A DNA stretch of 64,000 nucleotides from assembly GCF_000725425.1 (NCBI RefSeq), contig NZ_CP006019.1, positions 868,001 through 932,000 on the forward strand. The letters are read 5' to 3'. Below are positions 1 to 64,000 of the stretch, in pieces. The position numbers were made by a program, and so were the translations under genes. Below the pieces are notes generated by a model. It was given only the letters and a program-made list of their open reading frames with translations. It did no database searches and had not been told where the DNA came from. The number at the start of each line of letters is the position of its first letter. Position 1 is the first letter of the stretch. The stretch is from Palaeococcus pacificus DY20341 (GTDB lineage Archaea > Methanobacteriota_B > Thermococci > Thermococcales > Thermococcaceae).

Positions 1-239
1 AGGGTTAGTGCTAATAGAACAGCAAGACCTGCAGCTATCAAAAGGAGAACTGTGGTAAGTATTATAGATGACCAAAACTCTCCTGCTCTCTTAGAGAGCT
101 TTTTATGGACTGGTAGAAATGCATAGGCCGCAATTACCCCAAAGAATATTGCGGAGAGCATTGGTTGCAGCATTTTCCATCCTAAATAGAGGATTATGAG
201 TGCTATGATGCTCCACACAATTATGTTTCTGCTCTTCAT
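1..239 (-). CDS. AI-2E family (UPF0118) permease, N-terminal part
   Basis: Reading the minus strand from the ATG at 239 gives an open frame that runs off the left edge (79 codons seen). It begins MKSRNIIVWSIIALIILYLG, a first membrane segment, followed by a proline-containing turn, a second hydrophobic stretch and a third one starting about residue 60. The pattern of a helix pair followed by 'AYAFLPVHKKL' resembles the N-terminus of the AI-2E/UPF0118 permease family, whose members are about 330-350 residues with 7-8 membrane helices and export small molecules or ions. The stop lies outside the window. No clear ribosome binding site is seen. The substrate cannot be given. Confidence 0.6.
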   Translation of the reverse strand, partial: MKSRNIIVWSIIALIILYLGWKMLQPMLSAIFFGVIAAYAFLPVHKKLSKRAGEFWSSIILTTVLLLIAAGLAVLLALT

Positions 240-302
240 AGTATCCCCTAAGTTTATTGATTCCAAAAGATTAAAACCTATCGCGGAAATCTCAGTTTAG
301 TG

Positions 303-632
303 ATGACCATGGAGGACGAGATGCTCATTAAAATTAGGCAATCTCTTAAGTTAGGAGAGGAGAGTTTTGAGACCGAAAATTACCAGCTGGCGTTTATCCA
401 CTACTTAAATGCCCTCCTTAGCGTAGGTTCCTACTTGATTTATCGGGATTTAGGAATTTTACTTCCTCCGGAGGGTGCTTTAGGTATGCTCAAAGTTAGA
501 TATCCTGACATCTATGATGTTATTCTAAAATATCAGAAGTACCAGCTCTCAATAGGGAGCGTTGATGAAGAACTGACGAGGGAGATAAAGGAAGAGACCT
601 TAAAAATTTACGAGAGGGACGTCAACCCTTAA
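303..632 (+). CDS. Small helical protein of unknown function
   Basis: A 109-residue acidic, predicted all-helical protein. The helix 'YQLAFIHYLNALLSVGSYLIYRDL' followed by a loop and two more helices resembles the packing of small HEPN-like or PaREP1-like four-helix proteins, but the RxxxxH motif of active HEPN nucleases is absent. No ribosome binding site precedes the ATG codons at 303 and 309; an AT-rich element near 270-280 could be a TATA box for a leaderless transcript, so I use the first ATG. Its 3' end overlaps the convergent MazG-like gene by 11 bases. Function is not recognised. Confidence 0.55.
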   Translation: MTMEDEMLIKIRQSLKLGEESFETENYQLAFIHYLNALLSVGSYLIYRDLGILLPPEGALGMLKVRYPDIYDVILKYQKYQLSIGSVDEELTREIKEETLKIYERDVNP

Positions 633-939
633 TTGGATATTTCTCAGCGTTCTTCTTTATCTTTCTCTTTATAGCTTCCTCAACGTCTATGCCGAGTTCA
701 TATGCGAGTAAAATGGTGTAAATCATGACATCTGCTATTTCATCGCTTATCTCTTCCTTCACCTTTGGATTTTGAACCTTTTTGATTATCTCTCCATTAT
801 CTTCCCATTGGAAGTGCTCTAAAAGCTCACCAAGTTCGACTACTATGGATATGGCCAAGTTCTTCGGTGTGTGGTATTTTCTCCAGTTTCTGGCATCTCT
901 AAAGGCTACTATTTCTTTTTCAATCTCCTTAAGGCTCAT
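622..939 (-). CDS. MazG-like nucleotide pyrophosphohydrolase
   Basis: This 105-residue protein has the layout of the MazG/RS21-C6 (dCTPase-like) all-alpha NTP pyrophosphohydrolases: helix 1 with 'FRDARNWRKYHTPKNLA', then the metal-binding ELGELLEHFQW segment (ExxE) and ISDEIADVMIY (ExxD). These enzymes hydrolyse NTP or dNTP to NMP and pyrophosphate using Mg ions and clean up non-canonical nucleotides. The ATG at 939 is chosen because a purine-rich GGGAG lies just upstream and family members start with a 'SLKEIEKEI' helix; the longer reading uses a TTG. It overlaps the upstream gene on the same strand by 11 bases, so the two are probably cotranscribed. Confidence 0.8.
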   Translation of the reverse strand: MSLKEIEKEIVAFRDARNWRKYHTPKNLAISIVVELGELLEHFQWEDNGEIIKKVQNPKVKEEISDEIADVMIYTILLAYELGIDVEEAIKRKIKKNAEKYPIKG

Positions 940-1216
940 AGCTATCAATCTCCCTCATGTATGCCAGATACTCCAAAAGCTCTTTGAGCTCTTCTTCCGA
1001 GAAGACTTTTTCTGCATCTTCGTCAGGGTCATATTTTTCCAGAAATTCTCTTATCCTTTTTAGTTTATCGAGCTCATCTTGGAGCTCTAATGAGCGCTGA
1101 TTAAATTCCCATGAAGTGTGAGGGCTTTCGAAAATCCTTTTCTGCACATCTAAAAGGTGGATATTTGTTTTAAGCACAGCTTCATCGACCATTTTCAATA
1201 GCTCGTTAACTTTCAT
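929..1216 (-). CDS. Small coiled-coil protein of unknown function
   Basis: A 95-residue, highly charged protein predicted to be almost entirely helical, with a likely coiled coil over residues 35-65 (LELQDELDKLKRIREFLEKY) and an acidic tail. The ATG at 1216 is preceded by GGTGGAG, a strong archaeal ribosome binding site, so the longer upstream reading (from 1246) is not used. It overlaps the MazG-like gene downstream and forms a two-gene unit with it. I recognise no family; it may be a partner or a structural protein. Confidence 0.6.
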   Translation of the reverse strand: MKVNELLKMVDEAVLKTNIHLLDVQKRIFESPHTSWEFNQRSLELQDELDKLKRIREFLEKYDPDEDAEKVFSEEELKELLEYLAYMREIDSYEP

Positions 1217-1288
1217 ACTCTCCACCAATAAATTAAAACGACGCAAAATATATAAAGTTAGTCCTCGTAAGTAGTAAATGGTGGTGTT

Positions 1289-1546
1289 ATGGACTTCGCT
1301 CTATTTATGGAGCGGTATGGATATAAGATTATTTTGGGAATCTTTGCCCTCATATTCCTTGGATTTATCGCAATACCGCTTATAAGCTTCGCATGGGTAT
1401 TCAAACAGTTTGGCCTGTACATTGGGGGTATTGTAATAGTGATTATTCTAATGCAGGCATTCCTCGTAAAGAGGAGAGCTTTGGATTCATACGCCAAAGC
1501 CCACGCCAAGTACTTCTATGATGACAAGTGGTATAAAAGAAGGTGA
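1289..1546 (+). CDS. Small two-helix membrane protein
   Basis: An 85-residue protein with two hydrophobic segments (about residues 13-33 and 38-60) and a basic, tyrosine-rich C-terminus (KYFYDDKWYKRR). GGTGGTG lies just before the ATG at 1289. It stands alone between divergent and convergent neighbours. Topology suggests a hairpin in the membrane with the charged tail in the cytoplasm. No family recognised. Confidence 0.6.
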   Translation: MDFALFMERYGYKIILGIFALIFLGFIAIPLISFAWVFKQFGLYIGGIVIVIILMQAFLVKRRALDSYAKAHAKYFYDDKWYKRR

Positions 1547-1574
1547 AATGGACTTAAAAAACAAAAATAGTAAA

Positions 1575-3482
1575 TCAAGCTTTTTTATTTTCATCAAGCT
1601 CACTTGGATAAACTATCGCATCAAAGGGGCAGAGCTGTTCGCAAAGTCCACAGCCAGTACATATTAGTGGGTCAATCCTAACTTTCTTGCTCTCTTGGTC
1701 GTAGACTAAAGCCGGGCATCCTGTTAAGAGAATGCATGCTTTACAGCCAGTACACTTGCCCTCAAGTACTACAGGGAGTTCTCCAACTTCGCCACGTCTA
1801 ATGACTGGGATTATACACTCCCTCTTAGCTATTATTACGGCTGGTCCTTTTACCTGCATAGCTTCCTTTATAGTTTCTTTCATTGCTTTTAAGTCATAAG
1901 CATCAACTGTCTTAACGTATTTAACGCCTAAGGCTTTGACGAGAGCTTCAATGTCAATCTCGTTAAATTTCCTTCCTGTTTCACTCCCTCCAGTTCCTGG
2001 GTGGGGCTGGTGTCCGGTCATTGCAGTGGTTCTGTTGTCTAGGATCATCACTAAGACATCTAAGTCCTTGTAAACTGCATCTACCAAAGGCTGGAGTCCG
2101 TTGTGGAAGAACGTTGAGTCGCCAATTGTGGCTATGATTTTCTTGCCCATTGCAATGCTCTGACCATTAGCTAAGCTTATGCTTGCGCCCATAACGTACT
2201 CTGTCCATATAGCCTCGAGCGGCGGGAGCAGCGAGAGGGCGTAACAGCCGATATCACCGTGAATTGGAAGCTCGTCTTTCTTAAACTTAAGCTCCCTTAG
2301 GGAATCCAAGAGGGCCCTATATGACCCGCGGTGTGGACAGCCCGGGCACATTGTAGGAGGTCTCGACGGTGCTAATTTTTCAGCCTCTTCAACCTCTTTT
2401 GGCTTCTCATAGCTTTTTTCCTCTTTACCTAAAACCCTGAGCAGAGCGTTTCTAACGAGCTTTGGTGTTAGCTCCCCTTCTAATGGCAAGTGTCCTGTGC
2501 GCTTTCCGTATATTGGTATGGTAATGCCCTCCTCTTGGGCTACAATTTTGACTTCTTCCTCTAAGAAAGGAGCGCCATCTTCGACAACTATCGCTATCTC
2601 AACACTCTTTAGGAACTCAGCAACGAGCTTTTTCGGAAGAGGATAAGGTGTGGACAGCTTAAGCACCTTAAATTTACCTTCAATTTTGCCAAGAACTTCT
2701 TTAACGTAGTTATAAGGGGTGCCTTCGACTATAATTCCTATACCCCCTTCCCCTTCAATCCAGTTAAAACTTAGGTTCTCGAATTCCTGACTAATCTCCA
2801 TAAGCTTTTTGTTTAGGAGCTTGTGCCTCTCCAAGTTGCCCTTCATTGAAGCCCTCACGTATCTTATTATGTCCTTTTCGAATTTAGCTTCCCGTTCAAG
2901 CTTTAGGAACTCTCCCACCTCTACATCGGCTGTTGTGTGGTTTACCCTTGTGGTAGTTCTAAATATTATCGGGAGTTTATAACGCTCGCTCAGCTCGTAG
3001 GCATATTTAATCAAATCGTGCGCTTCTTGAACGTCATAAGGCTCTAAAACTGGAAGAAGAGCAAGCTTTCCATAGTATCTATCATCCTGTTCTGTTTGAG
3101 ATGTATGCGGCCCGGGATCATCAGCAACTAAAATCACTAATCCACCTTCGACACCGGAGTAAGCGAGACTCATTAAGGGATCAGCAGCCACATTTAAGCC
3201 AACACACTTCATTGTAACCAGCGCTCTAAGGCCCGCATAGGCAACACCAGCTGCTTCCTCCAAAGCCACTTTTTCATTTGGTGCCCATTCCGCAAAGACA
3301 GACTTATCGAGAGATGCTATCGTTTCAATAACCTCTGTAGATGGCGTTCCCGGATAGCCTGTAGCAAAAGAGATGCCGCTCTCTAACGCACCATAAGCTA
3401 TCGCTTCATTCCCCATGAGAAGTTTTTTAGTTTTTGTTTCGGGCTTTAATTCAGCAGTGGACAATGAGTTAACAGCTTCCAT
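1575..3482 (-). CDS. iorA: Indolepyruvate:ferredoxin oxidoreductase, alpha subunit
   Basis: A 635-residue protein that decarboxylates aryl pyruvates from aromatic amino acids to aryl-acetyl-CoA and passes electrons to ferredoxin, part of Thermococcales peptide fermentation. The order is typical: an N-terminal pyrimidine-binding domain (GNEAIAYGALESGISFATGYPGTPSTE), a central domain, a thiamine-diphosphate domain (GDIGCYALSLLPP, then ATIGDSTFFHNG), and two C-terminal 4Fe-4S motifs (CTGCKACILLTGCP and CTGCGLCEQLCP). The ATG at 3482 follows GGTGGTGA. The beta subunit gene iorB, usually adjacent in this order, is not next to it here: the flanking genes are unrelated, so the partner must be encoded elsewhere. 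Confidence 0.92.
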   Translation of the reverse strand: MEAVNSLSTAELKPETKTKKLLMGNEAIAYGALESGISFATGYPGTPSTEVIETIASLDKSVFAEWAPNEKVALEEAAGVAYAGLRALVTMKCVGLNVAADPLMSLAYSGVEGGLVILVADDPGPHTSQTEQDDRYYGKLALLPVLEPYDVQEAHDLIKYAYELSERYKLPIIFRTTTRVNHTTADVEVGEFLKLEREAKFEKDIIRYVRASMKGNLERHKLLNKKLMEISQEFENLSFNWIEGEGGIGIIVEGTPYNYVKEVLGKIEGKFKVLKLSTPYPLPKKLVAEFLKSVEIAIVVEDGAPFLEEEVKIVAQEEGITIPIYGKRTGHLPLEGELTPKLVRNALLRVLGKEEKSYEKPKEVEEAEKLAPSRPPTMCPGCPHRGSYRALLDSLRELKFKKDELPIHGDIGCYALSLLPPLEAIWTEYVMGASISLANGQSIAMGKKIIATIGDSTFFHNGLQPLVDAVYKDLDVLVMILDNRTTAMTGHQPHPGTGGSETGRKFNEIDIEALVKALGVKYVKTVDAYDLKAMKETIKEAMQVKGPAVIIAKRECIIPVIRRGEVGELPVVLEGKCTGCKACILLTGCPALVYDQESKKVRIDPLICTGCGLCEQLCPFDAIVYPSELDENKKA

Positions 3483-3570
3483 ATTCACCACCGCATGGGT
3501 TTTGTTTTAGGAGTATAAAACTTATAGCCCGAAATGAATAAAGAAAAACCGAAAATTTTTCGAATAAAGT

Positions 3571-4254
3571 TTATTCTTTTTTAACTTCGAACACCATAAA
3601 CGTCCTTGCTATTGGATTTGGATAAATTTGATACTCGAAACCCTCTACATCTAGGGGAATCTCTCCATAGAGGCCGCCTTCTTTGGGGTCTAAGCTTTCT
3701 CCCCAAAGCATTCCTTCTCTAACCTCGACCTTCATGTAGCGTGGAAGGCCTATTCGAGCGAATCCTTCCTTTAGAGCATATTCAATGCCCCACTTTGTTG
3801 AGTAGAGCCCCGCATATATTTCTGCTATCCTAACGGCTACGCTTTCTTTTCCTATAGCTAAGATTTCTATTCCCGTTTCCGACCAAAAACGCTTTGCCAA
3901 TGGTTGTAAATCTTTACTGAGTTCATGCCAAATAGCCTTTCCCCTATCTGAAATCCTAAGGGCGTCTATTGTGGGGTCGTCGAGCTGTCTTAGAGGTATC
4001 CCTCTTAAAGTTGAGTCCAAATGAATAACATCGGGTTTAACTTTTTTAGCGAGCTTCATCGCTAGAAGAACTTCATCTCTTATTGCTTGTCGGCCGCTTA
4101 GGTCATAGCTAAAAGGATCAGCGTATTTTACTATGCTCATTTTTGCGGTTTTGTATGGTTTTTCCACCAAAACTGCCGCGGTCGCGATGAGTCCTATTGG
4201 ATTATACCCGTCGTCTAATAATGCTCCTCCTGTATCAGCTGAAACTATCCTCAT
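3571..4254 (-). CDS. DUF4152 family protein, PF2046-like (RNase H fold, possible nuclease)
   Basis: A 227-residue protein beginning MRIVSADTGGALLDDGYNPIGLIA, with a conserved acidic start (SADTGG), a second acidic site in DVIHLDSTLRG, and a C-terminal domain ending in 'GFEYQIYPNPIARTFMVFEV'. I recall this as the DUF4152 family, represented by P. furiosus PF2046, whose structure has an RNase H-like fold and for which 3'-5' exonuclease activity on single strands was reported. The nearby HIT and glycogen synthase genes also match the PF2043-2046 neighbourhood. GGTGGTG precedes the ATG at 4254. The family call is fairly safe; the activity is inference. Confidence 0.7.
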   Translation of the reverse strand: MRIVSADTGGALLDDGYNPIGLIATAAVLVEKPYKTAKMSIVKYADPFSYDLSGRQAIRDEVLLAMKLAKKVKPDVIHLDSTLRGIPLRQLDDPTIDALRISDRGKAIWHELSKDLQPLAKRFWSETGIEILAIGKESVAVRIAEIYAGLYSTKWGIEYALKEGFARIGLPRYMKVEVREGMLWGESLDPKEGGLYGEIPLDVEGFEYQIYPNPIARTFMVFEVKKE

Positions 4255-4483
4255 CTCCACCACCAGTAATTTGTTATTACCTATATATCCTTGTGGGAAT
4301 ACTAAATTATAAAGCCTCCCTTAGAGGAGAAGACTCGTTAAGCCCAAACCTTAATAATGGAAAAGAATCATATATTAAAATAAGATGTTTGAAAATAACT
4401 TTTTTGTATTAAATCAAGAAATTGTTCAATTATTTGGATTATATTAAACTAATCTATTAACAGAATATTTGGGAGTGGTGATT

Positions 4484-4945
4484 ATGGAAGGGACTACACA
4501 GGAGGAGAACTACAAGAAAGTTCTTGGTGAATATGTCGATAAGCTTGCAACAGGCACTTATGTAGGAACTGCAAGAGGTCTGCTATATTTTATTCACAAC
4601 GGGTTTAAGTACCCTATGATTTCTTCAAGGATTCCCCCGTTAATTGATATATTCTTAGATGGTTCCACTTTGGAGTTCATGTCGTTTTGGAGCAAAGATA
4701 GACGCAACATGTATGCCCTATGTAAATTTGCGATATCAAAAATCAAAATATTCCGTGAGCGCAGCGATTATATTCTTCTATCGATTGAGCCTCATGGTAA
4801 ACTTAAAAATATTGAAGGTAAGTTCTTGCTTTTACTCTATACAAATAAAGAACTTAAAGATACCATAAAACTGATCTTAGAGTCAGAGGAGCTTAAAAAT
4901 GGAGAAGAAGAGGGGTTTGCGTACTCAACACTCTTCTCATTCTAA
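4484..4945 (+). CDS. Hypothetical protein
   Basis: A 153-residue soluble protein. GGTGAT lies six bases before the ATG at 4484, so the longer TTG reading is not used. An AT-rich promoter-like element lies near 4441-4450. The N-terminus is acidic and helical, followed by a beta-rich middle (RGLLYFIHNGFKYPMISSRIPP, IDIFLDGSTLEFMSFWSKD) that could be a small ligand-binding or roadblock-like fold. Its last 9 bases overlap the convergent HIT gene. Codon use appears AT-rich. No family recognised. Confidence 0.55.
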   Translation: MEGTTQEENYKKVLGEYVDKLATGTYVGTARGLLYFIHNGFKYPMISSRIPPLIDIFLDGSTLEFMSFWSKDRRNMYALCKFAISKIKIFRERSDYILLSIEPHGKLKNIEGKFLLLLYTNKELKDTIKLILESEELKNGEEEGFAYSTLFSF

Positions 4946-5389
4946 TCCAAATGCAGATTTTAACTTTTTAACCTCTTCTTCATTTAGCCGATTTTTAGCC
5001 CAGCGCTCTTTTAGGTTTAGGTTTTCATCTTCTATATCCAAAACAGCTTTTCTAACGCCGCCTTTCGGGAAGTTAGAGTCTCCGTTGTAGCGGGGAATAA
5101 CATGAATATGGATGTGACTTACTGTTTGTCCTGCGGCTTTTCCAAGGTTGATGCCGATATTAAACCCATCTGGAGAAATAGCATCTTTGAGCCTCTCCAT
5201 TGCCAAATCAACACCCTTTAAAAGTGCTACTTTTTCTTCGAAGCTCAGTTCCTCCCAAGTCTCTACATGCCTCTTTGGGACCACTAAGAGATGTCCTCTA
5301 TTGGCAGGGTATGAGTCGATTAAGATTTTGATTAATTCATCTTCATAGAGCATAACATCTAAAAGAGAAGAACAGAAGGGACAGGTCAT
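4937..5389 (-). CDS. HIT-family nucleotide hydrolase
   Basis: A 150-residue histidine-triad protein. It starts with a CPFC zinc-type pair, has the DSYPANRGHLLVVPKRHVET segment of the family, and carries the catalytic triad H92-I-H94-I-H96 in 'SHIHIHVIPR'. HIT proteins hydrolyse or transfer nucleotides from substrates such as Ap4A, AMP-lysine or ADP-sulfate. GGTGAG lies before the ATG. The gene follows glycogen synthase by 11 bases on the same strand, so it is the last gene of a regulator-glgA-HIT unit. Substrate is not determinable. Confidence 0.88.
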   Translation of the reverse strand: MTCPFCSSLLDVMLYEDELIKILIDSYPANRGHLLVVPKRHVETWEELSFEEKVALLKGVDLAMERLKDAISPDGFNIGINLGKAAGQTVSHIHIHVIPRYNGDSNFPKGGVRKAVLDIEDENLNLKERWAKNRLNEEEVKKLKSAFGLE

Positions 5390-5400
5390 CGGCTCACCCC

Positions 5401-6774
5401 TTAGTCTCTAATGAAGCCCACTGCCTTGTCTATGTCGTTCCTGTAAGCCCTGAGATACCTCTTACATGCGTTCTCCCATGTGAAGACTTCCTTTGATCTC
5501 TTTTTGCCATTTTTGCGCATCTTTTTGAGCAATTCAGTGTCCTTCTCTCTAAGCTTGGCCATCCTTAGAATTGCCTGTGCTAATGCCTCTGCGTCTCTAG
5601 GTGGAACTAAAAGGCCTGTGGCATTCTCTTCATCCTCATCCAAGCTCACTATAGTGTCTTTTATTCCTCCAACAGCTGAACCTATTGGAATAGTTCCTAA
5701 GCACATTGCTTCCATTTGAACTAACCCAAAGGGCTCGAAGTATGAGGGCACAATCGAGAAGTCAATGCTTCCGTAGAGCTCCCTCACAAATTCGCGTTTG
5801 AGCATCTCTGTAATCACCTTAACATTGTTTGGGTACTTCTTTGCGAGCTCATGTGCCCAGTTCTCAAGCTCTGGATCACCTTTTCCTATTACAATGAAGC
5901 GCATCTTCGAGAACTCGCCTGGGTGAGAAGTGGCTAAGATATCTATGGCTTTCAGGAGGGTATCCACTCCTTTCTGTGCTCTGTCGAAGCGTCCTATAAA
6001 CATGAAGGTTATGCCATCACTCAGTCCCAAGCTCTCTAGAATATGCTTTCTCCTTTCACTTCTGGACAGCTCCTTGTTCTCCAAGAGCTCTTCGTTCCAG
6101 AAGTCACAGGCTATGCCATTGTACACATAGGTTACCTTTCCTTCAAAGTTCTTATAGAACTCCCATTCTTCCCAAAGGTAGCTCTTGCTCACCGTCGTTA
6201 TAATATCGGATACATAAGCTCCAACGTATTCGGGGTCAATATCGGGGTAGGGAGCAAGCTCTCCGAGATTGGCCTCATGGAAGTAGTGGGCAGGGATTTT
6301 GGATTTATTCAGGCGGTGAATTGTAAATACTGCGTGCATCTGGAAGTATTTTTTAATTAGGGCTCCCGCTAAAACAGTGTGCCAGTCATGGAAGTGCAGG
6401 ACATCTGGCTTTCCTTCTTTTTCAATCAGCTTGTTTAAAAGTCCAACACTTGCTTTGGCAAAATGGACTGCTTTGTCAAGCATTCCCTCCCATCCGGGCC
6501 CATAAACATCTGGATTGTCTAAAATTGAATCACTTATTGAAAAAACTCTAACCCCGTTTTGCCAGCGTTCATAAACTTCCACGCTCTCTTCTCTCCCGCC
6601 TACAACAATCTTAAATTGGGCAACTTTTTTCCCCTCTTTTAAGCCGTGCGATGGAGTGAAGACCAAAACTTCATTTTCTAGGTTGGCTAAAGTCTCCGCA
6701 ATGCTCGTTATAGCCTCTGCGAGACCTCCAACTTTTATTGGAAGGTATTCAAAGCCTAAGATCAGTATTTTCAT
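5401..6774 (-). CDS. glgA: Glycogen synthase (GT5)
   Basis: A 457-residue glycosyltransferase that adds glucose from ADP- or UDP-glucose to alpha-1,4-glucan. The N-terminal KVGGLAEAI motif binds the nucleotide sugar pyrophosphate; the second Rossmann domain contains FIGRFDRAQKGVDTLLKA and the EX7E motif in PSYFEPFGLVQMEAM. The compact length fits archaeal GlgA enzymes such as that of Pyrococcus abyssi. The ATG at 6774 follows GAGGTGA. The gene lies 27 bases after the TrmBL1-like regulator, so storage synthesis and alpha-glucan uptake would be co-ordinated. Confidence 0.9.
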   Translation of the reverse strand: MKILILGFEYLPIKVGGLAEAITSIAETLANLENEVLVFTPSHGLKEGKKVAQFKIVVGGREESVEVYERWQNGVRVFSISDSILDNPDVYGPGWEGMLDKAVHFAKASVGLLNKLIEKEGKPDVLHFHDWHTVLAGALIKKYFQMHAVFTIHRLNKSKIPAHYFHEANLGELAPYPDIDPEYVGAYVSDIITTVSKSYLWEEWEFYKNFEGKVTYVYNGIACDFWNEELLENKELSRSERRKHILESLGLSDGITFMFIGRFDRAQKGVDTLLKAIDILATSHPGEFSKMRFIVIGKGDPELENWAHELAKKYPNNVKVITEMLKREFVRELYGSIDFSIVPSYFEPFGLVQMEAMCLGTIPIGSAVGGIKDTIVSLDEDEENATGLLVPPRDAEALAQAILRMAKLREKDTELLKKMRKNGKKRSKEVFTWENACKRYLRAYRNDIDKAVGFIRD

Positions 6775-6801
6775 GTTCGTCACCTCTGAAATTTAAAGAG
6801 A

Positions 6802-7827
6802 CTACTCCAAAAGGATGAATCTTTCACCTTCAACATCTTCGAAGTAGCTTCCTAATCCTCCAATTTTCCATTCTTTACCGTTTTTATCCTTTAGTACTAT
6901 ACTGGCGGTTAAGGGAGTGTATTCATGGCTAACAACCTGTCCTTTTAGTGTAACTTCCTCTTTGGTCTCTACTAAGCGTCCGATGACCTCTATTTCCTTT
7001 GGAAGCGATGTCTGCTTTAAAACTGTTATTAGCGTTCTTATATTTGTAAGTGAAAGCGGCTTTTTGATTTTGTTGTAATTAATCGGCTTTACTACCGTGC
7101 TGTTATCGAGGTACATTGTGTAGAACCAGTGCATGTAGTTTTGAATTAACTTGGCAGATTTGCCCCAAAACGAGTAGAACTTTTCTCTCCTCTTATCTTT
7201 TGGCAGTGCTCCAAAGAATAAAGCGTACTCAATGTCTCCTATTATCCATGAGGCCATGAGCCAAGGGGCCCCTCCACTTTTTGCTAGTATTATATTATCT
7301 CTGTTGAGCCACTCTGGGACTTCATCAAAGTTGCTTATAATAACGAATATGATGTCTTTTCTCCGCCTTATTTCGTCTTTGAGCAGTTTAAGGAATTCAA
7401 AGGGAGTATTTATTAAAACTTCATGCTTTGCGCTTCTAATTATGTATTCTGCCCTTTCAAGAGTATTTTCAAAGCCATGAATAGTCCAAATCTCAGGTAA
7501 GTCCTCTCCATGAGCTGAGCGGTAAAGCTCCAAGAAAAGCTCCTTTAGAACCTTAATATTGTTTATTGTTTCTTCCTTTATCTTCTCAAGGACTAATTCT
7601 GGATTCACTGGCTTATACAGCCTTGGAGTTCCTTGCATTATATCTACGAAACCCTTTCTATGAAGAGAGCTCAGAACGTCGTAAACTCTGGTGTGAGGAA
7701 TTCCACTTTCTTTTGTAATGTCTGTAGCTTTACTGGGTCCTATTTTGAGCAACGTGATGTATGCTAGGCTTTCATATTTAGTTAACCCGAACTTCTGCAG
7801 CTTTTCAATTATCTCTTCTTCGTTCAT
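6802..7827 (-). CDS. trmBL1: TrmB-family sugar-sensing regulator, TrmBL1-like
   Basis: A 341-residue regulator with an N-terminal winged helix (GIPHTRVYDVLSSLHRKGFV, about residues 40-60) and a C-terminal sugar-binding domain ending 'WKIGGLGSYFEDVEGERFILL', the signature end of the TrmB family. TrmBL1 of P. furiosus (Tgr in T. kodakarensis) represses sugar-uptake and glycolytic genes and activates gluconeogenic ones through the TATCACN5GTGATA motif. Such motifs lie in the divergent promoter here (7870-7886) and before mdxE (9976-9992). Its position next to the maltodextrin genes matches PF2042-like neighbourhoods. GGAGGTTGGG precedes the ATG. Confidence 0.85.
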   Translation of the reverse strand: MNEEEIIEKLQKFGLTKYESLAYITLLKIGPSKATDITKESGIPHTRVYDVLSSLHRKGFVDIMQGTPRLYKPVNPELVLEKIKEETINNIKVLKELFLELYRSAHGEDLPEIWTIHGFENTLERAEYIIRSAKHEVLINTPFEFLKLLKDEIRRRKDIIFVIISNFDEVPEWLNRDNIILAKSGGAPWLMASWIIGDIEYALFFGALPKDKRREKFYSFWGKSAKLIQNYMHWFYTMYLDNSTVVKPINYNKIKKPLSLTNIRTLITVLKQTSLPKEIEVIGRLVETKEEVTLKGQVVSHEYTPLTASIVLKDKNGKEWKIGGLGSYFEDVEGERFILLE

Positions 7828-7869
7828 ATCCCAACCTCCATCTTTTTAAACTTTCACTGGATAAAGTTT

Positions 7870-7892
7870 AATCATCAGTAGTGATATATAAG
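7870..7892. promoter_or_regulatory. TGM operator and TATA box in the trmBL1 / GH13 divergent promoter
   Basis: Read on the minus strand, 7886-7870 is TATCACTACTGATGATT, a near match to the Thermococcales glycolytic motif TATCACN5GTGATA and very like the site before mdxE. It abuts TATATAAG (7885-7892), about 25 bases before the leaderless start at 7910 on the plus strand. In the other direction a TATA-like element lies in the same stretch. The placement suggests one operator controls both the regulator and the GH13 gene. Confidence 0.7.
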
Positions 7893-7909
7893 CACTTTGG
7901 GTGTTTGAT

Positions 7910-9907
7910 ATGTATAAAATTTTCGGCTTTAGAGATGATAAGTATCTTGGAAGAGTTGGAGAAGTGGAATTCAGCATTCCAAAAGAGGGGAGATATGCAT
8001 ATTTATTAGGGAACTTCAACGCTTTCAATGAGGGCAGTTTTAGAATGAGAGAAGATGGAGATAGGTGGAGAATTAGAGTTGAACTGCCGGAGGGCATCTG
8101 GTATTACCTGTTTTCAATAGAAGGAGAAATCTCTTTGGACTCCGAAAACCATGTAACGGCTTTGTACAAGCGGAGAGCGTATGATTTTGAGAAGAAAGTT
8201 AGCGTTGCAGAGGTTCTAAGCTTTGATCTGAATGACTGGGAGAAAGCTCTTTACCATCATCCGTCTCTAGTTTACGCATATCCCTTTGAGGATTGGATTT
8301 TTATAAGGCTTAGGACATTGAGGGATAGTGTAGATGCTGTTAACCTCCTTCTTGAGGATGATAGAACTCACATGAAAAGGAAAGCCCATGATGATGTATT
8401 TGATTACTATGAAGCTACTCTTCCCTACTCGGAAGAGCTCTCTTATAGTTTTGAAGTAGTTAAAAACGGAGAGAAGGTTTACTACGGCGACTTTGATGTG
8501 GATTTTAGGGAGCTTGAGAAGCTCTATGAACTTCCTAAATGGGTGCTTACAAGGGTCTTTTATCAAATAATGCCTGACCGCTTTGCTAATGGAAATCCAA
8601 ACAACGATCCAAATGATAGAGACATCATTGGTAACAAATGGGCTTCACACTTCGGTGGTGATTTGGAGGGGATAACCCAAAAATTAGACTATCTAAAATC
8701 TTTAGGAGTAAACGCCCTCTATTTGACTCCAATTTTTGAGTCGAGAACGTATCACAGTTATGATGTCGAGGACTACTTTCATGTTGCTAAAAAATTCGGG
8801 GGAGATAGCGCTCTAAAACAGCTCGTTGAAAAAGCTGGAGAACTTGACATAAGGCTTATTTTAGACGGTGTTTTTCACCATACCAGCTTTTTCCACCCGT
8901 ACTTCCAAGATGTCTTGGAGAACGGTGAAAACTCTAAGTACAAGGATTTTTACAGGATTTTAGGATTCCCTGTTGTTTCAGAGGAGTTTTTGAAGGTATT
9001 ACATTCGAATATGTCTTGGATAGAAAAATCAAAAGCTTTAAAGAGGATACCTAAAAACTACGAGACCTTCTTTGGTGTATGGCTCATGCCTAGGTTAAAT
9101 CACGACAGCGGGAAAGTTAGAGAGCTAATTGTTAATGTTGGTAAGTATTGGGTGGAGCGTTTTGGAATAAGCGGGTGGCGGTTAGATGTTGCCAGCGGCG
9201 TCCCTATTGATGTCTGGGAGACATTTAAAGACAGCCTGCCGAATGAGGTTTATTTAATCGGTGAAATCATGGATGATGCCCGTTTGTGGCTCTTTAATAA
9301 GTTCCACGGTGTTATGAACTACTTGCTTTATGACGCCCTCCTAAGATTTTTTGTTTATCAGGAAATCAGTGCCCAAGAGTTCCTGAACTGGCTTGAGCTT
9401 CTAAGCGTGTATTATGGAAAAGCAGAGTATGCCATGTACAACTTTTTAGACAACCACGATATGAGCAGGTTTTTGGGCTTAGTGAAAAACAAGCAAAAGT
9501 ACAAGTGTGCATTGGCTTTTATCTTCACATATAAGGGCATTCCTTCCATATTCTACGGGGATGAAGTGGGTCTTAAGGGGGTTAGGGAGCACTGGATCGA
9601 GACCCAGAGAGAGGAGATGCCGTGGGATGAGAAACGTTGGGACAAAGAGCTCTTAGAGCTTACTAGAGAGCTTATAAAATTGAGGCAAAAAAGTCAAGCT
9701 TTACAGGTTGGGCACTTTATACCCATAATTTTTGAAGATGGGCTTTTAGTGTATAAGCGCACATTTAGGGATGAAAATATCTTCGTTGCAATAAACTACT
9801 CTCAAAAAAGAGCTAGGTTGGAGCAGTTAAAGGAATATGAGGTTTTACTTGGGCAATTTGATGGTAAATACTTAGAACCATTTTCCTTTTTTATTGCTTC
9901 TCTGTGA
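7910..9907 (+). CDS. GH13 neopullulanase / cyclomaltodextrinase-type alpha-glucan hydrolase
   Basis: A 665-residue enzyme without a signal peptide, so cytoplasmic. Residues 1-200 hold beta-sandwich material of the CBM34/N-domain kind (YAYLLGNFNAFNEGSFRM), followed by the catalytic barrel starting 'RVFYQIMPDRFANG'. The expected catalytic residues are Asp426 (GWRLDVASG), Glu452 (YLIGEIMDD) and Asp517 (FLDNHDMSR). Enzymes of this type, such as P. furiosus PF1939, split cyclodextrins, pullulan and imported maltodextrins. The ATG at 7910 is preferred to 7901: the TATA box at 7885 predicts a transcript start at about 7910, so it is leaderless. It would process dextrins imported by the Mdx system. 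Confidence 0.88.
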   Translation: MYKIFGFRDDKYLGRVGEVEFSIPKEGRYAYLLGNFNAFNEGSFRMREDGDRWRIRVELPEGIWYYLFSIEGEISLDSENHVTALYKRRAYDFEKKVSVAEVLSFDLNDWEKALYHHPSLVYAYPFEDWIFIRLRTLRDSVDAVNLLLEDDRTHMKRKAHDDVFDYYEATLPYSEELSYSFEVVKNGEKVYYGDFDVDFRELEKLYELPKWVLTRVFYQIMPDRFANGNPNNDPNDRDIIGNKWASHFGGDLEGITQKLDYLKSLGVNALYLTPIFESRTYHSYDVEDYFHVAKKFGGDSALKQLVEKAGELDIRLILDGVFHHTSFFHPYFQDVLENGENSKYKDFYRILGFPVVSEEFLKVLHSNMSWIEKSKALKRIPKNYETFFGVWLMPRLNHDSGKVRELIVNVGKYWVERFGISGWRLDVASGVPIDVWETFKDSLPNEVYLIGEIMDDARLWLFNKFHGVMNYLLYDALLRFFVYQEISAQEFLNWLELLSVYYGKAEYAMYNFLDNHDMSRFLGLVKNKQKYKCALAFIFTYKGIPSIFYGDEVGLKGVREHWIETQREEMPWDEKRWDKELLELTRELIKLRQKSQALQVGHFIPIIFEDGLLVYKRTFRDENIFVAINYSQKRARLEQLKEYEVLLGQFDGKYLEPFSFFIASL

Positions 9908-9930
9908 TCCGCCATGCATTTTTCTGTATG

Positions 9931-9943
9931 CTCTTTCTTTTTT
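9931..9943 (+). terminator. T-rich terminator after the GH13 gene
   Basis: CTCTTTCTTTTTT follows the stop codon by about 25 bases and precedes the mdx promoter. Thermococcales terminate at such oligo-T runs without a hairpin. Confidence 0.45.
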
Positions 9944-9965
9944 GAACACCTCTGCACAAAATCGT

Positions 9966-9992
9966 AAGGTATATATATCACTGTTGATGATA
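9966..9992 (+). promoter_or_regulatory. mdxE promoter: TATA box with TGM operator
   Basis: A TATA box (GGTATATATA, from about 9968) overlaps TATCACTGTTGATGATA at 9976-9992, a one-to-two mismatch copy of the TGM consensus TATCACN5GTGATA. Bound TrmBL1 would cover the TATA box and the start region, which is the repressing arrangement for glycolytic and uptake genes; maltotriose is the known inducer in Pyrococcus. This is the main promoter of the mdxEFG-apu-mdxK operon. Confidence 0.75.
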
Positions 9993-10019
9993 CTTAGGGA
10001 TGACTACATCATAAGGTGA

Positions 10020-11333
<1,314 letters not shown>

Positions 11334-11359
11334 TTTCTTTTTTCTTCTCTATGTTTTTT
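11334..11359 (+). terminator. T-rich stretch between mdxE and mdxF, possible partial terminator
   Basis: Two runs of T (six or more, at 11338-11343 and 11354-11359) lie directly after the mdxE stop and before the mdxF ribosome binding site. Because archaeal RNA polymerase stops at oligo-T, this may reduce read-through so that the binding protein is made in excess over the permeases. Inference from position only. Confidence 0.35.
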
Positions 11360-11378
11360 GGCTTGAGGAGGTGAGAAC

Positions 11379-12281
11379 ATGGACAAAAAAATTACTGCGG
11401 CTCTTGGTTTAATACTCCCGGGAATGGCGGCATTCTTGTTTTTCAACATTTACCCAATACTCTATTCGATTTTCATAGCATTCACGAACGCTAAGCTTGG
11501 AAACTTCCCTATTCAAGCTCCGGGAGCTGAACCGCTTAGGTTTGTCGGGTTGGAAAACTTTAAGTGGGCTTTGAGTGACTCAAAGTTTAGAACTGCCTTT
11601 ATGTGGACGTGGGTATTTGTAGCTACAAGTGTGACTCTAAAAGTTGTTGTGGGGGTTTTTCTGAGTGTTTTGTACAATAACAAATATGTTAAGGGAAAAG
11701 CTCTTTATAGAGCTCTCCTGATAATTCCTTGGGCGCTGCCTTTGCTCTTCTCTGTTATGGTATGGCGTTTTATGTTTGATCCTGTTGTAGGGCCTATCAA
11801 TATTCTTCTCAAGAGCATGGGAATTGTCAATCCTCCAAATTGGATGACAAATATTACATGGGGATTTGTCTCTCTTAACATAATAGAGGTTTGGCTCGCA
11901 TATCCATTCATGATGACAGTAATTACCTCTGCTTTGCAATCTGTTCCGGACACCCTAGTAGAGGCTGCTATTGTGGATGGTGCAAGCTACTGGCAGAGAC
12001 TTACAAAGGTAATTATCCCAATAGTTAGCAAGCCAATAGCTTTCACAACGATACTAACCTCTGCAGCGAGTTTTCAGTATTTCCTAGTGCCCTTTATATA
12101 CAACAGCAACCTCTTTGAGGATAGATTCTTGTTGCTCTATGGATATAGAAAAGCCTTCGGTTCATCTGTGCCCCAATATGGAAAAGCAGCAGCGATTCTT
12201 TTAATAGCCACGATAGTGCTTGCCGTGTACATGTTTGTCAATATGAGAATCACCAAACTACAGGAGGGTGCTAGAGGATGA
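11379..12281 (+). CDS. mdxF: Maltodextrin ABC transporter permease MdxF
   Basis: A 300-residue inner-membrane permease with six predicted helices starting GLILPGMAAFLFFNIYPILYS. The EAA loop that contacts the ATPase is 'LVEAAIVDGASYWQRLTKVIIPI' (from about residue 196). Family members pair with a MalG-type subunit to form the channel. GGAGGTGA precedes the ATG. The last four bases overlap the mdxG start (ATGA), showing translational coupling. Confidence 0.9.
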   Translation: MDKKITAALGLILPGMAAFLFFNIYPILYSIFIAFTNAKLGNFPIQAPGAEPLRFVGLENFKWALSDSKFRTAFMWTWVFVATSVTLKVVVGVFLSVLYNNKYVKGKALYRALLIIPWALPLLFSVMVWRFMFDPVVGPINILLKSMGIVNPPNWMTNITWGFVSLNIIEVWLAYPFMMTVITSALQSVPDTLVEAAIVDGASYWQRLTKVIIPIVSKPIAFTTILTSAASFQYFLVPFIYNSNLFEDRFLLLYGYRKAFGSSVPQYGKAAAILLIATIVLAVYMFVNMRITKLQEGARG

Positions 12282-13624
12282 AGATTAGCTTTGAGCTGCC
12301 CAAAAGAAAGGATGAGCTTTTGAAGAGTGTATTGATGACACTCTTTGCACTTGCAGTAATGGCTATCATTCTCTTTCCCGTGTATTACATGTTTACGGTC
12401 TCAATAAAGCCCTCAGGTGCACTTGCCACTAGCCAAATTGAACTCATACCCAAAGAGATTACGTGGGAGAACTACAAGGAAATCTTGATTGGGCATAGTG
12501 AGGTGACGCTAAAGACAAAGGAGTTCTCATTGGAGAGCAAAAGCGCTGTTATAAAAGATGCACTGAACAGATACGAGGTTATTATTGAGGGCGGCACGAT
12601 AACCGGAAAGCCCACACTGTCTGCGAGGTTTAATTTAATCAATGTCAAAATACTTGAGAAAAAAGGTGGAGAAGAGACAACTGAAAGCGGAGAAACTAGA
12701 ATTGTAAATGGAGAATATGCCAAACTAGAAGCAGATGAGATTGCAGCTTCAACAGCTGTTAAAAACCTGCAGGTGAAGGCCCAAAAAATTGTAATCAAAG
12801 TGAGCAACATTCAAGATGCTCCTGTGGACTTATCAATGTTTGAAAAGACTGGAGAGGACACTTATGAAGCTAAGAACATTGAAATAACTCTAAAAGATGG
12901 AGGCAAAATAAGTGCTAAAGATGGAACAATTGAAATACACAACTTCGCTTACATTATACTGAAGAAGATTGGAGGACAAGCGCTAGATTACATGAAAAGG
13001 AGCTTAATATTAGCGACTTTAACAGTGATACTTACTCTGTTGTTCGTTATTCCCGCAGCATATGCTTTCTCAAGACTCCAGTTCTTTGGAAGAGAGCACG
13101 TGCTTTATTTCTACCTGATGTTCACTCAAGTTGCTGGTGGTCTCGGAATAGCGGGATTGGTAGCATTGTATGGTATGCTCGTTAAGCTGCACCTAACAAA
13201 CAATCTCTACATACTGCCGTTCATATATGCTGCGGGAGGAGTTCCCTTCAATACTTGGCTCTTAAAGTCATATCTGGATTCAATATCTCCGGATTTTGAT
13301 GAAGCTGCACTAGTTGATGGAGCAAGCTATCTCCAGATAATAAGACATGTGCTTATTCCAATGGCTTTGCCAGGATTAGCAACCGTTGCAATATTTGCCT
13401 TCATTGGAGGATGGACGGAGCTTATATTGGCCAATCTACTACTCAATCAAGAGAATCATCCCCTTACGGTGTGGATTTACACCATGCTCAGCAACTTAAG
13501 AGCGGTTTCATGGAACCAATTTGCTGCTGCGGCGCTAATATTTGCACTCCCTGTGTTTATAATGTTCCTGCTCGCCCAAAATTATGTTAGAAGCGGCTTA
13601 ACAATGGGTGGTTTAAAGGAATGA
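12278..13624 (+). CDS. mdxG: Maltodextrin ABC transporter permease MdxG with large extracytoplasmic insert
   Basis: MalG-type permeases are about 280 residues; this one is 448. The first helix (about 18-38) and 'ITWENYKEIL' are normal, then about 160 residues (roughly 70-232) of beta-rich, charged sequence intervene before the usual second part restarts with 'YMKRSLILATLTVILTLLF'. The EAA loop is intact (DEAALVDGASYLQIIRHVLIPMALPGL). By topology the insert faces outside. The E. coli MalF P2 loop, which holds the binding protein, is an analogous insert but in the partner subunit; here it lies in MalG after helix 1. The reading frame is continuous with no sign of fusion error. A role in docking MdxE is inference. 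Confidence 0.88.
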   Translation: MKISFELPKRKDELLKSVLMTLFALAVMAIILFPVYYMFTVSIKPSGALATSQIELIPKEITWENYKEILIGHSEVTLKTKEFSLESKSAVIKDALNRYEVIIEGGTITGKPTLSARFNLINVKILEKKGGEETTESGETRIVNGEYAKLEADEIAASTAVKNLQVKAQKIVIKVSNIQDAPVDLSMFEKTGEDTYEAKNIEITLKDGGKISAKDGTIEIHNFAYIILKKIGGQALDYMKRSLILATLTVILTLLFVIPAAYAFSRLQFFGREHVLYFYLMFTQVAGGLGIAGLVALYGMLVKLHLTNNLYILPFIYAAGGVPFNTWLLKSYLDSISPDFDEAALVDGASYLQIIRHVLIPMALPGLATVAIFAFIGGWTELILANLLLNQENHPLTVWIYTMLSNLRAVSWNQFAAAALIFALPVFIMFLLAQNYVRSGLTMGGLKE

Positions 13625-13634
13625 GGTGGTGAAA

Positions 13635-16600
13635 ATGAAGAAGCTGCTTTCCCTGCTTGCAATTTTTTTAGTCTTTGTAAGTGTTTTTGCAGTTGTCCCA
13701 GTGAAAGCTGAGGAGCCAAAACCATTAAACGTGGTTATAGTATGGCACCAACACCAGCCCTATTACTATGACCCAATTCAAGATGTTTACATAAGACCTT
13801 GGGTTAGGCTCCATGCGGCGAATAACTACTGGAAGATGGCCAATTATTTGAGCCAATATCCTGAGGTTCACGCTACGATAGACCTTTCGGGCTCTCTAAT
13901 AGCGCAGCTTGCAGATTACATGAATGGAAAGAAAGACATGTATCAAATCGTTACGGAGAAGATAGCCAATGGTGAGGAGCTGACGCTTGATGAAAAATGG
14001 TTCATGCTCCAAGCTCCAGGAGGATTCTTCGACCATACAATACCTTGGAATGGGGAACCTGTCGCTGATAAAAATGGAAATCCGTATAGAGAGCAATGGA
14101 AGCGTTATACTGAGCTGAAAGATAAACGGGTAAATGCCTTCAAAAAGTATGGAGATTTACCCTTAGATGAGCAGAAGGAGAAGATAACCTCAGAGTTCAG
14201 CGAACAGGATTATATAGACATTGCGGTTCTCTTCAACTTAGCGTGGATAGACTACAACTACATCATGGAGCATGATGACCTAAAGGTACTCTATGAGAAG
14301 AGAAACCAAGGCGGCTACACTAGGGATGACGTTAAAACAGTTCTCGATCACCAAATGTGGCTCTTAAATCATACTTTTGAGGAGCATGAGAAAATCAACT
14401 ACCTTTTGGGCAATGGAAACGTTGAAATAACTGTTGTGCCGTATGCTCATCCAATAGGCCCAATTTTGAATGACTTTGGGTGGGAAAGTGACTTTGATGC
14501 TCACGTTAAGAAAGCTCATGAACTTTACAAGGAATATTTAGGAGGCGGTAAAGTTACTCCAAAAGGAGGATGGGCGGCAGAAAGTGCTCTTAACGATAAA
14601 ACGCTTGAAATTTTGGCAAACAACGACTGGCAATGGGTAATGACTGATCAGATGGTTCTCGATAGGATGGGTATTCCAAACACCATAGAAAACTACTACA
14701 GGCCTTGGGTGGCTGAATTCAACGGTAAGAAGATTTATCTCTTCCCAAGAAATCACGACCTGAGCGATAGAGTAGGGTTCACATATGGTGGAATGAACCA
14801 AAAGCAGGCAGTTGAGGACTTTGCTAATGAACTGTTGAGGATTCAAAAAGAGAACATCGATGGAAGCTTGGTCTATGTTGTAACTCTTGATGGAGAAAAT
14901 CCATGGGAGCACTACCCATTTGACGGTAAACTCTTCCTTGAGGAACTTTACAAAAAGCTGAGCGAGCTTCAACAAAAGGGATTAATTAGAACGCTGACTC
15001 CAAGTGAGTACATAGAGCTCTATGGTGATAAGGCCAATAAGCTTACTCCTCAGCAATTTGAGCGCTTAGACTTGAGCAAGGAAGAAAATGTTCAAAAGCT
15101 CTTAAGTGCAGAGAGCTTGGGCGAGCTTTACAAGATGGTTGGCATTAAAGAAGAGCAACAGTGGACCGAATCTAGCTGGGTCGATGGTACTTTAAGTACT
15201 TGGATAGGTGAGCCCCAGGAGAACGTCGGCTGGTACTGGCTCTACTTAGGAAGAAAAGCCCTTTTCGATAACAAAGATAAGATGAGTGCTGAAGAGTGGA
15301 GTAGGGCTTATGAGTATTTGCTTAGGGCCGAGGCAAGCGATTGGTTCTGGTGGTACGGTAGTGATCAGTTCAGCGGTGAGGACCAAGCTTTCGACCGCTA
15401 TTTAAAGCTCTACCTCTATGAAATGTACAAATTTGCAGGTATGGAGCCTCCAAGCTACCTCTATGGCAACTACTTCCCTGATGGAGAACCATATAAGGTT
15501 AGAGAGCTAGCTGGAATCAGTGAAGGAGAGAAAAAGGGTTGGACAAGCTTGTCCTCCTTGGCAGAGGGTGTTGAAGCATATTTTGATAGCGATGGAATGC
15601 ACTTCATCGTTAAGGGTATTGATGCTTTTGAGATAAGCCTCTGGGAACCAGGTAAAGTTGTAGGAAATACTTTCACTCTGCTCCAAGAGAAGCCAAAGGA
15701 GTTTAGATACGACTTATTCCCCTACAACAAGGACAGCATTGGCCTATTAATTACAAAGCATGTAGTATACAAAGATGGAAAAGCAGAGATTTATGGAGCC
15801 AAGGACTATGAGAACAGCGAAAAACTAGGAGATGCAGAAGTTAAACAGATTGAAGGAGGAGTTGAGATAGTAGTGCCATTCGACTACATAGAGACTCCTC
15901 AGGACTTCTACTTTGCGGTTTCAACAGTTAAAAATGGCGAGCTTGAAGTCATAACCACACCAATAGAGCTTAGACTCCCAATGGAAGTCAAAGGTGTTCC
16001 TATTATAGACATGGAAGACATTGAAGGGGATGACTATGGTCCTGGAACTTATGTTTATGCAACGAATAAAGTCTTTGTACCAGGACATTTAGATTTGCTT
16101 AGATTCAGAATGCTTGAACAAACGGATGCTTATGTTATGGAGTTCTACTTCAAGGATTTGGGAGACAACCCATGGAATGGGCCAAACGGCTTCAGCCTTC
16201 AAATAATTGAGGTTTACTTTGACTTCAAAGAGGGTGGAAATTCAAGTGCTATAAAGATGTTCCCAGACGGACCAGGAAGCAATGTTAAGCTTGACGATGA
16301 GCATCCATGGGATATAGCCTTTAGGATAGCTGGCTGGGACTATGGAAACTTAATTGTGTTACCCGATGGGGAGTCAAAGCAAGGAGAGCTCCAAATTTCT
16401 GCAGACCCCACAAAGAATGCCATAATAGTGAAAGTTCCAAAAGAGTACTTAGAGATAAATGAGGACTACGGCCTCTACGGCGCTATATTAGTTGGCTCTC
16501 AAGATGGCTATGGACCGGATAAATGGAGACCTATAGGTGTTGACGCCGAGGAATGGAAGGGCGGCGGTGCAGACGTTCAAGCTGTCATTGAAGGTGTAGC

Positions 16601-17648
16601 TCCAAGAGTCTACGATATCTTAGTGCCCAAAGGTGTTAAGCCAACACAAGAGGAGATGTTAAAGAGCTACGACGCCCAAAGCAAAACCTTGGCCACAGTT
16701 AAGATGCTCCCACTCCTAAAACAAGGAATTGCGCTAAACGACCCAGAGGGAGATGACTATGGTCCTGGAACTTATGTTTATGCAACGAATAAAGTGTTTG
16801 TTCCAGGCCACTTAGACTTACTCAAGTTCAAAATGAGTGAAAGCAATGACAAATGGGTTTTGGAGTTCTACTTTAAAGATTTGGGGGACAATCCATGGAA
16901 CGGACCAAATGGCTTCAGTTTGCAGATAATTGAAGCTTACTTTGACTTCAAGGAGGGCGGAAATTCAAGTGCTATAAAGATGTTCCCGGACGGACCAGGA
17001 AGCAATGTGGATCTTGATCCTAACCATCCGTGGGACTTAGCTTTGAGGATAGCCGGCTGGGACTATGGAAACATAATCTTAGTGCCAGGTGAGGAAGCAA
17101 TTCAAGGAGAGCTCAAAATAAGCGCGGACCCAATAAAGAACGCTATAATTGTTGAGGTTCCAAAGGAGTACTTAGAGATAAGTGAGGACTACGGTCTTTA
17201 CGCAGCTATATTAGTTGGTTCACAAGATGGTTATGGCCCTGATAAGTGGAGGCCAGTAGCCGTTGATGCTGAGGAGTGGAAAGGTGGCGGTGCAGACGTT
17301 CAAGCTGTTATTGCAGGTGTCGCTCCAAGAGTTTATGATCTTTTGGTGCCTCAAGGGGTTACCCCAACGCAAGAAGAGATGCTAAAGAGCTATGATGCAG
17401 ACAACGGAAAAAGAGCTGTAGTTTTCATGATTCCAATAATTGAGGGTGCTAAACCAACACAAACAACCACTGAAACACCTACCGAAACAACAACCACCTC
17501 AACCACAACTACAACCACCACAACAACTACGAGCACCACTAGTCCTACTTCGACTACAACAACATCACCCGCTGAGGAAGGAGGAATATGTGGGCCTGCG
17601 ATAATAATAGCCTTAGCTTTAGTACCAGTGCTGCTCAGGAGGAAGTAG
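13635..17648 (+). CDS. apu: Amylopullulanase, GH57, secreted and cell-surface anchored
   Basis: A 1337-residue secreted enzyme that splits alpha-1,4 and alpha-1,6 bonds in starch and pullulan. A signal peptide ends near VPVKA. The GH57 barrel starts 'NVVIVWHQHQPYYYDP'; the nucleophile is Glu316 (GGWAAESALN) and the acid Asp419 (VVTLDGENPWEHY), the same spacing as Glu291/Asp394 recalled for the P. furiosus enzyme. Two copies of a 241-residue domain follow (see the repeat at 16020-17440), then a Thr-rich linker and a CGP-CTERM tail (GGICGPAIIIALALVPVLLR), a Thermococcales surface-sorting signal. GGTGGTG precedes the ATG. Being inside the transporter operon couples digestion to uptake. Confidence 0.92.
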   Translation: MKKLLSLLAIFLVFVSVFAVVPVKAEEPKPLNVVIVWHQHQPYYYDPIQDVYIRPWVRLHAANNYWKMANYLSQYPEVHATIDLSGSLIAQLADYMNGKKDMYQIVTEKIANGEELTLDEKWFMLQAPGGFFDHTIPWNGEPVADKNGNPYREQWKRYTELKDKRVNAFKKYGDLPLDEQKEKITSEFSEQDYIDIAVLFNLAWIDYNYIMEHDDLKVLYEKRNQGGYTRDDVKTVLDHQMWLLNHTFEEHEKINYLLGNGNVEITVVPYAHPIGPILNDFGWESDFDAHVKKAHELYKEYLGGGKVTPKGGWAAESALNDKTLEILANNDWQWVMTDQMVLDRMGIPNTIENYYRPWVAEFNGKKIYLFPRNHDLSDRVGFTYGGMNQKQAVEDFANELLRIQKENIDGSLVYVVTLDGENPWEHYPFDGKLFLEELYKKLSELQQKGLIRTLTPSEYIELYGDKANKLTPQQFERLDLSKEENVQKLLSAESLGELYKMVGIKEEQQWTESSWVDGTLSTWIGEPQENVGWYWLYLGRKALFDNKDKMSAEEWSRAYEYLLRAEASDWFWWYGSDQFSGEDQAFDRYLKLYLYEMYKFAGMEPPSYLYGNYFPDGEPYKVRELAGISEGEKKGWTSLSSLAEGVEAYFDSDGMHFIVKGIDAFEISLWEPGKVVGNTFTLLQEKPKEFRYDLFPYNKDSIGLLITKHVVYKDGKAEIYGAKDYENSEKLGDAEVKQIEGGVEIVVPFDYIETPQDFYFAVSTVKNGELEVITTPIELRLPMEVKGVPIIDMEDIEGDDYGPGTYVYATNKVFVPGHLDLLRFRMLEQTDAYVMEFYFKDLGDNPWNGPNGFSLQIIEVYFDFKEGGNSSAIKMFPDGPGSNVKLDDEHPWDIAFRIAGWDYGNLIVLPDGESKQGELQISADPTKNAIIVKVPKEYLEINEDYGLYGAILVGSQDGYGPDKWRPIGVDAEEWKGGGADVQAVIEGVAPRVYDILVPKGVKPTQEEMLKSYDAQSKTLATVKMLPLLKQGIALNDPEGDDYGPGTYVYATNKVFVPGHLDLLKFKMSESNDKWVLEFYFKDLGDNPWNGPNGFSLQIIEAYFDFKEGGNSSAIKMFPDGPGSNVDLDPNHPWDLALRIAGWDYGNIILVPGEEAIQGELKISADPIKNAIIVEVPKEYLEISEDYGLYAAILVGSQDGYGPDKWRPVAVDAEEWKGGGADVQAVIAGVAPRVYDLLVPQGVTPTQEEMLKSYDADNGKRAVVFMIPIIEGAKPTQTTTETPTETTTTSTTTTTTTTTTSTTSPTSTTTTSPAEEGGICGPAIIIALALVPVLLRRK
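16020..17440 (+). repeat. Tandem duplication of a 241-codon domain inside amylopullulanase
   Basis: The segment beginning 'GDDYGPGTYVYATNKVFVPG' occurs from about 16026 and again from 16749, offset 723 bases (241 codons). Long stretches are almost the same at DNA level, for example around GDNPWNGPNGFSLQIIE and GSQDGYGPDKWRP. The domain is of the glucodextranase C-terminal/DOMON-like type thought to bind glucan. The high DNA similarity indicates recent duplication or repeated conversion between the copies. Confidence 0.9.
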
Positions 17649-17681
17649 TTCCTCCTTTAAAATTTTTTAGGGGGGAGTACA

Positions 17682-18809
17682 ATGGCAGAAGTTCGCTTGG
17701 AAGGAGTTTGGAAGATTTTCGGAGACTTTGCAGCTGTTAAAAACATGAATTTAGAAATCAAAGATGGAGAGTTCATTGTGTTTTTGGGGCCAAGTGGTTG
17801 TGGTAAAACCACAACTCTCAGAATGATATCAGGCTTGGAGGAACCCAGCAAAGGACAGATATATATCGGTGATAAACTCGTAGCAGACCCAGAAAAAGGT
17901 GTATTCATCCCGCCAAAAGACAGAGACATTGCAATGGTTTTTCAAAGCTATGCTCTCTACCCACACATGACGGTTTACGACAACATTGCATTCCCACTTA
18001 AACTCAGAAAAGTCCCCAAGCAGGAAATCGACCAAAGAGTTAGAGAAGTCGCAGAAATGCTAGGCTTAACAGAGCTCTTGCATAGAAAACCCAGAGAATT
18101 AAGCGGTGGCCAAAGACAAAGAGTTGCATTGGGAAGAGCAATAGTGAGAAAGCCTCAAGTCTTCCTCATGGACGAGCCTCTATCGAATTTGGATGCAAAG
18201 CTGAGAGTGAAAATGCGTGCGGAGTTAAAGAAGCTCCAGAAGCAGCTGGGAGTTACTACAATTTACGTTACTCACGATCAAGTAGAAGCAATGACAATGG
18301 GTGACAGAGTTGCAGTTATAAATGCGGGAGAACTGCAGCAGGTTGGCACCCCCGATGAAGTATATAACAGCCCAGCGAATACCTTCGTCGGAGGCTTTAT
18401 TGGCTCACCACCAATGAACTTCATAGATGCGTCGATTACTGAGGATGATAAAGGTGTTTGGGTTGACTTCGGAGAGTTTAAGCTAAAGCTCCTTGATGGT
18501 CAAGTCGAGGTGCTAAGAGAGCAGGGGTACATAGGGAAAGAAGTTATTTTTGGTATTAGGCCCGAAGACATTTATGATGCGTTCTTTGCTCAAGTGAAGA
18601 TTCCAGGAGAAAACATGGTTAAGGCCTTCGTTGATATTGTAGAGAACCTTGGTAGTGAAAAAATAGTTCACTTAAGGGTCGGAGATATAATGTTTTTGGG
18701 ATCTTTCCATGCAGAGTCAAAAGTTCGTGAAGGGACTGAAATTGATGTGGTATTTGATATGAATAAAATCCACATCTTTGATAAGGGCACTAAAAAAGTG
18801 GTCTTTTAG
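17682..18809 (+). CDS. mdxK: Maltodextrin ABC transporter ATPase MdxK
   Basis: A 375-residue ATPase energising MdxFG. Walker A is GPSGCGKTT (about residues 37-45), the Q-loop is in MVFQSYALYPHM, the signature is LSGGQRQRVALGRA, Walker B is VFLMDEPLSNLD and the switch His is in YVTHDQVEA. A C-terminal OB-type regulatory domain (about 240-375) carries 'IFGIRPEDIYDAF'. The ATG follows AGGGGGGAG. The protein is nearly identical to the MalK of the trehalose-type operon (39293-40411), differing mainly in the C-terminal third. Confidence 0.9.
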   Translation: MAEVRLEGVWKIFGDFAAVKNMNLEIKDGEFIVFLGPSGCGKTTTLRMISGLEEPSKGQIYIGDKLVADPEKGVFIPPKDRDIAMVFQSYALYPHMTVYDNIAFPLKLRKVPKQEIDQRVREVAEMLGLTELLHRKPRELSGGQRQRVALGRAIVRKPQVFLMDEPLSNLDAKLRVKMRAELKKLQKQLGVTTIYVTHDQVEAMTMGDRVAVINAGELQQVGTPDEVYNSPANTFVGGFIGSPPMNFIDASITEDDKGVWVDFGEFKLKLLDGQVEVLREQGYIGKEVIFGIRPEDIYDAFFAQVKIPGENMVKAFVDIVENLGSEKIVHLRVGDIMFLGSFHAESKVREGTEIDVVFDMNKIHIFDKGTKKVVF

Positions 18810-18851
18810 CCCTTCGAAAGTCTTTTAAATTTTTTTTCCATTTTCTCTCCG

Positions 18852-19250
18852 ATGCTTATGGAGGCCTTTGCTGAATATCTAGCACAAAAAGCCAGAAATG
18901 GGAAACTCGCTGAAATTGGTGTTGGATTTAACTTTAAAGTGGCATTAAAGCTAAAAGAGCTCGGTTTAGATGTTTTTGTGGTGGACTGGAATAAAAATGC
19001 CGTCGAAAAAGCTCAAGAGCTTGGCATCAAAGCTTATGTAGATGACGTTTTTAAACCAAACTTAATGCTTTACGAAGGTGTTAAAATCGTGTACGCAGTG
19101 AGACCGACTCCGGAAATTGTAAGGCCGATTTTAGAGCTTGCGAGAAAACTTGGGGTTCCTGCATACATCCTTCCCTTTTCTCTCGACGAAATGCCTCGCG
19201 AACTAAAGCTTGAGAATTACAAGGGCTTGGCCATCTATAAGAAAGATTGA
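18852..19250 (+). CDS. UPF0146 family protein
   Basis: A 132-residue protein with one Rossmann-like unit: 'GKLAEIGVGFNFKVALKLKEL' then 'DVFVVDWNKNAVEKAQELG' and 'VYAVRPTPEIVRPILELARK'. This matches UPF0146, archaeal proteins that resemble truncated methyltransferases but lack a catalytic motif. A TATA box (CTTTTAAAT, 18822-18830) lies about 26 bases upstream of the ATG, so the mRNA is leaderless. Function is unknown. Confidence 0.75.
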   Translation: MLMEAFAEYLAQKARNGKLAEIGVGFNFKVALKLKELGLDVFVVDWNKNAVEKAQELGIKAYVDDVFKPNLMLYEGVKIVYAVRPTPEIVRPILELARKLGVPAYILPFSLDEMPRELKLENYKGLAIYKKD

Positions 19251-19269
19251 CATTTTCATATCAAAAAGC

Positions 19270-19277
19270 TATATAAA
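19270..19277 (+). promoter_or_regulatory. TATA box of the sugar phosphate mutase gene
   Basis: TATATAAA predicts transcription from about 19297, leaving a short leader that contains GGTGGTGA and supports the GTG start at 19308. Confidence 0.65.
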
Positions 19278-19307
19278 TGGATCCCCAAGATTAGCTTGGT
19301 GGTGACT

Positions 19308-20663
19308 GTGAAGCTCTTCGGAACAGCAGGTATTAGAGGTCCTATTGATTCAAAAGTTACTCCAGAGTTGGCGTTGAACGTTGGAAAGGCTTTAGGAACG
19401 TATATCCAAGAAGGCACTGTTGTAGTGGGAAGAGATGTAAGGACGTCAAGCGTAATGCTGGAGAACGCTATTGTAAGTGGACTCTTGAGTGTGGGAGTAG
19501 ATGTCATACGGCTTGGCCTAGTTCCAACCCCTATGCTGGCTTGGGCAACGAACAGACTTGGAAACGCCGGTGTTATGATTACCGCATCTCACAATCCACC
19601 AGCAGACAATGGCATTAAAGTGTTCAACGACAGGGGCATAGAGTTCTTCTTAGAGGAGGAAGAGAAGCTCGAAGAAATAATATTCTCTCAGAGCTACAAA
19701 AAGGCCAAATGGGACGAAATCGGCTATGTTGTGGATAGGGATTTAAAGAACGACTACATCAACGCTATTTTAGACTATGTTAATCATGAGACAGAGCTCA
19801 AAGTTCTTTTGGACATGGGGAATGGCGCTGGAAGTTTAATAACGCCTTATCTCTTACGAAAAATGGGTGCTAAAGTTATAACGCTAAACGCCCAGCCAGA
19901 CGGGCACTTCCCGGGAAGAAAATCGGAGCCAAGGTATGAGAACATAGCATACTTGAGCAACCTCGTTAGAGAACTTGGAATGGACTTAGCAATAGCCCAA
20001 GATGGAGATGCAGATAGAATAGCAGTTTTCGATGAAAAGGGCAACTATATCGAAGAGGACACATTAATAGCTCTCTTTGCAAAGCTTTACGTTGAAGAAA
20101 ACGGCGGTGGGAATGTAGTAACTTCAATAAACACGAGCTTTAGGATAGACAAAGTCGTGGAGGAAGCAGGTGGAAAGGTTTATCGTGTTCCTTTAGGACA
20201 GCTTCATGATGGAATTAAAAAATACGGCGCTGTTTTTGCAAGCGAGCCGTGGAAGTTCATTCACCCGAAGTTTGGCCTCTGGATAGACAGCTTTGTGACA
20301 ATTGGCCTCCTAGCGAAAATAATTGATAAGGAAGGCAAGCCTCTCTCAGAAATCATTAAGGACATCCCAAAGTACTACCTAATTAAAAAGAATGTTAAAT
20401 GTCCTGACGAAGTTAAATCCAAGGTAATGGAGAGGGTTAAAGAGAAGCTTCAAGAGAAGCTTGCTGATGAAGTTGAGGAAGTTTTAACAATGTCAGGAAT
20501 AAGGTTAAACCTTAAGGACGGCTCTTGGGTTTTAGTGAGGCCGAGTGGAACTGAGCCGAAGATTAGAGTCGTCGTTGAGGGAACAACAGAAAAAAGAAGA
20601 AAGGAACTCTTTGATATGGCCCATACTTTGGTTGTTAAGACTGTTTCATCACTCTCTTCTTGA
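19308..20663 (+). CDS. Phosphohexomutase (phosphoglucosamine / phosphomannomutase family)
   Basis: A 451-residue alpha-D-phosphohexomutase that interconverts 1- and 6-phosphates of hexoses. All four loops are visible: the phosphoserine loop TASHNPPADNG with Ser94, the Mg loop DGDADR starting at residue 232, the sugar loop in 'VFASEPWKFIHP' (GEPSG-like, diverged), and the phosphate-binding RPSGTEPKIRVV near the C-terminus. The GTG at 19308 follows GGTGGTGA and gives the usual start KLFGTAGIRG. The unusual sugar loop makes glucosamine, mannose or glucose specificity uncertain. It is a single-gene unit. Confidence 0.85.
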   Translation: MKLFGTAGIRGPIDSKVTPELALNVGKALGTYIQEGTVVVGRDVRTSSVMLENAIVSGLLSVGVDVIRLGLVPTPMLAWATNRLGNAGVMITASHNPPADNGIKVFNDRGIEFFLEEEEKLEEIIFSQSYKKAKWDEIGYVVDRDLKNDYINAILDYVNHETELKVLLDMGNGAGSLITPYLLRKMGAKVITLNAQPDGHFPGRKSEPRYENIAYLSNLVRELGMDLAIAQDGDADRIAVFDEKGNYIEEDTLIALFAKLYVEENGGGNVVTSINTSFRIDKVVEEAGGKVYRVPLGQLHDGIKKYGAVFASEPWKFIHPKFGLWIDSFVTIGLLAKIIDKEGKPLSEIIKDIPKYYLIKKNVKCPDEVKSKVMERVKEKLQEKLADEVEEVLTMSGIRLNLKDGSWVLVRPSGTEPKIRVVVEGTTEKRRKELFDMAHTLVVKTVSSLSS

Positions 20664-20673
20664 TATTTTTGTT

Positions 20674-21486
20674 TTATACATTTCTAATTGGGCGGAGCGT
20701 TTTTAGCGTTATTTCGTTTTCAGTTATCCTGACCCTAAGACCTTCTTTTGCCACTATTGTCTTTACCCCTGTGACATTTTGTATAAACTGTGCTTCTTTG
20801 TAGGGATTTGCAAAGTGCATTTTCATTCCGACGTGGCTCATTATAAAAAGCTCCGGCTTCTCCTTCATGTCTTTCAGCATGTACACGACATCCTCCACAG
20901 TCAAGTGGTATGGGATTTTCATATCTTTTGGTCTTGTTACTGAGGCTATTATAACCCTTGAGCCTTCGTGGATTTCTTTTAGTTCTTTAAAATACTCTGT
21001 GTCTGGAATGTATGAGATATAACCCTCTTTTGTCTTTAACCGAAAGCCGATAGTTGTTGGATCGGAGTGAACTGAGGGAGTTATACTCATCTCATCTTCT
21101 CCGAGCTTTATTTTGTCACCTGGCTTTACAACATAGATTTCCTCAAGAGAATCAAGATGATATTTTGAGATGGCTGGAGTATGAGTTTCATCCCCTTCCA
21201 CAACGCTTTTTGAGGCTATCAGAATTCCTCTCTTTTTTGTAACTCCAATAGTCATTCCTTCTACCATAACTTCCGTATCGTTGCAGTGATCAACGTGTCT
21301 GTGGGAAACGAAGATTGCGTCGAGTTTTCTTGGGTCTATCTTGTAGCGCCAAGACCTTACCAGTGCACCCGGGCCAGGGTCAACGTATATGTTCTTGCTG
21401 GATTTAAGGAAAAAACCGCCTGTAGAGCGCATTTGAGTTATTGTTATAAATCTACCGCCGCCGCTGCCTAGAAATACGATTTCCAT
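20674..21486 (-). CDS. Metallo-beta-lactamase fold hydrolase
   Basis: A 270-residue protein with the binuclear metal motif H62-R-H64-V-D66-H67 (FVSHRHVDHCND), a later metal His in TPSVHSDPTTIGFR and another in MSHVGMKMHFANP. The family includes RNase Z-like, phosphodiesterase and lactonase enzymes; the 'GSGGGRFITITQMRSTGGFFL' N-terminus resembles archaeal MBL proteins annotated for cyclic nucleotide or ribonuclease activity. The ATG at 21486 follows GGGAGGGTATAGG; the 30 residues upstream of it in the open frame are not protein-like. Converges on the mutase gene with a 10-base gap. Substrate unknown. Confidence 0.8.
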   Translation of the reverse strand: MEIVFLGSGGGRFITITQMRSTGGFFLKSSKNIYVDPGPGALVRSWRYKIDPRKLDAIFVSHRHVDHCNDTEVMVEGMTIGVTKKRGILIASKSVVEGDETHTPAISKYHLDSLEEIYVVKPGDKIKLGEDEMSITPSVHSDPTTIGFRLKTKEGYISYIPDTEYFKELKEIHEGSRVIIASVTRPKDMKIPYHLTVEDVVYMLKDMKEKPELFIMSHVGMKMHFANPYKEAQFIQNVTGVKTIVAKEGLRVRITENEITLKTLRPIRNV

Positions 21487-21817
21487 CCTATACCCTCCCA
21501 CTTCTTTTTGCAGATGTTTGTGTATTCGCGAAGTTGGTATATAAGATATTTGGAAAGCACTAGAATTACATGCCAAATCATTATAAGCAATGTTTATTAA
21601 TCAAAAACTACAAAAATACCTATAAATTGTAACTAATGGTCATTAATGCACTTGTTTCTACGATAATGAACACTATGATGGTTTTATGTTAACATTTTGT
21701 CATTAATATCCATTTGTAGTTCAACAATTAGAGAGGTTTATAGTTGATATACAACCAAAAATGTTTTATATTAATGAAAATTTTTTTAGCAATGAAAAAA
21801 CTTTGGGGGTAAATAAG
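21487..21817. other. Divergent intergenic region before the OPT transporter
   Basis: About 330 AT-rich bases. GTCATTAAT occurs twice (near 21649 and 21699), and TTTATAG (about 21737) is a plausible TATA box for the transporter, giving a leader of roughly 50 bases. No small gene or structured RNA is evident. The upstream frame from 21761 lacks protein-like features. Confidence 0.4.
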
Positions 21818-23701
21818 ATGGAGCTAAAACCATATATTCCTCCAGAAAAATCCTTGCCGGAGTATACAGCAAAAGCATTTATTTTAGGTATTGTATTGGC
21901 TATAATAATGGGTGCAGCAAACGCATATTTGGGCATGTACGCAGGTATGACGGTTAGCGCGAGTATTCCCGCAGCCGTTATATCGATGGCAATATTGATG
22001 GCATTTAAGGATAGGAACATCCTTGAGAACAACATGGTGCAGACAGCAGCTTCAGCAGGTGAATCTCTGGCAGCAGGTGTGATATTTACATTCCCTGCCT
22101 TGATAGTTCTAGGAGCATACACTGAGTTCCCATATTGGCTCATCACTATTATAGCAGCTTTGGGCGGTTCATTGGGTGCACTCTTCACCATCGTCTTGAG
22201 GAGAGCATTCATCGTTGAAGAGAGGCTGCCTTACCCAGAAGGTACCGCATGTGCGGATGTTCTAATTGCAGGAGATAGAGGTGGCTCACACGCAAAGCCA
22301 ATCTTTTACGGTGGTATCTTCGGTGGTCTCTACAAGTTCTTGGGAAGCTCAGGTCTCTGGAGTGGAACAGTTGAGACCGCTAAGATGGTAGGTTCAAGGG
22401 TTCTATACCTTGGAAGCGACCTTTCAGCAGCATTGGTAAGCGTTGGTTACATAGTTGGCCTCAATATAGCTTTCCTCGTGTTCTTAGGTGGTGCAATAGC
22501 TTGGTTCATTGCAATCCCAATCTATGTTGCTAAGAGTGGAAACCCCGACGGTTTAAGCGCCTTAGACCTTGCTTGGGTCACATGGAGCACAAAGATAAGA
22601 TACATGGGAGTAGGTGCAATGGTTGTCGGTGGTCTCTGGAGCTTAATTAAACTCAGGCAGCCAATTGAGAGAGGTATAAAGGCAGGTTTAGAGGCTACAA
22701 AGGTAAGACAAGGTGGAACAAGAGTCTTAAGAACGGAAGAAGACATGCCAATGAACATGGTCTTAATCTTAATTGCAGCGTTTATCATACCATTGTTCTT
22801 CCTCTACGCCCACGTGATAGGCTCAATTGGCATAGCTGCTGTAATGGCAATAATAATGCTCATAGTTGGATTCTTTGGAAGCGCAATCGCAGGATACTTA
22901 GCTGGTGTTGTAGGTTCATCAAACAACCCCGTTTCAGGTATAACAATCATGAGCTTACTCTTCACAGCTTTGGTACTTAAAGCTCTCGGATTAAGCGGAA
23001 TCGAAGGAATGGTAACTACAATCTTAGTTGCGGCCGTTATATGTACTGCTGCAGCTATTGCAGGAGATACAATGCAAGATTTGGCCACAGGACACTTAGT
23101 TGGGGCAACTCCAAAGAGACAGCAAATCTTTGAGATTGTTGGTACTTTCTTTGCTGCTTTGGTTATGGCACCTGTCCTCAACTTGCTCATCAAGGCTTAT
23201 GGTATCGCTGGAACCCCAACCGCCAAGGAAGGAGCATTGCCTGCTCCACAAGCTTTCTTAATGGCTAAAGTTACAGAGGGTGTCTTCAAAGGAACACTTG
23301 AGTGGAATATGGTTTACATAGGTGCCGCAATCGCCATAGTCTTGATCATAATTGACGAGATCTTAGCCAAGAAAGGTGCAAAGTTCAGGACACCAGTAAT
23401 GCCAGTTGCTGTTGGAATTTACCTACCATTGAGCTTGGGCATTCCAATATTCATCGGTGGTCTCGTTAGGTGGTTAGTTGACAAGGCAAGAGGTGTTAAA
23501 GAGGAGAAAGCCACTGACCCAGGTGTCCTTGGAGCAGCTGGTTTGATAGCCGGTGAGGCTTTGATGGGTATAGTCTTCGCTGGCTTAATAGTTGCTAACA
23601 AAGCTCCATCCTTCGGCTTCAGCAGCAACATAATTGGAGTTGTGTTCCTAGCTGCCATCTTAGGATGGCTCTACATGACTGGAAAGAAAGTTGTTGAGTG
23701 A
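21818..23701 (+). CDS. OPT-family oligopeptide transporter
   Basis: A 627-residue membrane protein with about 15 hydrophobic segments. The N-terminus 'MELKPYIPPEKSLPEYTAKAFILGIVLAIIMGAANAYLGMYAGMTVSASIPAAV' and 'RLPYPEGTACADVLIAG' are marks of the OPT family, which imports peptides or metal chelates by proton symport. GGGGGTAA precedes the ATG at 21818. In a peptide-fermenting archaeon it would feed peptides to the downstream M20 peptidase gene, which is separated by a terminator and has its own promoter. Confidence 0.9.
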   Translation: MELKPYIPPEKSLPEYTAKAFILGIVLAIIMGAANAYLGMYAGMTVSASIPAAVISMAILMAFKDRNILENNMVQTAASAGESLAAGVIFTFPALIVLGAYTEFPYWLITIIAALGGSLGALFTIVLRRAFIVEERLPYPEGTACADVLIAGDRGGSHAKPIFYGGIFGGLYKFLGSSGLWSGTVETAKMVGSRVLYLGSDLSAALVSVGYIVGLNIAFLVFLGGAIAWFIAIPIYVAKSGNPDGLSALDLAWVTWSTKIRYMGVGAMVVGGLWSLIKLRQPIERGIKAGLEATKVRQGGTRVLRTEEDMPMNMVLILIAAFIIPLFFLYAHVIGSIGIAAVMAIIMLIVGFFGSAIAGYLAGVVGSSNNPVSGITIMSLLFTALVLKALGLSGIEGMVTTILVAAVICTAAAIAGDTMQDLATGHLVGATPKRQQIFEIVGTFFAALVMAPVLNLLIKAYGIAGTPTAKEGALPAPQAFLMAKVTEGVFKGTLEWNMVYIGAAIAIVLIIIDEILAKKGAKFRTPVMPVAVGIYLPLSLGIPIFIGGLVRWLVDKARGVKEEKATDPGVLGAAGLIAGEALMGIVFAGLIVANKAPSFGFSSNIIGVVFLAAILGWLYMTGKKVVE

Positions 23702-23724
23702 TTTCTTTTCCTTCTTTTTGTTTT
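23702..23724 (+). terminator. T-rich terminator after OPT transporter
   Basis: TTTCTTTTCCTTCTTTTTG directly follows the stop codon; pyrimidine-rich T runs like this end transcripts in Thermococcales. Confidence 0.5.
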
Positions 23725-23778
23725 GTGTACCAAAAATAGTTTTAAATTTCTATGGCTAATTTGTAGGTGGTGGTAAAG

Positions 23779-25029
23779 ATGACAATAGAGTTGATTTCTC
23801 AGGAAGTCGAGAAGCTTAGGGATGAAATGGTGAACACCTTAATGGAGCTAATTAAAATCCCAGCTATAAGCCCAGACAGCGGTGGTGAAGGGGAGTACGA
23901 CAAGGCAATGAAACTCTTGGATATAATTAACGACTGGCCATTCGATAAAATTGAGCGCTACGATGCTCCTGATGAGAGAGCTAAGAATGGGATAAGGCCC
24001 AATATAATAGCTTACTATTATGGTGAAAAGGGTGAAGAGAGCCCGCGCCTGTGGATTCTAACGCATTTGGACATAGTTCCACCGGGAGACTTGAGCAAGT
24101 GGACTGTTACGAAGCCCTTTGAACCGGTCGTTAGGGATGGTAAAATCTACGGTAGAGGAAGCGAAGACAACACTCAAAGCCTAGTAGCTTCGCTCTATGC
24201 TGTTAGGGCCCTCATGAATTTGGGCATAAGGCCCAAGCGCACCATCATTTTGGCATTTGTTAGTGATGAAGAAACGGGAAGCAAATACGGTCTTGGATGG
24301 CTCATGAAGGAGCACCCAGAGCTCTTTAGGAAGGATGACCTTGTTTTGGTGCCTGATGGAGGAAATGAGGATGGAACTTTCATAGAGATAGCTGAGAAGA
24401 GCATACTCTGGATGAAGATTAGTGTTAAGGGCAAGCAAGTCCACGCAAGCATGCCCGATAAAGGTTTAAACGCCCATAGAGTTGCTCTTGACTACGCACT
24501 CCGCTTGGACAAGCTCCTCCACGAGAAGTACAATGCTAGGGATGAGGTCTTTGATCCGCCAGAAAGCACTTTTGAACCAACGATGGGAGGAAACCCAAGT
24601 GATGCTCCAAACATAGCTCCTGGAGAGCACGAGCTTGTATTTGATTGCAGAGTTCTCCCGCAGTACAAGCTCGATGATATACTGAACGATGCAAAAGAGC
24701 TTGCAAAGCAAGTGGAAGAGGAGCACAAGAAAGGAGAACTTCCAAAGATAGAAATTGAGGTTCTCCAAAGGATGGATGCTCCAGCACCGACGCCAAAGGA
24801 CAGCGAGATAGTTAAGCTCCTCCAAGAGGCTATAAAGAAGCTCAGAGGCAAGGATGCGAAGGTAGGCGGTATTGGTGGAGGAACTTTTGCAGCATACTTC
24901 AGAAAGCTTGGCATTCCTGCAGTCGTTTGGGCGACTTTAGATGAACTGGCTCATCAGCCAAATGAATATGCAAAGATTGAGAACATCGTCGAGGATGCAA
25001 AAGTTATGGCAGCTCTGGCTCTTCTTTAA
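23779..25029 (+). CDS. M20 family metallopeptidase / deacylase
   Basis: A 416-residue zinc hydrolase of the ArgE/DapE/CPG2 group. Metal residues are seen in LTHLDIVPPGD (His), GRGSEDNTQS (Asp), VSDEETGSKYG (catalytic Glu and metal Glu), VPDGGNEDG and the C-terminal ELAHQPNEY (His). A lid dimerisation domain (KISVKGKQVHASMPDKG) interrupts the catalytic part. The start follows GGTGGTGGT. It probably splits dipeptides or N-acyl amino acids in the cytoplasm; its position after the peptide transporter suggests peptide catabolism. Confidence 0.85.
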   Translation: MTIELISQEVEKLRDEMVNTLMELIKIPAISPDSGGEGEYDKAMKLLDIINDWPFDKIERYDAPDERAKNGIRPNIIAYYYGEKGEESPRLWILTHLDIVPPGDLSKWTVTKPFEPVVRDGKIYGRGSEDNTQSLVASLYAVRALMNLGIRPKRTIILAFVSDEETGSKYGLGWLMKEHPELFRKDDLVLVPDGGNEDGTFIEIAEKSILWMKISVKGKQVHASMPDKGLNAHRVALDYALRLDKLLHEKYNARDEVFDPPESTFEPTMGGNPSDAPNIAPGEHELVFDCRVLPQYKLDDILNDAKELAKQVEEEHKKGELPKIEIEVLQRMDAPAPTPKDSEIVKLLQEAIKKLRGKDAKVGGIGGGTFAAYFRKLGIPAVVWATLDELAHQPNEYAKIENIVEDAKVMAALALL

Positions 25030-25030
25030 T

Positions 25031-25249
25031 TTATATTTTTCTATGTGCCGTGCAAACAGTTATTGTTAATCCATAATCGAGCACCACTTTGTTGGAATAC
25101 CTGCAGAAGTTGCATATCCACTCATCAATGGGGATTCCCCCGTAGTAGTTTTCAAACATCTCTAGTACTTCATAACTTAAATGTTCTATTCTTTTTTCAC
25201 AGGGTAGTGTTATCCTGGCGACTTGTGTAGTTTTGTTTGTTACTTTCAT
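25031..25249 (-). CDS. Small cysteine-containing protein of unknown function
   Basis: A 72-residue reading frame from the ATG at 25249. It contains LPCEK, CNFC and TVCTAHRK, four cysteines and a histidine that could form one zinc site. The ribosome binding site is weak. It abuts the convergent M20 gene with one base between the stops. It may be a small zinc protein, but a chance frame is possible. Confidence 0.45.
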   Translation of the reverse strand: MKVTNKTTQVARITLPCEKRIEHLSYEVLEMFENYYGGIPIDEWICNFCRYSNKVVLDYGLTITVCTAHRKI

Positions 25250-25383
25250 TGTTTTCACTCTATTGGTAAGCTTATATCAATAAAATATAACTTTTTCTCT
25301 CCATATTTTGCATACTACCAGCAATAGTGTGCAAAATTTGAAGAATCCATAAGTATTTTAAAATCCCCTCCGTACCTTAATCC

Positions 25384-26121
25384 ATGAGGCAAATTAAGGA
25401 GCTCGGTCTAAAAATCGAAAACGCTGTAAAAGTCATCCCAGAGCTTGAAAACTATGTTAAAAATGGAAAAATTGATTTTAGAGATAGGAAAGCTAGGTTA
25501 CTCTACAACAAAGCTATCGCGAGGGCTGTTTTTAACATTGATATAGAGTATCACCCCAAAGCTTTGATTACTCCTCCAATCTCGCGCTACATATTCTTAA
25601 AGACGTTTCTAAGAGGTGGCGAGAGGGTTTTGGAGATAGGAACTGGACACTCTGCTCTAATGGCAATAATGGCAAGCAAGCTTTTCAACTGTGAAGTTTG
25701 GGCGACCGAAGTCAGCGAGGAGTTCTTTAGCTATGCAAAATCCAACATCGAAAGAAACAGAGCAAATGTGAGGCTCATAAAGAGTGGTGGCGAGATTATA
25801 AAAAGTCTCGTTCCAGAGGAAGAAAAGTTTGATGTTATTTTTTCAGCTCCGCCTTACTATGAGAAGCCCACCAAAGGTGTTCTAACGCCCGTTGAAGGAG
25901 TTGGTGGTGGCAAATACGGCGAAGCTTTTTCAATTCATCTCTTGGTCGAAGCCATTGATTATCTAAAGGAAGGAGGCAAGGTAGCACTCTTTCTCCCAGA
26001 TAAAGAACCTCTGCTCAATGAAATTAAAACCAGAGCCTATGAACTTGGTTATTCTGTTAGAGACATCAAATTCAAGGTCGGCACAAGATGGAGGCACTCC
26101 TTAGTGGCTTTTCTCGAATAA
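25384..26121 (+). CDS. RlmF-like N6-adenine methyltransferase
   Basis: A 245-residue class I SAM methyltransferase. Motif I is VLEIGTGHSALMAIMAS, followed by VWATEVSEEFFSYAKSNIERN, and the catalytic motif IV is SAPPYYEKP, an NPPY variant that fits N6-adenine methylation of RNA as in RlmF/METTL16. TTTTAAAAT (about 25353-25361) lies 26 bases before the ATG, so the mRNA is leaderless. The archaeal target may be rRNA or tRNA. The gene is followed by the candidate RNA at 26158. Confidence 0.75.
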   Translation: MRQIKELGLKIENAVKVIPELENYVKNGKIDFRDRKARLLYNKAIARAVFNIDIEYHPKALITPPISRYIFLKTFLRGGERVLEIGTGHSALMAIMASKLFNCEVWATEVSEEFFSYAKSNIERNRANVRLIKSGGEIIKSLVPEEEKFDVIFSAPPYYEKPTKGVLTPVEGVGGGKYGEAFSIHLLVEAIDYLKEGGKVALFLPDKEPLLNEIKTRAYELGYSVRDIKFKVGTRWRHSLVAFLE

Positions 26122-26126
26122 AGTAA

Positions 26127-26136
26127 ACTTTAATAA
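26127..26136 (+). promoter_or_regulatory. TATA box for the candidate structured RNA
   Basis: ACTTTAATAA is centred about 27 bases before G26158, the first base of the GC-rich RNA candidate, which is the usual archaeal TATA-to-start distance. Confidence 0.5.
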
Positions 26137-26157
26137 TATGATTTCCTACTTTAAATT

Positions 26158-26240
26158 GCCGAGGGGTGAGATGAGGAGAAAGCACCTCCACTGATGCCGG
26201 CGCTAAATGAAGATACGCCCACGGGCCGATGCCCCTTGGC
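26158..26240 (+). ncRNA. Candidate structured non-coding RNA
   Basis: An 83-base GC-rich island (near 60% G+C by eye) between AT-rich flanks. Its ends pair: GCCGAGGGG (26158-26166) with CCCCTTGGC (26232-26240), nine pairs including one G-T. Inside are possible hairpins GAGG/CCUC (near 26175-26190) and GGCG/CGCC (near 26199-26220). A TATA box lies at the right distance upstream. In hyperthermophiles GC-rich intergenic islands usually mark RNA genes. It does not match C/D box rules, and no ACA follows the 3' end, so it is not a plain C/D or H/ACA guide. It abuts the stop codon of the convergent membrane gene. Confidence 0.6.
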
Positions 26241-27704
26241 TTAAGCTTCCTTATAGACCAGGACTAACAGAAATGCCTCAAATACTAAGAATGCATATCC
26301 TAAACTGGGGCCCAAGAACGGGTATGTGATCTTTATTAGAGCTGCAGGGAAGTTTATTAAGACTGCAGCGAGTCCAAGTATTATAATGCTGTCGCTTATC
26401 GTCAAATAAGCGGGCATTAAAGTGTATTCCTCTTCTGCGTTTCTTGTGAGCCACCAGACCATAAATTTTGCCATCAAGAGATTGGATAAAAATCCAAAGG
26501 CAAGCAAGAATGGAAGCTCTTTTTTGGAGACAGCATTATGGCTAGCAGCGAAAAGTCCAATGAAGATGGAAGGAACGTACAAGATAGAGACAGTTAAAGC
26601 CTTTGAGTTTCTAAAGTTCTTCGCTTTTACAGGCAAAGAAAAGAGAAACCAGCCGTTTTTATGTTCTTCGATAAGAAGAACCTGGGCATTTAGCGACTCG
26701 ATGAGCGCTGTGCTGCCAATTATAAGCGTCCAAGTAGCGAGATCGCTCTTTTGGAGGAATATTAAGGGAATGAGGAACACCAGAGGAAGCAGCGTGATGA
26801 AAATTACAGATGTCCTCCTAAAGCCCAGCTTCAAGTCTTTTATTACTAATGCAAGCAGGGAGCTCGTCTTAAATGCTCTATACATTCTTTTAGTTTTTGA
26901 TATATACATTCCCTCTATTAAATGGCGCTCTATTAATGCATTCCCAAGCAGGAATATTGTGAAGGATATGAGCAAATACCCCGCAAGAGGCTCCCATTGC
27001 ACTTTTCCATGGATAGCATAATAGATGTTCAAGCTCTGGACGACAGGGAAGAGGTAGGGCTGGATGTTTAGGGCTGTTATTTTTTTAAAAGTGCTTGGAA
27101 AGAGAATACCGTAGAATATGAAGAGCATCAAAGCTATTCCAACTAAGCTTAGACCAGCAATTCTGAGGATGTTCCAAAGAAAGCTTTTCTTCTGTACCCT
27201 GAACGAAAAGACGGCTAAAAGACTACCAATGCCATAGCCTAAGAGTATTGAGACGAGTGTCCAAAGGAGCGCTAAAGTTGGGACCTTCCATGAATAGTGA
27301 AAGGACTTGAGATAAAATGGAAGCATCATTATGAAGAGGGGAGAGGCGTAGTATTTGAGCCAAGTTTTGAATGGGAGAAACCTAGTCTTTATGGGAAGCG
27401 CTAAAAGAGGCTTTAAAGCCCCAACGCGGCCGAGAGCATGGAGGAACTCAACTGAAAGGAGCATTGCCATTAGAGTTATGAAAATTAGAAGAGATGCAAT
27501 GAGTGATGAAAAAACAACATCTCCCCCTCCCAGCATTTTTTCTGCTCTTAGAAATACAATTGAAAAGAAGAGGAAGATAAGGGAAGCAAAAAGAATCTGA
27601 ATTAGGGGAGTCCGCTCAATCAAGCGGTTGAATCGTTCTTTCTTATACTCATTTAAGCGGTGCTTGAACTCATGAAAGAGAATTTCCCTGACGAGGATGT
27701 CCAC
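26241..27704 (-). CDS. Polytopic membrane protein, ABC-2 exporter permease-like
   Basis: A 487-residue protein with an N-terminal cytoplasmic helix (MDILVREILFHEFKHRLNEYKKE) and about 12 hydrophobic segments in two halves of six, split by a charged loop (RHLIEGMYISKTKRMYRAF). That layout resembles permeases of ABC-2 type exporters found in Thermococcales, but no ATPase gene lies nearby. The GTG start at 27704 follows GGTGA and lies 9 bases after the methyltransferase gene, so the two are cotranscribed. Substrate unknown. Confidence 0.6.
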   Translation of the reverse strand: MDILVREILFHEFKHRLNEYKKERFNRLIERTPLIQILFASLIFLFFSIVFLRAEKMLGGGDVVFSSLIASLLIFITLMAMLLSVEFLHALGRVGALKPLLALPIKTRFLPFKTWLKYYASPLFIMMLPFYLKSFHYSWKVPTLALLWTLVSILLGYGIGSLLAVFSFRVQKKSFLWNILRIAGLSLVGIALMLFIFYGILFPSTFKKITALNIQPYLFPVVQSLNIYYAIHGKVQWEPLAGYLLISFTIFLLGNALIERHLIEGMYISKTKRMYRAFKTSSLLALVIKDLKLGFRRTSVIFITLLPLVFLIPLIFLQKSDLATWTLIIGSTALIESLNAQVLLIEEHKNGWFLFSLPVKAKNFRNSKALTVSILYVPSIFIGLFAASHNAVSKKELPFLLAFGFLSNLLMAKFMVWWLTRNAEEEYTLMPAYLTISDSIIILGLAAVLINFPAALIKITYPFLGPSLGYAFLVFEAFLLVLVYKEA

Positions 27705-27713
27705 ACTTTCACC

Positions 27714-28910
27714 TCACTTCATGTCCTCCACATAGAGGAAGAGGCACTTGAGGTATTCAGTGTCTTTGGATGCCATTAGTATTGGGTGGTCTGGCGCTTG
27801 GACGCGGTAGGGCTCTAGGAGCTTCAAGAACTTTCCTGCTTTGGCGCTGGCAGCGATTATCATGTCCTTGAAGAGCTGCATATCAACGTGCTGGGAGCAT
27901 GAGCAAGTGACCAAAATACCTCCATCCTTCACGAGCTTGAGCCCTTGGTAGTTGACGTTGAAGTAAGCCCTAAGGCCTTTCTTTAAGTCCTTTTCGTGCT
28001 GGACAAAGGCGGGAGGATCCAAAATAACCACGTCAAATTTTTCACCCTCTTTTTGGAGGCGCTCCATCTCGCTGAAGGCAGATCCTATGATGAACTCCAT
28101 TCTATCCTCAACACCGTTGAGCTTTGCATTTTCTTTTGCTTGAGCTATTGCTCTAGGCGATTTATCAACAGCCACAACTTTTTCGGCTCCAGCAACAGCT
28201 GCGTGTATGGCAAAGCCCCCTGTATAGGTAAATACATCGAGAACCTTCTCTCCGCCTTTAATATATTTCTCCAGGGCTATCCTGTTCTCCCTTTGGTCTA
28301 AGAAGAAGCCTGTCTTTTGGCCTCTCATATCCACAATGAACTTTGCTTTACCTTCTGTTATAATGGTTCTATACTTTTCTTTGCCCAAGAGGACGCGCTC
28401 TATCTCTGGTAAACCTTCTCTTCTCCTAGCTCTCCCTGTGTTCTTTTCAAAAACTGTTTCTATCTCGGGCTCGGCCTCCATTATTGCCTCGGCGACATCG
28501 AGCTTAAAGCGCTCCATTCCCACGCTTGAGATTTGGAGCGAAGCAATTTCATTGAACCTATCGACTATTAAGCCGGGTAAATAGTCCGCTTCACCATAAA
28601 CCATCCTATATGCTTTTTCGTATCTTAAAATACGCTTTCTGTATTCGTTTGCTCTTTTAAGACGCTCTTTAAATAGCTCCTTGTTTACCTCTACATCTCT
28701 CTCCTTTGTTAGGAGACGCACCATTATGTTGGAGTTCGGATTGACAAAGCCCTTTCCAAGGAACTTACCTGCTCGTGAGTAAACCTCCACAACATCTCCT
28801 GGCTTTATCTCGCCTTCCGTTCTAATTACACCTTTCTTGAAAACTATCATAGCTCCTTTATCAATTGCTCTGTAAGCTTGGGCGTCAACGTAAACCTTTT
28901 TCTCACTCAT
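27714..28910 (-). CDS. SAM-dependent rRNA methyltransferase, RlmI-like with PUA domain
   Basis: A 398-residue protein with an N-terminal PUA RNA-binding domain (about 1-75, 'KKGVIRTEGEIKPGDVVEVYSRAGKFLGKGF'), the EEHE-like central domain and a class I methyltransferase (VLDVFTYTGGFAIHAAVAGAEKVVAVDKSPRA). Motif IV is VVILDPPAF and the following ILVTCSCSQHV contains candidate catalytic cysteines, as in m5C methyltransferase RlmI acting on 23S rRNA. GAGGTGA precedes the ATG at 28910. Target base is inferred from the family. Confidence 0.82.
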   Translation of the reverse strand: MSEKKVYVDAQAYRAIDKGAMIVFKKGVIRTEGEIKPGDVVEVYSRAGKFLGKGFVNPNSNIMVRLLTKERDVEVNKELFKERLKRANEYRKRILRYEKAYRMVYGEADYLPGLIVDRFNEIASLQISSVGMERFKLDVAEAIMEAEPEIETVFEKNTGRARRREGLPEIERVLLGKEKYRTIITEGKAKFIVDMRGQKTGFFLDQRENRIALEKYIKGGEKVLDVFTYTGGFAIHAAVAGAEKVVAVDKSPRAIAQAKENAKLNGVEDRMEFIIGSAFSEMERLQKEGEKFDVVILDPPAFVQHEKDLKKGLRAYFNVNYQGLKLVKDGGILVTCSCSQHVDMQLFKDMIIAASAKAGKFLKLLEPYRVQAPDHPILMASKDTEYLKCLFLYVEDMK

Positions 28911-28995
28911 AATCCTCACCTCAAAATCTCACCTTTACCTACCTCAAGCGATAGGTATTTAACTTTTGGGCCCTATATATCATATGGTGATTTCT

Positions 28996-29304
28996 ATGCA
29001 CTTTGAGGTAATAAAGGAGTTTTTGGAAGACATAGGCGCCGACTATCTTGAGGTAGAAGGAGAAGTCCACTTAGATCCGCAGGTTTTCTATAGAGTTTGG
29101 AAGTATATAGGTGAACCTGACTTAAAAACATACTTCACTGAAGATATGGTTGTAGAACCAGGATCATACGATCCGCCTTTAATGAAGTACAAATCTCTTA
29201 AGAATATTAGAATAAAGAAAATTTATTTTGAGACCCTAGATGGAAAGAGAATATTAACTAATTTTAGCGAATTCCGCAAGATTTTAGACAGCCACAAGGC
29301 CTGA
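28996..29304 (+). CDS. Hypothetical small protein
   Basis: A 102-residue acidic protein (FEVIKEFLEDIGADYLEVEGEVHLDPQVFYRVWKYIG). GGTGAT lies a few bases before the ATG at 28996; other in-frame ATG and TTG codons lie upstream but overlap the promoter region (TTTAAC near 28955, TATATATC near 28973). Predicted alpha/beta fold. No family recognised. Single-gene unit. Confidence 0.55.
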   Translation: MHFEVIKEFLEDIGADYLEVEGEVHLDPQVFYRVWKYIGEPDLKTYFTEDMVVEPGSYDPPLMKYKSLKNIRIKKIYFETLDGKRILTNFSEFRKILDSHKA

Positions 29305-29315
29305 CTTTTCTTCTT

Positions 29316-30464
29316 TTATTTAATTAAAATTTTGAGCATTAAAACTCCCATGCAGTTTGTTCTCTTAACTCCCAGCACAACGGCGGTATAACCTATTAGT
29401 GATGCTGCTGAGAGAATGAACAGGCCCAGAATCCCATCAAAATAAAGGGATAGGATTGCTATAAAGGCCAACGTTCCGAGGCTCAGCTTTTTGTAGTCCA
29501 CTTTCAACATCACACCTCCGAGAATTTTTGTTAAACCCAACCCATAAGCGACGACAACGAATGCTGTAGCTAAACTGGACAGTACTAACATTAAGAACTC
29601 ATTTTGGTTTAGAATGGGATAGGCTTCCTTCACGAGGATTAAAATCCCGTTTCGTGCTCTTTCAGTCAAGTAAAAGTTTTCCATGGAAAAGAAAAAGTTT
29701 GCAGTGTTTACGGAGAATACTATCGTTAAAAAAGATCTTTCTTCCTTCGAAAAGAAGCTTCCAATCAGAGCAGCTTGGGATGAAGTGAATGCTGGCAGTA
29801 AAGATGCCAGTGCCCCTAAAAATGTTCCCAAAAGAGAAAATCCCAAAATGCTCCATTTGGACATCTCAATCCGCTCGTCCCCGATTTCGACTTTTTTAGA
29901 TTTCATCCCCAGCAATATTGCAGGAACGCCAAAGAGCCCCACAAAAATGTGAAAGTAAGGCTCTTTTAAAGGCAATTCATCAATTAATATCCCCAGAGTT
30001 CCAGCAAAGAGAAAAATTAGGAGTGCATAGAGCTTTTTTATTCCCTTTTCAGTGAGAATTAGAAATATAGCTAAGATTAAAACGAAGAGCTTTCCAATCT
30101 CTGGCTTGTAGAGTGAGGCAATGGTGGAGTAAATAGGTATTAAAGGGATCGAAAAAAGCACTGCAAGCATGCTTGAAGTTAGAGCAATATTTATTACCTC
30201 TAAGCCCTTTCCTTGAAGAACTAGCTTGTGTGCAGGTAAAACTGATAAAGACGTATCCTCCTCAGGAACTCCCAAGAACGTAGAGGGAATCGCATCCAAA
30301 AATGTGTGAGTGAGCCCCATTACATAAACGAGAAGCACAAATTCAAAGCTGCCAAAACCTGTGTTGAGCTTGCTCAAAAGAGCTCCTAAAGTGTTAACGT
30401 GCAGAGCTGGTGTGACTCCACTCAATGTTCCCCCTAACAGCCCTAAGAAGAACTCTTTAAGCAT
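29316..30464 (-). CDS. TctA-like (COG1784) membrane permease
   Basis: A 382-residue membrane protein with about ten helices. The N-terminal GLLGGTLSGVTPALHVNTLGAL and the loop 'FLGVPEEDTSLSVLPAHKLVLQGKG' match the glycine-rich segment and GIPGxxxSVxxxLxGxPxxxxGxA-like motif of TctA/DUF112 tripartite tricarboxylate permeases, of which archaea have a shorter version (COG1784). GGGAGGATG precedes the ATG. No TctB or TctC partners are near. It overlaps the upstream OB-fold gene by 22 bases, so both are on one transcript. Substrate unknown. Confidence 0.7.
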   Translation of the reverse strand: MLKEFFLGLLGGTLSGVTPALHVNTLGALLSKLNTGFGSFEFVLLVYVMGLTHTFLDAIPSTFLGVPEEDTSLSVLPAHKLVLQGKGLEVINIALTSSMLAVLFSIPLIPIYSTIASLYKPEIGKLFVLILAIFLILTEKGIKKLYALLIFLFAGTLGILIDELPLKEPYFHIFVGLFGVPAILLGMKSKKVEIGDERIEMSKWSILGFSLLGTFLGALASLLPAFTSSQAALIGSFFSKEERSFLTIVFSVNTANFFFSMENFYLTERARNGILILVKEAYPILNQNEFLMLVLSSLATAFVVVAYGLGLTKILGGVMLKVDYKKLSLGTLAFIAILSLYFDGILGLFILSAASLIGYTAVVLGVKRTNCMGVLMLKILIK

Positions 30465-31640
30465 ACATCCTCCCTCTCGTCTATCTTAAGCGCGGGCATA
30501 TCCCTGTATGTGGTGAACTCGCCAAAAGCCACAATGCTTTGGTTTTGTGATAGCGTCAAATTTAAGCTCTTTTTGAGTTTTAAGAGAATCCAGCAGTTGT
30601 TGTTAGTTATGTTTGCCAGTCCAAAGCCGTTTTTGTAAATTTTAATCCATGAAACGTTCCCTTCTATTTTTATAATGCCTTCCTTTTGGGGCTGACATAT
30701 AGAATTCTCCAAAGCTTCCCGCTTTTTAACAACGATGCAGTTGAGGCAGTAGAGTGAGTTCTTCCTTCTCAAAGCTCTGAACTTTATAATATCTCCAGTC
30801 CGAGCCTTTGCATTGTAGAGCTTCAACTTCGTGCAGTTCAGCTTTAAATATGTGGAGCTTTTTAAAACTTGGCACATGCCCACTGCAATTTCCCCGATGC
30901 TTTCTCCTCCGAGAGGCTTTTCTGGAGCATCTCCTAATATCTCAACGTCCTCCTCACTTTGTACGTATATGGTGAGCGTTGAATAAAGTCTTGCTATTCC
31001 TAAAATTCTCATCTCTTTTCCCAAAGGCAGTGAAGTATTGTAAGGGAGGTAAACTCTTATCTCCTCCTTTCCGTTCCAAATGGTTGAGGGATTGCCTGAA
31101 TATATGACTACTCCTCGGACGAAAAAAAGGATGATTATCCAATGGCTCATGGGGTTCTCCAAGGGATGTGAAGTTTACCACAAAAAATTTGCTGCCTGAG
31201 AATATTCCCTCTAGCCTCACTATGTATCCTTTTGGAACGTTTATACATCTATTTAGCCTTATCTTTTCTCCATCCTCAAATACATAACACTTGGAATTTT
31301 CTTTCCAATAAGAACCTTCGAGAATAGTTAAAGGGAAATTTGGAATGCTCACGCTTATATTCAATGGATATACCCAGTTTTGCTCTTCACTACTAAGTTT
31401 GCCCTTTATTGTGTAAATTTCGCCTTCACGCAAGCCTTTTTGAACTTTTATGGTTTCATTACCGTTAGATAATATACTAAAATCTCCTTTAGAATAAACG
31501 CAAATTCCCGTGAACTCTATTACATCCCCTTTAGATGCTTTTTCGATATTCTTGGGCTCTATAGCGTTTCCAATAACCCTGATGCTAACTAAAAATAGCA
31601 GTGAGAGAAATACTAAAATTACTTTTTGATATTTGACCAT
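30443..31640 (-). pseudogene. Secreted OB-fold-like protein split by a one-base frameshift
   Basis: Two overlapping frames make one protein. The N-terminal frame (ATG at 31640, signal peptide YQKVILVFLSLLFLVSIRVIG) reads normally to DNHPFF; beyond that its tail (RPRSSHIFRQSLNHLERK) is not protein-like. The second frame becomes sensible from the same place (VRGVVIYSGNPSTIW). Both halves contain repeated beta-rich units such as 'GDVIEFTGICVYS', 'GDIIKFRAL' and 'IKIEGNVSWIKIYKNGFG' that look like tandem OB folds. Removing one base from the run of seven A at 31122-31128 restores one protein of about 400 residues. A TATA box near 31665 fits a leaderless start. Either a true mutation or a base-calling error. 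Confidence 0.7.
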
Positions 31641-31708
31641 GATCAAAAGTAATAACTTTATGTTTAAAAGTTTTTCTCTGGGTGGGCACCAAAAAGCACT
31701 TAAATTAT

Positions 31709-31722
31709 TTAGGCTAAACTAA
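31709..31722. promoter_or_regulatory. Inverted repeat in the DtxR-type regulator promoter
   Basis: TTAGGCTAAACTAA is an inverted repeat TTAG-N6-CTAA just downstream of a TATA-like CTTAAATTATTT (from about 31699). It resembles half of the TTAGGTTAGCCTAACC type of DtxR/IdeR box, so autoregulation by the metal sensor is plausible. Confidence 0.45.
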
Positions 31723-31736
31723 TTTTGGTGAGTTTG

Positions 31737-32162
31737 GTGGAGATAACGAAGAGAGAAGAGGAATATCTGGAAGCCATGTACATGCTTTATAAAAACAAAG
31801 GTATTATCCGGGTAAAGGACATCGCTAAAGTGCTGAAAGTACGGCCACCAAGCGTCGTAGATGCTCTAAAAAAGCTCCATGAAAAGGGTCTAGTCCACTA
31901 TGAAAAGTATGATAGGATACTTCTAACAGAAGAAGGAAAGAAAATTGCAGAGGGCACGTATTCAAAACATATGCTCCTGATGCAGTTCTTCACAGAAATC
32001 TTGGCTATTCCTCCAGAGATAGCCGAAGAAGACGCTTGCCAATTTGAGCATTACGTTCACGAGATTACGGCTCAGAGAATCAGAGAGTTTGCGAAGTATA
32101 TCCAAGAACAGTGCCCCTATGTCATTAAGCAGTTCATAAAAGAAAATATTGAAAAATCGTAA
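31737..32162 (+). CDS. DtxR/MntR-family metal-dependent regulator
   Basis: A 141-residue protein with an N-terminal winged helix (GIIRVKDIAKVLKVRPPSVVDALKKLHEKGLVHYEKYDRILLTEEGKKIA) and a helical dimerisation and metal-binding domain carrying ACQFEHYVHEITAQRI, with His and Glu ligands where DtxR/MntR bind Fe2+ or Mn2+. The C-terminal SH3-like domain of long DtxR proteins is absent, as in MntR. The start is uncertain: GTG 31737 has GGTGAG upstream, GTG 31728 is a leaderless option. Metal specificity unknown; the neighbour is a purine permease on the other strand. Confidence 0.82.
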   Translation: MEITKREEEYLEAMYMLYKNKGIIRVKDIAKVLKVRPPSVVDALKKLHEKGLVHYEKYDRILLTEEGKKIAEGTYSKHMLLMQFFTEILAIPPEIAEEDACQFEHYVHEITAQRIREFAKYIQEQCPYVIKQFIKENIEKS

Positions 32163-32165
32163 AAA

Positions 32166-33494
32166 TCAGAGGGCAATAACTCCTCCAAGATAGAGGAAGT
32201 ATGCTACGAATACTAAAGCGAGCACGTACAAGAGTGGGTGTACTTCTTTTCCTCTTCCGCTCAATGCTTTTATCACTGCATAGCTTATGAAGCCCATGCC
32301 TATACCATCTGCTATTGAGTACGTGAATGGTATTGTTACGAGCACTAAGAACGCGGGGATAGCTTCCGTTGGGTCGTCGAAGTCAACCTCTCTTATTGCG
32401 CTGAGCATGAAGTAACCCACAATTATCAAAGCTGGTGCTGTGGCGTAGGAGGGGATTATTGAAGCTAATGGGGATATGAAGAGTCCTATAACTAAGAAAA
32501 GAGCACCTGTTATCAAAGCCGTCATTCCTGTCCTTCCGCCTTCTTCTATGCCCGCGGCGCTTTCTATATATGTTGTAACGGTGGATGTTCCAAATAAAGC
32601 ACCCATTGTTGTTCCAACTGCATCTGTGAGAAGGATTTTCTCGGCATCTGGCACTTTTCCATCCTTCGTCAAGAATCCTGCCTTAGCGCTGAGTCCTGTT
32701 ATCGTTCCCAATGTATCGAAGAAGTCAACCATGAAGAATGCGAAGATTACACCCAGAGCACCGACGTTCATGAGCCCCTTGAGATCGAGCTTAAAGAGCG
32801 TGTGGTCTAATGTGGGCATGGCGAAGAGCTTGTCGGGCATTGGAGTAACCCCTAAAATTATTCCAATTATAGTTGTGGTAATGATTGATATCAACAAAGC
32901 TCCCTTAATGCGCCTTGAGATTAAAATTCCGGTCAAAAAGAGACCAAACAAAGCTAACCAAAGCTCTTTTGTAGCGAAGTTTTGTACTCCAAGAGTTATC
33001 AACGTGGCGGGATTGTCAACGACGAAGCCCATCTCCTGCATTCCAATTATGGTCAGGAAAAGTCCTATACCTGCTCCAATGGCGTATTTTTGTGAGAGCG
33101 GAATCGCGTGGATTACAGCGCTCCTCACCCTTGTGAGCGAGAGGACTATGAATATTATACCCTCAACAAAGACGGCCGCTAAAGCCACCTGCCAGGAGTA
33201 GCCCATTCCCAAAACGACACCGTATGTGAAATAGGCGTTGAGTCCCATACCCGGAGCCAGCGCAAAGGGCTTCTTAGCATAGAGGGCCATTATAATAGTT
33301 GTCAATCCCGCGGCCAATGCGGTTGCTGTAACTAAGGATGGAAAAGCTTCTTTCCCAATGGCATCGCTTAGAATAGCGGGATTCACAAAGAGGATGTAAG
33401 CCATTGTCATGAAAGTTGTTATACCCGCTAAAACCTCGGTTTTCATATCAGTTTTATGCTTATCAAACTCGAAGTAATTCTCAAACCATCCCAT
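32166..33494 (-). CDS. NCS2-type purine permease (AzgA-like)
   Basis: A 442-residue membrane protein with about 13 helices. The N-terminus 'YFEFDKHKTDMKTEVLAGITTFMTMAYILFVNPAIL' and the motif FFDTLGTITGLS are characteristic of AzgA-like adenine/guanine/hypoxanthine proton symporters within NCS2. GGAGGTGA precedes the ATG at 33494. A TATA box (CTTAAATATT, minus strand, 33541-33550) lies upstream, followed by three half-sites of an inverted repeat (33550-33597), which suggests purine-responsive control. Confidence 0.85.
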   Translation of the reverse strand: MGWFENYFEFDKHKTDMKTEVLAGITTFMTMAYILFVNPAILSDAIGKEAFPSLVTATALAAGLTTIIMALYAKKPFALAPGMGLNAYFTYGVVLGMGYSWQVALAAVFVEGIIFIVLSLTRVRSAVIHAIPLSQKYAIGAGIGLFLTIIGMQEMGFVVDNPATLITLGVQNFATKELWLALFGLFLTGILISRRIKGALLISIITTTIIGIILGVTPMPDKLFAMPTLDHTLFKLDLKGLMNVGALGVIFAFFMVDFFDTLGTITGLSAKAGFLTKDGKVPDAEKILLTDAVGTTMGALFGTSTVTTYIESAAGIEEGGRTGMTALITGALFLVIGLFISPLASIIPSYATAPALIIVGYFMLSAIREVDFDDPTEAIPAFLVLVTIPFTYSIADGIGMGFISYAVIKALSGRGKEVHPLLYVLALVFVAYFLYLGGVIAL

Positions 33495-33549
33495 TCTCTC
33501 ACCTCCAGAGGATTGATACAAAAGTGATAAAAACTGACACAATATTTAA

Positions 33550-33597
33550 GGTTTTTCAACATATATATGTTAAAAACCGTACAGTGTTTTTAACACT
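33550..33597. repeat. Three alternating half-sites of GTTTTTAACA (operator candidate)
   Basis: GGTTTTTCAACA (33550-33561), TGTTAAAAACC (33568-33578) and GTTTTTAACA (33586-33595) alternate in orientation with centres about 17-18 bases apart. The second and third form a perfect 10-bp inverted repeat with an 8-base spacer; the first is a one-base variant. They sit between the TATA boxes of the divergent purine permease and propeller genes, so a dimeric regulator could control both. Confidence 0.6.
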
Positions 33598-33659
33598 CAA
33601 ATAAAAAAATATATAAACATGAAAACAAAAGAGATGTGTACGAAAGCAGGGGGTAATGT

Positions 33660-35075
33660 ATGAAACGGGTATTGCTGGCTCTGGCTTTTTTCTTAATGGT
33701 CATCCCATTTTCGGGTGCCGGGCAATACTGGGTGGTGGATTATGACACGGAGAGGTATGCATGGCTTGAAGGAATGACCTTGGTCGATGAGAACATTATG
33801 GTGACTGGGACATTCACAATGGCTGTTGATAAAAACGGCAGCATTTTGTGGGTGAAGGATATTAAAGGTGTTGATATTGAGGCGTTTTCAGGAGGCGCAG
33901 TGCTCGTTGGTGGTAGACCAAATCCATATGTAGCAAAACTAAGCGGGAATGGGGAAGTTGAGTGGCAGAAGAGATATGTCGGAAATGGGGTTTTTGTGCC
34001 CGCTAAAGTCGCTGTGGATCCAGATGGAGCGATAATCGCAGTGGGGACATCTTGGCCTGATAAGGGGGATAGTGATATATGGGTTCTCTGGCTTGACGAA
34101 AACGGAAGCGTCCTTAGGAGCAGGATATACGGGACGGGGTACGATGACGAGGGCAGGGCTGTTGTTCTTGCACAAAATGGAGATATTGTGGTGGCGGGCA
34201 CGACGTCTTTTGGCACCGATAAGGTGATTTTAATATTAAAAATAAGCCAGAACGGGAGGATTGAATGGTCCAAGGCGTATGATGGTTCTTACAGCGACGT
34301 TCCCAATGATATTGTTCTGACATCTGAGGGGATAGTGGTCGCAGGCAACAAATACAGGTTAAATTTGGTAGATTACATAGACGACAAGCCCCTGTATGAG
34401 GAGTTGCTTAAAGACTCTTGGCTGCTCTTCTTGGATGAGGAAGGCAGCATTAAAGGGGCCTATTCCTACTGGAAAGAAGGAAAGCTGACATCCATTGATA
34501 TGACGCAGGAGGGCCACCTTATAGCAGGTGGCATAATATGGGAGCTTCAGCCGATTAGCGGGCATGCGTCGTATCTTAAGGTCTTCCCTTCGATTCTGGG
34601 CGTTGATGGTGAGGGGGACGTTCTATGGCACTGGGTATGCGGAGGGGATAATGGAGATGTTGGGGATGTAGAAGTAACATCAGAAATCTTTTTGGCTGGA
34701 TTTTTGGGCAAATTCCCCCGCGATTTTTCCTCTTATGGTGAGAGGAAGGCACTTATAATGCGTATACCATTAAACGGCGACCTATGGTGGTGCTCCATCT
34801 GTCGTGAGGGGAATGCCGCCAAAAGGCCCATTGAGTTTCGGGAGGTGCATGTCGAGTTAAAGGGAAAGGACGTGGAAGCGATTCCCCACGAGATAAACAC
34901 ACAGGTAAAGGATGTCAATGTGAAAAGAGAAGTGCTCTGCCACGTTGAAATGGACATTCCGGGTTCTTCCAGTGTTGTGTGTGAGGCAAGCGCTAAAATA
35001 ACCGGCAGTGCCCTGGTGATTGTTTTGGCCATGGTTTTAGCCGCTGTGATGGTTATAAAAGGGAAAAGGAGCTGA
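33660..35075 (+). CDS. Secreted beta-propeller-like protein with C-terminal membrane anchor
   Basis: A 471-residue protein. Residues 1-20 form a signal peptide ending near SGAGQ, and 448-466 a membrane helix followed by KGKRS. Between them are repeated blades with 'D.NG.I.W.K...' signatures: VDKNGSILWVKD, LSGNGEVEWQKRY, LDENGSVLRSRIYG, ISQNGRIEWSKAY, VDGEGDVLWHW, about six in all, and interleaved 'DIVVAGTT / GIVVAGNKY' strands. This is the layout of cell-surface propellers common in Thermococcus. GGGGGTAATG precedes the ATG; a TATA box (ATATATAAA) is near 33608. Its last 23 bases overlap the convergent ATPase gene. Function unknown. Confidence 0.7.
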   Translation: MKRVLLALAFFLMVIPFSGAGQYWVVDYDTERYAWLEGMTLVDENIMVTGTFTMAVDKNGSILWVKDIKGVDIEAFSGGAVLVGGRPNPYVAKLSGNGEVEWQKRYVGNGVFVPAKVAVDPDGAIIAVGTSWPDKGDSDIWVLWLDENGSVLRSRIYGTGYDDEGRAVVLAQNGDIVVAGTTSFGTDKVILILKISQNGRIEWSKAYDGSYSDVPNDIVLTSEGIVVAGNKYRLNLVDYIDDKPLYEELLKDSWLLFLDEEGSIKGAYSYWKEGKLTSIDMTQEGHLIAGGIIWELQPISGHASYLKVFPSILGVDGEGDVLWHWVCGGDNGDVGDVEVTSEIFLAGFLGKFPRDFSSYGERKALIMRIPLNGDLWWCSICREGNAAKRPIEFREVHVELKGKDVEAIPHEINTQVKDVNVKREVLCHVEMDIPGSSSVVCEASAKITGSALVIVLAMVLAAVMVIKGKRS

Positions 35076-36053
35076 CTTTAACGCCCACCCTTTTGGGCAT
35101 CTCTCCCACGCGGAATGGGACTTCGTCCAAAAAGCGCTCTGCTGTGATTTCCTCCCCTTCAATGTTGAGCTTCATCCTTATTCTGCCGGGCAAGAGCTCG
35201 TAGCTCAAAACCTCCGCATCTTCACCTTTAGTTATGAAAACACTCTCCGGCCTGAAAAAGATTTTAATCTTTCCCTCAACTCCCACATCAAAGCACAAAT
35301 TACCTAAGCATGCTTTTCCCTCTTTAGCTTCGAGCTCGAGAATGTTTGAGAGCCCTAAAAAGCGCGCTACAAACTCTGTTTTTGGCTTATAGTAGAGCTC
35401 TAATGGTCTACCTACTTGTTCGATGTGCCCGACATTCATAATCGCTATTCTATCACTTATGGCCATTGCCTCCTCCTGATCGTGTGTAACGTAAATCGTC
35501 GTTATACCGAGTTCTTTTTGAATCCGCTTAATCTCTCCCCTCAAGCGCTCCCTTATCTTTGCATCGAGATTTGAGAGGGGCTCATCTAAGAGTAGAACCT
35601 TGGGCTCTATTACCAAAGCCCTAGCTAATGCCACACGCTGTTTTTGACCTCCGCTCAGCTGCTCTGGATAGCGCTTTTCAAAACCCTCTAATCCAACCAA
35701 CCTTAAGGCCCACTCAACTTTTCTTCAATTTCTCTCTTTGGGAATTTCTTTAACTTTAAGCCGAAGGCCACGTTTTCAAAAACGTTCATGTGCGGAAAGA
35801 GGGCATAATCTTGAAAAACTATGCCAATTCCGCGCTCATAGGGGGGCACACCGTTCATGAGCTTCTCCCCAAAGTACACATCTCCAGTGCTTGGCTTCTC
35901 AAATCCGGCTATTATCCTAAGTGTCGTCGTCTTTCCACAGCCGCTCGGCCCCAGGAGGGTTAAAAACTCTCCTTCCTTAGCTTTTAAGTGCTTGATTCTA
36001 AGCTCAAAGCCTTCTCTAATAAGCGTGATGTTCCTAAGCTCAACGCTCACCAT
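35053..36053 (-). pseudogene. ABC transporter ATPase (FbpC/PotA-like) with a frameshift
   Basis: The N-terminal frame (36053-35703) holds Walker [10 protein letters not shown] and [12 protein letters not shown] and stops after '[11 protein letters not shown]'. The next frame continues as '[34 protein letters not shown]' with signature, Walker B (VLLLDEPLSNLD), switch His (YVTHDQEEA) and a C-terminal regulatory domain. One missing base near 35719-35725, in AACTTTTC, explains the break; adding a G after the AAAG on the coding strand gives a normal protein of about 333 residues. Otherwise the gene looks intact. It overlaps the permease start by 7 bases. Either a genuine recent mutation or a sequencing error. 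Confidence 0.8.
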
Positions 36054-37678
36054 ATTTCCTCACCTATTCTTTCAATTATGAGAAAGCTGACTGCACTTAC
36101 AATCATCAAGAGAACTGACATTGCCGATGCGCTTCCCCATTGCCTCGAGCCCAAAAAGCGGTATATAGCTATCGTGATGGTGGTGTATTCCGGCTTGTAG
36201 AGCATGTATGTGGCTCCTAACTCAGCTATGCTCATGGCGAATGCAAATATTGCTCCTACGATTATTCCACCTAGAGCTAAGGGGAGCTCGACCTTTAGAA
36301 AAGCTACCCACTCCTTCGCTCCCAAGCTCAGAGCGGCTTCTTTTAGGTTGGGCTTGATTTTTTTAAGCACCGCTGAGATGGCCCTTAAAACAAAGGGGTA
36401 AGCTATTATCGTGTGGGCAAAAACTATCAGATACCAGCTCCCGAGGAGGTGGAGGGGCTCTTTGTGGAAGGTTCTTATGTATCCCAAGCCCAGCGTGATG
36501 GCCGAAGAGCCCAGAGGGAGCATAACCAGGGCATCAAAGAGGTTTTTGCCTTTGAACTCCCAGCGGTGGAGTGCATATGAAACGCTTAGGGCCAGCAGGG
36601 TGGAGAGTATCACAGTTGAAAAACCGAAGAGGAGCGAGTTTTTAATCGCGGTAATGCTGTTCGCACCGAAGATTGGATTATAGGCTTCGCTGAAGACCCG
36701 CCTATACCATATTAGGCTGAGCTTCCCGTTATAGTTAAAGGAGTTGTAGAGAACAGCTAGGAGAGGCGAGACTATAAAAACCAGCACTATCAATGAGTAA
36801 AGTCCAATTAAAATTCCCCTTAAGCTTAGGATTTCTTTGAATGACAGTGGTCTTGGTGTCCTGAAAATCCTCTGCTCCTCCGCTTTTGAGTACAGGTCGA
36901 GGCTCTTTATGTAAACATACATGAATGTGAAGCTTAGAGCTATCTGGATTATTGCGAGGGCAGAGCCGAGCTTAAAATCTAAGAGGGTCATGATTGAAGT
37001 GAATATGTCCACTTCAAGTGTGGCGTATTTATAGCCGCCCAGTATGAGAGGAATTGAGAAGCTCATAAAGCAGAATATGAATGTGAGCATTGAAGAGGCA
37101 AATATTCCCGGAAGGAGCATTGGGAGGGTTACTTTTCTAAAGAGCGTGAACCCTTTGGCCCCTAAGCTCATAGCAACTTCCTCGTAGTGGGGATTTATGC
37201 GCTGCCAGAGCGAGGAAACCATTCTAACAACTACCGGGAAATTGTAGAAGGCATGAGCCAAAAGTATGGCCTTCCAGGAGTAGAGAATACCCAGATCTCT
37301 CCCAATGAGCTGTGTAAAAAACCCCTGCTTTCCAAAGAGTAGAATGAATCCAAGAGCTACCATTATGCTTGGCATGACGAATGGGACTGTTAGAATGGCT
37401 TTTACAGTACTCTTCCCTGGGAAGTCGTATTTTGCAAAGATATATGCTCCAGGGAGACCTAGAGCCAAAGTTAAGAGCGTGGAAGCGAGGGCCTGCCACA
37501 GGGTGAAGTAGATTATTCCCCTATGGTAGCTGTTGGAAAGCACTTCTACGACATATTTCAGAGTAAATCCGTTCTCCCAAAGCCCTTCATGAAGTATGCT
37601 AATCATGGGGAGGTAGAAGAAGATGAAAAGGAATGCGAGAGGGAGTATTAAGAGTAGCTTTACCCCTTTCATCTGCAT
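36047..37678 (-). CDS. Fused ABC permease, Fe3+/thiamine type (FbpB/ThiP-like)
   Basis: A 543-residue permease made of two fused six-helix halves. Each half has its EAA loop: [26 protein letters not shown] (about residues 180-205) and [26 protein letters not shown] (about 455-480). The fusion is typical of FbpB (iron) and ThiP (thiamine) importers. GTTTATAAAATG on the minus strand lies about 25 bases before the ATG at 37678, indicating a leaderless mRNA. The ATPase follows by overlap. The substrate-binding protein, normally the first gene, is absent here, so substrate cannot be fixed. Confidence 0.85.
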
Positions 37679-37756
37679 CGTTATTAGTGAGTTTTGGCAT
37701 TTTATAAACGTGTTGGCAAATTTAGAAAATATAAAAAAGATTCAGCAACTCTAGAG

Positions 37757-39241
37757 TCATAGGGAGCTTAAAAGCGCTTTAACTTCGTTCTCATCGGCTA
37801 AATTCACAGCTTTTATTCCCCACAGCTTTGCGACAAACTTGAGCTCTTCCCTAAAGTCCCCAGGCACAGCCGAGAGGTGGTTTGCACCCATAATGCTTAT
37901 GAAAGTGTTTTTGTCCAGAGGGTTCTTTATCGCTGTATGTGGCCACTGTTTGCCCCACTTGAGCTTTTCTTCGATCTCTTTGCCTATTTCAAGACCTTCG
38001 CCGAGGAAATAGAGCAAGTAGTATTCCCCTCCGATCCTAATGAGCCTCGCTACAGTTAGCTCTGCTTTTGGAGTTCTATACGTTAGAGCACCACCGCTCG
38101 CTCCTTGGCACTGTCCCTGGAGTGTCGTTGCCTTTAAGTTCTCCTCCGGATTTTTGCTTAGCTTCGCATAGTAGAGCGATGAAGCTCCGCAGTTGGCTAT
38201 CAATACAAGCTCATCGTCAACATACTTTATATCCCCAAAGAGGGGTGGCTTTCCGCTTAGGTAAAAGAGCAAGGCTGAGCTTATAGTTCCTTTAACGTCG
38301 CCTTCGCATGTCGCGGGGATTACCTCTTTCTCGCCCATAGCGTCTAAGTTGAATGGGAACAAAGCAGGAATTAAGCATGCGGTAACGCCGTAGACTTCCG
38401 AGAGTTCGGGCTGACACTTAATGGAAACTCCGGAAACTTCGTCTTTGTATTCTTCATAAATCTCTTTAGCAGCTAAGTAAATGGCTATCTGTCTTCTTAG
38501 GGCTTCGTGTGTGAGCATACTATCGTCGAACTTTACTTTAGCTTTAGAAGTTAGCCAACTAAAGAACTCCTCTACCCGTACCCTAAGTCTCTCATCGCTG
38601 AGCATTGCATCGACTTTTTTCACTATTAAATACTGATCGAGCATGAGGAAGTCGCCAATGAAACGCTTAAGCCTCGGCAAATCGTCCATTAGATGCTCCA
38701 TTCCGAGCGTATAAGGTGCTCCAAACAGGAGGAGTGACTTCCTGGAGAGCTTTGAGGCTGCTTCAACAGCCCTTACCCATGCTTTAACCTTCTCTAAATC
38801 TCCCTTTATGCGGGTATGGTGGAGCGCATGATAATTAACGGCACTCTCCCATAGAGAAGCTCCAACTGAAGTTATGCACGTTGAACCAGCCCACGCTGGG
38901 TCGTCGTCTGCATAGAGCAGGAGCGGCTTGTTTATCTCTTTGGCTAAAAGTGTTATTAAATTGCTTTCTGTCCAGTGCCACAATCCTAAAATAACGCCGC
39001 TCACGCTTTTTGAGTTGATAATTTCTGAAGCACGCAAGGCTTCGCTTTTGCTATCTATTCCAAAGTTTCTTCCCTCTTCAAGGGCTTTGTACTTCCCGAG
39101 CTTTTTATTAACATCAACTACTTCAAAACCTGCATCTTTGAGCTCATGGATAAGCCTTTGGTGCTTTTCCATGAGGGCTTTTTCCCTCTCCAAAGATAGA
39201 GAAGTTTTTCGTGGGTCTGTAAAAGTTGCAACCGCCAACAT
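37757..39241 (-). CDS. L-fucose/L-arabinose isomerase-family protein
   Basis: A 494-residue protein with the general layout of the fucose isomerase family (COG2407): an N-terminal flavodoxin-like domain (LAVATFTDPRKTSLSLEREKAL; SGVILGLWHWTESNLITLLAKEINKPLLLYADDDPAWAGSTC), a middle domain with 'SIKCQPELSEVYGVTACLIPALF' and a C-terminal domain ending in GANHLSAVPGDF, where metal-binding Glu, Asp and His residues of this family occur. GGTGGT precedes the ATG at 39241. It lies downstream of malK on the same strand with a 51-base gap and its own TATA-like TTATATAATCC. The sugar is not known. Confidence 0.72.
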   Translation of the reverse strand: MLAVATFTDPRKTSLSLEREKALMEKHQRLIHELKDAGFEVVDVNKKLGKYKALEEGRNFGIDSKSEALRASEIINSKSVSGVILGLWHWTESNLITLLAKEINKPLLLYADDDPAWAGSTCITSVGASLWESAVNYHALHHTRIKGDLEKVKAWVRAVEAASKLSRKSLLLFGAPYTLGMEHLMDDLPRLKRFIGDFLMLDQYLIVKKVDAMLSDERLRVRVEEFFSWLTSKAKVKFDDSMLTHEALRRQIAIYLAAKEIYEEYKDEVSGVSIKCQPELSEVYGVTACLIPALFPFNLDAMGEKEVIPATCEGDVKGTISSALLFYLSGKPPLFGDIKYVDDELVLIANCGASSLYYAKLSKNPEENLKATTLQGQCQGASGGALTYRTPKAELTVARLIRIGGEYYLLYFLGEGLEIGKEIEEKLKWGKQWPHTAIKNPLDKNTFISIMGANHLSAVPGDFREELKFVAKLWGIKAVNLADENEVKALLSSL

Positions 39242-39292
39242 AATACCACCAACCAAACAGCAAACTCTAAATAATAAATAAAGGATGAGGGA

Positions 39293-40411
39293 TTATATAA
39301 CTGCTTTTTTAGTGCCCTTATCAAAGATGTGGATTTTGTTCATATCAAATACCACATCAATTTCTGCTCCTTCGCGAACTTTTGACTCTGCGGGGAAAGC
39401 TCCAAAAAACATGAGATTGCCAACCCTCAAATGCACAATCTTTTCACTGCCGAGGTTCTCCACAATTTCCACTTTAACTTTGACCATATTCTCCCCGGGT
39501 ATCTTAACCTGAGCAAAGAACGCATCATAAATGTCCTCGGGCCTAATACCAAAAATAACTTCTTTCCCTATGTACCCCTGCTCCATTAGTGCTTCAATTT
39601 GATCCGGCAACACCTTGAGTCTGAAGTCTCCAAAATCAACCCAGCCGTCCTCCGTAAGTGTGGCATCTAGGAAATTCATTGGTGGACTGCCAATGAAACC
39701 ACCTACAAATATGTTAGCAGGATTGTTGTAAACCTCATCAGGGGTGCCAACTTGTTGCAGTTCTCCCGCATTTATAACTGCAATTCTGTCACCCATCGTC
39801 ATTGCTTCCACTTGGTCGTGAGTAACGTAAATTGTAGTAACTCCCAGCTGCTTCTGCAGTTTCTTTAACTCTGCCCTCATCTTAACCCTAAGCTTAGCGT
39901 CAAGGTTTGAAAGGGGCTCGTCCATGAGGAAGACTTGAGGCTTTCTCACTATTGCTCTTCCCAGAGCAACCCTCTGCCTCTGACCACCAGAAAGCTCCCT
40001 CGGCTTTCTTTTAAGGAGCTCCATTAAGCCTAGCATTTCTGCGACTTCTCTAACTCTCTGGTCGATTTCCTGTTTTGGGATTTTTCTGAGTTTAAGTGGG
40101 AATGCAATGTTGTCATAAACCGTCATGTGCGGATAGAGGGCGTAACTCTGGAAAACCATTGCAATGTCCCTGTCTTTTGGTGGGATGAATACGCCTTTTT
40201 CTGGGTCGGCTACGAGTTTATCGCCGATGTATATCTGTCCTTTGCTGGGTTCCTCCAAACCTGATATCATTCTGAGAGTTGTAGTTTTACCGCACCCACT
40301 TGGTCCGAGTAAGATCATGAATTCTCCATCCTTGATTTTTAGGTTCATCTCTTTAACAGCTGCAAAGTCTCCGAAAATCTTCCAAACTCCTTCCAAACGA
40401 ACCTCCGCCAC
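39293..40411 (-). CDS. malK: Sugar ABC transporter ATPase MalK (trehalose/maltose-type operon)
   Basis: A 372-residue ATPase, last gene of malE-malF-malG-treT-trmB-malK. Walker [10 protein letters not shown], signature LSGGQRQRVALGRA, Walker B VFLMDEPLSNLD and switch His in YVTHDQVEA are intact; the C-terminal OB-type domain carries IFGIRPEDIYDAF. GTG at 40411 is preferred to 40420 because it yields the MAEVRLEG start of MdxK and has GAGGTG upstream. Over the first two thirds it is nearly identical to MdxK (17682-18809) in both protein and DNA. TrmB ends 10 bases upstream, so the genes are coupled. Confidence 0.9.
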   Translation of the reverse strand: MAEVRLEGVWKIFGDFAAVKEMNLKIKDGEFMILLGPSGCGKTTTLRMISGLEEPSKGQIYIGDKLVADPEKGVFIPPKDRDIAMVFQSYALYPHMTVYDNIAFPLKLRKIPKQEIDQRVREVAEMLGLMELLKRKPRELSGGQRQRVALGRAIVRKPQVFLMDEPLSNLDAKLRVKMRAELKKLQKQLGVTTIYVTHDQVEAMTMGDRIAVINAGELQQVGTPDEVYNNPANIFVGGFIGSPPMNFLDATLTEDGWVDFGDFRLKVLPDQIEALMEQGYIGKEVIFGIRPEDIYDAFFAQVKIPGENMVKVKVEIVENLGSEKIVHLRVGNLMFFGAFPAESKVREGAEIDVVFDMNKIHIFDKGTKKAVI

Positions 40412-40421
40412 ACCAAACACC

Positions 40422-41438
40422 TCAAGATATTGTTAGCTTAATCTTAGTTGTTTCGTAATCCTCTAATACGGCAAACATTCCTCCAAGCTTTACCACACCA
40501 TTCTCAGACTCCAAATGAATGTTGTTGATGGCTTCTTTAAAAGAAAGGGTATATCCTATGATATTTCCATGTATTGTCTCCAATTTGTTTGTTTTGAGGT
40601 TTTTACCCTCTACTTCTGCTAATATTGCCCTGTCTTTTATGTGTCTTTTAACGAAATCCACTGCGTGGAACATTGCAAAGAAGCGTATATCCTGTGGATT
40701 GTTTATAAATTCAGCTTCAAGAGAAGATTCTTTAAATATCTCGATAATCAGGCTGTACTGGGAGAAGATAATCTCGGGATATGTTGCTCTAAAGCTTGGG
40801 GGATTTTTCGGCCTAAAGCTTACGTTCTGGATGTTGACAACCTCTTCTCCATCTCTCATACCAATTAAGTGGTTGAGCTTGTAAAACTGCCTCACAAAAA
40901 GATTTCCTTTATCTTTAAAGTCTAAGAGATTAGAAACTTCATCTGTGTATAGAGAAACAGTAACTCCCCTTTCCAACGTTTTGAGCAAGTTTTGCTTTAT
41001 TTCATCAAAAAATTCGCTTGGGACAACAACTATAACTTCATTCTTGGCAGAGTCTAATATCTCTCTAAACATCTCAATAGCTTCTTCAAAGCTGTTGCTC
41101 CTCCAGATGGCGGGTTTTTGACTCTCGGGCTTGGCATTTTTTAAAGCCTCTTCCAGCTTTTCTCTCACCATTTCAAGCTCTTTTTTAAACCTGAAGAATG
41201 CTATTTTTGGTGAATAAGCAGCATATACTTTAGTACGTCCTTCAATCTCTGTGACAAATCCCCTCAACTTCAGAGATGCTATGGTATCGTAAACTCTGTT
41301 GTATGGAATACCACTCCTCACAGATATTTCCTTGGCAGTGCTCGGCCCATAGACTAAAAGCGACCAATAGGTCAGGATCTCATATTTAGTAAAGCCAATT
41401 TCGCTTAATGCATGAAATATTTCCGGTGGGATTTCCAT
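40422..41438 (-). CDS. trmB: TrmB, repressor of the trehalose/maltose operon
   Basis: A 338-residue regulator, the same length as T. litoralis/P. furiosus TrmB and close to it in sequence from memory ([39 protein letters not shown] start). The winged helix is at about 30-70 ([20 protein letters not shown]); the C-terminal domain ends [17 protein letters not shown] and binds sugars (trehalose, maltose, sucrose in the known protein). It represses the operon and is released by its sugars. Located between treT and malK as in T. litoralis. The TATACTNNNAGTATA sites before malE are its likely targets. Confidence 0.9.
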
Positions 41439-41461
41439 TTTTCATCACCTAAAAAAATAAA

Positions 41462-42700
41462 TTAAGTGGAATTAAGCAAGTCGAGATACCTTTCGAGGTG
41501 CTTGGTTATTATGAAATTCTGTTTAACCCTCTCTTTAGCTTTTTCGCCCATTTCTTTTGCAGCATCTGGGTTTTTAATGAGGTATATTGCTTTTTCTGCG
41601 GCTTCATTGACGTCTCTAACAAGGAATCCAGTCTCTCCATCCACTATTTGGAGCCTTATTCCTCCAACTGCCCTTCCAATGACTGGTCTCTCTTTCCACA
41701 TTGCCTCTGTTACGGTTAGGCCAAAGCCCTCCCTGGTGGACATTTGAAGTACAACATCGCTTGCTCTTTGGAAGGCATTGACTTCTTTGGCGTGAACTCC
41801 TATTAGGTTTGTGAGGACTTTAACGTCGTAATCCTCTCCTATCTTCCTCAGCGTTTTCTCAAAGTAAACCCAACCTTCTGGATCATCATGAGCCATTACA
41901 CCTACTAAAAGAAGCTGAGCATCTGGGATTTTCTCCTTGACTTTTCTGTAAACGTCTATAACGTCAAATATTCCTTTCCATGGGTCAAAGCGTGAAACTT
42001 GGGTTATTATTGGCTTCTCAGGGTCAACGTCAAACCTCTCGAGTATTTTGAGAACCTCGCTCTCGCTGAGCTCCATGTTCTTTTCGCTTAGAGGATCGAT
42101 TGAGGGCGGCATTATAACGACTTTGCTGTGGTCTAAGTCGCTCTGCACGTAATCTTCCATGTGGAAGATGTAGCGGTCGTACTTCTCAACGAATCCTCTT
42201 AAGAACTTCCAAAACTCTCTATTGGGATCGCTTAGGTCGATGTGGCACCTCCATATCCAAGGCTGCTTTTTATCGTAGAAATCTATGAGAGGGGCTGGCT
42301 GTGGGTCGTGGATCAAAACGTAGTCAAAGCTGCTTAAGTCAAAATCTTGGGCATTCATCTTATTTGTCTCTATGTAGAGCTTTTTCATGTCTTCAGTCAG
42401 CTTAAGCTCCTTGTTGCCCTGCAGAGCGTTGTGAAAGCTTTTAGTTACGTTGAAAAACTCGTCAACCCCTTCAATAACTAACCATTCTGCATCCAATCCA
42501 ACATCCCTCATCAGTGGAATAAGATTGTGGAGTATCTCTGCAACACCACCGCCATAAGCTGTGGAGTTCACATTTGCGAAGCTCTTTCCTTTTAGGGCTT
42601 CACCCTTTTCCCTAATTCTTTCGACTGCTTCAATTCCGATTATCTCTTCATAGTCCTTTAGCTTCTTGCCTTCTCCTCCAAACTTCTCAACTTTAAACAT
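41462..42700 (-). CDS. treT: Trehalose glycosyltransferring synthase
   Basis: A 412-residue GT4 enzyme that reversibly joins ADP-glucose (or UDP-glucose) and glucose into trehalose; in Thermococcus it mainly splits imported trehalose. The N-terminal domain has FANVNSTAYGGGVAEILHNL and FDYVLIHDPQPAPLIDF; the C-terminal nucleotide-binding domain has ITQVSRFDPWKGIFDV and the EX7E motif in REGFGLTVTEAMW. It is very close to the T. litoralis enzyme as I recall it. GGAGGAGATGCT precedes the ATG. Lies between malG and trmB. Confidence 0.92.
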   Translation of the reverse strand: MFKVEKFGGEGKKLKDYEEIIGIEAVERIREKGEALKGKSFANVNSTAYGGGVAEILHNLIPLMRDVGLDAEWLVIEGVDEFFNVTKSFHNALQGNKELKLTEDMKKLYIETNKMNAQDFDLSSFDYVLIHDPQPAPLIDFYDKKQPWIWRCHIDLSDPNREFWKFLRGFVEKYDRYIFHMEDYVQSDLDHSKVVIMPPSIDPLSEKNMELSESEVLKILERFDVDPEKPIITQVSRFDPWKGIFDVIDVYRKVKEKIPDAQLLLVGVMAHDDPEGWVYFEKTLRKIGEDYDVKVLTNLIGVHAKEVNAFQRASDVVLQMSTREGFGLTVTEAMWKERPVIGRAVGGIRLQIVDGETGFLVRDVNEAAEKAIYLIKNPDAAKEMGEKAKERVKQNFIITKHLERYLDLLNST

Positions 42701-42743
42701 AGCATCTCCTCCTATTTGTTTTAAATTAAAGATAAATGAAACT

Positions 42744-43598
42744 TCATTTTTCTGTAGACCACCCTATCATACCGCTTATATAGTACTTCTGGAACACAGC
42801 ATAGACAAACAAGGGCACTATCATCACCAATATTGAAGCTGCTGAGAGTAAGCTCCAATCCACAAAGTACTGTCCTCTAAGGAGAGGGAGTCTCTGGGTT
42901 GCAACGTATCTTGAGGGATTTTGTAGGAACACTAACGCTAGGAAGAAGTCGCTCCAAACCCATGTAAATTGAAGGATGGCTGCTGATATGAGTCCTGGAA
43001 GCGCCATAGGTAGCACTATCTTATAAAATATTTTAAAGTCCGATGCACCATCTATCTTGGCGGCTTCTTCAACATCTACGGGGAGTAGGGAGAAGTAGTT
43101 CCTCATGAAAAATATTATCCACGCTAGTCCCCAAGCTGAGTGGACAAGGATTAACCCTCTAAACGTGTTCAGCAGGTGCATATTTCTGAGGAGGAAGTAC
43201 AAAGGCACAACTGTCATTTGTTGGGGCACTGCCAGCAGGAACACTATGAAGGCAAAGAGGTAGGTCTTTATTGGAAAGCTGTATCTGGCAAAGGCATATG
43301 CGGCAAGAGCTGCTATAATGAGTGGAACGATAGTGCTGGGCACTGCTATAGTGAGAGAGTTGAGGAGACCGTCTTTCATTGGAAACATCGGGTGGTTTAA
43401 AGCGTTAATGAAATTTTGAAGGGATAGATGAAGCTCGTCAAAATTCCACCAGCCGTATAGTATTTCCTTAAAAGGCCTGATAGAGGCCATTAAGACTCCT
43501 AAGAAGGGGATTAACCAAATAAGACCGAAAATCCAAGCTATTAGATTCGAGATAATTGATTTCCTCAGCTTGTAGCTTATAAGATTCTTTGATGTCAT
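42744..43598 (-). CDS. malG: Sugar ABC transporter permease MalG
   Basis: A 284-residue permease with six helices and the EAA loop 'VEEAAKIDGASDFKIFYKIVLPMALPGLI'. Normal length, without the insert seen in MdxG. The ATG at 43598 follows GGGAGGGAGTGA; the preceding GTG codon overlaps malF. It pairs with MalF to form the channel of the TreT operon transporter. Confidence 0.88.
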   Translation of the reverse strand: MTSKNLISYKLRKSIISNLIAWIFGLIWLIPFLGVLMASIRPFKEILYGWWNFDELHLSLQNFINALNHPMFPMKDGLLNSLTIAVPSTIVPLIIAALAAYAFARYSFPIKTYLFAFIVFLLAVPQQMTVVPLYFLLRNMHLLNTFRGLILVHSAWGLAWIIFFMRNYFSLLPVDVEEAAKIDGASDFKIFYKIVLPMALPGLISAAILQFTWVWSDFFLALVFLQNPSRYVATQRLPLLRGQYFVDWSLLSAASILVMIVPLFVYAVFQKYYISGMIGWSTEK

Positions 43599-43603
43599 TT
43601 TTA

Positions 43604-44494
43604 TCACTCCCTCCCTCTTCTAAAGAGCCACAGTGCAGGTATCATTGTTAAGAGAGTAAGCAGCACTGCTACGACCGCAGAGTAGTTGTAATTTAGCTGT
43701 CTGGCGAAGTAGTTCCACATTTGAATTGCTAGAACCGTTGAGGCTCCTCCCGGTCCTCCTCCAGTTGCCACGTATACGATGTCGAATATCTTCAGCTCCC
43801 AAAGCAATGTCATTGATACCACTACCATAGTAACCGGCTTGAGCAGTGGGAATGTGACGTAGAAGAATATCTGTATTGGTGAGGCTCCATCTATAATAGC
43901 GGCTTCATAGTAGTCTTTAGGTATTGCTGCTAATCCTGCGGAGTACATGAGCATACTAAAGCCCGTCCAAAGCCAAATTGATCCAAGTATTACGGCGAAC
44001 AGGGCGGTATCGGGATATGCGGTCCATGTTTTGTATAGGCTTTCAAATCCGAACAGGTTAAAAATAGTAGGAATTACGCCAACTCCTTTTTCAAACAAGA
44101 AGCGTATGATTATACCTCCAACAATCATAGGAATGACCATACCCAAAAATACGATTGATTTGATTATTGAGCTTCCCTTTACCTCCTCTCTTCTTAACAG
44201 AAGTGCCAGTAGGAGGCCTAAAAACACAGTTATTGGAAGGTGAATTAAAATCCAAACAAAATTGTGTATTAACGCACCCCATGGAGGGGATGAGCTTGGG
44301 AATCTATCTAGATTAACAATATCAGAACTGCCTAAAACTTGGAAATAATTTTTTAATCCAACAAAATTTCCGTCGGGAGACAAAAAGCTGAAGTATATTG
44401 TTTTGAATATTGGATAAATCACGAAAGGCAGCATTAGAGCCAAAGCAGGCAAAAGAAAGAAAATAGGGGTAAGAGACATTCTGGGCTTTCTCAT
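43604..44494 (-). CDS. malF: Sugar ABC transporter permease MalF
   Basis: A 296-residue permease, six helices, starting 'LTPIFFLLPALALMLPFVIYPIFKTIYFSFL'. The EAA loop is DYYEAAIIDGASPIQIFFYVTFPLLKPV (about residues 200-227). GGAGGG lies before the ATG at 44494, and the malE stop is 14 bases upstream. Its end nearly abuts malG. Confidence 0.88.
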   Translation of the reverse strand: MRKPRMSLTPIFFLLPALALMLPFVIYPIFKTIYFSFLSPDGNFVGLKNYFQVLGSSDIVNLDRFPSSSPPWGALIHNFVWILIHLPITVFLGLLLALLLRREEVKGSSIIKSIVFLGMVIPMIVGGIIIRFLFEKGVGVIPTIFNLFGFESLYKTWTAYPDTALFAVILGSIWLWTGFSMLMYSAGLAAIPKDYYEAAIIDGASPIQIFFYVTFPLLKPVTMVVVSMTLLWELKIFDIVYVATGGGPGGASTVLAIQMWNYFARQLNYNYSAVVAVLLTLLTMIPALWLFRRGRE

Positions 44495-44508
44495 GCATTA
44501 GCCCTCCT

Positions 44509-45765
44509 TCAGCTCTTAGGGAACTTCTCATCTAAGATTTTCAATATCTCGTCCAGTCTATCAGGCTCGACCCACAATAGTTTTAGCTGATCCCAGAAGG
44601 CTTGCTGCCACTCTCCTCCAATGCTGTCGTCCAAGTCAGGAACTGTCACAGCTCCTTGGGCTACTTTTGCCACATCTCTCATTGGCTCCCAGTAGGCGTC
44701 TATTGGCACATTCTTATAGGTGGCTACTTTTCCAGCATTGGTCCCTACATGTATCTTCTGGCCTTCGGTGGCTAGGAACTTCACGAAAAGCTTGGCCTCT
44801 TCAGGGTGTTTGGTGTACTTTGGTATCATCCAGTAGTCAGGAGCCATTACCATTCCTTTAGCGCCAGGTAGTGTGAACATACCGAGGTCTGTTGGATCAT
44901 CCACCATTCCTGTTAGCCATGTACCCATGAAGTAGAGTGCGTAATCTCCATTCCACCACGCTGTCACTGCTGAGGTCCACTCGATTGGCTCGCTAAAGTA
45001 GCCGGCCTTTAGAAGTGGAACTATCCTGTTCTCGAATATCTCCTTAACTTGAGGATCTGTAAACTTAACCTCACCGTTTATAAGCTTGTACTGGAGCTCA
45101 GGGCCTCCAAAGGTTATCAAGAAGTGTTCAGTGACATCTGAAATAGGCCATCCAACGCTGTCACCTGTTACAATTGGAGCTTTTATACCCTCGATACCCT
45201 TTATCTTTTCAAGAAGTGCAACAAATTCATCCCAAGTTGTTGGAGGCGTTAGTCCATGCTTCTCGAAGAAGGATTTTCTATACCAGAAACCGGGCTTAGC
45301 TCCTGCTGTAAATGGAGCTCCATAAATCTTGCCGTCAGCTGTTACGGCGTCTAGAACTCCGCTTACATAGTCATCCTTATTTATTATGTCATTAAGCTCC
45401 ATGACGTGACCTTTTTTACCCATGTCTGTTATGAACCATCCCCACATGGCTATGACATCTGCTGGGGCCTCTTTTGAGTCAAATTGAAGCGGTAAGATTG
45501 TTGCTAAATCTTCTGCTCTTTGTGTTTTATACTCAATTTTTATGTTGGGATATTTGCTTTCAAAAGCATCAATGACCTTCTTAAACGCGTCAAACTCAGC
45601 CCCTGACCACGGGCCTATAACTGTCAGGGTTACCTGTTCTGGGGTAGTAGTTGTTTCGGTTGGTGTGGTGGTTGTTTCCTCACCGCCTATACATCCACTT
45701 GCTACTACTGCAAAAGCTACTAATCCAACTAAAAACAAACTTAATATCGACTTCCCATTTCTCAC
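44509..45765 (-). CDS. malE: Sugar-binding lipoprotein of the TreT operon ABC transporter
   Basis: A 418-residue binding protein with a lipoprotein leader ([15 protein letters not shown]), a short Thr-rich linker and a MalE-like body (VTLTVIGPWSGAEFDAFKKVIDAFESKYPNIKIEYKTQRAEDLATILPLQF). As I recall the T. litoralis trehalose/maltose-binding protein, this sequence differs through most of its length although TreT and TrmB are close homologues, so its sugar may not be the same. The GTG at 45765 has GAGGTG upstream; 45774 is an alternative. It is the first gene of the operon, under a palindrome-bearing promoter. Confidence 0.82.
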   Translation of the reverse strand: MRNGKSILSLFLVGLVAFAVVASGCIGGEETTTTPTETTTTPEQVTLTVIGPWSGAEFDAFKKVIDAFESKYPNIKIEYKTQRAEDLATILPLQFDSKEAPADVIAMWGWFITDMGKKGHVMELNDIINKDDYVSGVLDAVTADGKIYGAPFTAGAKPGFWYRKSFFEKHGLTPPTTWDEFVALLEKIKGIEGIKAPIVTGDSVGWPISDVTEHFLITFGGPELQYKLINGEVKFTDPQVKEIFENRIVPLLKAGYFSEPIEWTSAVTAWWNGDYALYFMGTWLTGMVDDPTDLGMFTLPGAKGMVMAPDYWMIPKYTKHPEEAKLFVKFLATEGQKIHVGTNAGKVATYKNVPIDAYWEPMRDVAKVAQGAVTVPDLDDSIGGEWQQAFWDQLKLLWVEPDRLDEILKILDEKFPKS

Positions 45766-45788
45766 GGGGAACACCTCAACAGATGTTG

Positions 45789-45803
45789 TATACTTTTAGT
45801 ATA
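45789..45803. promoter_or_regulatory. Palindromic operator over the malE TATA box
   Basis: TATACTTTTAGTATA is a perfect TATACT-N3-AGTATA palindrome. It overlaps the minus-strand TATA box (GCATATATAC, about 45800-45809), so binding would block the malE promoter. It contains TACTNNNAGTA, which I recall as the core recognised by TrmB at this operon in Pyrococcus. Confidence 0.75.
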
Positions 45804-45891
45804 TATGCTTTATGGTGAGTGGTGTATTTCTCTGAAATTACTGTCAATTATGGTTTATAATGTCATATTTAAGACACAGATGAGGAAGTGT

Positions 45892-45906
45892 TATACTCGC
45901 AGTATA
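45892..45906. promoter_or_regulatory. Palindromic operator over the PfkB kinase TATA box
   Basis: TATACTCGCAGTATA is a second perfect TATACT-N3-AGTATA palindrome, 103 bases from the first. It overlaps the plus-strand TATA box (AGTATATAAAA, 45901-45911) of the divergent kinase gene. The pair implies that the same repressor, probably TrmB, controls both directions. Confidence 0.75.
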
Positions 45907-45973
45907 TAAAATTATAAGTGATGCTTTAGCTAATGCTTTAAACCATCGCCTACAAGTTTAATCGGTGGGTAGT

Positions 45974-46915
45974 ATGATATTCGCTATTGGGGAGGTTTTG
46001 ATTGACGTAATAGCCAAAGAAGAAGGGCCCTTAAAGGATGTTAAGAGCTTTGAGAAGCACCCTGGGGGAGCACCAGCCAATGTGGCTGTAGGAATTGCAC
46101 GCTTAGGCATTAGCTCTGCTTTGATAAGCAAAGTTGGCAGGGATCCTTTTGGGGAGTTTTTAATCGAAAAGCTCAGGGAGGAAAGCGTTAATACTTCTTA
46201 CATCTCTGTTGATGAGGAAAAGCACACTGGGATTGTATTTGTTCAACTTATTGGAGCAAAACCGGAGTTTATTCTCTACGATGGAGTGGCATACTTCAAC
46301 TTGAAAAAGGAGGATGTTGATTATTCCTTTACTCAAAATGCTGAAATTCTCCACTTTGGAAGCGTTCTCTTTGCGAGAGAACCAAGCAGAGGAACAGCGT
46401 TTGATGTCCTCAAGGAAGCTAAAGGAAAAGTACCTTTAAGCTATGACGTGAACATTCGCCTTGACCTGTGGCGTGGAAGGGAAGATGAGATGCTTAGAGA
46501 CCTTGAGAAAGGGCTAAAACTTGCGGATATTGTTAAAATAGGCGACGGTGAGCTGGCTTTCTTGGAGGAGAGAGGAATAAATTTAGAAGACTTTGACTTT
46601 AAGCTCGTGGCGATTACAAAAGGCTCTGAGGGTAGCGAACTAATACATAATAATATTAATGTAAATGTGCCCGCGTATGATGTAAGGCCAGTTGACACGA
46701 CTGGGGCAGGAGATGCATTTATGGCCGCTCTTTTGACGTCTCTGCACTATTTAGGCAAGCTTGAAAGCTTAAAGCTTAAAAGAGAGGAGCTCTTGACAAT
46801 AGGTCGCTTTGCCAATCTTGTTGCTGCACTTTCGACGCTCAAAAGAGGGGCTTGGAGCGTTCCAACTGTGGACGAGCTTAAAAAGTATGAAGAAGGAAGA
46901 AAAGTGCTGCTTTAG
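45974..46915 (+). CDS. PfkB-family sugar kinase, fructokinase-like
   Basis: A 313-residue ribokinase-family kinase. N-terminal signature FAIGEVLIDVIAKEEG and GGAPANVAVGIARLG; C-terminal signature DTTGAGDAF from residue 241, with Asp247 as catalytic base. Bacterial fructokinases share 'GGAPANVA' and 'HFGSV'. The ATG at 45974 follows GGTGGGTAG. The gene is divergent from malE with a shared palindromic operator, so the kinase probably acts on a sugar released from the imported substrate. Its 3' end overlaps the convergent glycosyltransferase by 4 bases. Sugar specificity unproven. Confidence 0.82.
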   Translation: MIFAIGEVLIDVIAKEEGPLKDVKSFEKHPGGAPANVAVGIARLGISSALISKVGRDPFGEFLIEKLREESVNTSYISVDEEKHTGIVFVQLIGAKPEFILYDGVAYFNLKKEDVDYSFTQNAEILHFGSVLFAREPSRGTAFDVLKEAKGKVPLSYDVNIRLDLWRGREDEMLRDLEKGLKLADIVKIGDGELAFLEERGINLEDFDFKLVAITKGSEGSELIHNNINVNVPAYDVRPVDTTGAGDAFMAALLTSLHYLGKLESLKLKREELLTIGRFANLVAALSTLKRGAWSVPTVDELKKYEEGRKVLL

Positions 46916-48060
46916 ACTCCCCATCTTTCCAAAAGGTAATCTTTTTCCTTCAAAAATATTTCAGCCCTCTCCCCTATGAGTTCTTCAGCCTCTAATGTGC
47001 TCATTTCTCTTGTCTTTTCCACAAAGTCCGCGGTCTTAGCGAAGTATAGAGGAACTAACGGTTCGGGCTTTTCTAATAGTCCTTCCTTGTATGCAACCGC
47101 AGCATCAAAGAGAACATGGCTCCAAAGCACATCATCCAAGTCAAAGGTTTTTATGGCTTTTTCAACGCCCTCAAATGTCTCTCTAGAGAGAATTTTCTTT
47201 AAAATTGGCTTATTTTTCTCAAAGCCCTCTTTCGCCTTCTTTTTTAAGTTTTCTAGGTTGATTTTAACTTCTTCTGGCTCTTTCTTTTCGAGTTTCCCTA
47301 AAATAGGCACATCGGAAATCTCTTTGGTGCTTCTCCACTTCTCTTCGTATTTTTTCATGAGCATGAACAGCGTGCCCACGACTTGATTGAACATTGGTCC
47401 TAAGGAAGCGGCTGGGTCTTTGGGGTTGTGTATCTTTAGGCCAAGAGCTGTCTGAACAACTTTAAAGCCTTCAGCCAAAGCTGTTGTCGTTAGGAAAATG
47501 TCAACACCAAACCTCGCTACGTCGCTTTTCCAAACCTCCTCGTTATCTAAGTAAACGTCAAAAAGCTTTGCACTAATGCCAAAGTCTCCACCTATGGGCT
47601 GTCTAACGTTGCAGCCGTAGAGCGAAGCAGTCATTGGATAAGCGATGTTGTTGGTAATAGTGCCGTCGTATTTGTGCCTTATGTAGTATGGAGCAACGAA
47701 GTCATAGCCGTGCATTATAGGCTTTGCAAAGCTGTGAATCCACTCTGGAGTTATACTCCTCAAATCGCTGTCCACAAAAACGATGGCATCTACTTCTTTC
47801 TCCTTTGCCAATTCCATTAGCTCTTTCATAGCACTTCCCTTTCCGGGTATAGGCCACTTGTAAGTGAAGCTCATTACCTCAACGCCTTCTGGAACTCTCG
47901 TGTTAAGAACAACGCTTCTTGTGTTGTCGCTGCTTCCTCCATCAGCGTTCGCTATGATTCCTCCATCAAAGTATCTTTTGAGGCCTTCCGCAGCCTGTTT
48001 AACGACAAAAGCTATTGTGTCTGCATTATTGTAGCTGGGTATTCCTACCATGACCTTCAT
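46912..48060 (-). CDS. GT2-fold glycosyltransferase, glycosylglycerate synthase-like
   Basis: A 382-residue GT-A enzyme. The N-terminus MVGIPSYNNADTIAFVVKQA and NADGGSSDNTR bind the nucleotide sugar; PIPGKGSAMKELM and the D97-S-D99 metal motif (VDSDL) follow. 'PIGGDFGISAKLFDVYLDNEEVWKSDVARFGVDIFLTTTALAEG' recalls the acceptor region of glucosyl-(3-phospho)glycerate and mannosylglycerate synthases (PLGGE ... SDWGIDT). The C-terminal third is helical. The ATG at 48060 follows GGAGGG. A glycerate 2-kinase lies in the same cluster (55464), which fits glycerate as acceptor or product. The exact reaction is inference. Confidence 0.65.
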   Translation of the reverse strand: MKVMVGIPSYNNADTIAFVVKQAAEGLKRYFDGGIIANADGGSSDNTRSVVLNTRVPEGVEVMSFTYKWPIPGKGSAMKELMELAKEKEVDAIVFVDSDLRSITPEWIHSFAKPIMHGYDFVAPYYIRHKYDGTITNNIAYPMTASLYGCNVRQPIGGDFGISAKLFDVYLDNEEVWKSDVARFGVDIFLTTTALAEGFKVVQTALGLKIHNPKDPAASLGPMFNQVVGTLFMLMKKYEEKWRSTKEISDVPILGKLEKKEPEEVKINLENLKKKAKEGFEKNKPILKKILSRETFEGVEKAIKTFDLDDVLWSHVLFDAAVAYKEGLLEKPEPLVPLYFAKTADFVEKTREMSTLEAEELIGERAEIFLKEKDYLLERWGV

Positions 48061-48087
48061 TTTTATTCCCTCCAAAATACAACCATC

Positions 48088-48099
48088 TAAAGTGGTTTA
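48088..48099. promoter_or_regulatory. TAAAGTGGTTTA motif, copy 1
   Basis: TAAAGTGGTTTA (inverted repeat TAAA-N4-TTTA) lies in the divergent region of the glycosyltransferase and the first oxidoreductase, about 12 bases upstream of ATTATATAC. An identical 12-mer occurs before the binding-protein gene at 50245, at similar distance from its TATA box. Confidence 0.55.
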
Positions 48100-48152
48100 T
48101 AATGAGAAATCATTATATACTTTTTGTTGACTACATGAATAAGGGGGAAGCT

Positions 48153-49181
48153 ATGGCAGAGGTTTTAAAGGTTGGGGTGATTGGGTGTGGGAATATCTTC
48201 AATTTAGCGCACAAAGATGCTTTGAAGAAGATAAGTGGAGTGAAAGTAACCGCCTGTATGGATATTAACGAAAGTAGAGCAAAGGACGGGGCTAAAGAGT
48301 TCAAAGCAGAGGCTTATACTAATTTGGACGAGTTTCTTGATTTGGACTTGGACGTTGTACAAATTCTAACCCCTACCTATACTCACGCAGAAATCGCTAT
48401 CAAGGCTCTAAAAAGCGGGAAGCACGTGATAGTTGAGAAGCCCATCGCCTTGAAGACGAGCGAAGCGAGGAAGATGATAAAAACCGCTGAGAAAGAGGGC
48501 TTAAGGCTCTTCGTGGGGCACGTTAGGCGCTTTGACAAGAGGTGGGTCCAAATTAAAGAGGTAATAAAGAAGAGGAACATCCTTCCGATGCAGATCAAGA
48601 AGAGTGAAGTTCAAGGTCTTCCTTTCCCGGTCCACTATTGGTACTGGGATGAAGAGAAGAGCGGTGGAGTTGCCATTGATCTAGGCGTCCATGTTACTGA
48701 TTTCCTGAGGTGGTTTTTTGAAAGCGAACCTGTGCAGGTTTTTGCAATTGGGAAAATGATAAAGGAGGAGGCAAAAGTAAACAGCACTTACGACCACTTT
48801 ATCATGATGATTAAGTTTGAGGGTGGCAAGGTTGGAATAGCTGAAGTGAGCTGGGCTTATCCATATCCAGCACGCTATGGTGTGTTTTACCACCATCTTG
48901 ATATAATAGGCAAGAACGGAAGAATACGCTATACTCCGATGGACACGCCGGTGGTTGGAGTTGCCAAGAGTCAGTTTGAGATGCCTCGCTTCTCTCCGCT
49001 TCTTTCCACGTTTCCAGATGCTTTTGAGAGAGAGCTCAGATACTTCTTTGAGTGCATAAAGAGGGATGTAGAATCTATGATAACAGCCAACGATGCTTTG
49101 GTAGCACTTGAAATTGCGGAGAAAGGTGTAGAATCTGCCAAAAGGGGAAAAGCGGTTAAATTTGGGGGTGAAACATTATGA
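48153..49181 (+). CDS. Gfo/Idh/MocA-family NAD(P)-dependent oxidoreductase 1
   Basis: A 342-residue dehydrogenase: Rossmann start VGVIGCGNIFNLAHKDAL, cofactor helix, the EKP motif in GKHVIVEKPIALKT and a C-terminal sheet domain with GGVAIDLGVHVTDFLRWFF, whose Asp and His are the usual catalytic residues. The family oxidises or reduces sugars and cyclitols. The ATG at 48153 is chosen because GGGGGAAG precedes it and the TATA box (about 48112) predicts transcription from about 48140. Stop and next start overlap (ATGA). Substrate unknown. Confidence 0.85.
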   Translation: MAEVLKVGVIGCGNIFNLAHKDALKKISGVKVTACMDINESRAKDGAKEFKAEAYTNLDEFLDLDLDVVQILTPTYTHAEIAIKALKSGKHVIVEKPIALKTSEARKMIKTAEKEGLRLFVGHVRRFDKRWVQIKEVIKKRNILPMQIKKSEVQGLPFPVHYWYWDEEKSGGVAIDLGVHVTDFLRWFFESEPVQVFAIGKMIKEEAKVNSTYDHFIMMIKFEGGKVGIAEVSWAYPYPARYGVFYHHLDIIGKNGRIRYTPMDTPVVGVAKSQFEMPRFSPLLSTFPDAFERELRYFFECIKRDVESMITANDALVALEIAEKGVESAKRGKAVKFGGETL

Positions 49182-50191
49182 AAAAGATTAACTTTGGGAT
49201 AATAAGCTACGCCCACCCCCACGCTTTGAGGTATGCTCAAATGATAGGGGAAAATAGGAAAGCCCGTCTTTATGCAATTTCCGGGGATGGTTCGAACTCA
49301 GATGTGGCAAGAGGGGAAGCTAAGAAGTACAAAGCTAGGTTTTATGACGATTATGAGGCTCTATTGAAGGATGAGAGCATAGATGCTGTTTACATAGCCA
49401 TTGAAACTTACAGACACAAGGAAGTCGCAATAAGGGCTGCGGAAGAGGGGAAGCATATTCTCCTAGAGAAGCCCATTGCTTTAACGCTTGATGATGCGGA
49501 TGAAATAATCAAGGTTGCAAAAAAGAATGGTGTTAAGCTGATGGTTCCATTCAACCCGCGCTTCACAACGCCCCTAATTAGGGCCAAGCTAATGATAGAA
49601 GCAGGTGAAATAGGGGAACTTGAGTACATAAACGCCATCTCAGAATACGTCAAGCCTCCAATATTCCTCCAAGGCCTCGATATGAGCTGGTTTTTGGACA
49701 TAGATAAATCAGGCGGAGGAGGCTTTATGGACACAGCTCCTCACGGTATAGACTCTCTCCTCTGGCTCATAAAGAGCGAACCTAAAAAGATCTATGCGGA
49801 AATAGGGTCAAAGCTCTATGGCTTTCCTGTTGATGATATTGGAACTGCCCTCTTAGAGTTCAAAAATGGGGTCATAGCGCTTTTAAGTGCTGGTTGGGGC
49901 AATCCAAGGGGCTACTCATATGGACTTGAAATAAAATACTATCTGGTTGGAAAAGAAGGCTTTTTGGACGTTAGGACAGCTTATCCTGACTTTACAGTTT
50001 ATCAGGAGCGGGCTGAGAAGATCTATTGGGAAAGGCCGGATGTAAAGAGCATAGTGTCTTCATTTATCAACTCCATCCTAAAAGATGAAGAGCCTCCGAT
50101 AACAGGAGAGGATGCTAAAAAGAACTTAGCGATAGTTTTAGCAGCTTACGAGTCTTCAAAGCATGGAAAGGCAATTAAACTCTCCTTCTAA
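49178..50191 (+). CDS. Gfo/Idh/MocA-family NAD(P)-dependent oxidoreductase 2
   Basis: A 337-residue second member of the same family, translationally coupled to the first. The N-terminus 'NFGIISYAHPHALRYAQMI' lacks the usual GxGxxG loop (it reads GIISYAHPHA), while GKHILLEKPIALTL and GGGFMDTAPHGIDSLLWLI are intact. The altered loop may change nucleotide binding or specificity. Two adjacent, diverged Gfo/Idh enzymes commonly act in sequence on one sugar, for instance oxidation and re-reduction at different carbons. Confidence 0.82.
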   Translation: MKKINFGIISYAHPHALRYAQMIGENRKARLYAISGDGSNSDVARGEAKKYKARFYDDYEALLKDESIDAVYIAIETYRHKEVAIRAAEEGKHILLEKPIALTLDDADEIIKVAKKNGVKLMVPFNPRFTTPLIRAKLMIEAGEIGELEYINAISEYVKPPIFLQGLDMSWFLDIDKSGGGGFMDTAPHGIDSLLWLIKSEPKKIYAEIGSKLYGFPVDDIGTALLEFKNGVIALLSAGWGNPRGYSYGLEIKYYLVGKEGFLDVRTAYPDFTVYQERAEKIYWERPDVKSIVSSFINSILKDEEPPITGEDAKKNLAIVLAAYESSKHGKAIKLSF

Positions 50192-50244
50192 ATCTTATTT
50201 TTAGTTTTTGGAGGGGTTATTCCTTTTTTCAAATTGCAACTACT

Positions 50245-50256
50245 TAAAGTGGTTTA
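50245..50256. promoter_or_regulatory. TAAAGTGGTTTA motif, copy 2
   Basis: The same 12-mer as at 48088-48099. It is followed by the TATA box CTTATATACG (about 50267-50276) of the binding-protein gene. Being upstream of TATA in both cases, it could be an activator site, possibly for the TrmB-like protein at 54428. Confidence 0.55.
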
Positions 50257-50317
50257 CATCATAAGGCTTATATACGAGAGGATAAAGAATTATTATGAAT
50301 CGCTGAGGTGATGTGCC

Positions 50318-51601
50318 GTGAAGAAAGGCATACTAGGTTTGTTTTTAGTTGGAGTAATGGCTTTTGCCATTGTGGCAAGCGGCTGTATAGGCGGACAAAA
50401 GGAGGAAGCAAAAGTTCTTTGGCTGTCAACACAGCTCAATCCGCCCGAGGAGAGAGTTTTTGTCCAGGATGAGCTTTTGAGCAAATTTACAGATGAGACA
50501 GGGATTGAGGTAGAGTTTGTTCCAATTTCTTATTCGGACTTGTCCATGAGGCTTGAGAGTGAAGTGCAAACTGGAAAGGTTACCATTGATCTCATTGGTG
50601 AGCTCCACGGTGGATTGGACTACTTTAACTCTAAGGGATGGCTCATGGATTTAAGCGACAAAAAGCTCGAAGGAAGGACTTTCATATCAACCTTCGAAAA
50701 GTACTCAACAATAGGTGGAAAGAAAGTGTACATCCCATGGATGAGCGCTACATACGTCATGGTTGTCAACAAGAAAGCCTTTGACTACCTCCCCGATGGG
50801 CTTACAAAGGATGATGTGATGAAGGGAACTGATAAGTGGACCTACGATGCGTTCTTAGAGTGGGCTAAAAAGCTAAAAGAAGAGACAGGTTCACCACAAG
50901 TTGGCTTCCCGGCAGGACCAAAGGGACTCTTCGTTAGATTCCTCCATGGATACATCTATCCAGCATACACAGGCTATCAAGCTAAAGCATTCGACTCATC
51001 CGATGCAGCTCCAATGTGGAACTATCTCAAAGAGCTCTGGCCATACGTGCACCCATCGAGCACCACTTGGGATGCTATGAGCGACCCACTTCTCAAAGGA
51101 GAGGTTTTAATTGCTTGGGATCACACTGCGAGAATAAAGACTGCTATAGTTGAGAAGCCAGACGACTTCGTAGTAGTTCCCGTTCCAAGAGGGCCAAAAG
51201 GAAGAGGATTCATCTTAGTCGTGGTTGGCTTGGCAATTCCAAAGGATGCTCCAAACGCAGATGCTGCTTGGGAACTCATCGACTACCTAACAAAGCCTGA
51301 GACTCAAGTTAAAGTCCTTGAGAAAGTTGGATTCTTCCCAACAGTTAAGGAAGCGAGTGGAGCTTTACCCGAGGGGCCGCTAAAGATATTGGCAGAGGGT
51401 GTAGCCGCTCAAGCAGGAACACCTGATGCAGTAGTTGCCATGATCCCGAACTTGGGAGCAAAGGGAGGAGAATTCAAGGATGTCTATAGAACGGCATTCG
51501 AGAGAATCGTCCTAAAGGGAGAAGACCCAGCCACAGTCACCAAAGAGCTTGGGCCAAAGCTCAAAGGGCTCTTTGATGAAGTAGGAATAGAGGTTCCATG
51601 A
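50318..51601 (+). CDS. Sugar-binding lipoprotein of a second carbohydrate ABC transporter
   Basis: A 427-residue protein with lipoprotein leader MKKGILGLFLVGVMAFAIVASGC, nearly the same leader as MdxE, and a MalE/UgpB-type body (EAKVLWLSTQLNPPEERVFVQDELLSKFTDETGIEVEFVPISYSDLSMRLE). There is no Thr-rich linker. The GTG start follows GAGGTGAT. First gene of an SBP-permease-permease-ATPase-regulator-kinase operon. The sugar is unknown. Confidence 0.85.
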   Translation: MKKGILGLFLVGVMAFAIVASGCIGGQKEEAKVLWLSTQLNPPEERVFVQDELLSKFTDETGIEVEFVPISYSDLSMRLESEVQTGKVTIDLIGELHGGLDYFNSKGWLMDLSDKKLEGRTFISTFEKYSTIGGKKVYIPWMSATYVMVVNKKAFDYLPDGLTKDDVMKGTDKWTYDAFLEWAKKLKEETGSPQVGFPAGPKGLFVRFLHGYIYPAYTGYQAKAFDSSDAAPMWNYLKELWPYVHPSSTTWDAMSDPLLKGEVLIAWDHTARIKTAIVEKPDDFVVVPVPRGPKGRGFILVVVGLAIPKDAPNADAAWELIDYLTKPETQVKVLEKVGFFPTVKEASGALPEGPLKILAEGVAAQAGTPDAVVAMIPNLGAKGGEFKDVYRTAFERIVLKGEDPATVTKELGPKLKGLFDEVGIEVP

Positions 51602-51614
51602 AGGAGGAGGGGCT

Positions 51615-52466
51615 ATGGAGAGGAAGTCTCTTCTCCCCTATCTTTTAATTTTACCCGCTTTTGCTTACTTATTGTTCTTTGTTGGTTATCCTTTAGTTCA
51701 GGCTCTATTTTTGGCATTCACTAAAAATGGTGTATTTTCTTTAGATACCGTTCGCAAAACTATTAGTGATTACTACTTTTGGAGCGCCCTCAAATATACA
51801 ATCGCTTTGGCCATTGCTATAGTCCCTACTCAACTGGCTTTGGCGGTTGTTCTTGCTCTAATCATGAACCGCTTTTTTAGGGGTAGGGATCTGGCCATAT
51901 ATGCTTTGGTGATTCCCCTTACAATAAGCGATGTTGCTGCCGGTTTGATCTGGTATTCTATGCTCTCACCCTACGGCTTCCTGAACAAGCTTTTAATAAA
52001 TATTGGAATCATAAGCCAGCCAATTTACTTTTTCGGCTATCAATTCAGGAGCATGGAGTTCTTGGCTATAGTCTTGGCAGAGGTTTGGAGAGCCACTTCG
52101 ATAGTTTTCGTAATAATCCTCGCCGGATTGCAGATGATAAGCAAAGAGTACCTTGAGGCAGCGGATGTCTTTGGGGCCAGCTACTGGATGAAGCTTAGGA
52201 GAATCGTTATCCCCATGCTAAAGCCCAGCATACAGAGTGCCCTAATCATTAGAACGCTCTTTGCTATGCAGGTCTTCGGTATAGTATGGATTTTGGCCGG
52301 TAGGGATATTCCCGTTTTGGCCGGAGAAGGATTTTACCAGCTCACGGAGATTCACGACTATGGGGTGGCCTCTATATATGCCCTCGTCATAGCAGGCCTC
52401 TCCATACTCCTTGGGGCTTTGTACATAAAGTTCCTTAGGGCTGAATACCTGGAGGTGAAGGTATGA
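51615..52466 (+). CDS. Sugar ABC transporter permease, MalF type
   Basis: A 283-residue permease, six helices. N-terminus 'LLPYLLILPAFAYLLFFVGYPLVQALFLAFTK'; EAA loop EYLEAADVFGASYWMKLRRIVIPMLKPS (about residues 176-203). AAGGAGGAGG precedes the ATG. Overlaps the next gene by ATGA. Confidence 0.88.
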   Translation: MERKSLLPYLLILPAFAYLLFFVGYPLVQALFLAFTKNGVFSLDTVRKTISDYYFWSALKYTIALAIAIVPTQLALAVVLALIMNRFFRGRDLAIYALVIPLTISDVAAGLIWYSMLSPYGFLNKLLINIGIISQPIYFFGYQFRSMEFLAIVLAEVWRATSIVFVIILAGLQMISKEYLEAADVFGASYWMKLRRIVIPMLKPSIQSALIIRTLFAMQVFGIVWILAGRDIPVLAGEGFYQLTEIHDYGVASIYALVIAGLSILLGALYIKFLRAEYLEVKV

Positions 52467-53296
52467 ACGACGAAACAAAGTTCCTGCTGAAGAGGATAGC
52501 GTTCTACTCTGTAGTTTTTACATTTGTGATATGGGTAGTACTCCCCCTAATCGTGGCAATCCTCTACGCCTTCTCTTCAAAGCTCGACTACTATGATCCC
52601 AGCAAAATCATTCCCACACACTTCACGAAGGAATACGTTCAAATCATACTCTTCACCCTTGGGGCATGGGACGGCATAAAGAACAGCGTAATCGTAGCCC
52701 TCATTACAATACTCATAAGCTTCGCTTTAGGAGTTCCTGCAGGATATGCCATTGCTAAGTTCGTTTTCCCAGCAAAGGACACACTAAAACTCTCAATAGT
52801 TGCCCTCAGGATGTTCCCAATACCCGTGATGGCCATTCCATTGGTGGTGCTTTATATAAGGCTCCGCTTAGTGGATACATTGCTTGGAGTGGCGTTAGCA
52901 CACACAGCTATGGCCCTCCCATTCGTGGTGCTCATCACATCTAGCATTTTTGCAGGTGTTTCAAAGGAGTACGAGGAAGCGGCGATGGTATTTGGGCTCA
53001 CGCGCCTGGGCTCGTTTTTAAAGATAACACTTCCCTTGGCACTCCCCGGGTTAGCCGCTGCAGCAATGTTCACCTTTGTCATGTCTTGGAACGAAGTTTT
53101 CGTTGCCTCAGTGCTAACGCTCTATCACAGAACTCTGCCAGCTCAAATACTTTCGATAATGGCAGGTTCGAGCGGAGGGGCGGCACCCGACTACTATAGA
53201 TTTGCGGCTGCATTCATCATGACGATCCCTGCCATGATATTCATATTCTTTGCAAGGAAGTATCTGATCAGCATGTGGGGTATAACCCTTAAGTGA
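52463..53296 (+). CDS. Sugar ABC transporter permease, MalG type
   Basis: A 277-residue permease with six helices and EAA loop 'KEYEEAAMVFGLTRLGSFLKITLPLALPGLA', in which the usual Gly-Ala is changed to FGLTR. The C-terminus LISMWGITLK is typical (RGLTxGAVKG-like). GGAGGTGAAGGT precedes the ATG, inside the end of the previous gene. Confidence 0.87.
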   Translation: MNDETKFLLKRIAFYSVVFTFVIWVVLPLIVAILYAFSSKLDYYDPSKIIPTHFTKEYVQIILFTLGAWDGIKNSVIVALITILISFALGVPAGYAIAKFVFPAKDTLKLSIVALRMFPIPVMAIPLVVLYIRLRLVDTLLGVALAHTAMALPFVVLITSSIFAGVSKEYEEAAMVFGLTRLGSFLKITLPLALPGLAAAAMFTFVMSWNEVFVASVLTLYHRTLPAQILSIMAGSSGGAAPDYYRFAAAFIMTIPAMIFIFFARKYLISMWGITLK

Positions 53297-53305
53297 GGTG
53301 TTATT

Positions 53306-54418
53306 ATGGTGGAGGTAAGGCTTGAAAATCTGAAGAAGTATTTCGATAATGGTAAAGTAAAGGCTGTTGATGGTATAAATCTGACAATAAAAGATGGAGA
53401 ATTCTTAGTTTTGCTTGGACCGAGCGGCTGTGGAAAGACGACAACGCTTAGAATGATATCTGGTTTAGACACCCCCACAGAAGGTAAAATCTGGTTTGGA
53501 GATAGAGATGTCACCTATTTGGCGCCCAAGGATAGGAACATCTCCATGGTTTTCCAGAGCTATGCAGTATGGCCCCACATGAAAGTTTACGATAACATTG
53601 CATTTCCCCTGAAGATTAAGAAGTACTCAGAAGCGGAAATTAAAGAGAGAGTAAAATGGGCGGCCGAGCTCTTGCAGATAGGGGAGCTTTTAGATAGATA
53701 TCCTGCTCAGCTGAGCGGTGGTCAGAGGCAGAGGGTAGCTGTTGCTAGGGCCATCGTTGTAGAGCCCGAAGTCCTCCTAATGGATGAGCCTCTATCGAAT
53801 TTGGATGCAAAGCTGAGAGTGGCGATGAGGGCAGAGATAAAGAAGCTCCAGGAGAAGCTTAAAGTGACCACGGTTTACGTCACCCACGACCAGGTGGAAG
53901 CAATGACAATGGGCGATAGAATAGCGGTTATGAAGGATGGAAAGGTGCTTCAAATAGGGCCGCCAACTGAAGTTTACTTAAAGCCGCGCTCAGTCTTTGT
54001 TGCAACGTTTATTGGAGCGCCTGAGATGAACCTTTTAGAAGTGAGCATTAAGGAGAACGAGCGCGGCATAATTCTTGAGGGAGAAGGCTTTGAAATAACC
54101 CTTCCCGAAGATCTTGGAGAGCTAGTGAGGGATCATGTTGACAAGACTGTCCTTATGGGCATTAGGCCTGAGCACATGACCGTGGAAGGTGTTTCAACAC
54201 TCGAACACGTTAAGAGGATGTCTATGATGGACAGCATTGTGGACTTTATAGAGGCTCTTGGAACTGACACCATAGTGCACGCCAAAATTGGCGGCAAGAT
54301 AATAAAGGTCAAGCTACCGGGTCACATACCAGTACCCGTAGGACAAAAGATTAAAATAGTTATAGACCTCGATAACATACACATCTTTGATAAAAACACT
54401 AAGAAAGCGTTGATTTGA
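53306..54418 (+). CDS. Sugar ABC transporter ATPase, MalK/UgpC type
   Basis: A 370-residue ATPase with Walker [11 protein letters not shown]-loop MVFQSYAVWPHM, signature LSGGQRQRVAVARA, Walker B VLLMDEPLSNLD and switch His YVTHDQVEA. The C-terminal domain has 'LMGIRPEHMTV' and ends DNIHIFDKNTKKAL, as in the other two MalK proteins here, but the rest is clearly diverged. Nine bases after the permease; part of one operon. Confidence 0.9.
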   Translation: MVEVRLENLKKYFDNGKVKAVDGINLTIKDGEFLVLLGPSGCGKTTTLRMISGLDTPTEGKIWFGDRDVTYLAPKDRNISMVFQSYAVWPHMKVYDNIAFPLKIKKYSEAEIKERVKWAAELLQIGELLDRYPAQLSGGQRQRVAVARAIVVEPEVLLMDEPLSNLDAKLRVAMRAEIKKLQEKLKVTTVYVTHDQVEAMTMGDRIAVMKDGKVLQIGPPTEVYLKPRSVFVATFIGAPEMNLLEVSIKENERGIILEGEGFEITLPEDLGELVRDHVDKTVLMGIRPEHMTVEGVSTLEHVKRMSMMDSIVDFIEALGTDTIVHAKIGGKIIKVKLPGHIPVPVGQKIKIVIDLDNIHIFDKNTKKALI

Positions 54419-54427
54419 GGCGAGAAC

Positions 54428-55444
54428 ATGGACGAGAAAGAGGTTAGACAGCTGCTGAAGGAGTTGGATCTCAACGAGTATGAAATTAGGACATACTTAA
54501 CCCTAATTAAGAGAGGAGCACTAACAGCTGGCGAATTGGCTACTCTCTCAAAAGTTCCCCAGCCGAGGATATACGACGTTATACGAACCCTAATGAGCAA
54601 AGGCTTCGTAACGACGAGTGGAGGGAGGCCTAAAAAAGTAGTTCCCGTAAATCCAGAGAGAGTTCTAAACGCCATGCAGAAGAGCTATATCGAGAAGATT
54701 TCCCTTCTCAAGAAGGAGCTCGAGAGAATGTACCATCCAAGCGAAGAGCTCATAGGGAACGTCATGGTCGTAAAGAGCAAGATAACCCTTGAGGAGTATA
54801 TAAAAACTGCTATAAGAAACGCTAAGCTTCACCTTTCAATCGCCGTCCCCATTTCATTTTTGGGAAAGATTAAAGAGGAGCTGGAAGCTAAGAAAAATGC
54901 AACCGTTCACCTCTTTGTTTATGGAAAAGGCGAAGTCCCGCCTATAGCCCCAAAGATAAAACTTAGAGAAGTCCCTGATCCCCTAATAATAATCCAAGAC
55001 AAGGATATGGGCATATACGTTCCCAATGAGGCAATGGCATCAAGTGGCTCCACCTTACACGGCTACGGCTTGATAGTGAGGGACAACAACCTGCTCTTCA
55101 TGTTTGACCGCTACTTCTACCATGCTTTGTGGCCCACAGGAAAAACTGTCTACGAAGAAAAGAAGGAGCTTGAGCTCCCGAAGGAGTACATCCACATAAG
55201 GCAGCTCGTCGAGGATATAAGGTCTTTCAACTTGGTCGGGGCAGAGATTGAAATCTTCGGCAAGTTCGTCCACACGAAAGAACCCATACACATAGAAGGC
55301 ATCATAGAAGACTTTTTTGAGGATAGTGCCAAAGTCGTCTCCAATATAACTGTGAGGACAAAAGATGGTAAGAAGTATGTCGTCGGCGGCTGGAACGCTT
55401 CTTTGGAGGACATTGAAGCGGACAGGCTGATTCTCAAGGGATGA
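54428..55444 (+). CDS. TrmB-family regulator (third paralogue in window)
   Basis: A 338-residue TrmB-type protein: winged helix with SKVPQPRIYDVIRTLMSKGFV (about 40-60) and the C-terminal sugar-binding domain ending 'VGGWNASLEDIEADRLIL'. It is the fifth gene of the transporter operon, 9 bases after the ATPase, so it most likely senses the imported sugar and controls this cluster. Its target could be the TAAAGTGGTTTA motif (48088, 50245), which is an inference from position. Start follows GGCGAGA. Confidence 0.82.
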   Translation: MDEKEVRQLLKELDLNEYEIRTYLTLIKRGALTAGELATLSKVPQPRIYDVIRTLMSKGFVTTSGGRPKKVVPVNPERVLNAMQKSYIEKISLLKKELERMYHPSEELIGNVMVVKSKITLEEYIKTAIRNAKLHLSIAVPISFLGKIKEELEAKKNATVHLFVYGKGEVPPIAPKIKLREVPDPLIIIQDKDMGIYVPNEAMASSGSTLHGYGLIVRDNNLLFMFDRYFYHALWPTGKTVYEEKKELELPKEYIHIRQLVEDIRSFNLVGAEIEIFGKFVHTKEPIHIEGIIEDFFEDSAKVVSNITVRTKDGKKYVVGGWNASLEDIEADRLILKG

Positions 55445-55463
55445 GCCCATTCTGGTGGTGAGG

Positions 55464-56855
55464 ATGAAAATTAATGAGAGCGACCTTTTGAGCTGTGGGG
55501 ATATCAATGCTAAAAAAGCTGCTCTTGAGATTGCAAAAGCTGCTATCGAGAGTGCAGACCCCTATAAAGCCGTTAAGCGCTCCCTAAAGTTCGATGGGGA
55601 TAAGCTTGTGGTTGAGGGAAAAAAGTTCCACCTCAAGGGGGATGTTTACGTTTTAGCGTTTGGAAAGGCTTCCTGTGCAATGGCAAAAGCCGTTGAGGAC
55701 GTTTTAGGTGAGAGAATCAAAGAGGGGGTGGCCATTACAAAATACGGCTACGCCTCCCCATTCGGGGACGGTTATACCTCTCCATTCGGAGACGGCTACG
55801 CCGCTCCACTAAAGAAAATCGAGGTCATCGAAGCTGGCCACCCAATTCCAGATGAGAACTCTTTAAAAGGGGCTTTGAAAGGAGTGGAACTGGCTAAAAA
55901 AGTGGATGAAGGGGATTTGCTCATTGTGCTCATTTCTGGCGGGGGTTCCGCTCTCTTCACACTCCCTGAGGATGGGATAAGCTTGGAGGACAAGATAAAG
56001 ACGAATGAGCTTTTGCTGAAGAGCGGCGCCAGGATTTATGAGATAAACACCGTTAGAAAGCACATCTCAAAGGTTAAAGGTGGCAAATTGGCAAAGAGCA
56101 TTAGGGGAACGTTGGTAAGCTTAATCCTCTCAGATGTTGTGGGCGATCCATTGGAGGCCATCGCCTCGGGCCCGACTGTAAAAGACCCCACCACTTTTAG
56201 AGACGCTCAGAGGATTTTGAAGCTCTACAACGTCTGGGAAAAGCTCCCTGAGAGTGTTAGGTCACATATAAGAGAGGGTCTCAAAGGTGAAAGGGAGGAG
56301 ACACTTAAAGAGGAACTACCAAGGGTGCACAACTTCATCATAGGGAGCGTTTCCATAGCTTGCGAAGCAGCGAAGCGGAAAGCGGAAGAGTTAGGATTTA
56401 ACGCTTATATTTTAACGACGACGCTTGAAGGAGAAGCTCGAGAGGTTGCTCTGGCCTTCGGCTCCATCCTGGAGGAAATCTACCACAAAAACAGGCCGTT
56501 CAAAAGACCATGCGTTTTGATAGCCGGAGGTGAAACTACCGTTACAATAGAGGGCGAAGCTGGAAAAGGCGGGCCAAATCAGGAGTTTGCGCTAAGCATT
56601 GCTCGCAAAATTAAAGGTTTGAGGGGAGTGGCATTTTTAGCTATGGATACTGACGGCACGGACGGACCAACGGATGCCGCTGGTGGATTGGTTGATTCTT
56701 ACACATTAGAGCTTTTTGAGAGGGAAGGGGTTGATGTTGAAGCATATCTAAAGGCCCACAACGCCTACGAGGCCCTCAAAAAGGGAAAAGCTCTCTTAAT
56801 CACGGGACCAACGGGCACGAACGTTAATTCGATTGTTATTGGGGTTGTGTTTTAG
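55464..56855 (+). CDS. Glycerate 2-kinase (MOFRL family)
   Basis: A 463-residue kinase forming 2-phosphoglycerate from D-glycerate. Family marks: VYVLAFGKASCAMAKAVE, EAGHPIPDENSLKGA, LLIVLISGGGSALFTLP, LSDVVGDPLEAIASGPTV and the C-terminal MOFRL part with GGETTVTIEGEAGKGGPNQEFALS and DGTDGPTDAAGG. The ATG at 55464 follows GGTGGTGA. Oddly, residues 95-110 are two tandem copies of an eight-residue unit (GYASPFGD, GYTSPFGD) inserted between KY and the normal GYAAPLKK. Last gene of the transporter operon; glycerate is probably a product of the pathway. Confidence 0.88.
   Translation: MKINESDLLSCGDINAKKAALEIAKAAIESADPYKAVKRSLKFDGDKLVVEGKKFHLKGDVYVLAFGKASCAMAKAVEDVLGERIKEGVAITKYGYASPFGDGYTSPFGDGYAAPLKKIEVIEAGHPIPDENSLKGALKGVELAKKVDEGDLLIVLISGGGSALFTLPEDGISLEDKIKTNELLLKSGARIYEINTVRKHISKVKGGKLAKSIRGTLVSLILSDVVGDPLEAIASGPTVKDPTTFRDAQRILKLYNVWEKLPESVRSHIREGLKGEREETLKEELPRVHNFIIGSVSIACEAAKRKAEELGFNAYILTTTLEGEAREVALAFGSILEEIYHKNRPFKRPCVLIAGGETTVTIEGEAGKGGPNQEFALSIARKIKGLRGVAFLAMDTDGTDGPTDAAGGLVDSYTLELFEREGVDVEAYLKAHNAYEALKKGKALLITGPTGTNVNSIVIGVVF
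55746..55793 (+). repeat. In-frame 24-base tandem repeat in glycerate kinase
   Basis: Two 24-base units (55746-55769, 55770-55793) encode GYASPFGD and GYTSPFGD, and the start of a third (GYAAP) follows. Four bases differ between the copies at DNA level, mostly silent, so the duplication is not brand-new. It adds 16 residues to a surface loop. Confidence 0.85.
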
Positions 56856-56952
56856 GCGATTTTATTCTTCTGTTTTTTGGAGAGCTGTTGAGTGTAAGGT
56901 GGTGATGAGCAAATATAATAAAGGACTATTTCAGATTTCTATTGGTGGTATC

Positions 56953-58494
56953 ATGGATAGGAAGCTTACCGATTACATTAATGCCAAGAATGGTCTTACA
57001 AGAGAAGAACTTGAGAGGGTTTTGAAAAAGGCCGCGGATTTAATAAGAACTCGTGTCGATTATAAGTATATTCTTCTTCTGCTCTTCTTAAAGCGTCTGA
57101 GCGACGAATGGGAGAAGGAATTTGAGGAATATGTTAAAAAGCTGATGAAGGAAGGCCTCGATAGAAAAACGGCTGAACAAATTGCCCTTCAAGACAAAAA
57201 ATCTTACACGATAAGCTACCCCCACGAGTATCTTTGGAGAGACTTAAGGGAGAAAGATGTTGAAAAGCTTCCCCAAACTCTGTCAGAGGCTTTAAAGAAA
57301 CTTGCAGAGCTCAACCCAAATCTAAGGGGTGTTGTGGATAGGTTTGACTTCATGGAGTTCATGCTCCACAAAGACAACGCCGAGATTTTCAAGCAGCTCT
57401 TTGAGCTCTTCAGCGGCCTTGATTTGAAGAACGCTTCTCCAGACGTTTTGGGTGATGCTTACGAATGGATTTTAAGATATTTTGCCCCGCAGAAGGCCAA
57501 AGAAGGGGAGGTATATACACCGAGAGAGGTCATCAAGCTTTTAGTTGAGATACTTGATCCAAGGCCGGGAGAAGAGGTTTACGATCCTGCTTTAGGCTCC
57601 GGTGGTATGCTAATCACAAGCCACATCCATGTTAAAGAGAAGTTTGGGGAAAGCGAAGCCAAAAGGCTCTTCCTTTACGGCCAAGAGGTGAACCCAACGA
57701 CCTACGCATTGGCCGAGATGAACATGATGATTCACGGAATCAAGGATGCCAAACTTGCTGTTGGGGATACTCTCTTAAGGCCGGCCTTTAAGGAAGGAAA
57801 CACCTTCAAGCGCTTCGATGTTGTTATTGCCAATCCCCCGTGGAACCAAGACGGCTACGGCGAGGAGACGCTAAAGAAGGCCGAATTTAGGGAGAAGCGC
57901 TTTGAGTATGGCTCCCCACCCAACAATTCAGCGGATTGGGCATGGATTCAGCACATGCTCGCAAGTGCCAAGGATGAAGGAAGAGTCGGTATTGTAATAG
58001 ACAACGGCGCTCTATTTAGAGGAGGAGCAGAGAAGAGAATAAGGTCAAAGATTGTGAAGGAGGATTTGCTTGAGTGTGTGATTTTGCTTCCTGAAAAGCT
58101 ATTCTACAACACTGGAGCGCCGGGAGCAATCATGGTGTTCAACAAGGCAAAGCCAAAGGAAAGAAAAGGCAAAGTTTTGTTCATAAATGCTTCCCTTGAG
58201 TACGAGAAGCATCCCGAAATTAGGAAGCTGAACCGCTTGGGAGAGGAGCATATCGAGAAGATAGTGGAGGCTTACAATGAGTTTAAAGATGGAGATGGCT
58301 TTTCTAAGGTGGTAAGCATAGACGAGATAAAAGAAAACGACTACAACCTCAACGTCACTCTTTACGTCTTCCCAATGGAGAAAGAGGAGGAGATTGACGT
58401 TAAAGCCGAGTGGGAGGAGCTGAGGGGGATTAATGAGGAGCTAAGGTCTGTGGATGAGAGGATTGAGGGGTATTTAAGGGAGTTGGGGTATTAG
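56953..58494 (+). CDS. hsdM: Type I restriction-modification methyltransferase subunit
   Basis: A 513-residue N6-adenine DNA methyltransferase. The N-terminal HsdM domain (KKAADLIRTRVDYKYILLLLFLKRLSDEW) is followed by the catalytic domain: motif I DPALGSGGML from residue 211 (SAM binding) and motif IV N294PPW (VVIANPPWNQDGYG). The C-terminal part reads 'LNRLGEEHIEKIVEAYNEF' and 'ENDYNLNVTLYVFP' as usual. The ATG at 56953 follows GGTGGTATC and gives the normal N-terminus; an ATG at 56905 lies on the ribosome binding site region of a TATA-like AATATAATAAA and is not used. hsdS is 3.7 kb away, past three unrelated genes; hsdR is not in the window. Confidence 0.9.
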   Translation: MDRKLTDYINAKNGLTREELERVLKKAADLIRTRVDYKYILLLLFLKRLSDEWEKEFEEYVKKLMKEGLDRKTAEQIALQDKKSYTISYPHEYLWRDLREKDVEKLPQTLSEALKKLAELNPNLRGVVDRFDFMEFMLHKDNAEIFKQLFELFSGLDLKNASPDVLGDAYEWILRYFAPQKAKEGEVYTPREVIKLLVEILDPRPGEEVYDPALGSGGMLITSHIHVKEKFGESEAKRLFLYGQEVNPTTYALAEMNMMIHGIKDAKLAVGDTLLRPAFKEGNTFKRFDVVIANPPWNQDGYGEETLKKAEFREKRFEYGSPPNNSADWAWIQHMLASAKDEGRVGIVIDNGALFRGGAEKRIRSKIVKEDLLECVILLPEKLFYNTGAPGAIMVFNKAKPKERKGKVLFINASLEYEKHPEIRKLNRLGEEHIEKIVEAYNEFKDGDGFSKVVSIDEIKENDYNLNVTLYVFPMEKEEEIDVKAEWEELRGINEELRSVDERIEGYLRELGY

Positions 58495-58593
58495 TTTTAC
58501 TCTCCTCTTTATATTGAGGGTATAATATTCCAATCAAAGAAAAGAAAAAAATATTTAAGAAATTAGTTGTAGATTTAGTTAGGTGAATATATT

Positions 58594-60270
58594 GTGTTAC
58601 AGTCAACACTTCCTCAACAAAGCACTCTACTAGATTATGTTCCCGAACTTAGGGAAATTATTAACAGTAATTCACCGCCAATCATTGTGTTTTATAGACG
58701 TGTAAAATCAAACACAGGTGAAGTAAGTCAGAGAGAAATATCTTCTGAAGAAAAAAGAATGGCTATTGCCAATGTCCTAAATGAAATCTTATCCTCTTCC
58801 CATGTGTCGAAGGATTTTGACGATTTGAGGCTAACACAAAATAGAAAATTCTGGATAACTTCATTACTATACTCCTATCCCGAAATTGATGTTCAACATG
58901 CTCAATTTTTACTTAACGAATTCACAGATGAAATGAGATCTAGAATGAGAGAGGAAGAAAAGTATGGTATATTACTTTTAGCCAAAGATGTGCTTTTACT
59001 GTGTCATAGCAAGTTTGGAGAATTTACAATAACCCCAAATTGGGAAATTTTGCCTAGAATGCTCGATAGTGATAATGTTATTAGATTCATTGCATTCATT
59101 AAAAAACAAGACGGCAGAATTAAAGTTAAGTACCATGAAAAATATAAAACCACCTTTTTTGTAGATTGGTTAAGACTGCCCAAAAAAGAGGCATATTCTT
59201 ATTTGGGAGGCAAGTATAGAATTGAAGGGGAAATTAATGGCATTAAAATGGCATTAGAATTACCTCATGATGAACTCTATAAGTTGTTAAAGGGCCACAT
59301 AGAGGGTATTAAATTGAGAGATGGCTGGATTATTTTTGAACGACCATTAGAAGGCATTGCCATAGAAACAATTCGGGCAGGTAAAAAGCCATATAAAGAT
59401 TTGGAAGAGTTTATTCAAGATTTTACAATAGAGTACTTCGACATTAAACGGATACAAGAAAAATATTGGGCTATACTAAACTCTCTAGATAGTATAATTG
59501 CCCGAGTGATAGACGATAAAGAGAAGATAAGGGCAATATTCCCGGGTAATACTAAAGCTGAACGAACAATACCAAAAGAATTTGATGTCATACTCCCAAT
59601 TTTCGCCACAGAGAACAAAATTGAAATAAAAGAAAGCTTTCTAAGAGAACTTGCAGTAAAGCTACTTAACGGAGAAAAGCTACGCATTTTTCATCCTGGA
59701 GATATGTTTAGTGCTGATCCTGTTGTTATTCGCTCATTGGAAATCTACAATAATCTGATTCTTTCAGAAGCGAGTAAGTCGATACTTGAAATAATAAATC
59801 AAGCTGAAAGCGGTGGTTCTCTTGTTGATAAATTGTTAATTTATTCCGCTCTTAAAATAATTGTAGCAGGGAATTCAGATAAGAAAATAGCATTTTTCTT
59901 GGAAAGACTTTCCTCTAAAATGCTCAGTTTTATTAGAGTACCGACCCTTCTATTAAGAAAAGAGGATATAGTTGTCGAGTTTAAAGCAAGAGAATTCTTT
60001 GAGGGGGACAATAATGAAATAGCTACAAAAGTTGCTGATGATTTAAATACCAAATTTACGGAAAGTCCAGTGAAAGTTTACTTTTTTGGTGTTGACGAAA
60101 AGGCTAAGAGAATTGATGGAATTAACATGGGAAGGCTAGGAAGTGAGAGAATGGGAACACTAGAAGAGAAAATAAAGCAAAAAACAAATGCAAAAAGGAT
60201 TCATTTATATCCTGCTCCGCTTCCCGATGAACCTAGAAAAGGAATTATAATAATGGTTGCAATTAAGTAG
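58594..60270 (+). CDS. Unrecognised 558-residue protein with Schlafen/AlbA_2-like C-terminus
   Basis: Located between hsdM and hsdS. I do not recognise the N-terminal 450 residues, which mix helices and strands (for example EEKYGILLLAKDVLLLCHSKFGEF). The last 110 residues, 'IVVEFKAREFFEGDNNEIATKVADDLN', then 'VYFFGVDEKAKRIDGINMGRLG' and 'RKGIIIMVAIK', follow the ExK ... FGVxD ... IxG ... GxxVxVxV order of the AlbA_2 (Schlafen-type) domain, known in nucleases and defence proteins; this is a motif-level inference. GGTGA precedes the GTG start and a TATA-like AAATATTTAAG (about 58548) lies in the 99-base gap after hsdM. The DNA is AT-rich relative to neighbours, suggesting transfer. Confidence 0.55.
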   Translation: MLQSTLPQQSTLLDYVPELREIINSNSPPIIVFYRRVKSNTGEVSQREISSEEKRMAIANVLNEILSSSHVSKDFDDLRLTQNRKFWITSLLYSYPEIDVQHAQFLLNEFTDEMRSRMREEEKYGILLLAKDVLLLCHSKFGEFTITPNWEILPRMLDSDNVIRFIAFIKKQDGRIKVKYHEKYKTTFFVDWLRLPKKEAYSYLGGKYRIEGEINGIKMALELPHDELYKLLKGHIEGIKLRDGWIIFERPLEGIAIETIRAGKKPYKDLEEFIQDFTIEYFDIKRIQEKYWAILNSLDSIIARVIDDKEKIRAIFPGNTKAERTIPKEFDVILPIFATENKIEIKESFLRELAVKLLNGEKLRIFHPGDMFSADPVVIRSLEIYNNLILSEASKSILEIINQAESGGSLVDKLLIYSALKIIVAGNSDKKIAFFLERLSSKMLSFIRVPTLLLRKEDIVVEFKAREFFEGDNNEIATKVADDLNTKFTESPVKVYFFGVDEKAKRIDGINMGRLGSERMGTLEEKIKQKTNAKRIHLYPAPLPDEPRKGIIIMVAIK

Positions 60271-60283
60271 GAGGCAGCTAGTA

Positions 60284-60727
60284 ATGAATACAAAAGAGAT
60301 TTGGGAAAGTGAGAGGATTAAAAAGATGATTGAAGTCCTTGAGTTCTTTTATGATGGTAAGAGGACAATTACCGAGTGGGGAAATGCCCATAATCAAGAG
60401 TATGATTGGGAATTATTTTCATTATTAATAAGTGAGGGATTGTTAAAAGTTCCTGGAATTTCTGAAAGAGAAAAAGCTGAATTAGAAAGAAAAATAACTC
60501 ATCTTGCGGGAAAATACAATAATAAACTGTTAAAGGTTACAAAAGATGGTTACGAGTTTTTAACCAACTACTATTTTAACAAGAGAAGCCTTGAACTTAA
60601 CGAACGTGCGTTAAGGCTTAGCGAGGAAGTTGCAAGGATGACAAAGGAAATGAGAAGATTAACTTGGTTTATTTTAATTATGACAGGGATAAATGTTCTT
60701 TTAGTTTTTTATTCTGTATTAAGATAG
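60284..60727 (+). CDS. Membrane-anchored winged-helix-like protein
   Basis: A 147-residue protein: N-terminal half looks like a winged helix (EWGNAHNQEYDWELFSLLISEGLLKVPG ... KVTKDGYEFLTNYYF), then a coiled coil (SLELNERALRLSEEVARMTKEMRRL) and a C-terminal membrane helix (WFILIMTGINVLLVFYSVL). Start at ATG 60284 with GGAGG upstream; 13 bases separate it from each neighbour, so it is coupled with the genes on both sides. A membrane effector or sensor next to a HEPN protein would fit an abortive defence module, but the function is not known. Confidence 0.6.
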   Translation: MNTKEIWESERIKKMIEVLEFFYDGKRTITEWGNAHNQEYDWELFSLLISEGLLKVPGISEREKAELERKITHLAGKYNNKLLKVTKDGYEFLTNYYFNKRSLELNERALRLSEEVARMTKEMRRLTWFILIMTGINVLLVFYSVLR

Positions 60728-60740
60728 GGGGTCAATACTA

Positions 60741-62237
60741 ATGCAGGAACATGAGGAAAAATATGAGCGAGAGAAGCAAAAGTTGCAAGAATGGTTTTTG
60801 GGACTAATTGGAAAGTTTAGAGAAGAATATGACAAACTTAGTGATGAAGAAAAATTCTTTGTTGGAAATACAGGTTATCAAGCACCTTGCCAAATTGAAG
60901 TTTTCTGGGTTAATGAGCCACTCGAATGGCAAATAATCATAATTACCCATGACTCTACACGAAAGGATATGGAGGTAATAATTAATGGACCATACAAAGG
61001 ATATGAATTCTTTCCTAAGCTCGAGAAAATCATGAATGAAGAAAGATGGGAACGTACAATTCCGCCAGACTCTCCTTACTATGGTGCCGAAAAAGGCACT
61101 ATAAAATACTCCGATATTTTTGTAGGAATTTTAAGTAATTTCAGACAACAAATTGAATCTTTAGTATTTTCTAGAATACCAAAAGGATTAGGGATGGGCA
61201 TATCTTTCCCTAGTAACGGATGGTGCCAATTAGTTTATGGTCGTATTGACGAGTTAACTCAAGAAGAGATAATAGCAAGAATCATCGATGATGCAAAAAG
61301 AAATGCAAGAGAACACAGAGAGGAGGGTAAGGTTAGTTCAACAGCTAAACCTAAGAAAAAAGAAGAACGCCTTAAGGGTTATGGTACTTATGTTTATCCA
61401 CCTGTTTGGGTAGGTGAAGCTCCCGAGTTTTCGTTTGTCCAAAAAGTTATGGGAAATAACTTTTTTATTCCAAAAATTGTGCTTAAAACTAAATTTAATA
61501 ATAAACCATTAATTATTCGTTCTGATGGCTTTGTTGGAATAGTACACGAAAATAAAGAAGATGTCCTAAAGTGGATAAATGTCATCTTTGGAACTGCACT
61601 CTTATTAGATAAATTCAGTTGCTATTTTGTGAGAGAATCCGAAATAGCTAGTATTGAAGTCAACCCAACTACAATGGAAATTGCAGGAATGAGAATTCCT
61701 CTTACGACTTTAAGAACTTACCAAGTTGACCCAATTGTTTCTAAGCATGTATTCCATCTAAAAAGAGAGAAAGTTATTCCAAAAGAAGATATCAAAGAAG
61801 CAATAAAAATAGCTGAATTAATAAGCAAAAATAAAGAACTAGCAGATGAAATAATCTTTTTGCTTAGTGGTTTTACACACTATCAAGAGCATGAATATCA
61901 ACAGGCTTTTATAGCTACTTGGATAGTAATTGAAAAATACCTATCCCAACTTTGGGAAAACTTCATTAGAAGAAGGAACCTTTCAAAAAGAAGAAGAGAA
62001 AAGCTTACAAACTCGCTTTTGTGGCGTACAGACCATATTTTAGAGACCTTAAACCTAACTGGAAAGCTAGATGAAGATGTATACAGATTGCTAATGGATT
62101 TAAAATCAAAGAGGAATAAGTTTATCCATGAGGGGAAGCCTATCAAAAAGGAAGATGCTGGAAAAGTACTTAGTTTTGCTATCTTAATCCTGAGGGAAGA
62201 AATTAAGAAAATAACAGGTGATTTCCATGATGAGTGA
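60741..62237 (+). CDS. HEPN-domain protein, candidate RNase effector
   Basis: A 498-residue protein. The first 370 residues are of unknown fold, with a basic linker near 200-215 (TAKPKKKEERLKG). The C-terminal 130 residues are helical: 'EHEYQQAFIATWIVIEKYLSQLWENFIRR' then the motif R458-N-K-F-I-H463 in DLKSKRNKFIHEGK, followed by 'AGKVLSFAILILREEIKKI'. This WxxxE...RxxxxH arrangement matches ApeA/HEPN-like domains, often RNases in anti-phage systems. It starts 13 bases after the membrane protein and overlaps hsdS by 11 bases, so it is part of the R-M operon. Activity is inferred from the motif. Confidence 0.65.
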   Translation: MQEHEEKYEREKQKLQEWFLGLIGKFREEYDKLSDEEKFFVGNTGYQAPCQIEVFWVNEPLEWQIIIITHDSTRKDMEVIINGPYKGYEFFPKLEKIMNEERWERTIPPDSPYYGAEKGTIKYSDIFVGILSNFRQQIESLVFSRIPKGLGMGISFPSNGWCQLVYGRIDELTQEEIIARIIDDAKRNAREHREEGKVSSTAKPKKKEERLKGYGTYVYPPVWVGEAPEFSFVQKVMGNNFFIPKIVLKTKFNNKPLIIRSDGFVGIVHENKEDVLKWINVIFGTALLLDKFSCYFVRESEIASIEVNPTTMEIAGMRIPLTTLRTYQVDPIVSKHVFHLKREKVIPKEDIKEAIKIAELISKNKELADEIIFLLSGFTHYQEHEYQQAFIATWIVIEKYLSQLWENFIRRRNLSKRRREKLTNSLLWRTDHILETLNLTGKLDEDVYRLLMDLKSKRNKFIHEGKPIKKEDAGKVLSFAILILREEIKKITGDFHDE

Positions 62238-63510
62238 AACTAAGTTCAAAAAAACCCCAATCGGCGAGATTCCAGAGGATTGGGAAGTTGTGAAGTTAGG
62301 AAAGATAATCGGTTATATAAAAGGCAAAAAACCAAAAATCGTCGCAAAAGAGCCTAAAGATGGATGGTTGCCATATCTCTCGACAGAATATTTACGGAAC
62401 AACAATCCAACTCAATTTGTAAAGATAACTGGGAATGAAATTATAGTCGAAGATGGGAATATCCTTCTTTTATGGGATGGCTCTAATGCTGGCGAGTTCT
62501 TTTTAGCAAAGAAGGGTGTATTGTCGTCAACTATGGTAAAAATATTCTTGAAAAAAGATGTTTATGATTCGCTGTTCCTATTTTATCTTTTAAAACATAG
62601 GGAACCTTTCTTAAAAGGTCAAACAAAAGGCACTGGGATACCCCACGTGGATAAAAATGTTCTTAATGCTTTGCTTCTTCCCCTCCCACCTCTCCCCGAA
62701 CAAAAGAAAATCGTCGAGATTTTGAGAACTGTTGATGAAGCGATTGAAAAAACAGACTTAGCAATCGAAAAGACGGAGCGCTTAAAGAAGGGCTTGATGC
62801 AGAGGCTTTTGACCAAAGGAATCAAGCACGAGCGGTTCAAGAAGACCGAGCTAGGGGAGATTCCTGAGGAGTGGAAGGTTGTAAGAGTTAGAGAGGTTTT
62901 AGAACTATTAACAGACTATGAGGCCAATGGTAGTTTTTCTAAATTAAAAGAAAACGTAAGAGTATATGACACACCAAATTATGCATGGTATGTAAGAGCT
63001 ACAGACTTAGAACATAAGCAATATCCTCCCGATGGTGATGTAAGGTACGTGGATAAAGAAAGCTATGAATTTCTTAGAAAGACAAAATTATTTGGTAGAG
63101 AGTTGTTAATGGTAAAACGAGGAGAAGTCGGGAAGGTTTACATTATGCCTCATGTTAAAATGCCTGCAACATTAGGCCCTAATTTATATCTGTTAAAACT
63201 AAAAAATGAACTTGTGGATAATGTGTTTCTGTATTACTATTTTACATCTCCTTTTGGAAAAAGAGAGCTTAAACGTAGAAATGCTCCAACAACTTTGGGA
63301 GCTCTTTACAAAGAAGATGTCAAAAACTTTAGAATTCCTCTCCCACCCCTCGAAGAGCAAAAGAAAATCGCTGAAATCCTTATGACCGTTGATAAAAAGC
63401 TCGAACTCCTGAGAAAGCGCAAGGAAAAGCTTGAGAGGATTAAGAAGGGCTTTATGAAGGATTTGCTGACGGGGAGGAGGGTATCTGTTACAACCGAAAA
63501 GCATAAATAA
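62227..63510 (+). CDS. hsdS: Type I restriction-modification specificity subunit
   Basis: A 427-residue protein with two target recognition domains, each introduced by a matching segment (FKKTPIGEIPEDWEVVKLGK and FKKTELGEIPEEWKVVRVRE) and closed by PLPPLPEQKKIVEILRTVD or PLPPLEEQKKIAEILMTVD plus a long conserved helix (TERLKKGLMQRLLTKG, LERIKKGFMKDLLTG). The two TRD cores differ, so the enzyme reads a bipartite asymmetric site. TRD regions are AT-rich whereas the conserved helices use typical host codons, as expected for TRD exchange. Start ATG 62227 or 62230 after GGTGAT. Confidence 0.92.
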   Translation: MMSETKFKKTPIGEIPEDWEVVKLGKIIGYIKGKKPKIVAKEPKDGWLPYLSTEYLRNNNPTQFVKITGNEIIVEDGNILLLWDGSNAGEFFLAKKGVLSSTMVKIFLKKDVYDSLFLFYLLKHREPFLKGQTKGTGIPHVDKNVLNALLLPLPPLPEQKKIVEILRTVDEAIEKTDLAIEKTERLKKGLMQRLLTKGIKHERFKKTELGEIPEEWKVVRVREVLELLTDYEANGSFSKLKENVRVYDTPNYAWYVRATDLEHKQYPPDGDVRYVDKESYEFLRKTKLFGRELLMVKRGEVGKVYIMPHVKMPATLGPNLYLLKLKNELVDNVFLYYYFTSPFGKRELKRRNAPTTLGALYKEDVKNFRIPLPPLEEQKKIAEILMTVDKKLELLRKRKEKLERIKKGFMKDLLTGRRVSVTTEKHK

Positions 63511-63558
63511 TGACAACAATATACCGTTAACATCCCGGTGGGCCTCCTGCTCCTGATG

Positions 63559-63646
63559 ATCTCGGGAACCGTCAGCCCCGACATAGTTTCAGCAGTCGTT
63601 GGGGTGATTGACATGGTGGTTCGAGCAACTTCAAGGTTCCCGAGAT
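63559..63646. repeat. 12-bp perfect inverted repeat in the GC-rich patch
   Basis: ATCTCGGGAACC (63559-63570) and GGTTCCCGAGAT (63635-63646) are exact reverse complements separated by 64 bases. In RNA the arms could pair; in DNA they may be recombinase or replication sites. Confidence 0.8.
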
Positions 63647-63740
63647 GGGGGGCGGCCCTCCTCCGGACTTCTGGGGGCGACGGAAGGAGGGAGAAGGAGG
63701 CCCGGGGGTAGAGGCTCGGGAGGGCCACCCCTAGGAGGGC

Positions 63741-63773
63741 GCGGTCATGGGGGTTCGAATCCCCCCGTCCCCC
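63741..63773 (+). pseudogene. tRNA 3'-end-like fragment
   Basis: GGGGG-TTCGAAT-CCCCC (63749-63765) is a perfect T-arm with the invariant TTCRANY loop, followed by CGTCCCC, which would be the 3' acceptor strand. The matching 5' acceptor GGGGACG, D-arm and anticodon arm are not found upstream, so it is a fragment. Such fragments mark att sites of elements that integrate in tRNA genes. Confidence 0.5.
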
Positions 63774-63807
63774 GATTCATCTCCTAAAATTTGGAGGGCC
63801 AGATTAT

Positions 63808-64000
63808 ATGAGAAAGGATAATGAGTGGGATACTTGGAAAGAACTTACGAAGAATGGCCCACTTCCTTTAGTTTCACTCGCATATCTAGTAGCAGTTTAT
63901 ACAGTACATAGTTTATGCACCAACATTCAGTGTTTTATTCCTGAGTTCTTAGTTGTAACGACCGGAATCATATTGGTTATTTGGCTAATGAAGAAGTATC
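63808..64000 (+). CDS. Membrane protein, N-terminal part
   Basis: An open frame from ATG 63808 to the right edge (64 codons): MRKDNEWDTWKELTKNGPLP, then two hydrophobic segments (LVSLAYLVAVYTVHSL and FLVVTTGIILVIWLM). GGAGGG lies about 11 bases upstream. Composition is AT-rich again. Probably a small membrane protein; the end is outside the window and no family is recognised. Confidence 0.55.
   Translation, partial: MRKDNEWDTWKELTKNGPLPLVSLAYLVAVYTVHSLCTNIQCFIPEFLVVTTGIILVIWLMKKY

Follow-up and report, generated by a model that had tools for sequence, protein, structure and literature searches.

In C/D box guide RNAs, the methylated target nucleotide is the one that pairs with the fifth guide base counted upstream from box D (PMC7994747). 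In Thermococcus kodakarensis, ncRNA03 was reported as a 71-nt circular RNA (1593064-1593134, no alias) with 7,565 reads, and circular reads dropped from 403 in the wild type to 1 in the rnl (TK1545) knockout; the circularised RNAs were those that can form a terminal stem (PMC9014305). In yeast, the protein Trm44 makes Um44 in tRNA-Ser, and Um44 and ac4C12 together keep tRNA-Ser stable (PMC9957541). The Rfam family RF01128 is named sR43, while its description line reads 'sR42'. The RNA called sR42 in T. kodakarensis is another one, and annotation transferred by name would be wrong.

We analysed a 64-kb stretch of the Palaeococcus pacificus genome (64,000 nucleotides, hereafter the window), which harbours an 83-nt element between two convergent genes. 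The element is very probably a dual-guide C/D box sRNA gene, the local orthologue of RF01128 (sR43), with a D guide directed at U44 of tRNA-Ser. The RNA family is already known; the tRNA-Ser target and the link to ncRNA03 may be new. Family membership, boxes, conservation, stem covariation and guide-target complementarity were computed here, and transcription and circularisation were shown for the orthologue ncRNA03 (PMC9014305).

Identity and architecture of the element

When all Rfam families were searched against the whole window, the only match reaching its gathering score was RF01128 at 26167-26231 (cmscan, 64.7 bits where the gathering score is 45 bits, E 4.4e-13, model positions 1-56 of 56). 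The whole-genome search gave a single copy, at a lower score (52.3 bits). sR17 (RF01144), which has the C/D layout in common with this RNA, scored 14.3 bits against a cut-off of 36 and was rejected. The earlier note had proposed a new structured RNA without clear C/D marks. The RNA is structured, conserved across the order and covaries in its closing stem, but the family match refutes its novelty, and boxes C, D', C' and D were all found in the correct order and spacing (Table 1). They were probably overlooked because three boxes are one base off consensus and the spacer is long.

The GC-rich, self-pairing element occupies exactly 26158-26240 and fills most of an AT-rich gap of 119 bp (26122-26240), as the earlier note had described. 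Its ends (GCCGAGGGG...CCCCTTGGC) do pair, over 10 bp in the minimum free energy (MFE) structure. The naked fold of 26158-26240 has an MFE of -29.9 kcal/mol compared to a mean of -23.6 in 200 shuffles (z -2.1; 4/200 shuffles as good). The internal hairpins noticed earlier are present in this naked fold, but box C and the guides take part in them, and they would be lost in the RNP. The anticipated upstream TATA box was found as a TATA-like element (TTTAATAATAT), which is likely the sRNA's own promoter. The spacing from TATA box to start in archaeal promoters is about that between this element and 26158. A U-tract terminator was sought at the element and none was found.

Table 1. Features of the sRNA locus, in positions of the window.
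Feature	Position	Strand	Basis or remark
Methyltransferase gene, PF05971	25384-26121	+	left of gap
TATA-like element TTTAATAATAT	26129-26139	+	read from sequence, sequence match only
C/D box sRNA gene, RF01128 (sR43)	26158-26240	+	cmscan; single genomic copy
5' arm of terminal stem	26158-26169	+	pairs with 26230-26240; covaries in homologues
Box C AUGAGGA (ATGAGGA in DNA)	26171-26177	+	alignment to RF01128 and 65 homologues
D' guide GAAAGCACCTCCA	26178-26190	+	octamer 26182-26189 invariant; 8 Watson-Crick pairs with 16S 983-990
Box D' CUGA	26191-26194	+	RF01128 alignment
D'-C' spacer TGCCGGCGCTAA	26195-26206	+	partly complementary to D guide
Box C' AUGAAGA (ATGAAGA in DNA)	26207-26213	+	RF01128 alignment and homologues
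D guide TACGCCCACGGG, predicted U44 2'-O-methylation guide for tRNA-Ser	26214-26225	+	11/11 pairs with tRNA-Ser(UGA)
Box D CCGA, variant of CUGA	26226-26229	+	RF01128 alignment and homologues
3' arm of terminal stem	26230-26240	+	fold and homologue covariation
12-TM membrane protein gene, PF09847	26241-27704	-	convergent, right of gap

Archaeal C/D box sRNAs carry boxes C (RUGAUGA), D', C' and D in this order with guides of 10-12 nt, and the same layout was found at 26171-26229, with two guides of 12-13 nt, one each before D' and D. Three boxes deviate by one base: box C (AUGAGGA vs. RUGAUGA), box C' (AUGAAGA) and box D (CCGA vs. CUGA). The D'-C' spacer, at 12 nt, exceeds the usual length. A terminal stem stands next to the C/D k-turn and is bulged near it in this RNA. 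Judged by complementarity, the guides place N+5 on tRNA-Ser U44 and on a 16S candidate. A compensatory pairing in the k-turn between box C position 5 and box D position 2 (a G-C in this RNA replacing U-U) was considered and rejected, as there was no excess over shuffles (11/31 Watson-Crick vs. a shuffle mean of 10.5). The spacer motif CCGGCG, which reads CCGGCGT in most Thermococcus, shows complementarity to the D guide interrupted by a 3-nt bulge and resembles the tRNA target minus TGG (26195-26225); in loci where the D guide is replaced by AAAAAGGGT, the spacer starts with ACCC. The spacer/D-guide pairing is possibly a guide-masking hairpin, and it is absent from the Pyrococcus-type loci with short spacers.

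In 43 of the 65 homologous loci the sRNA adjoins the 3' end of a gene for a PUA-domain methyltransferase ending in LFLYVEDMK. The sRNA is downstream on the same strand in 34 loci and convergent in 9, the orientation being flipped in the same neighbourhood. In the window this gene is at 27714-28919 (-), and the 12-TM protein gene stands between it and the sRNA. At 63704-63773 (+), ARAGORN called a tRNA with a two-base anticodon that is not among the 45 RF00005 tRNAs of the genome and is probably a false positive.

Distribution and covariation in Thermococcales

RF01128 was present in 89 of 94 Thermococcales genomes (E<=0.001; 71 over the cut-off), once per genome, and in 0/14 distant control genomes. 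Sixty-five loci were read for homologue comparison. The D' octamer GCACCTCC was present in 65/65, and box order and spacing were kept, variant boxes being common in homologues with intact guides. A pattern scan over the whole collection also gave bacterial matches (Chloroflexota, Actinobacteria, Phycisphaerae, Polyangium, Aliagarivorans); these were without C box and closing stem and were rejected as chance or unrelated repeats. The four Aliagarivorans stretches matching the sRNA pattern (L091, L097, L099 and L100) are near-identical and appear to be a repeat within those genomes.

The compensatory changes that the earlier note proposed to seek in relatives were found in the closing stem, whose variants include GGGAC/GTCCC, GGCA/TGCC, GCCGC/GCGGC and GGCG/CGCC, among others. 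Among 36 distinct stems, 173/180 cells were standard pairs compared to a shuffle mean of 122, and double-sided changes numbered 35 compared to a mean of 7.5 (0/1000 shuffles as high in both cases). The shuffle ignores sequence relatedness; the stem slid by one position, a control that retains it, gave 92 paired cells and 8 double-sided changes.

Predicted targets of the two guides

Targets were scanned in the genome's own 16S and 23S rRNAs, all tRNAs (45 loci), RNase P RNA and SRP RNA. With tRNA-Ser(UGA) the D guide forms 11 Watson-Crick pairs out of 11, beginning at position 40 (N+1), passing U44 (N+5) and reaching into the variable arm; with tRNA-Ser(GGA) it forms 10 Watson-Crick pairs plus one G-U; there is one mismatch in tRNA-Ser(GCU) and two in tRNA-Ser(CGA). 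Duplex energies were -23.8, -22.0, -20.0 and -14.5 kcal/mol for UGA, GGA, GCU and CGA respectively. The next best non-serine target among those computed was RNase P RNA (-18.5 kcal/mol), and no D-guide match longer than 8 bp was found in 16S or 23S. N+5 fell on U44 in every tRNA-Ser case, and U44 was present in 110/110 tRNA-Ser genes from 28 genomes. Of the four occurrences of the decamer CCGTGGGCGT in the genome, two are in tRNA-Ser genes at the target site, one is the complement of the sRNA itself and one lies elsewhere. Shuffled D guides reached the same contiguous score in 6/200 cases because the targets are GC-rich, and consequently the match alone is moderate evidence; its position, its repetition across isoacceptors and its phylogeny add to the pairing. 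The D guide gains a testable tRNA target, tRNA-Ser U44, which is Um44 in yeast. The text of a P. furiosus tRNA mass spectrometry study makes no mention of Um44 of tRNA-Ser, and tRNA-Ser U44 is absent from the snoRNAdb predictions for P. furiosus tRNAs as quoted there (PMC7668247).

A group of Thermococcus genomes kept the RNA, its boxes and the D' guide, with the D guide replaced (for example by AGAAAAAGGGT); no copy of the guide with a D-like box was found elsewhere in these genomes. An exact match in tRNA-Ser(GGA) was present in 14/14 genomes with the guide and in 6/13 without it (Fisher p 0.002, which overstates independence because most of the guide-less genomes belong to a single clade; the 13 include G034, which has no sR43 match). 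A strict rule by which guide loss means no matching tRNA-Ser failed on those six genomes. Such a pattern would be expected from a functional link between guide and tRNA and a relaxation of the constraint once the guide is lost. Within this one genus, the loss of the guide and the drift of its target amount to a natural experiment. In a same-genus relative (G002, locus L055), the D guide is without the consensus CCC (AAAAGCACGGG), although its tRNA-Ser(UGA) has kept the match to the ancestral guide. From these comparisons we consider it likely that Um44 of tRNA-Ser in Thermococcales is RNA-guided, by the sR43 D guide and fibrillarin, as a solution independent of yeast Trm44, and that one Thermococcus lineage dropped the D guide and kept D', after which its tRNA-Ser drifted.

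The D' guide is the more conserved of the two. Its invariant positions N+2 to N+9 form 8 Watson-Crick pairs with 16S 983-990 (GGAGGTGC; -17.7 kcal/mol), and N+5 falls on G986, about E. coli G1050 in h34 by our alignment to the E. coli sequence. Competing sites are 23S 2638 (10 bp, two G-U, -15.3 kcal/mol) and 23S 2712 (9 bp, one G-U, -16.5 kcal/mol), and 26/200 shuffles reached the best D' score, so the 8-bp match is within the reach of chance. The 16S site was preferred over 23S because changes making the 23S G-U pairs Watson-Crick are never seen in the octamer. Judging from complementarity and conservation, the odds are about even that the D' guide directs methylation in 16S h34 at G986. There are two rRNA operons in the genome, whose 23S genes (G000:C1:764909-767965, L003, and 1524095-1527119, L002) differ solely by a perfect 32-nt tandem duplication in one copy (nt 2827-2858 repeated at 2859-2890), either real or an assembly artefact.

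Proposed mechanism, alternatives and known systems

The RNA would fold back through its terminal stem, C/D forming a k-turn and C'/D' a k-loop; both would bind L7Ae, and then Nop5 and fibrillarin. The D guide would pair with the serine tRNAs along the 3' strand of their anticodon stem and at the beginning of their variable arm, and fibrillarin would methylate the 2'-OH of U44 (N+5). The D' guide may act likewise on h34. The strong terminal stem could lead to circularisation by Rnl in P. pacificus.

In the same sRNA, the D guide might instead be an orphan, or its target might be rRNA or RNase P RNA; pairing with tRNA-Ser would then be a by-product of GC-rich composition. Weaker 7-8 bp matches at 16S 559, 23S 1454 and RNase P 206 and the equal scores sometimes reached by shuffled guides are consistent with this, but the two tRNA-Ser duplexes are far the best (-23.8 and -22.0 vs. 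-18.5 kcal/mol for the next). In addition, the guide meets two exact isoacceptors at one and the same site, N+5 falling on a U44 that never varies, and guide loss accompanies divergence of the tRNA-Ser target, so we regard this explanation as unlikely. A degenerate or non-expressed copy of sR43 is far less probable still. Both guides agree exactly with the family consensus in their conserved cores, the copy is single in the genome and a TATA-like box is present, against which stand the one-base deviations of boxes C and D, the bulged inner terminal stem and the lower whole-genome score of 52.3 bits; variant boxes are common among homologues with intact guides.

The idea of the earlier note, an undescribed class of structured RNA (a riboswitch, regulator or terminator element), is hardly credible and was rejected on the RF01128 match. 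The stable naked fold (z -2.1) speaks for it; however, the match to a curated C/D family is full-length, and box order and spacing are kept in homologues. Moreover, the element is downstream of the preceding gene and convergent to the following one, and is consequently no leader, and it is without a U-tract terminator. A dual-guide C/D box sRNA with a tRNA-Ser guide is thus the preferred reading.

Compared to the RF01128 model, the window RNA has the same D' (AAAGCACCUCCA) and D (ACGCCCACGG) guides and the same box order, but it carries 9 nt inserted relative to the model consensus, giving its 12-nt D'-C' spacer, a longer terminal stem and the variant boxes C (AUGAGGA) and D (CCGA). In genome G023, the RF01128 match (C1:1593071-1593134, minus strand) lies inside the reported coordinates of ncRNA03. 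An obvious C/D RNA is present in G023 at the sR42 coordinates of PMC9014305, and thus the coordinate systems of G023 and T. kodakarensis agree; with the overlap, this identifies ncRNA03 as the sR43 orthologue and gives this circular RNA an identity. The two share an orthologous locus and the same guides, ncRNA03 being a 71-nt circular RNA dependent on Rnl; it differs in having been reported as an unnamed non-coding RNA and in its 5-bp terminal stem (GGGAC/GTCCC). By analogy, the long terminal stem of the window RNA suits circularisation by the archaeal RNA ligase Rnl. T. kodakarensis sR42 (Tko-sR42, PMC9014305) is likewise a strongly circularised C/D box sRNA, but it has another locus (1226948) and other guides. 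The predicted product, 2'-O-methyl-U44 in tRNA-Ser, is the same as that of yeast Trm44; by contrast, Trm44 is a stand-alone protein enzyme, whereas in this case an RNA would direct fibrillarin, a relation of analogy and not of homology.
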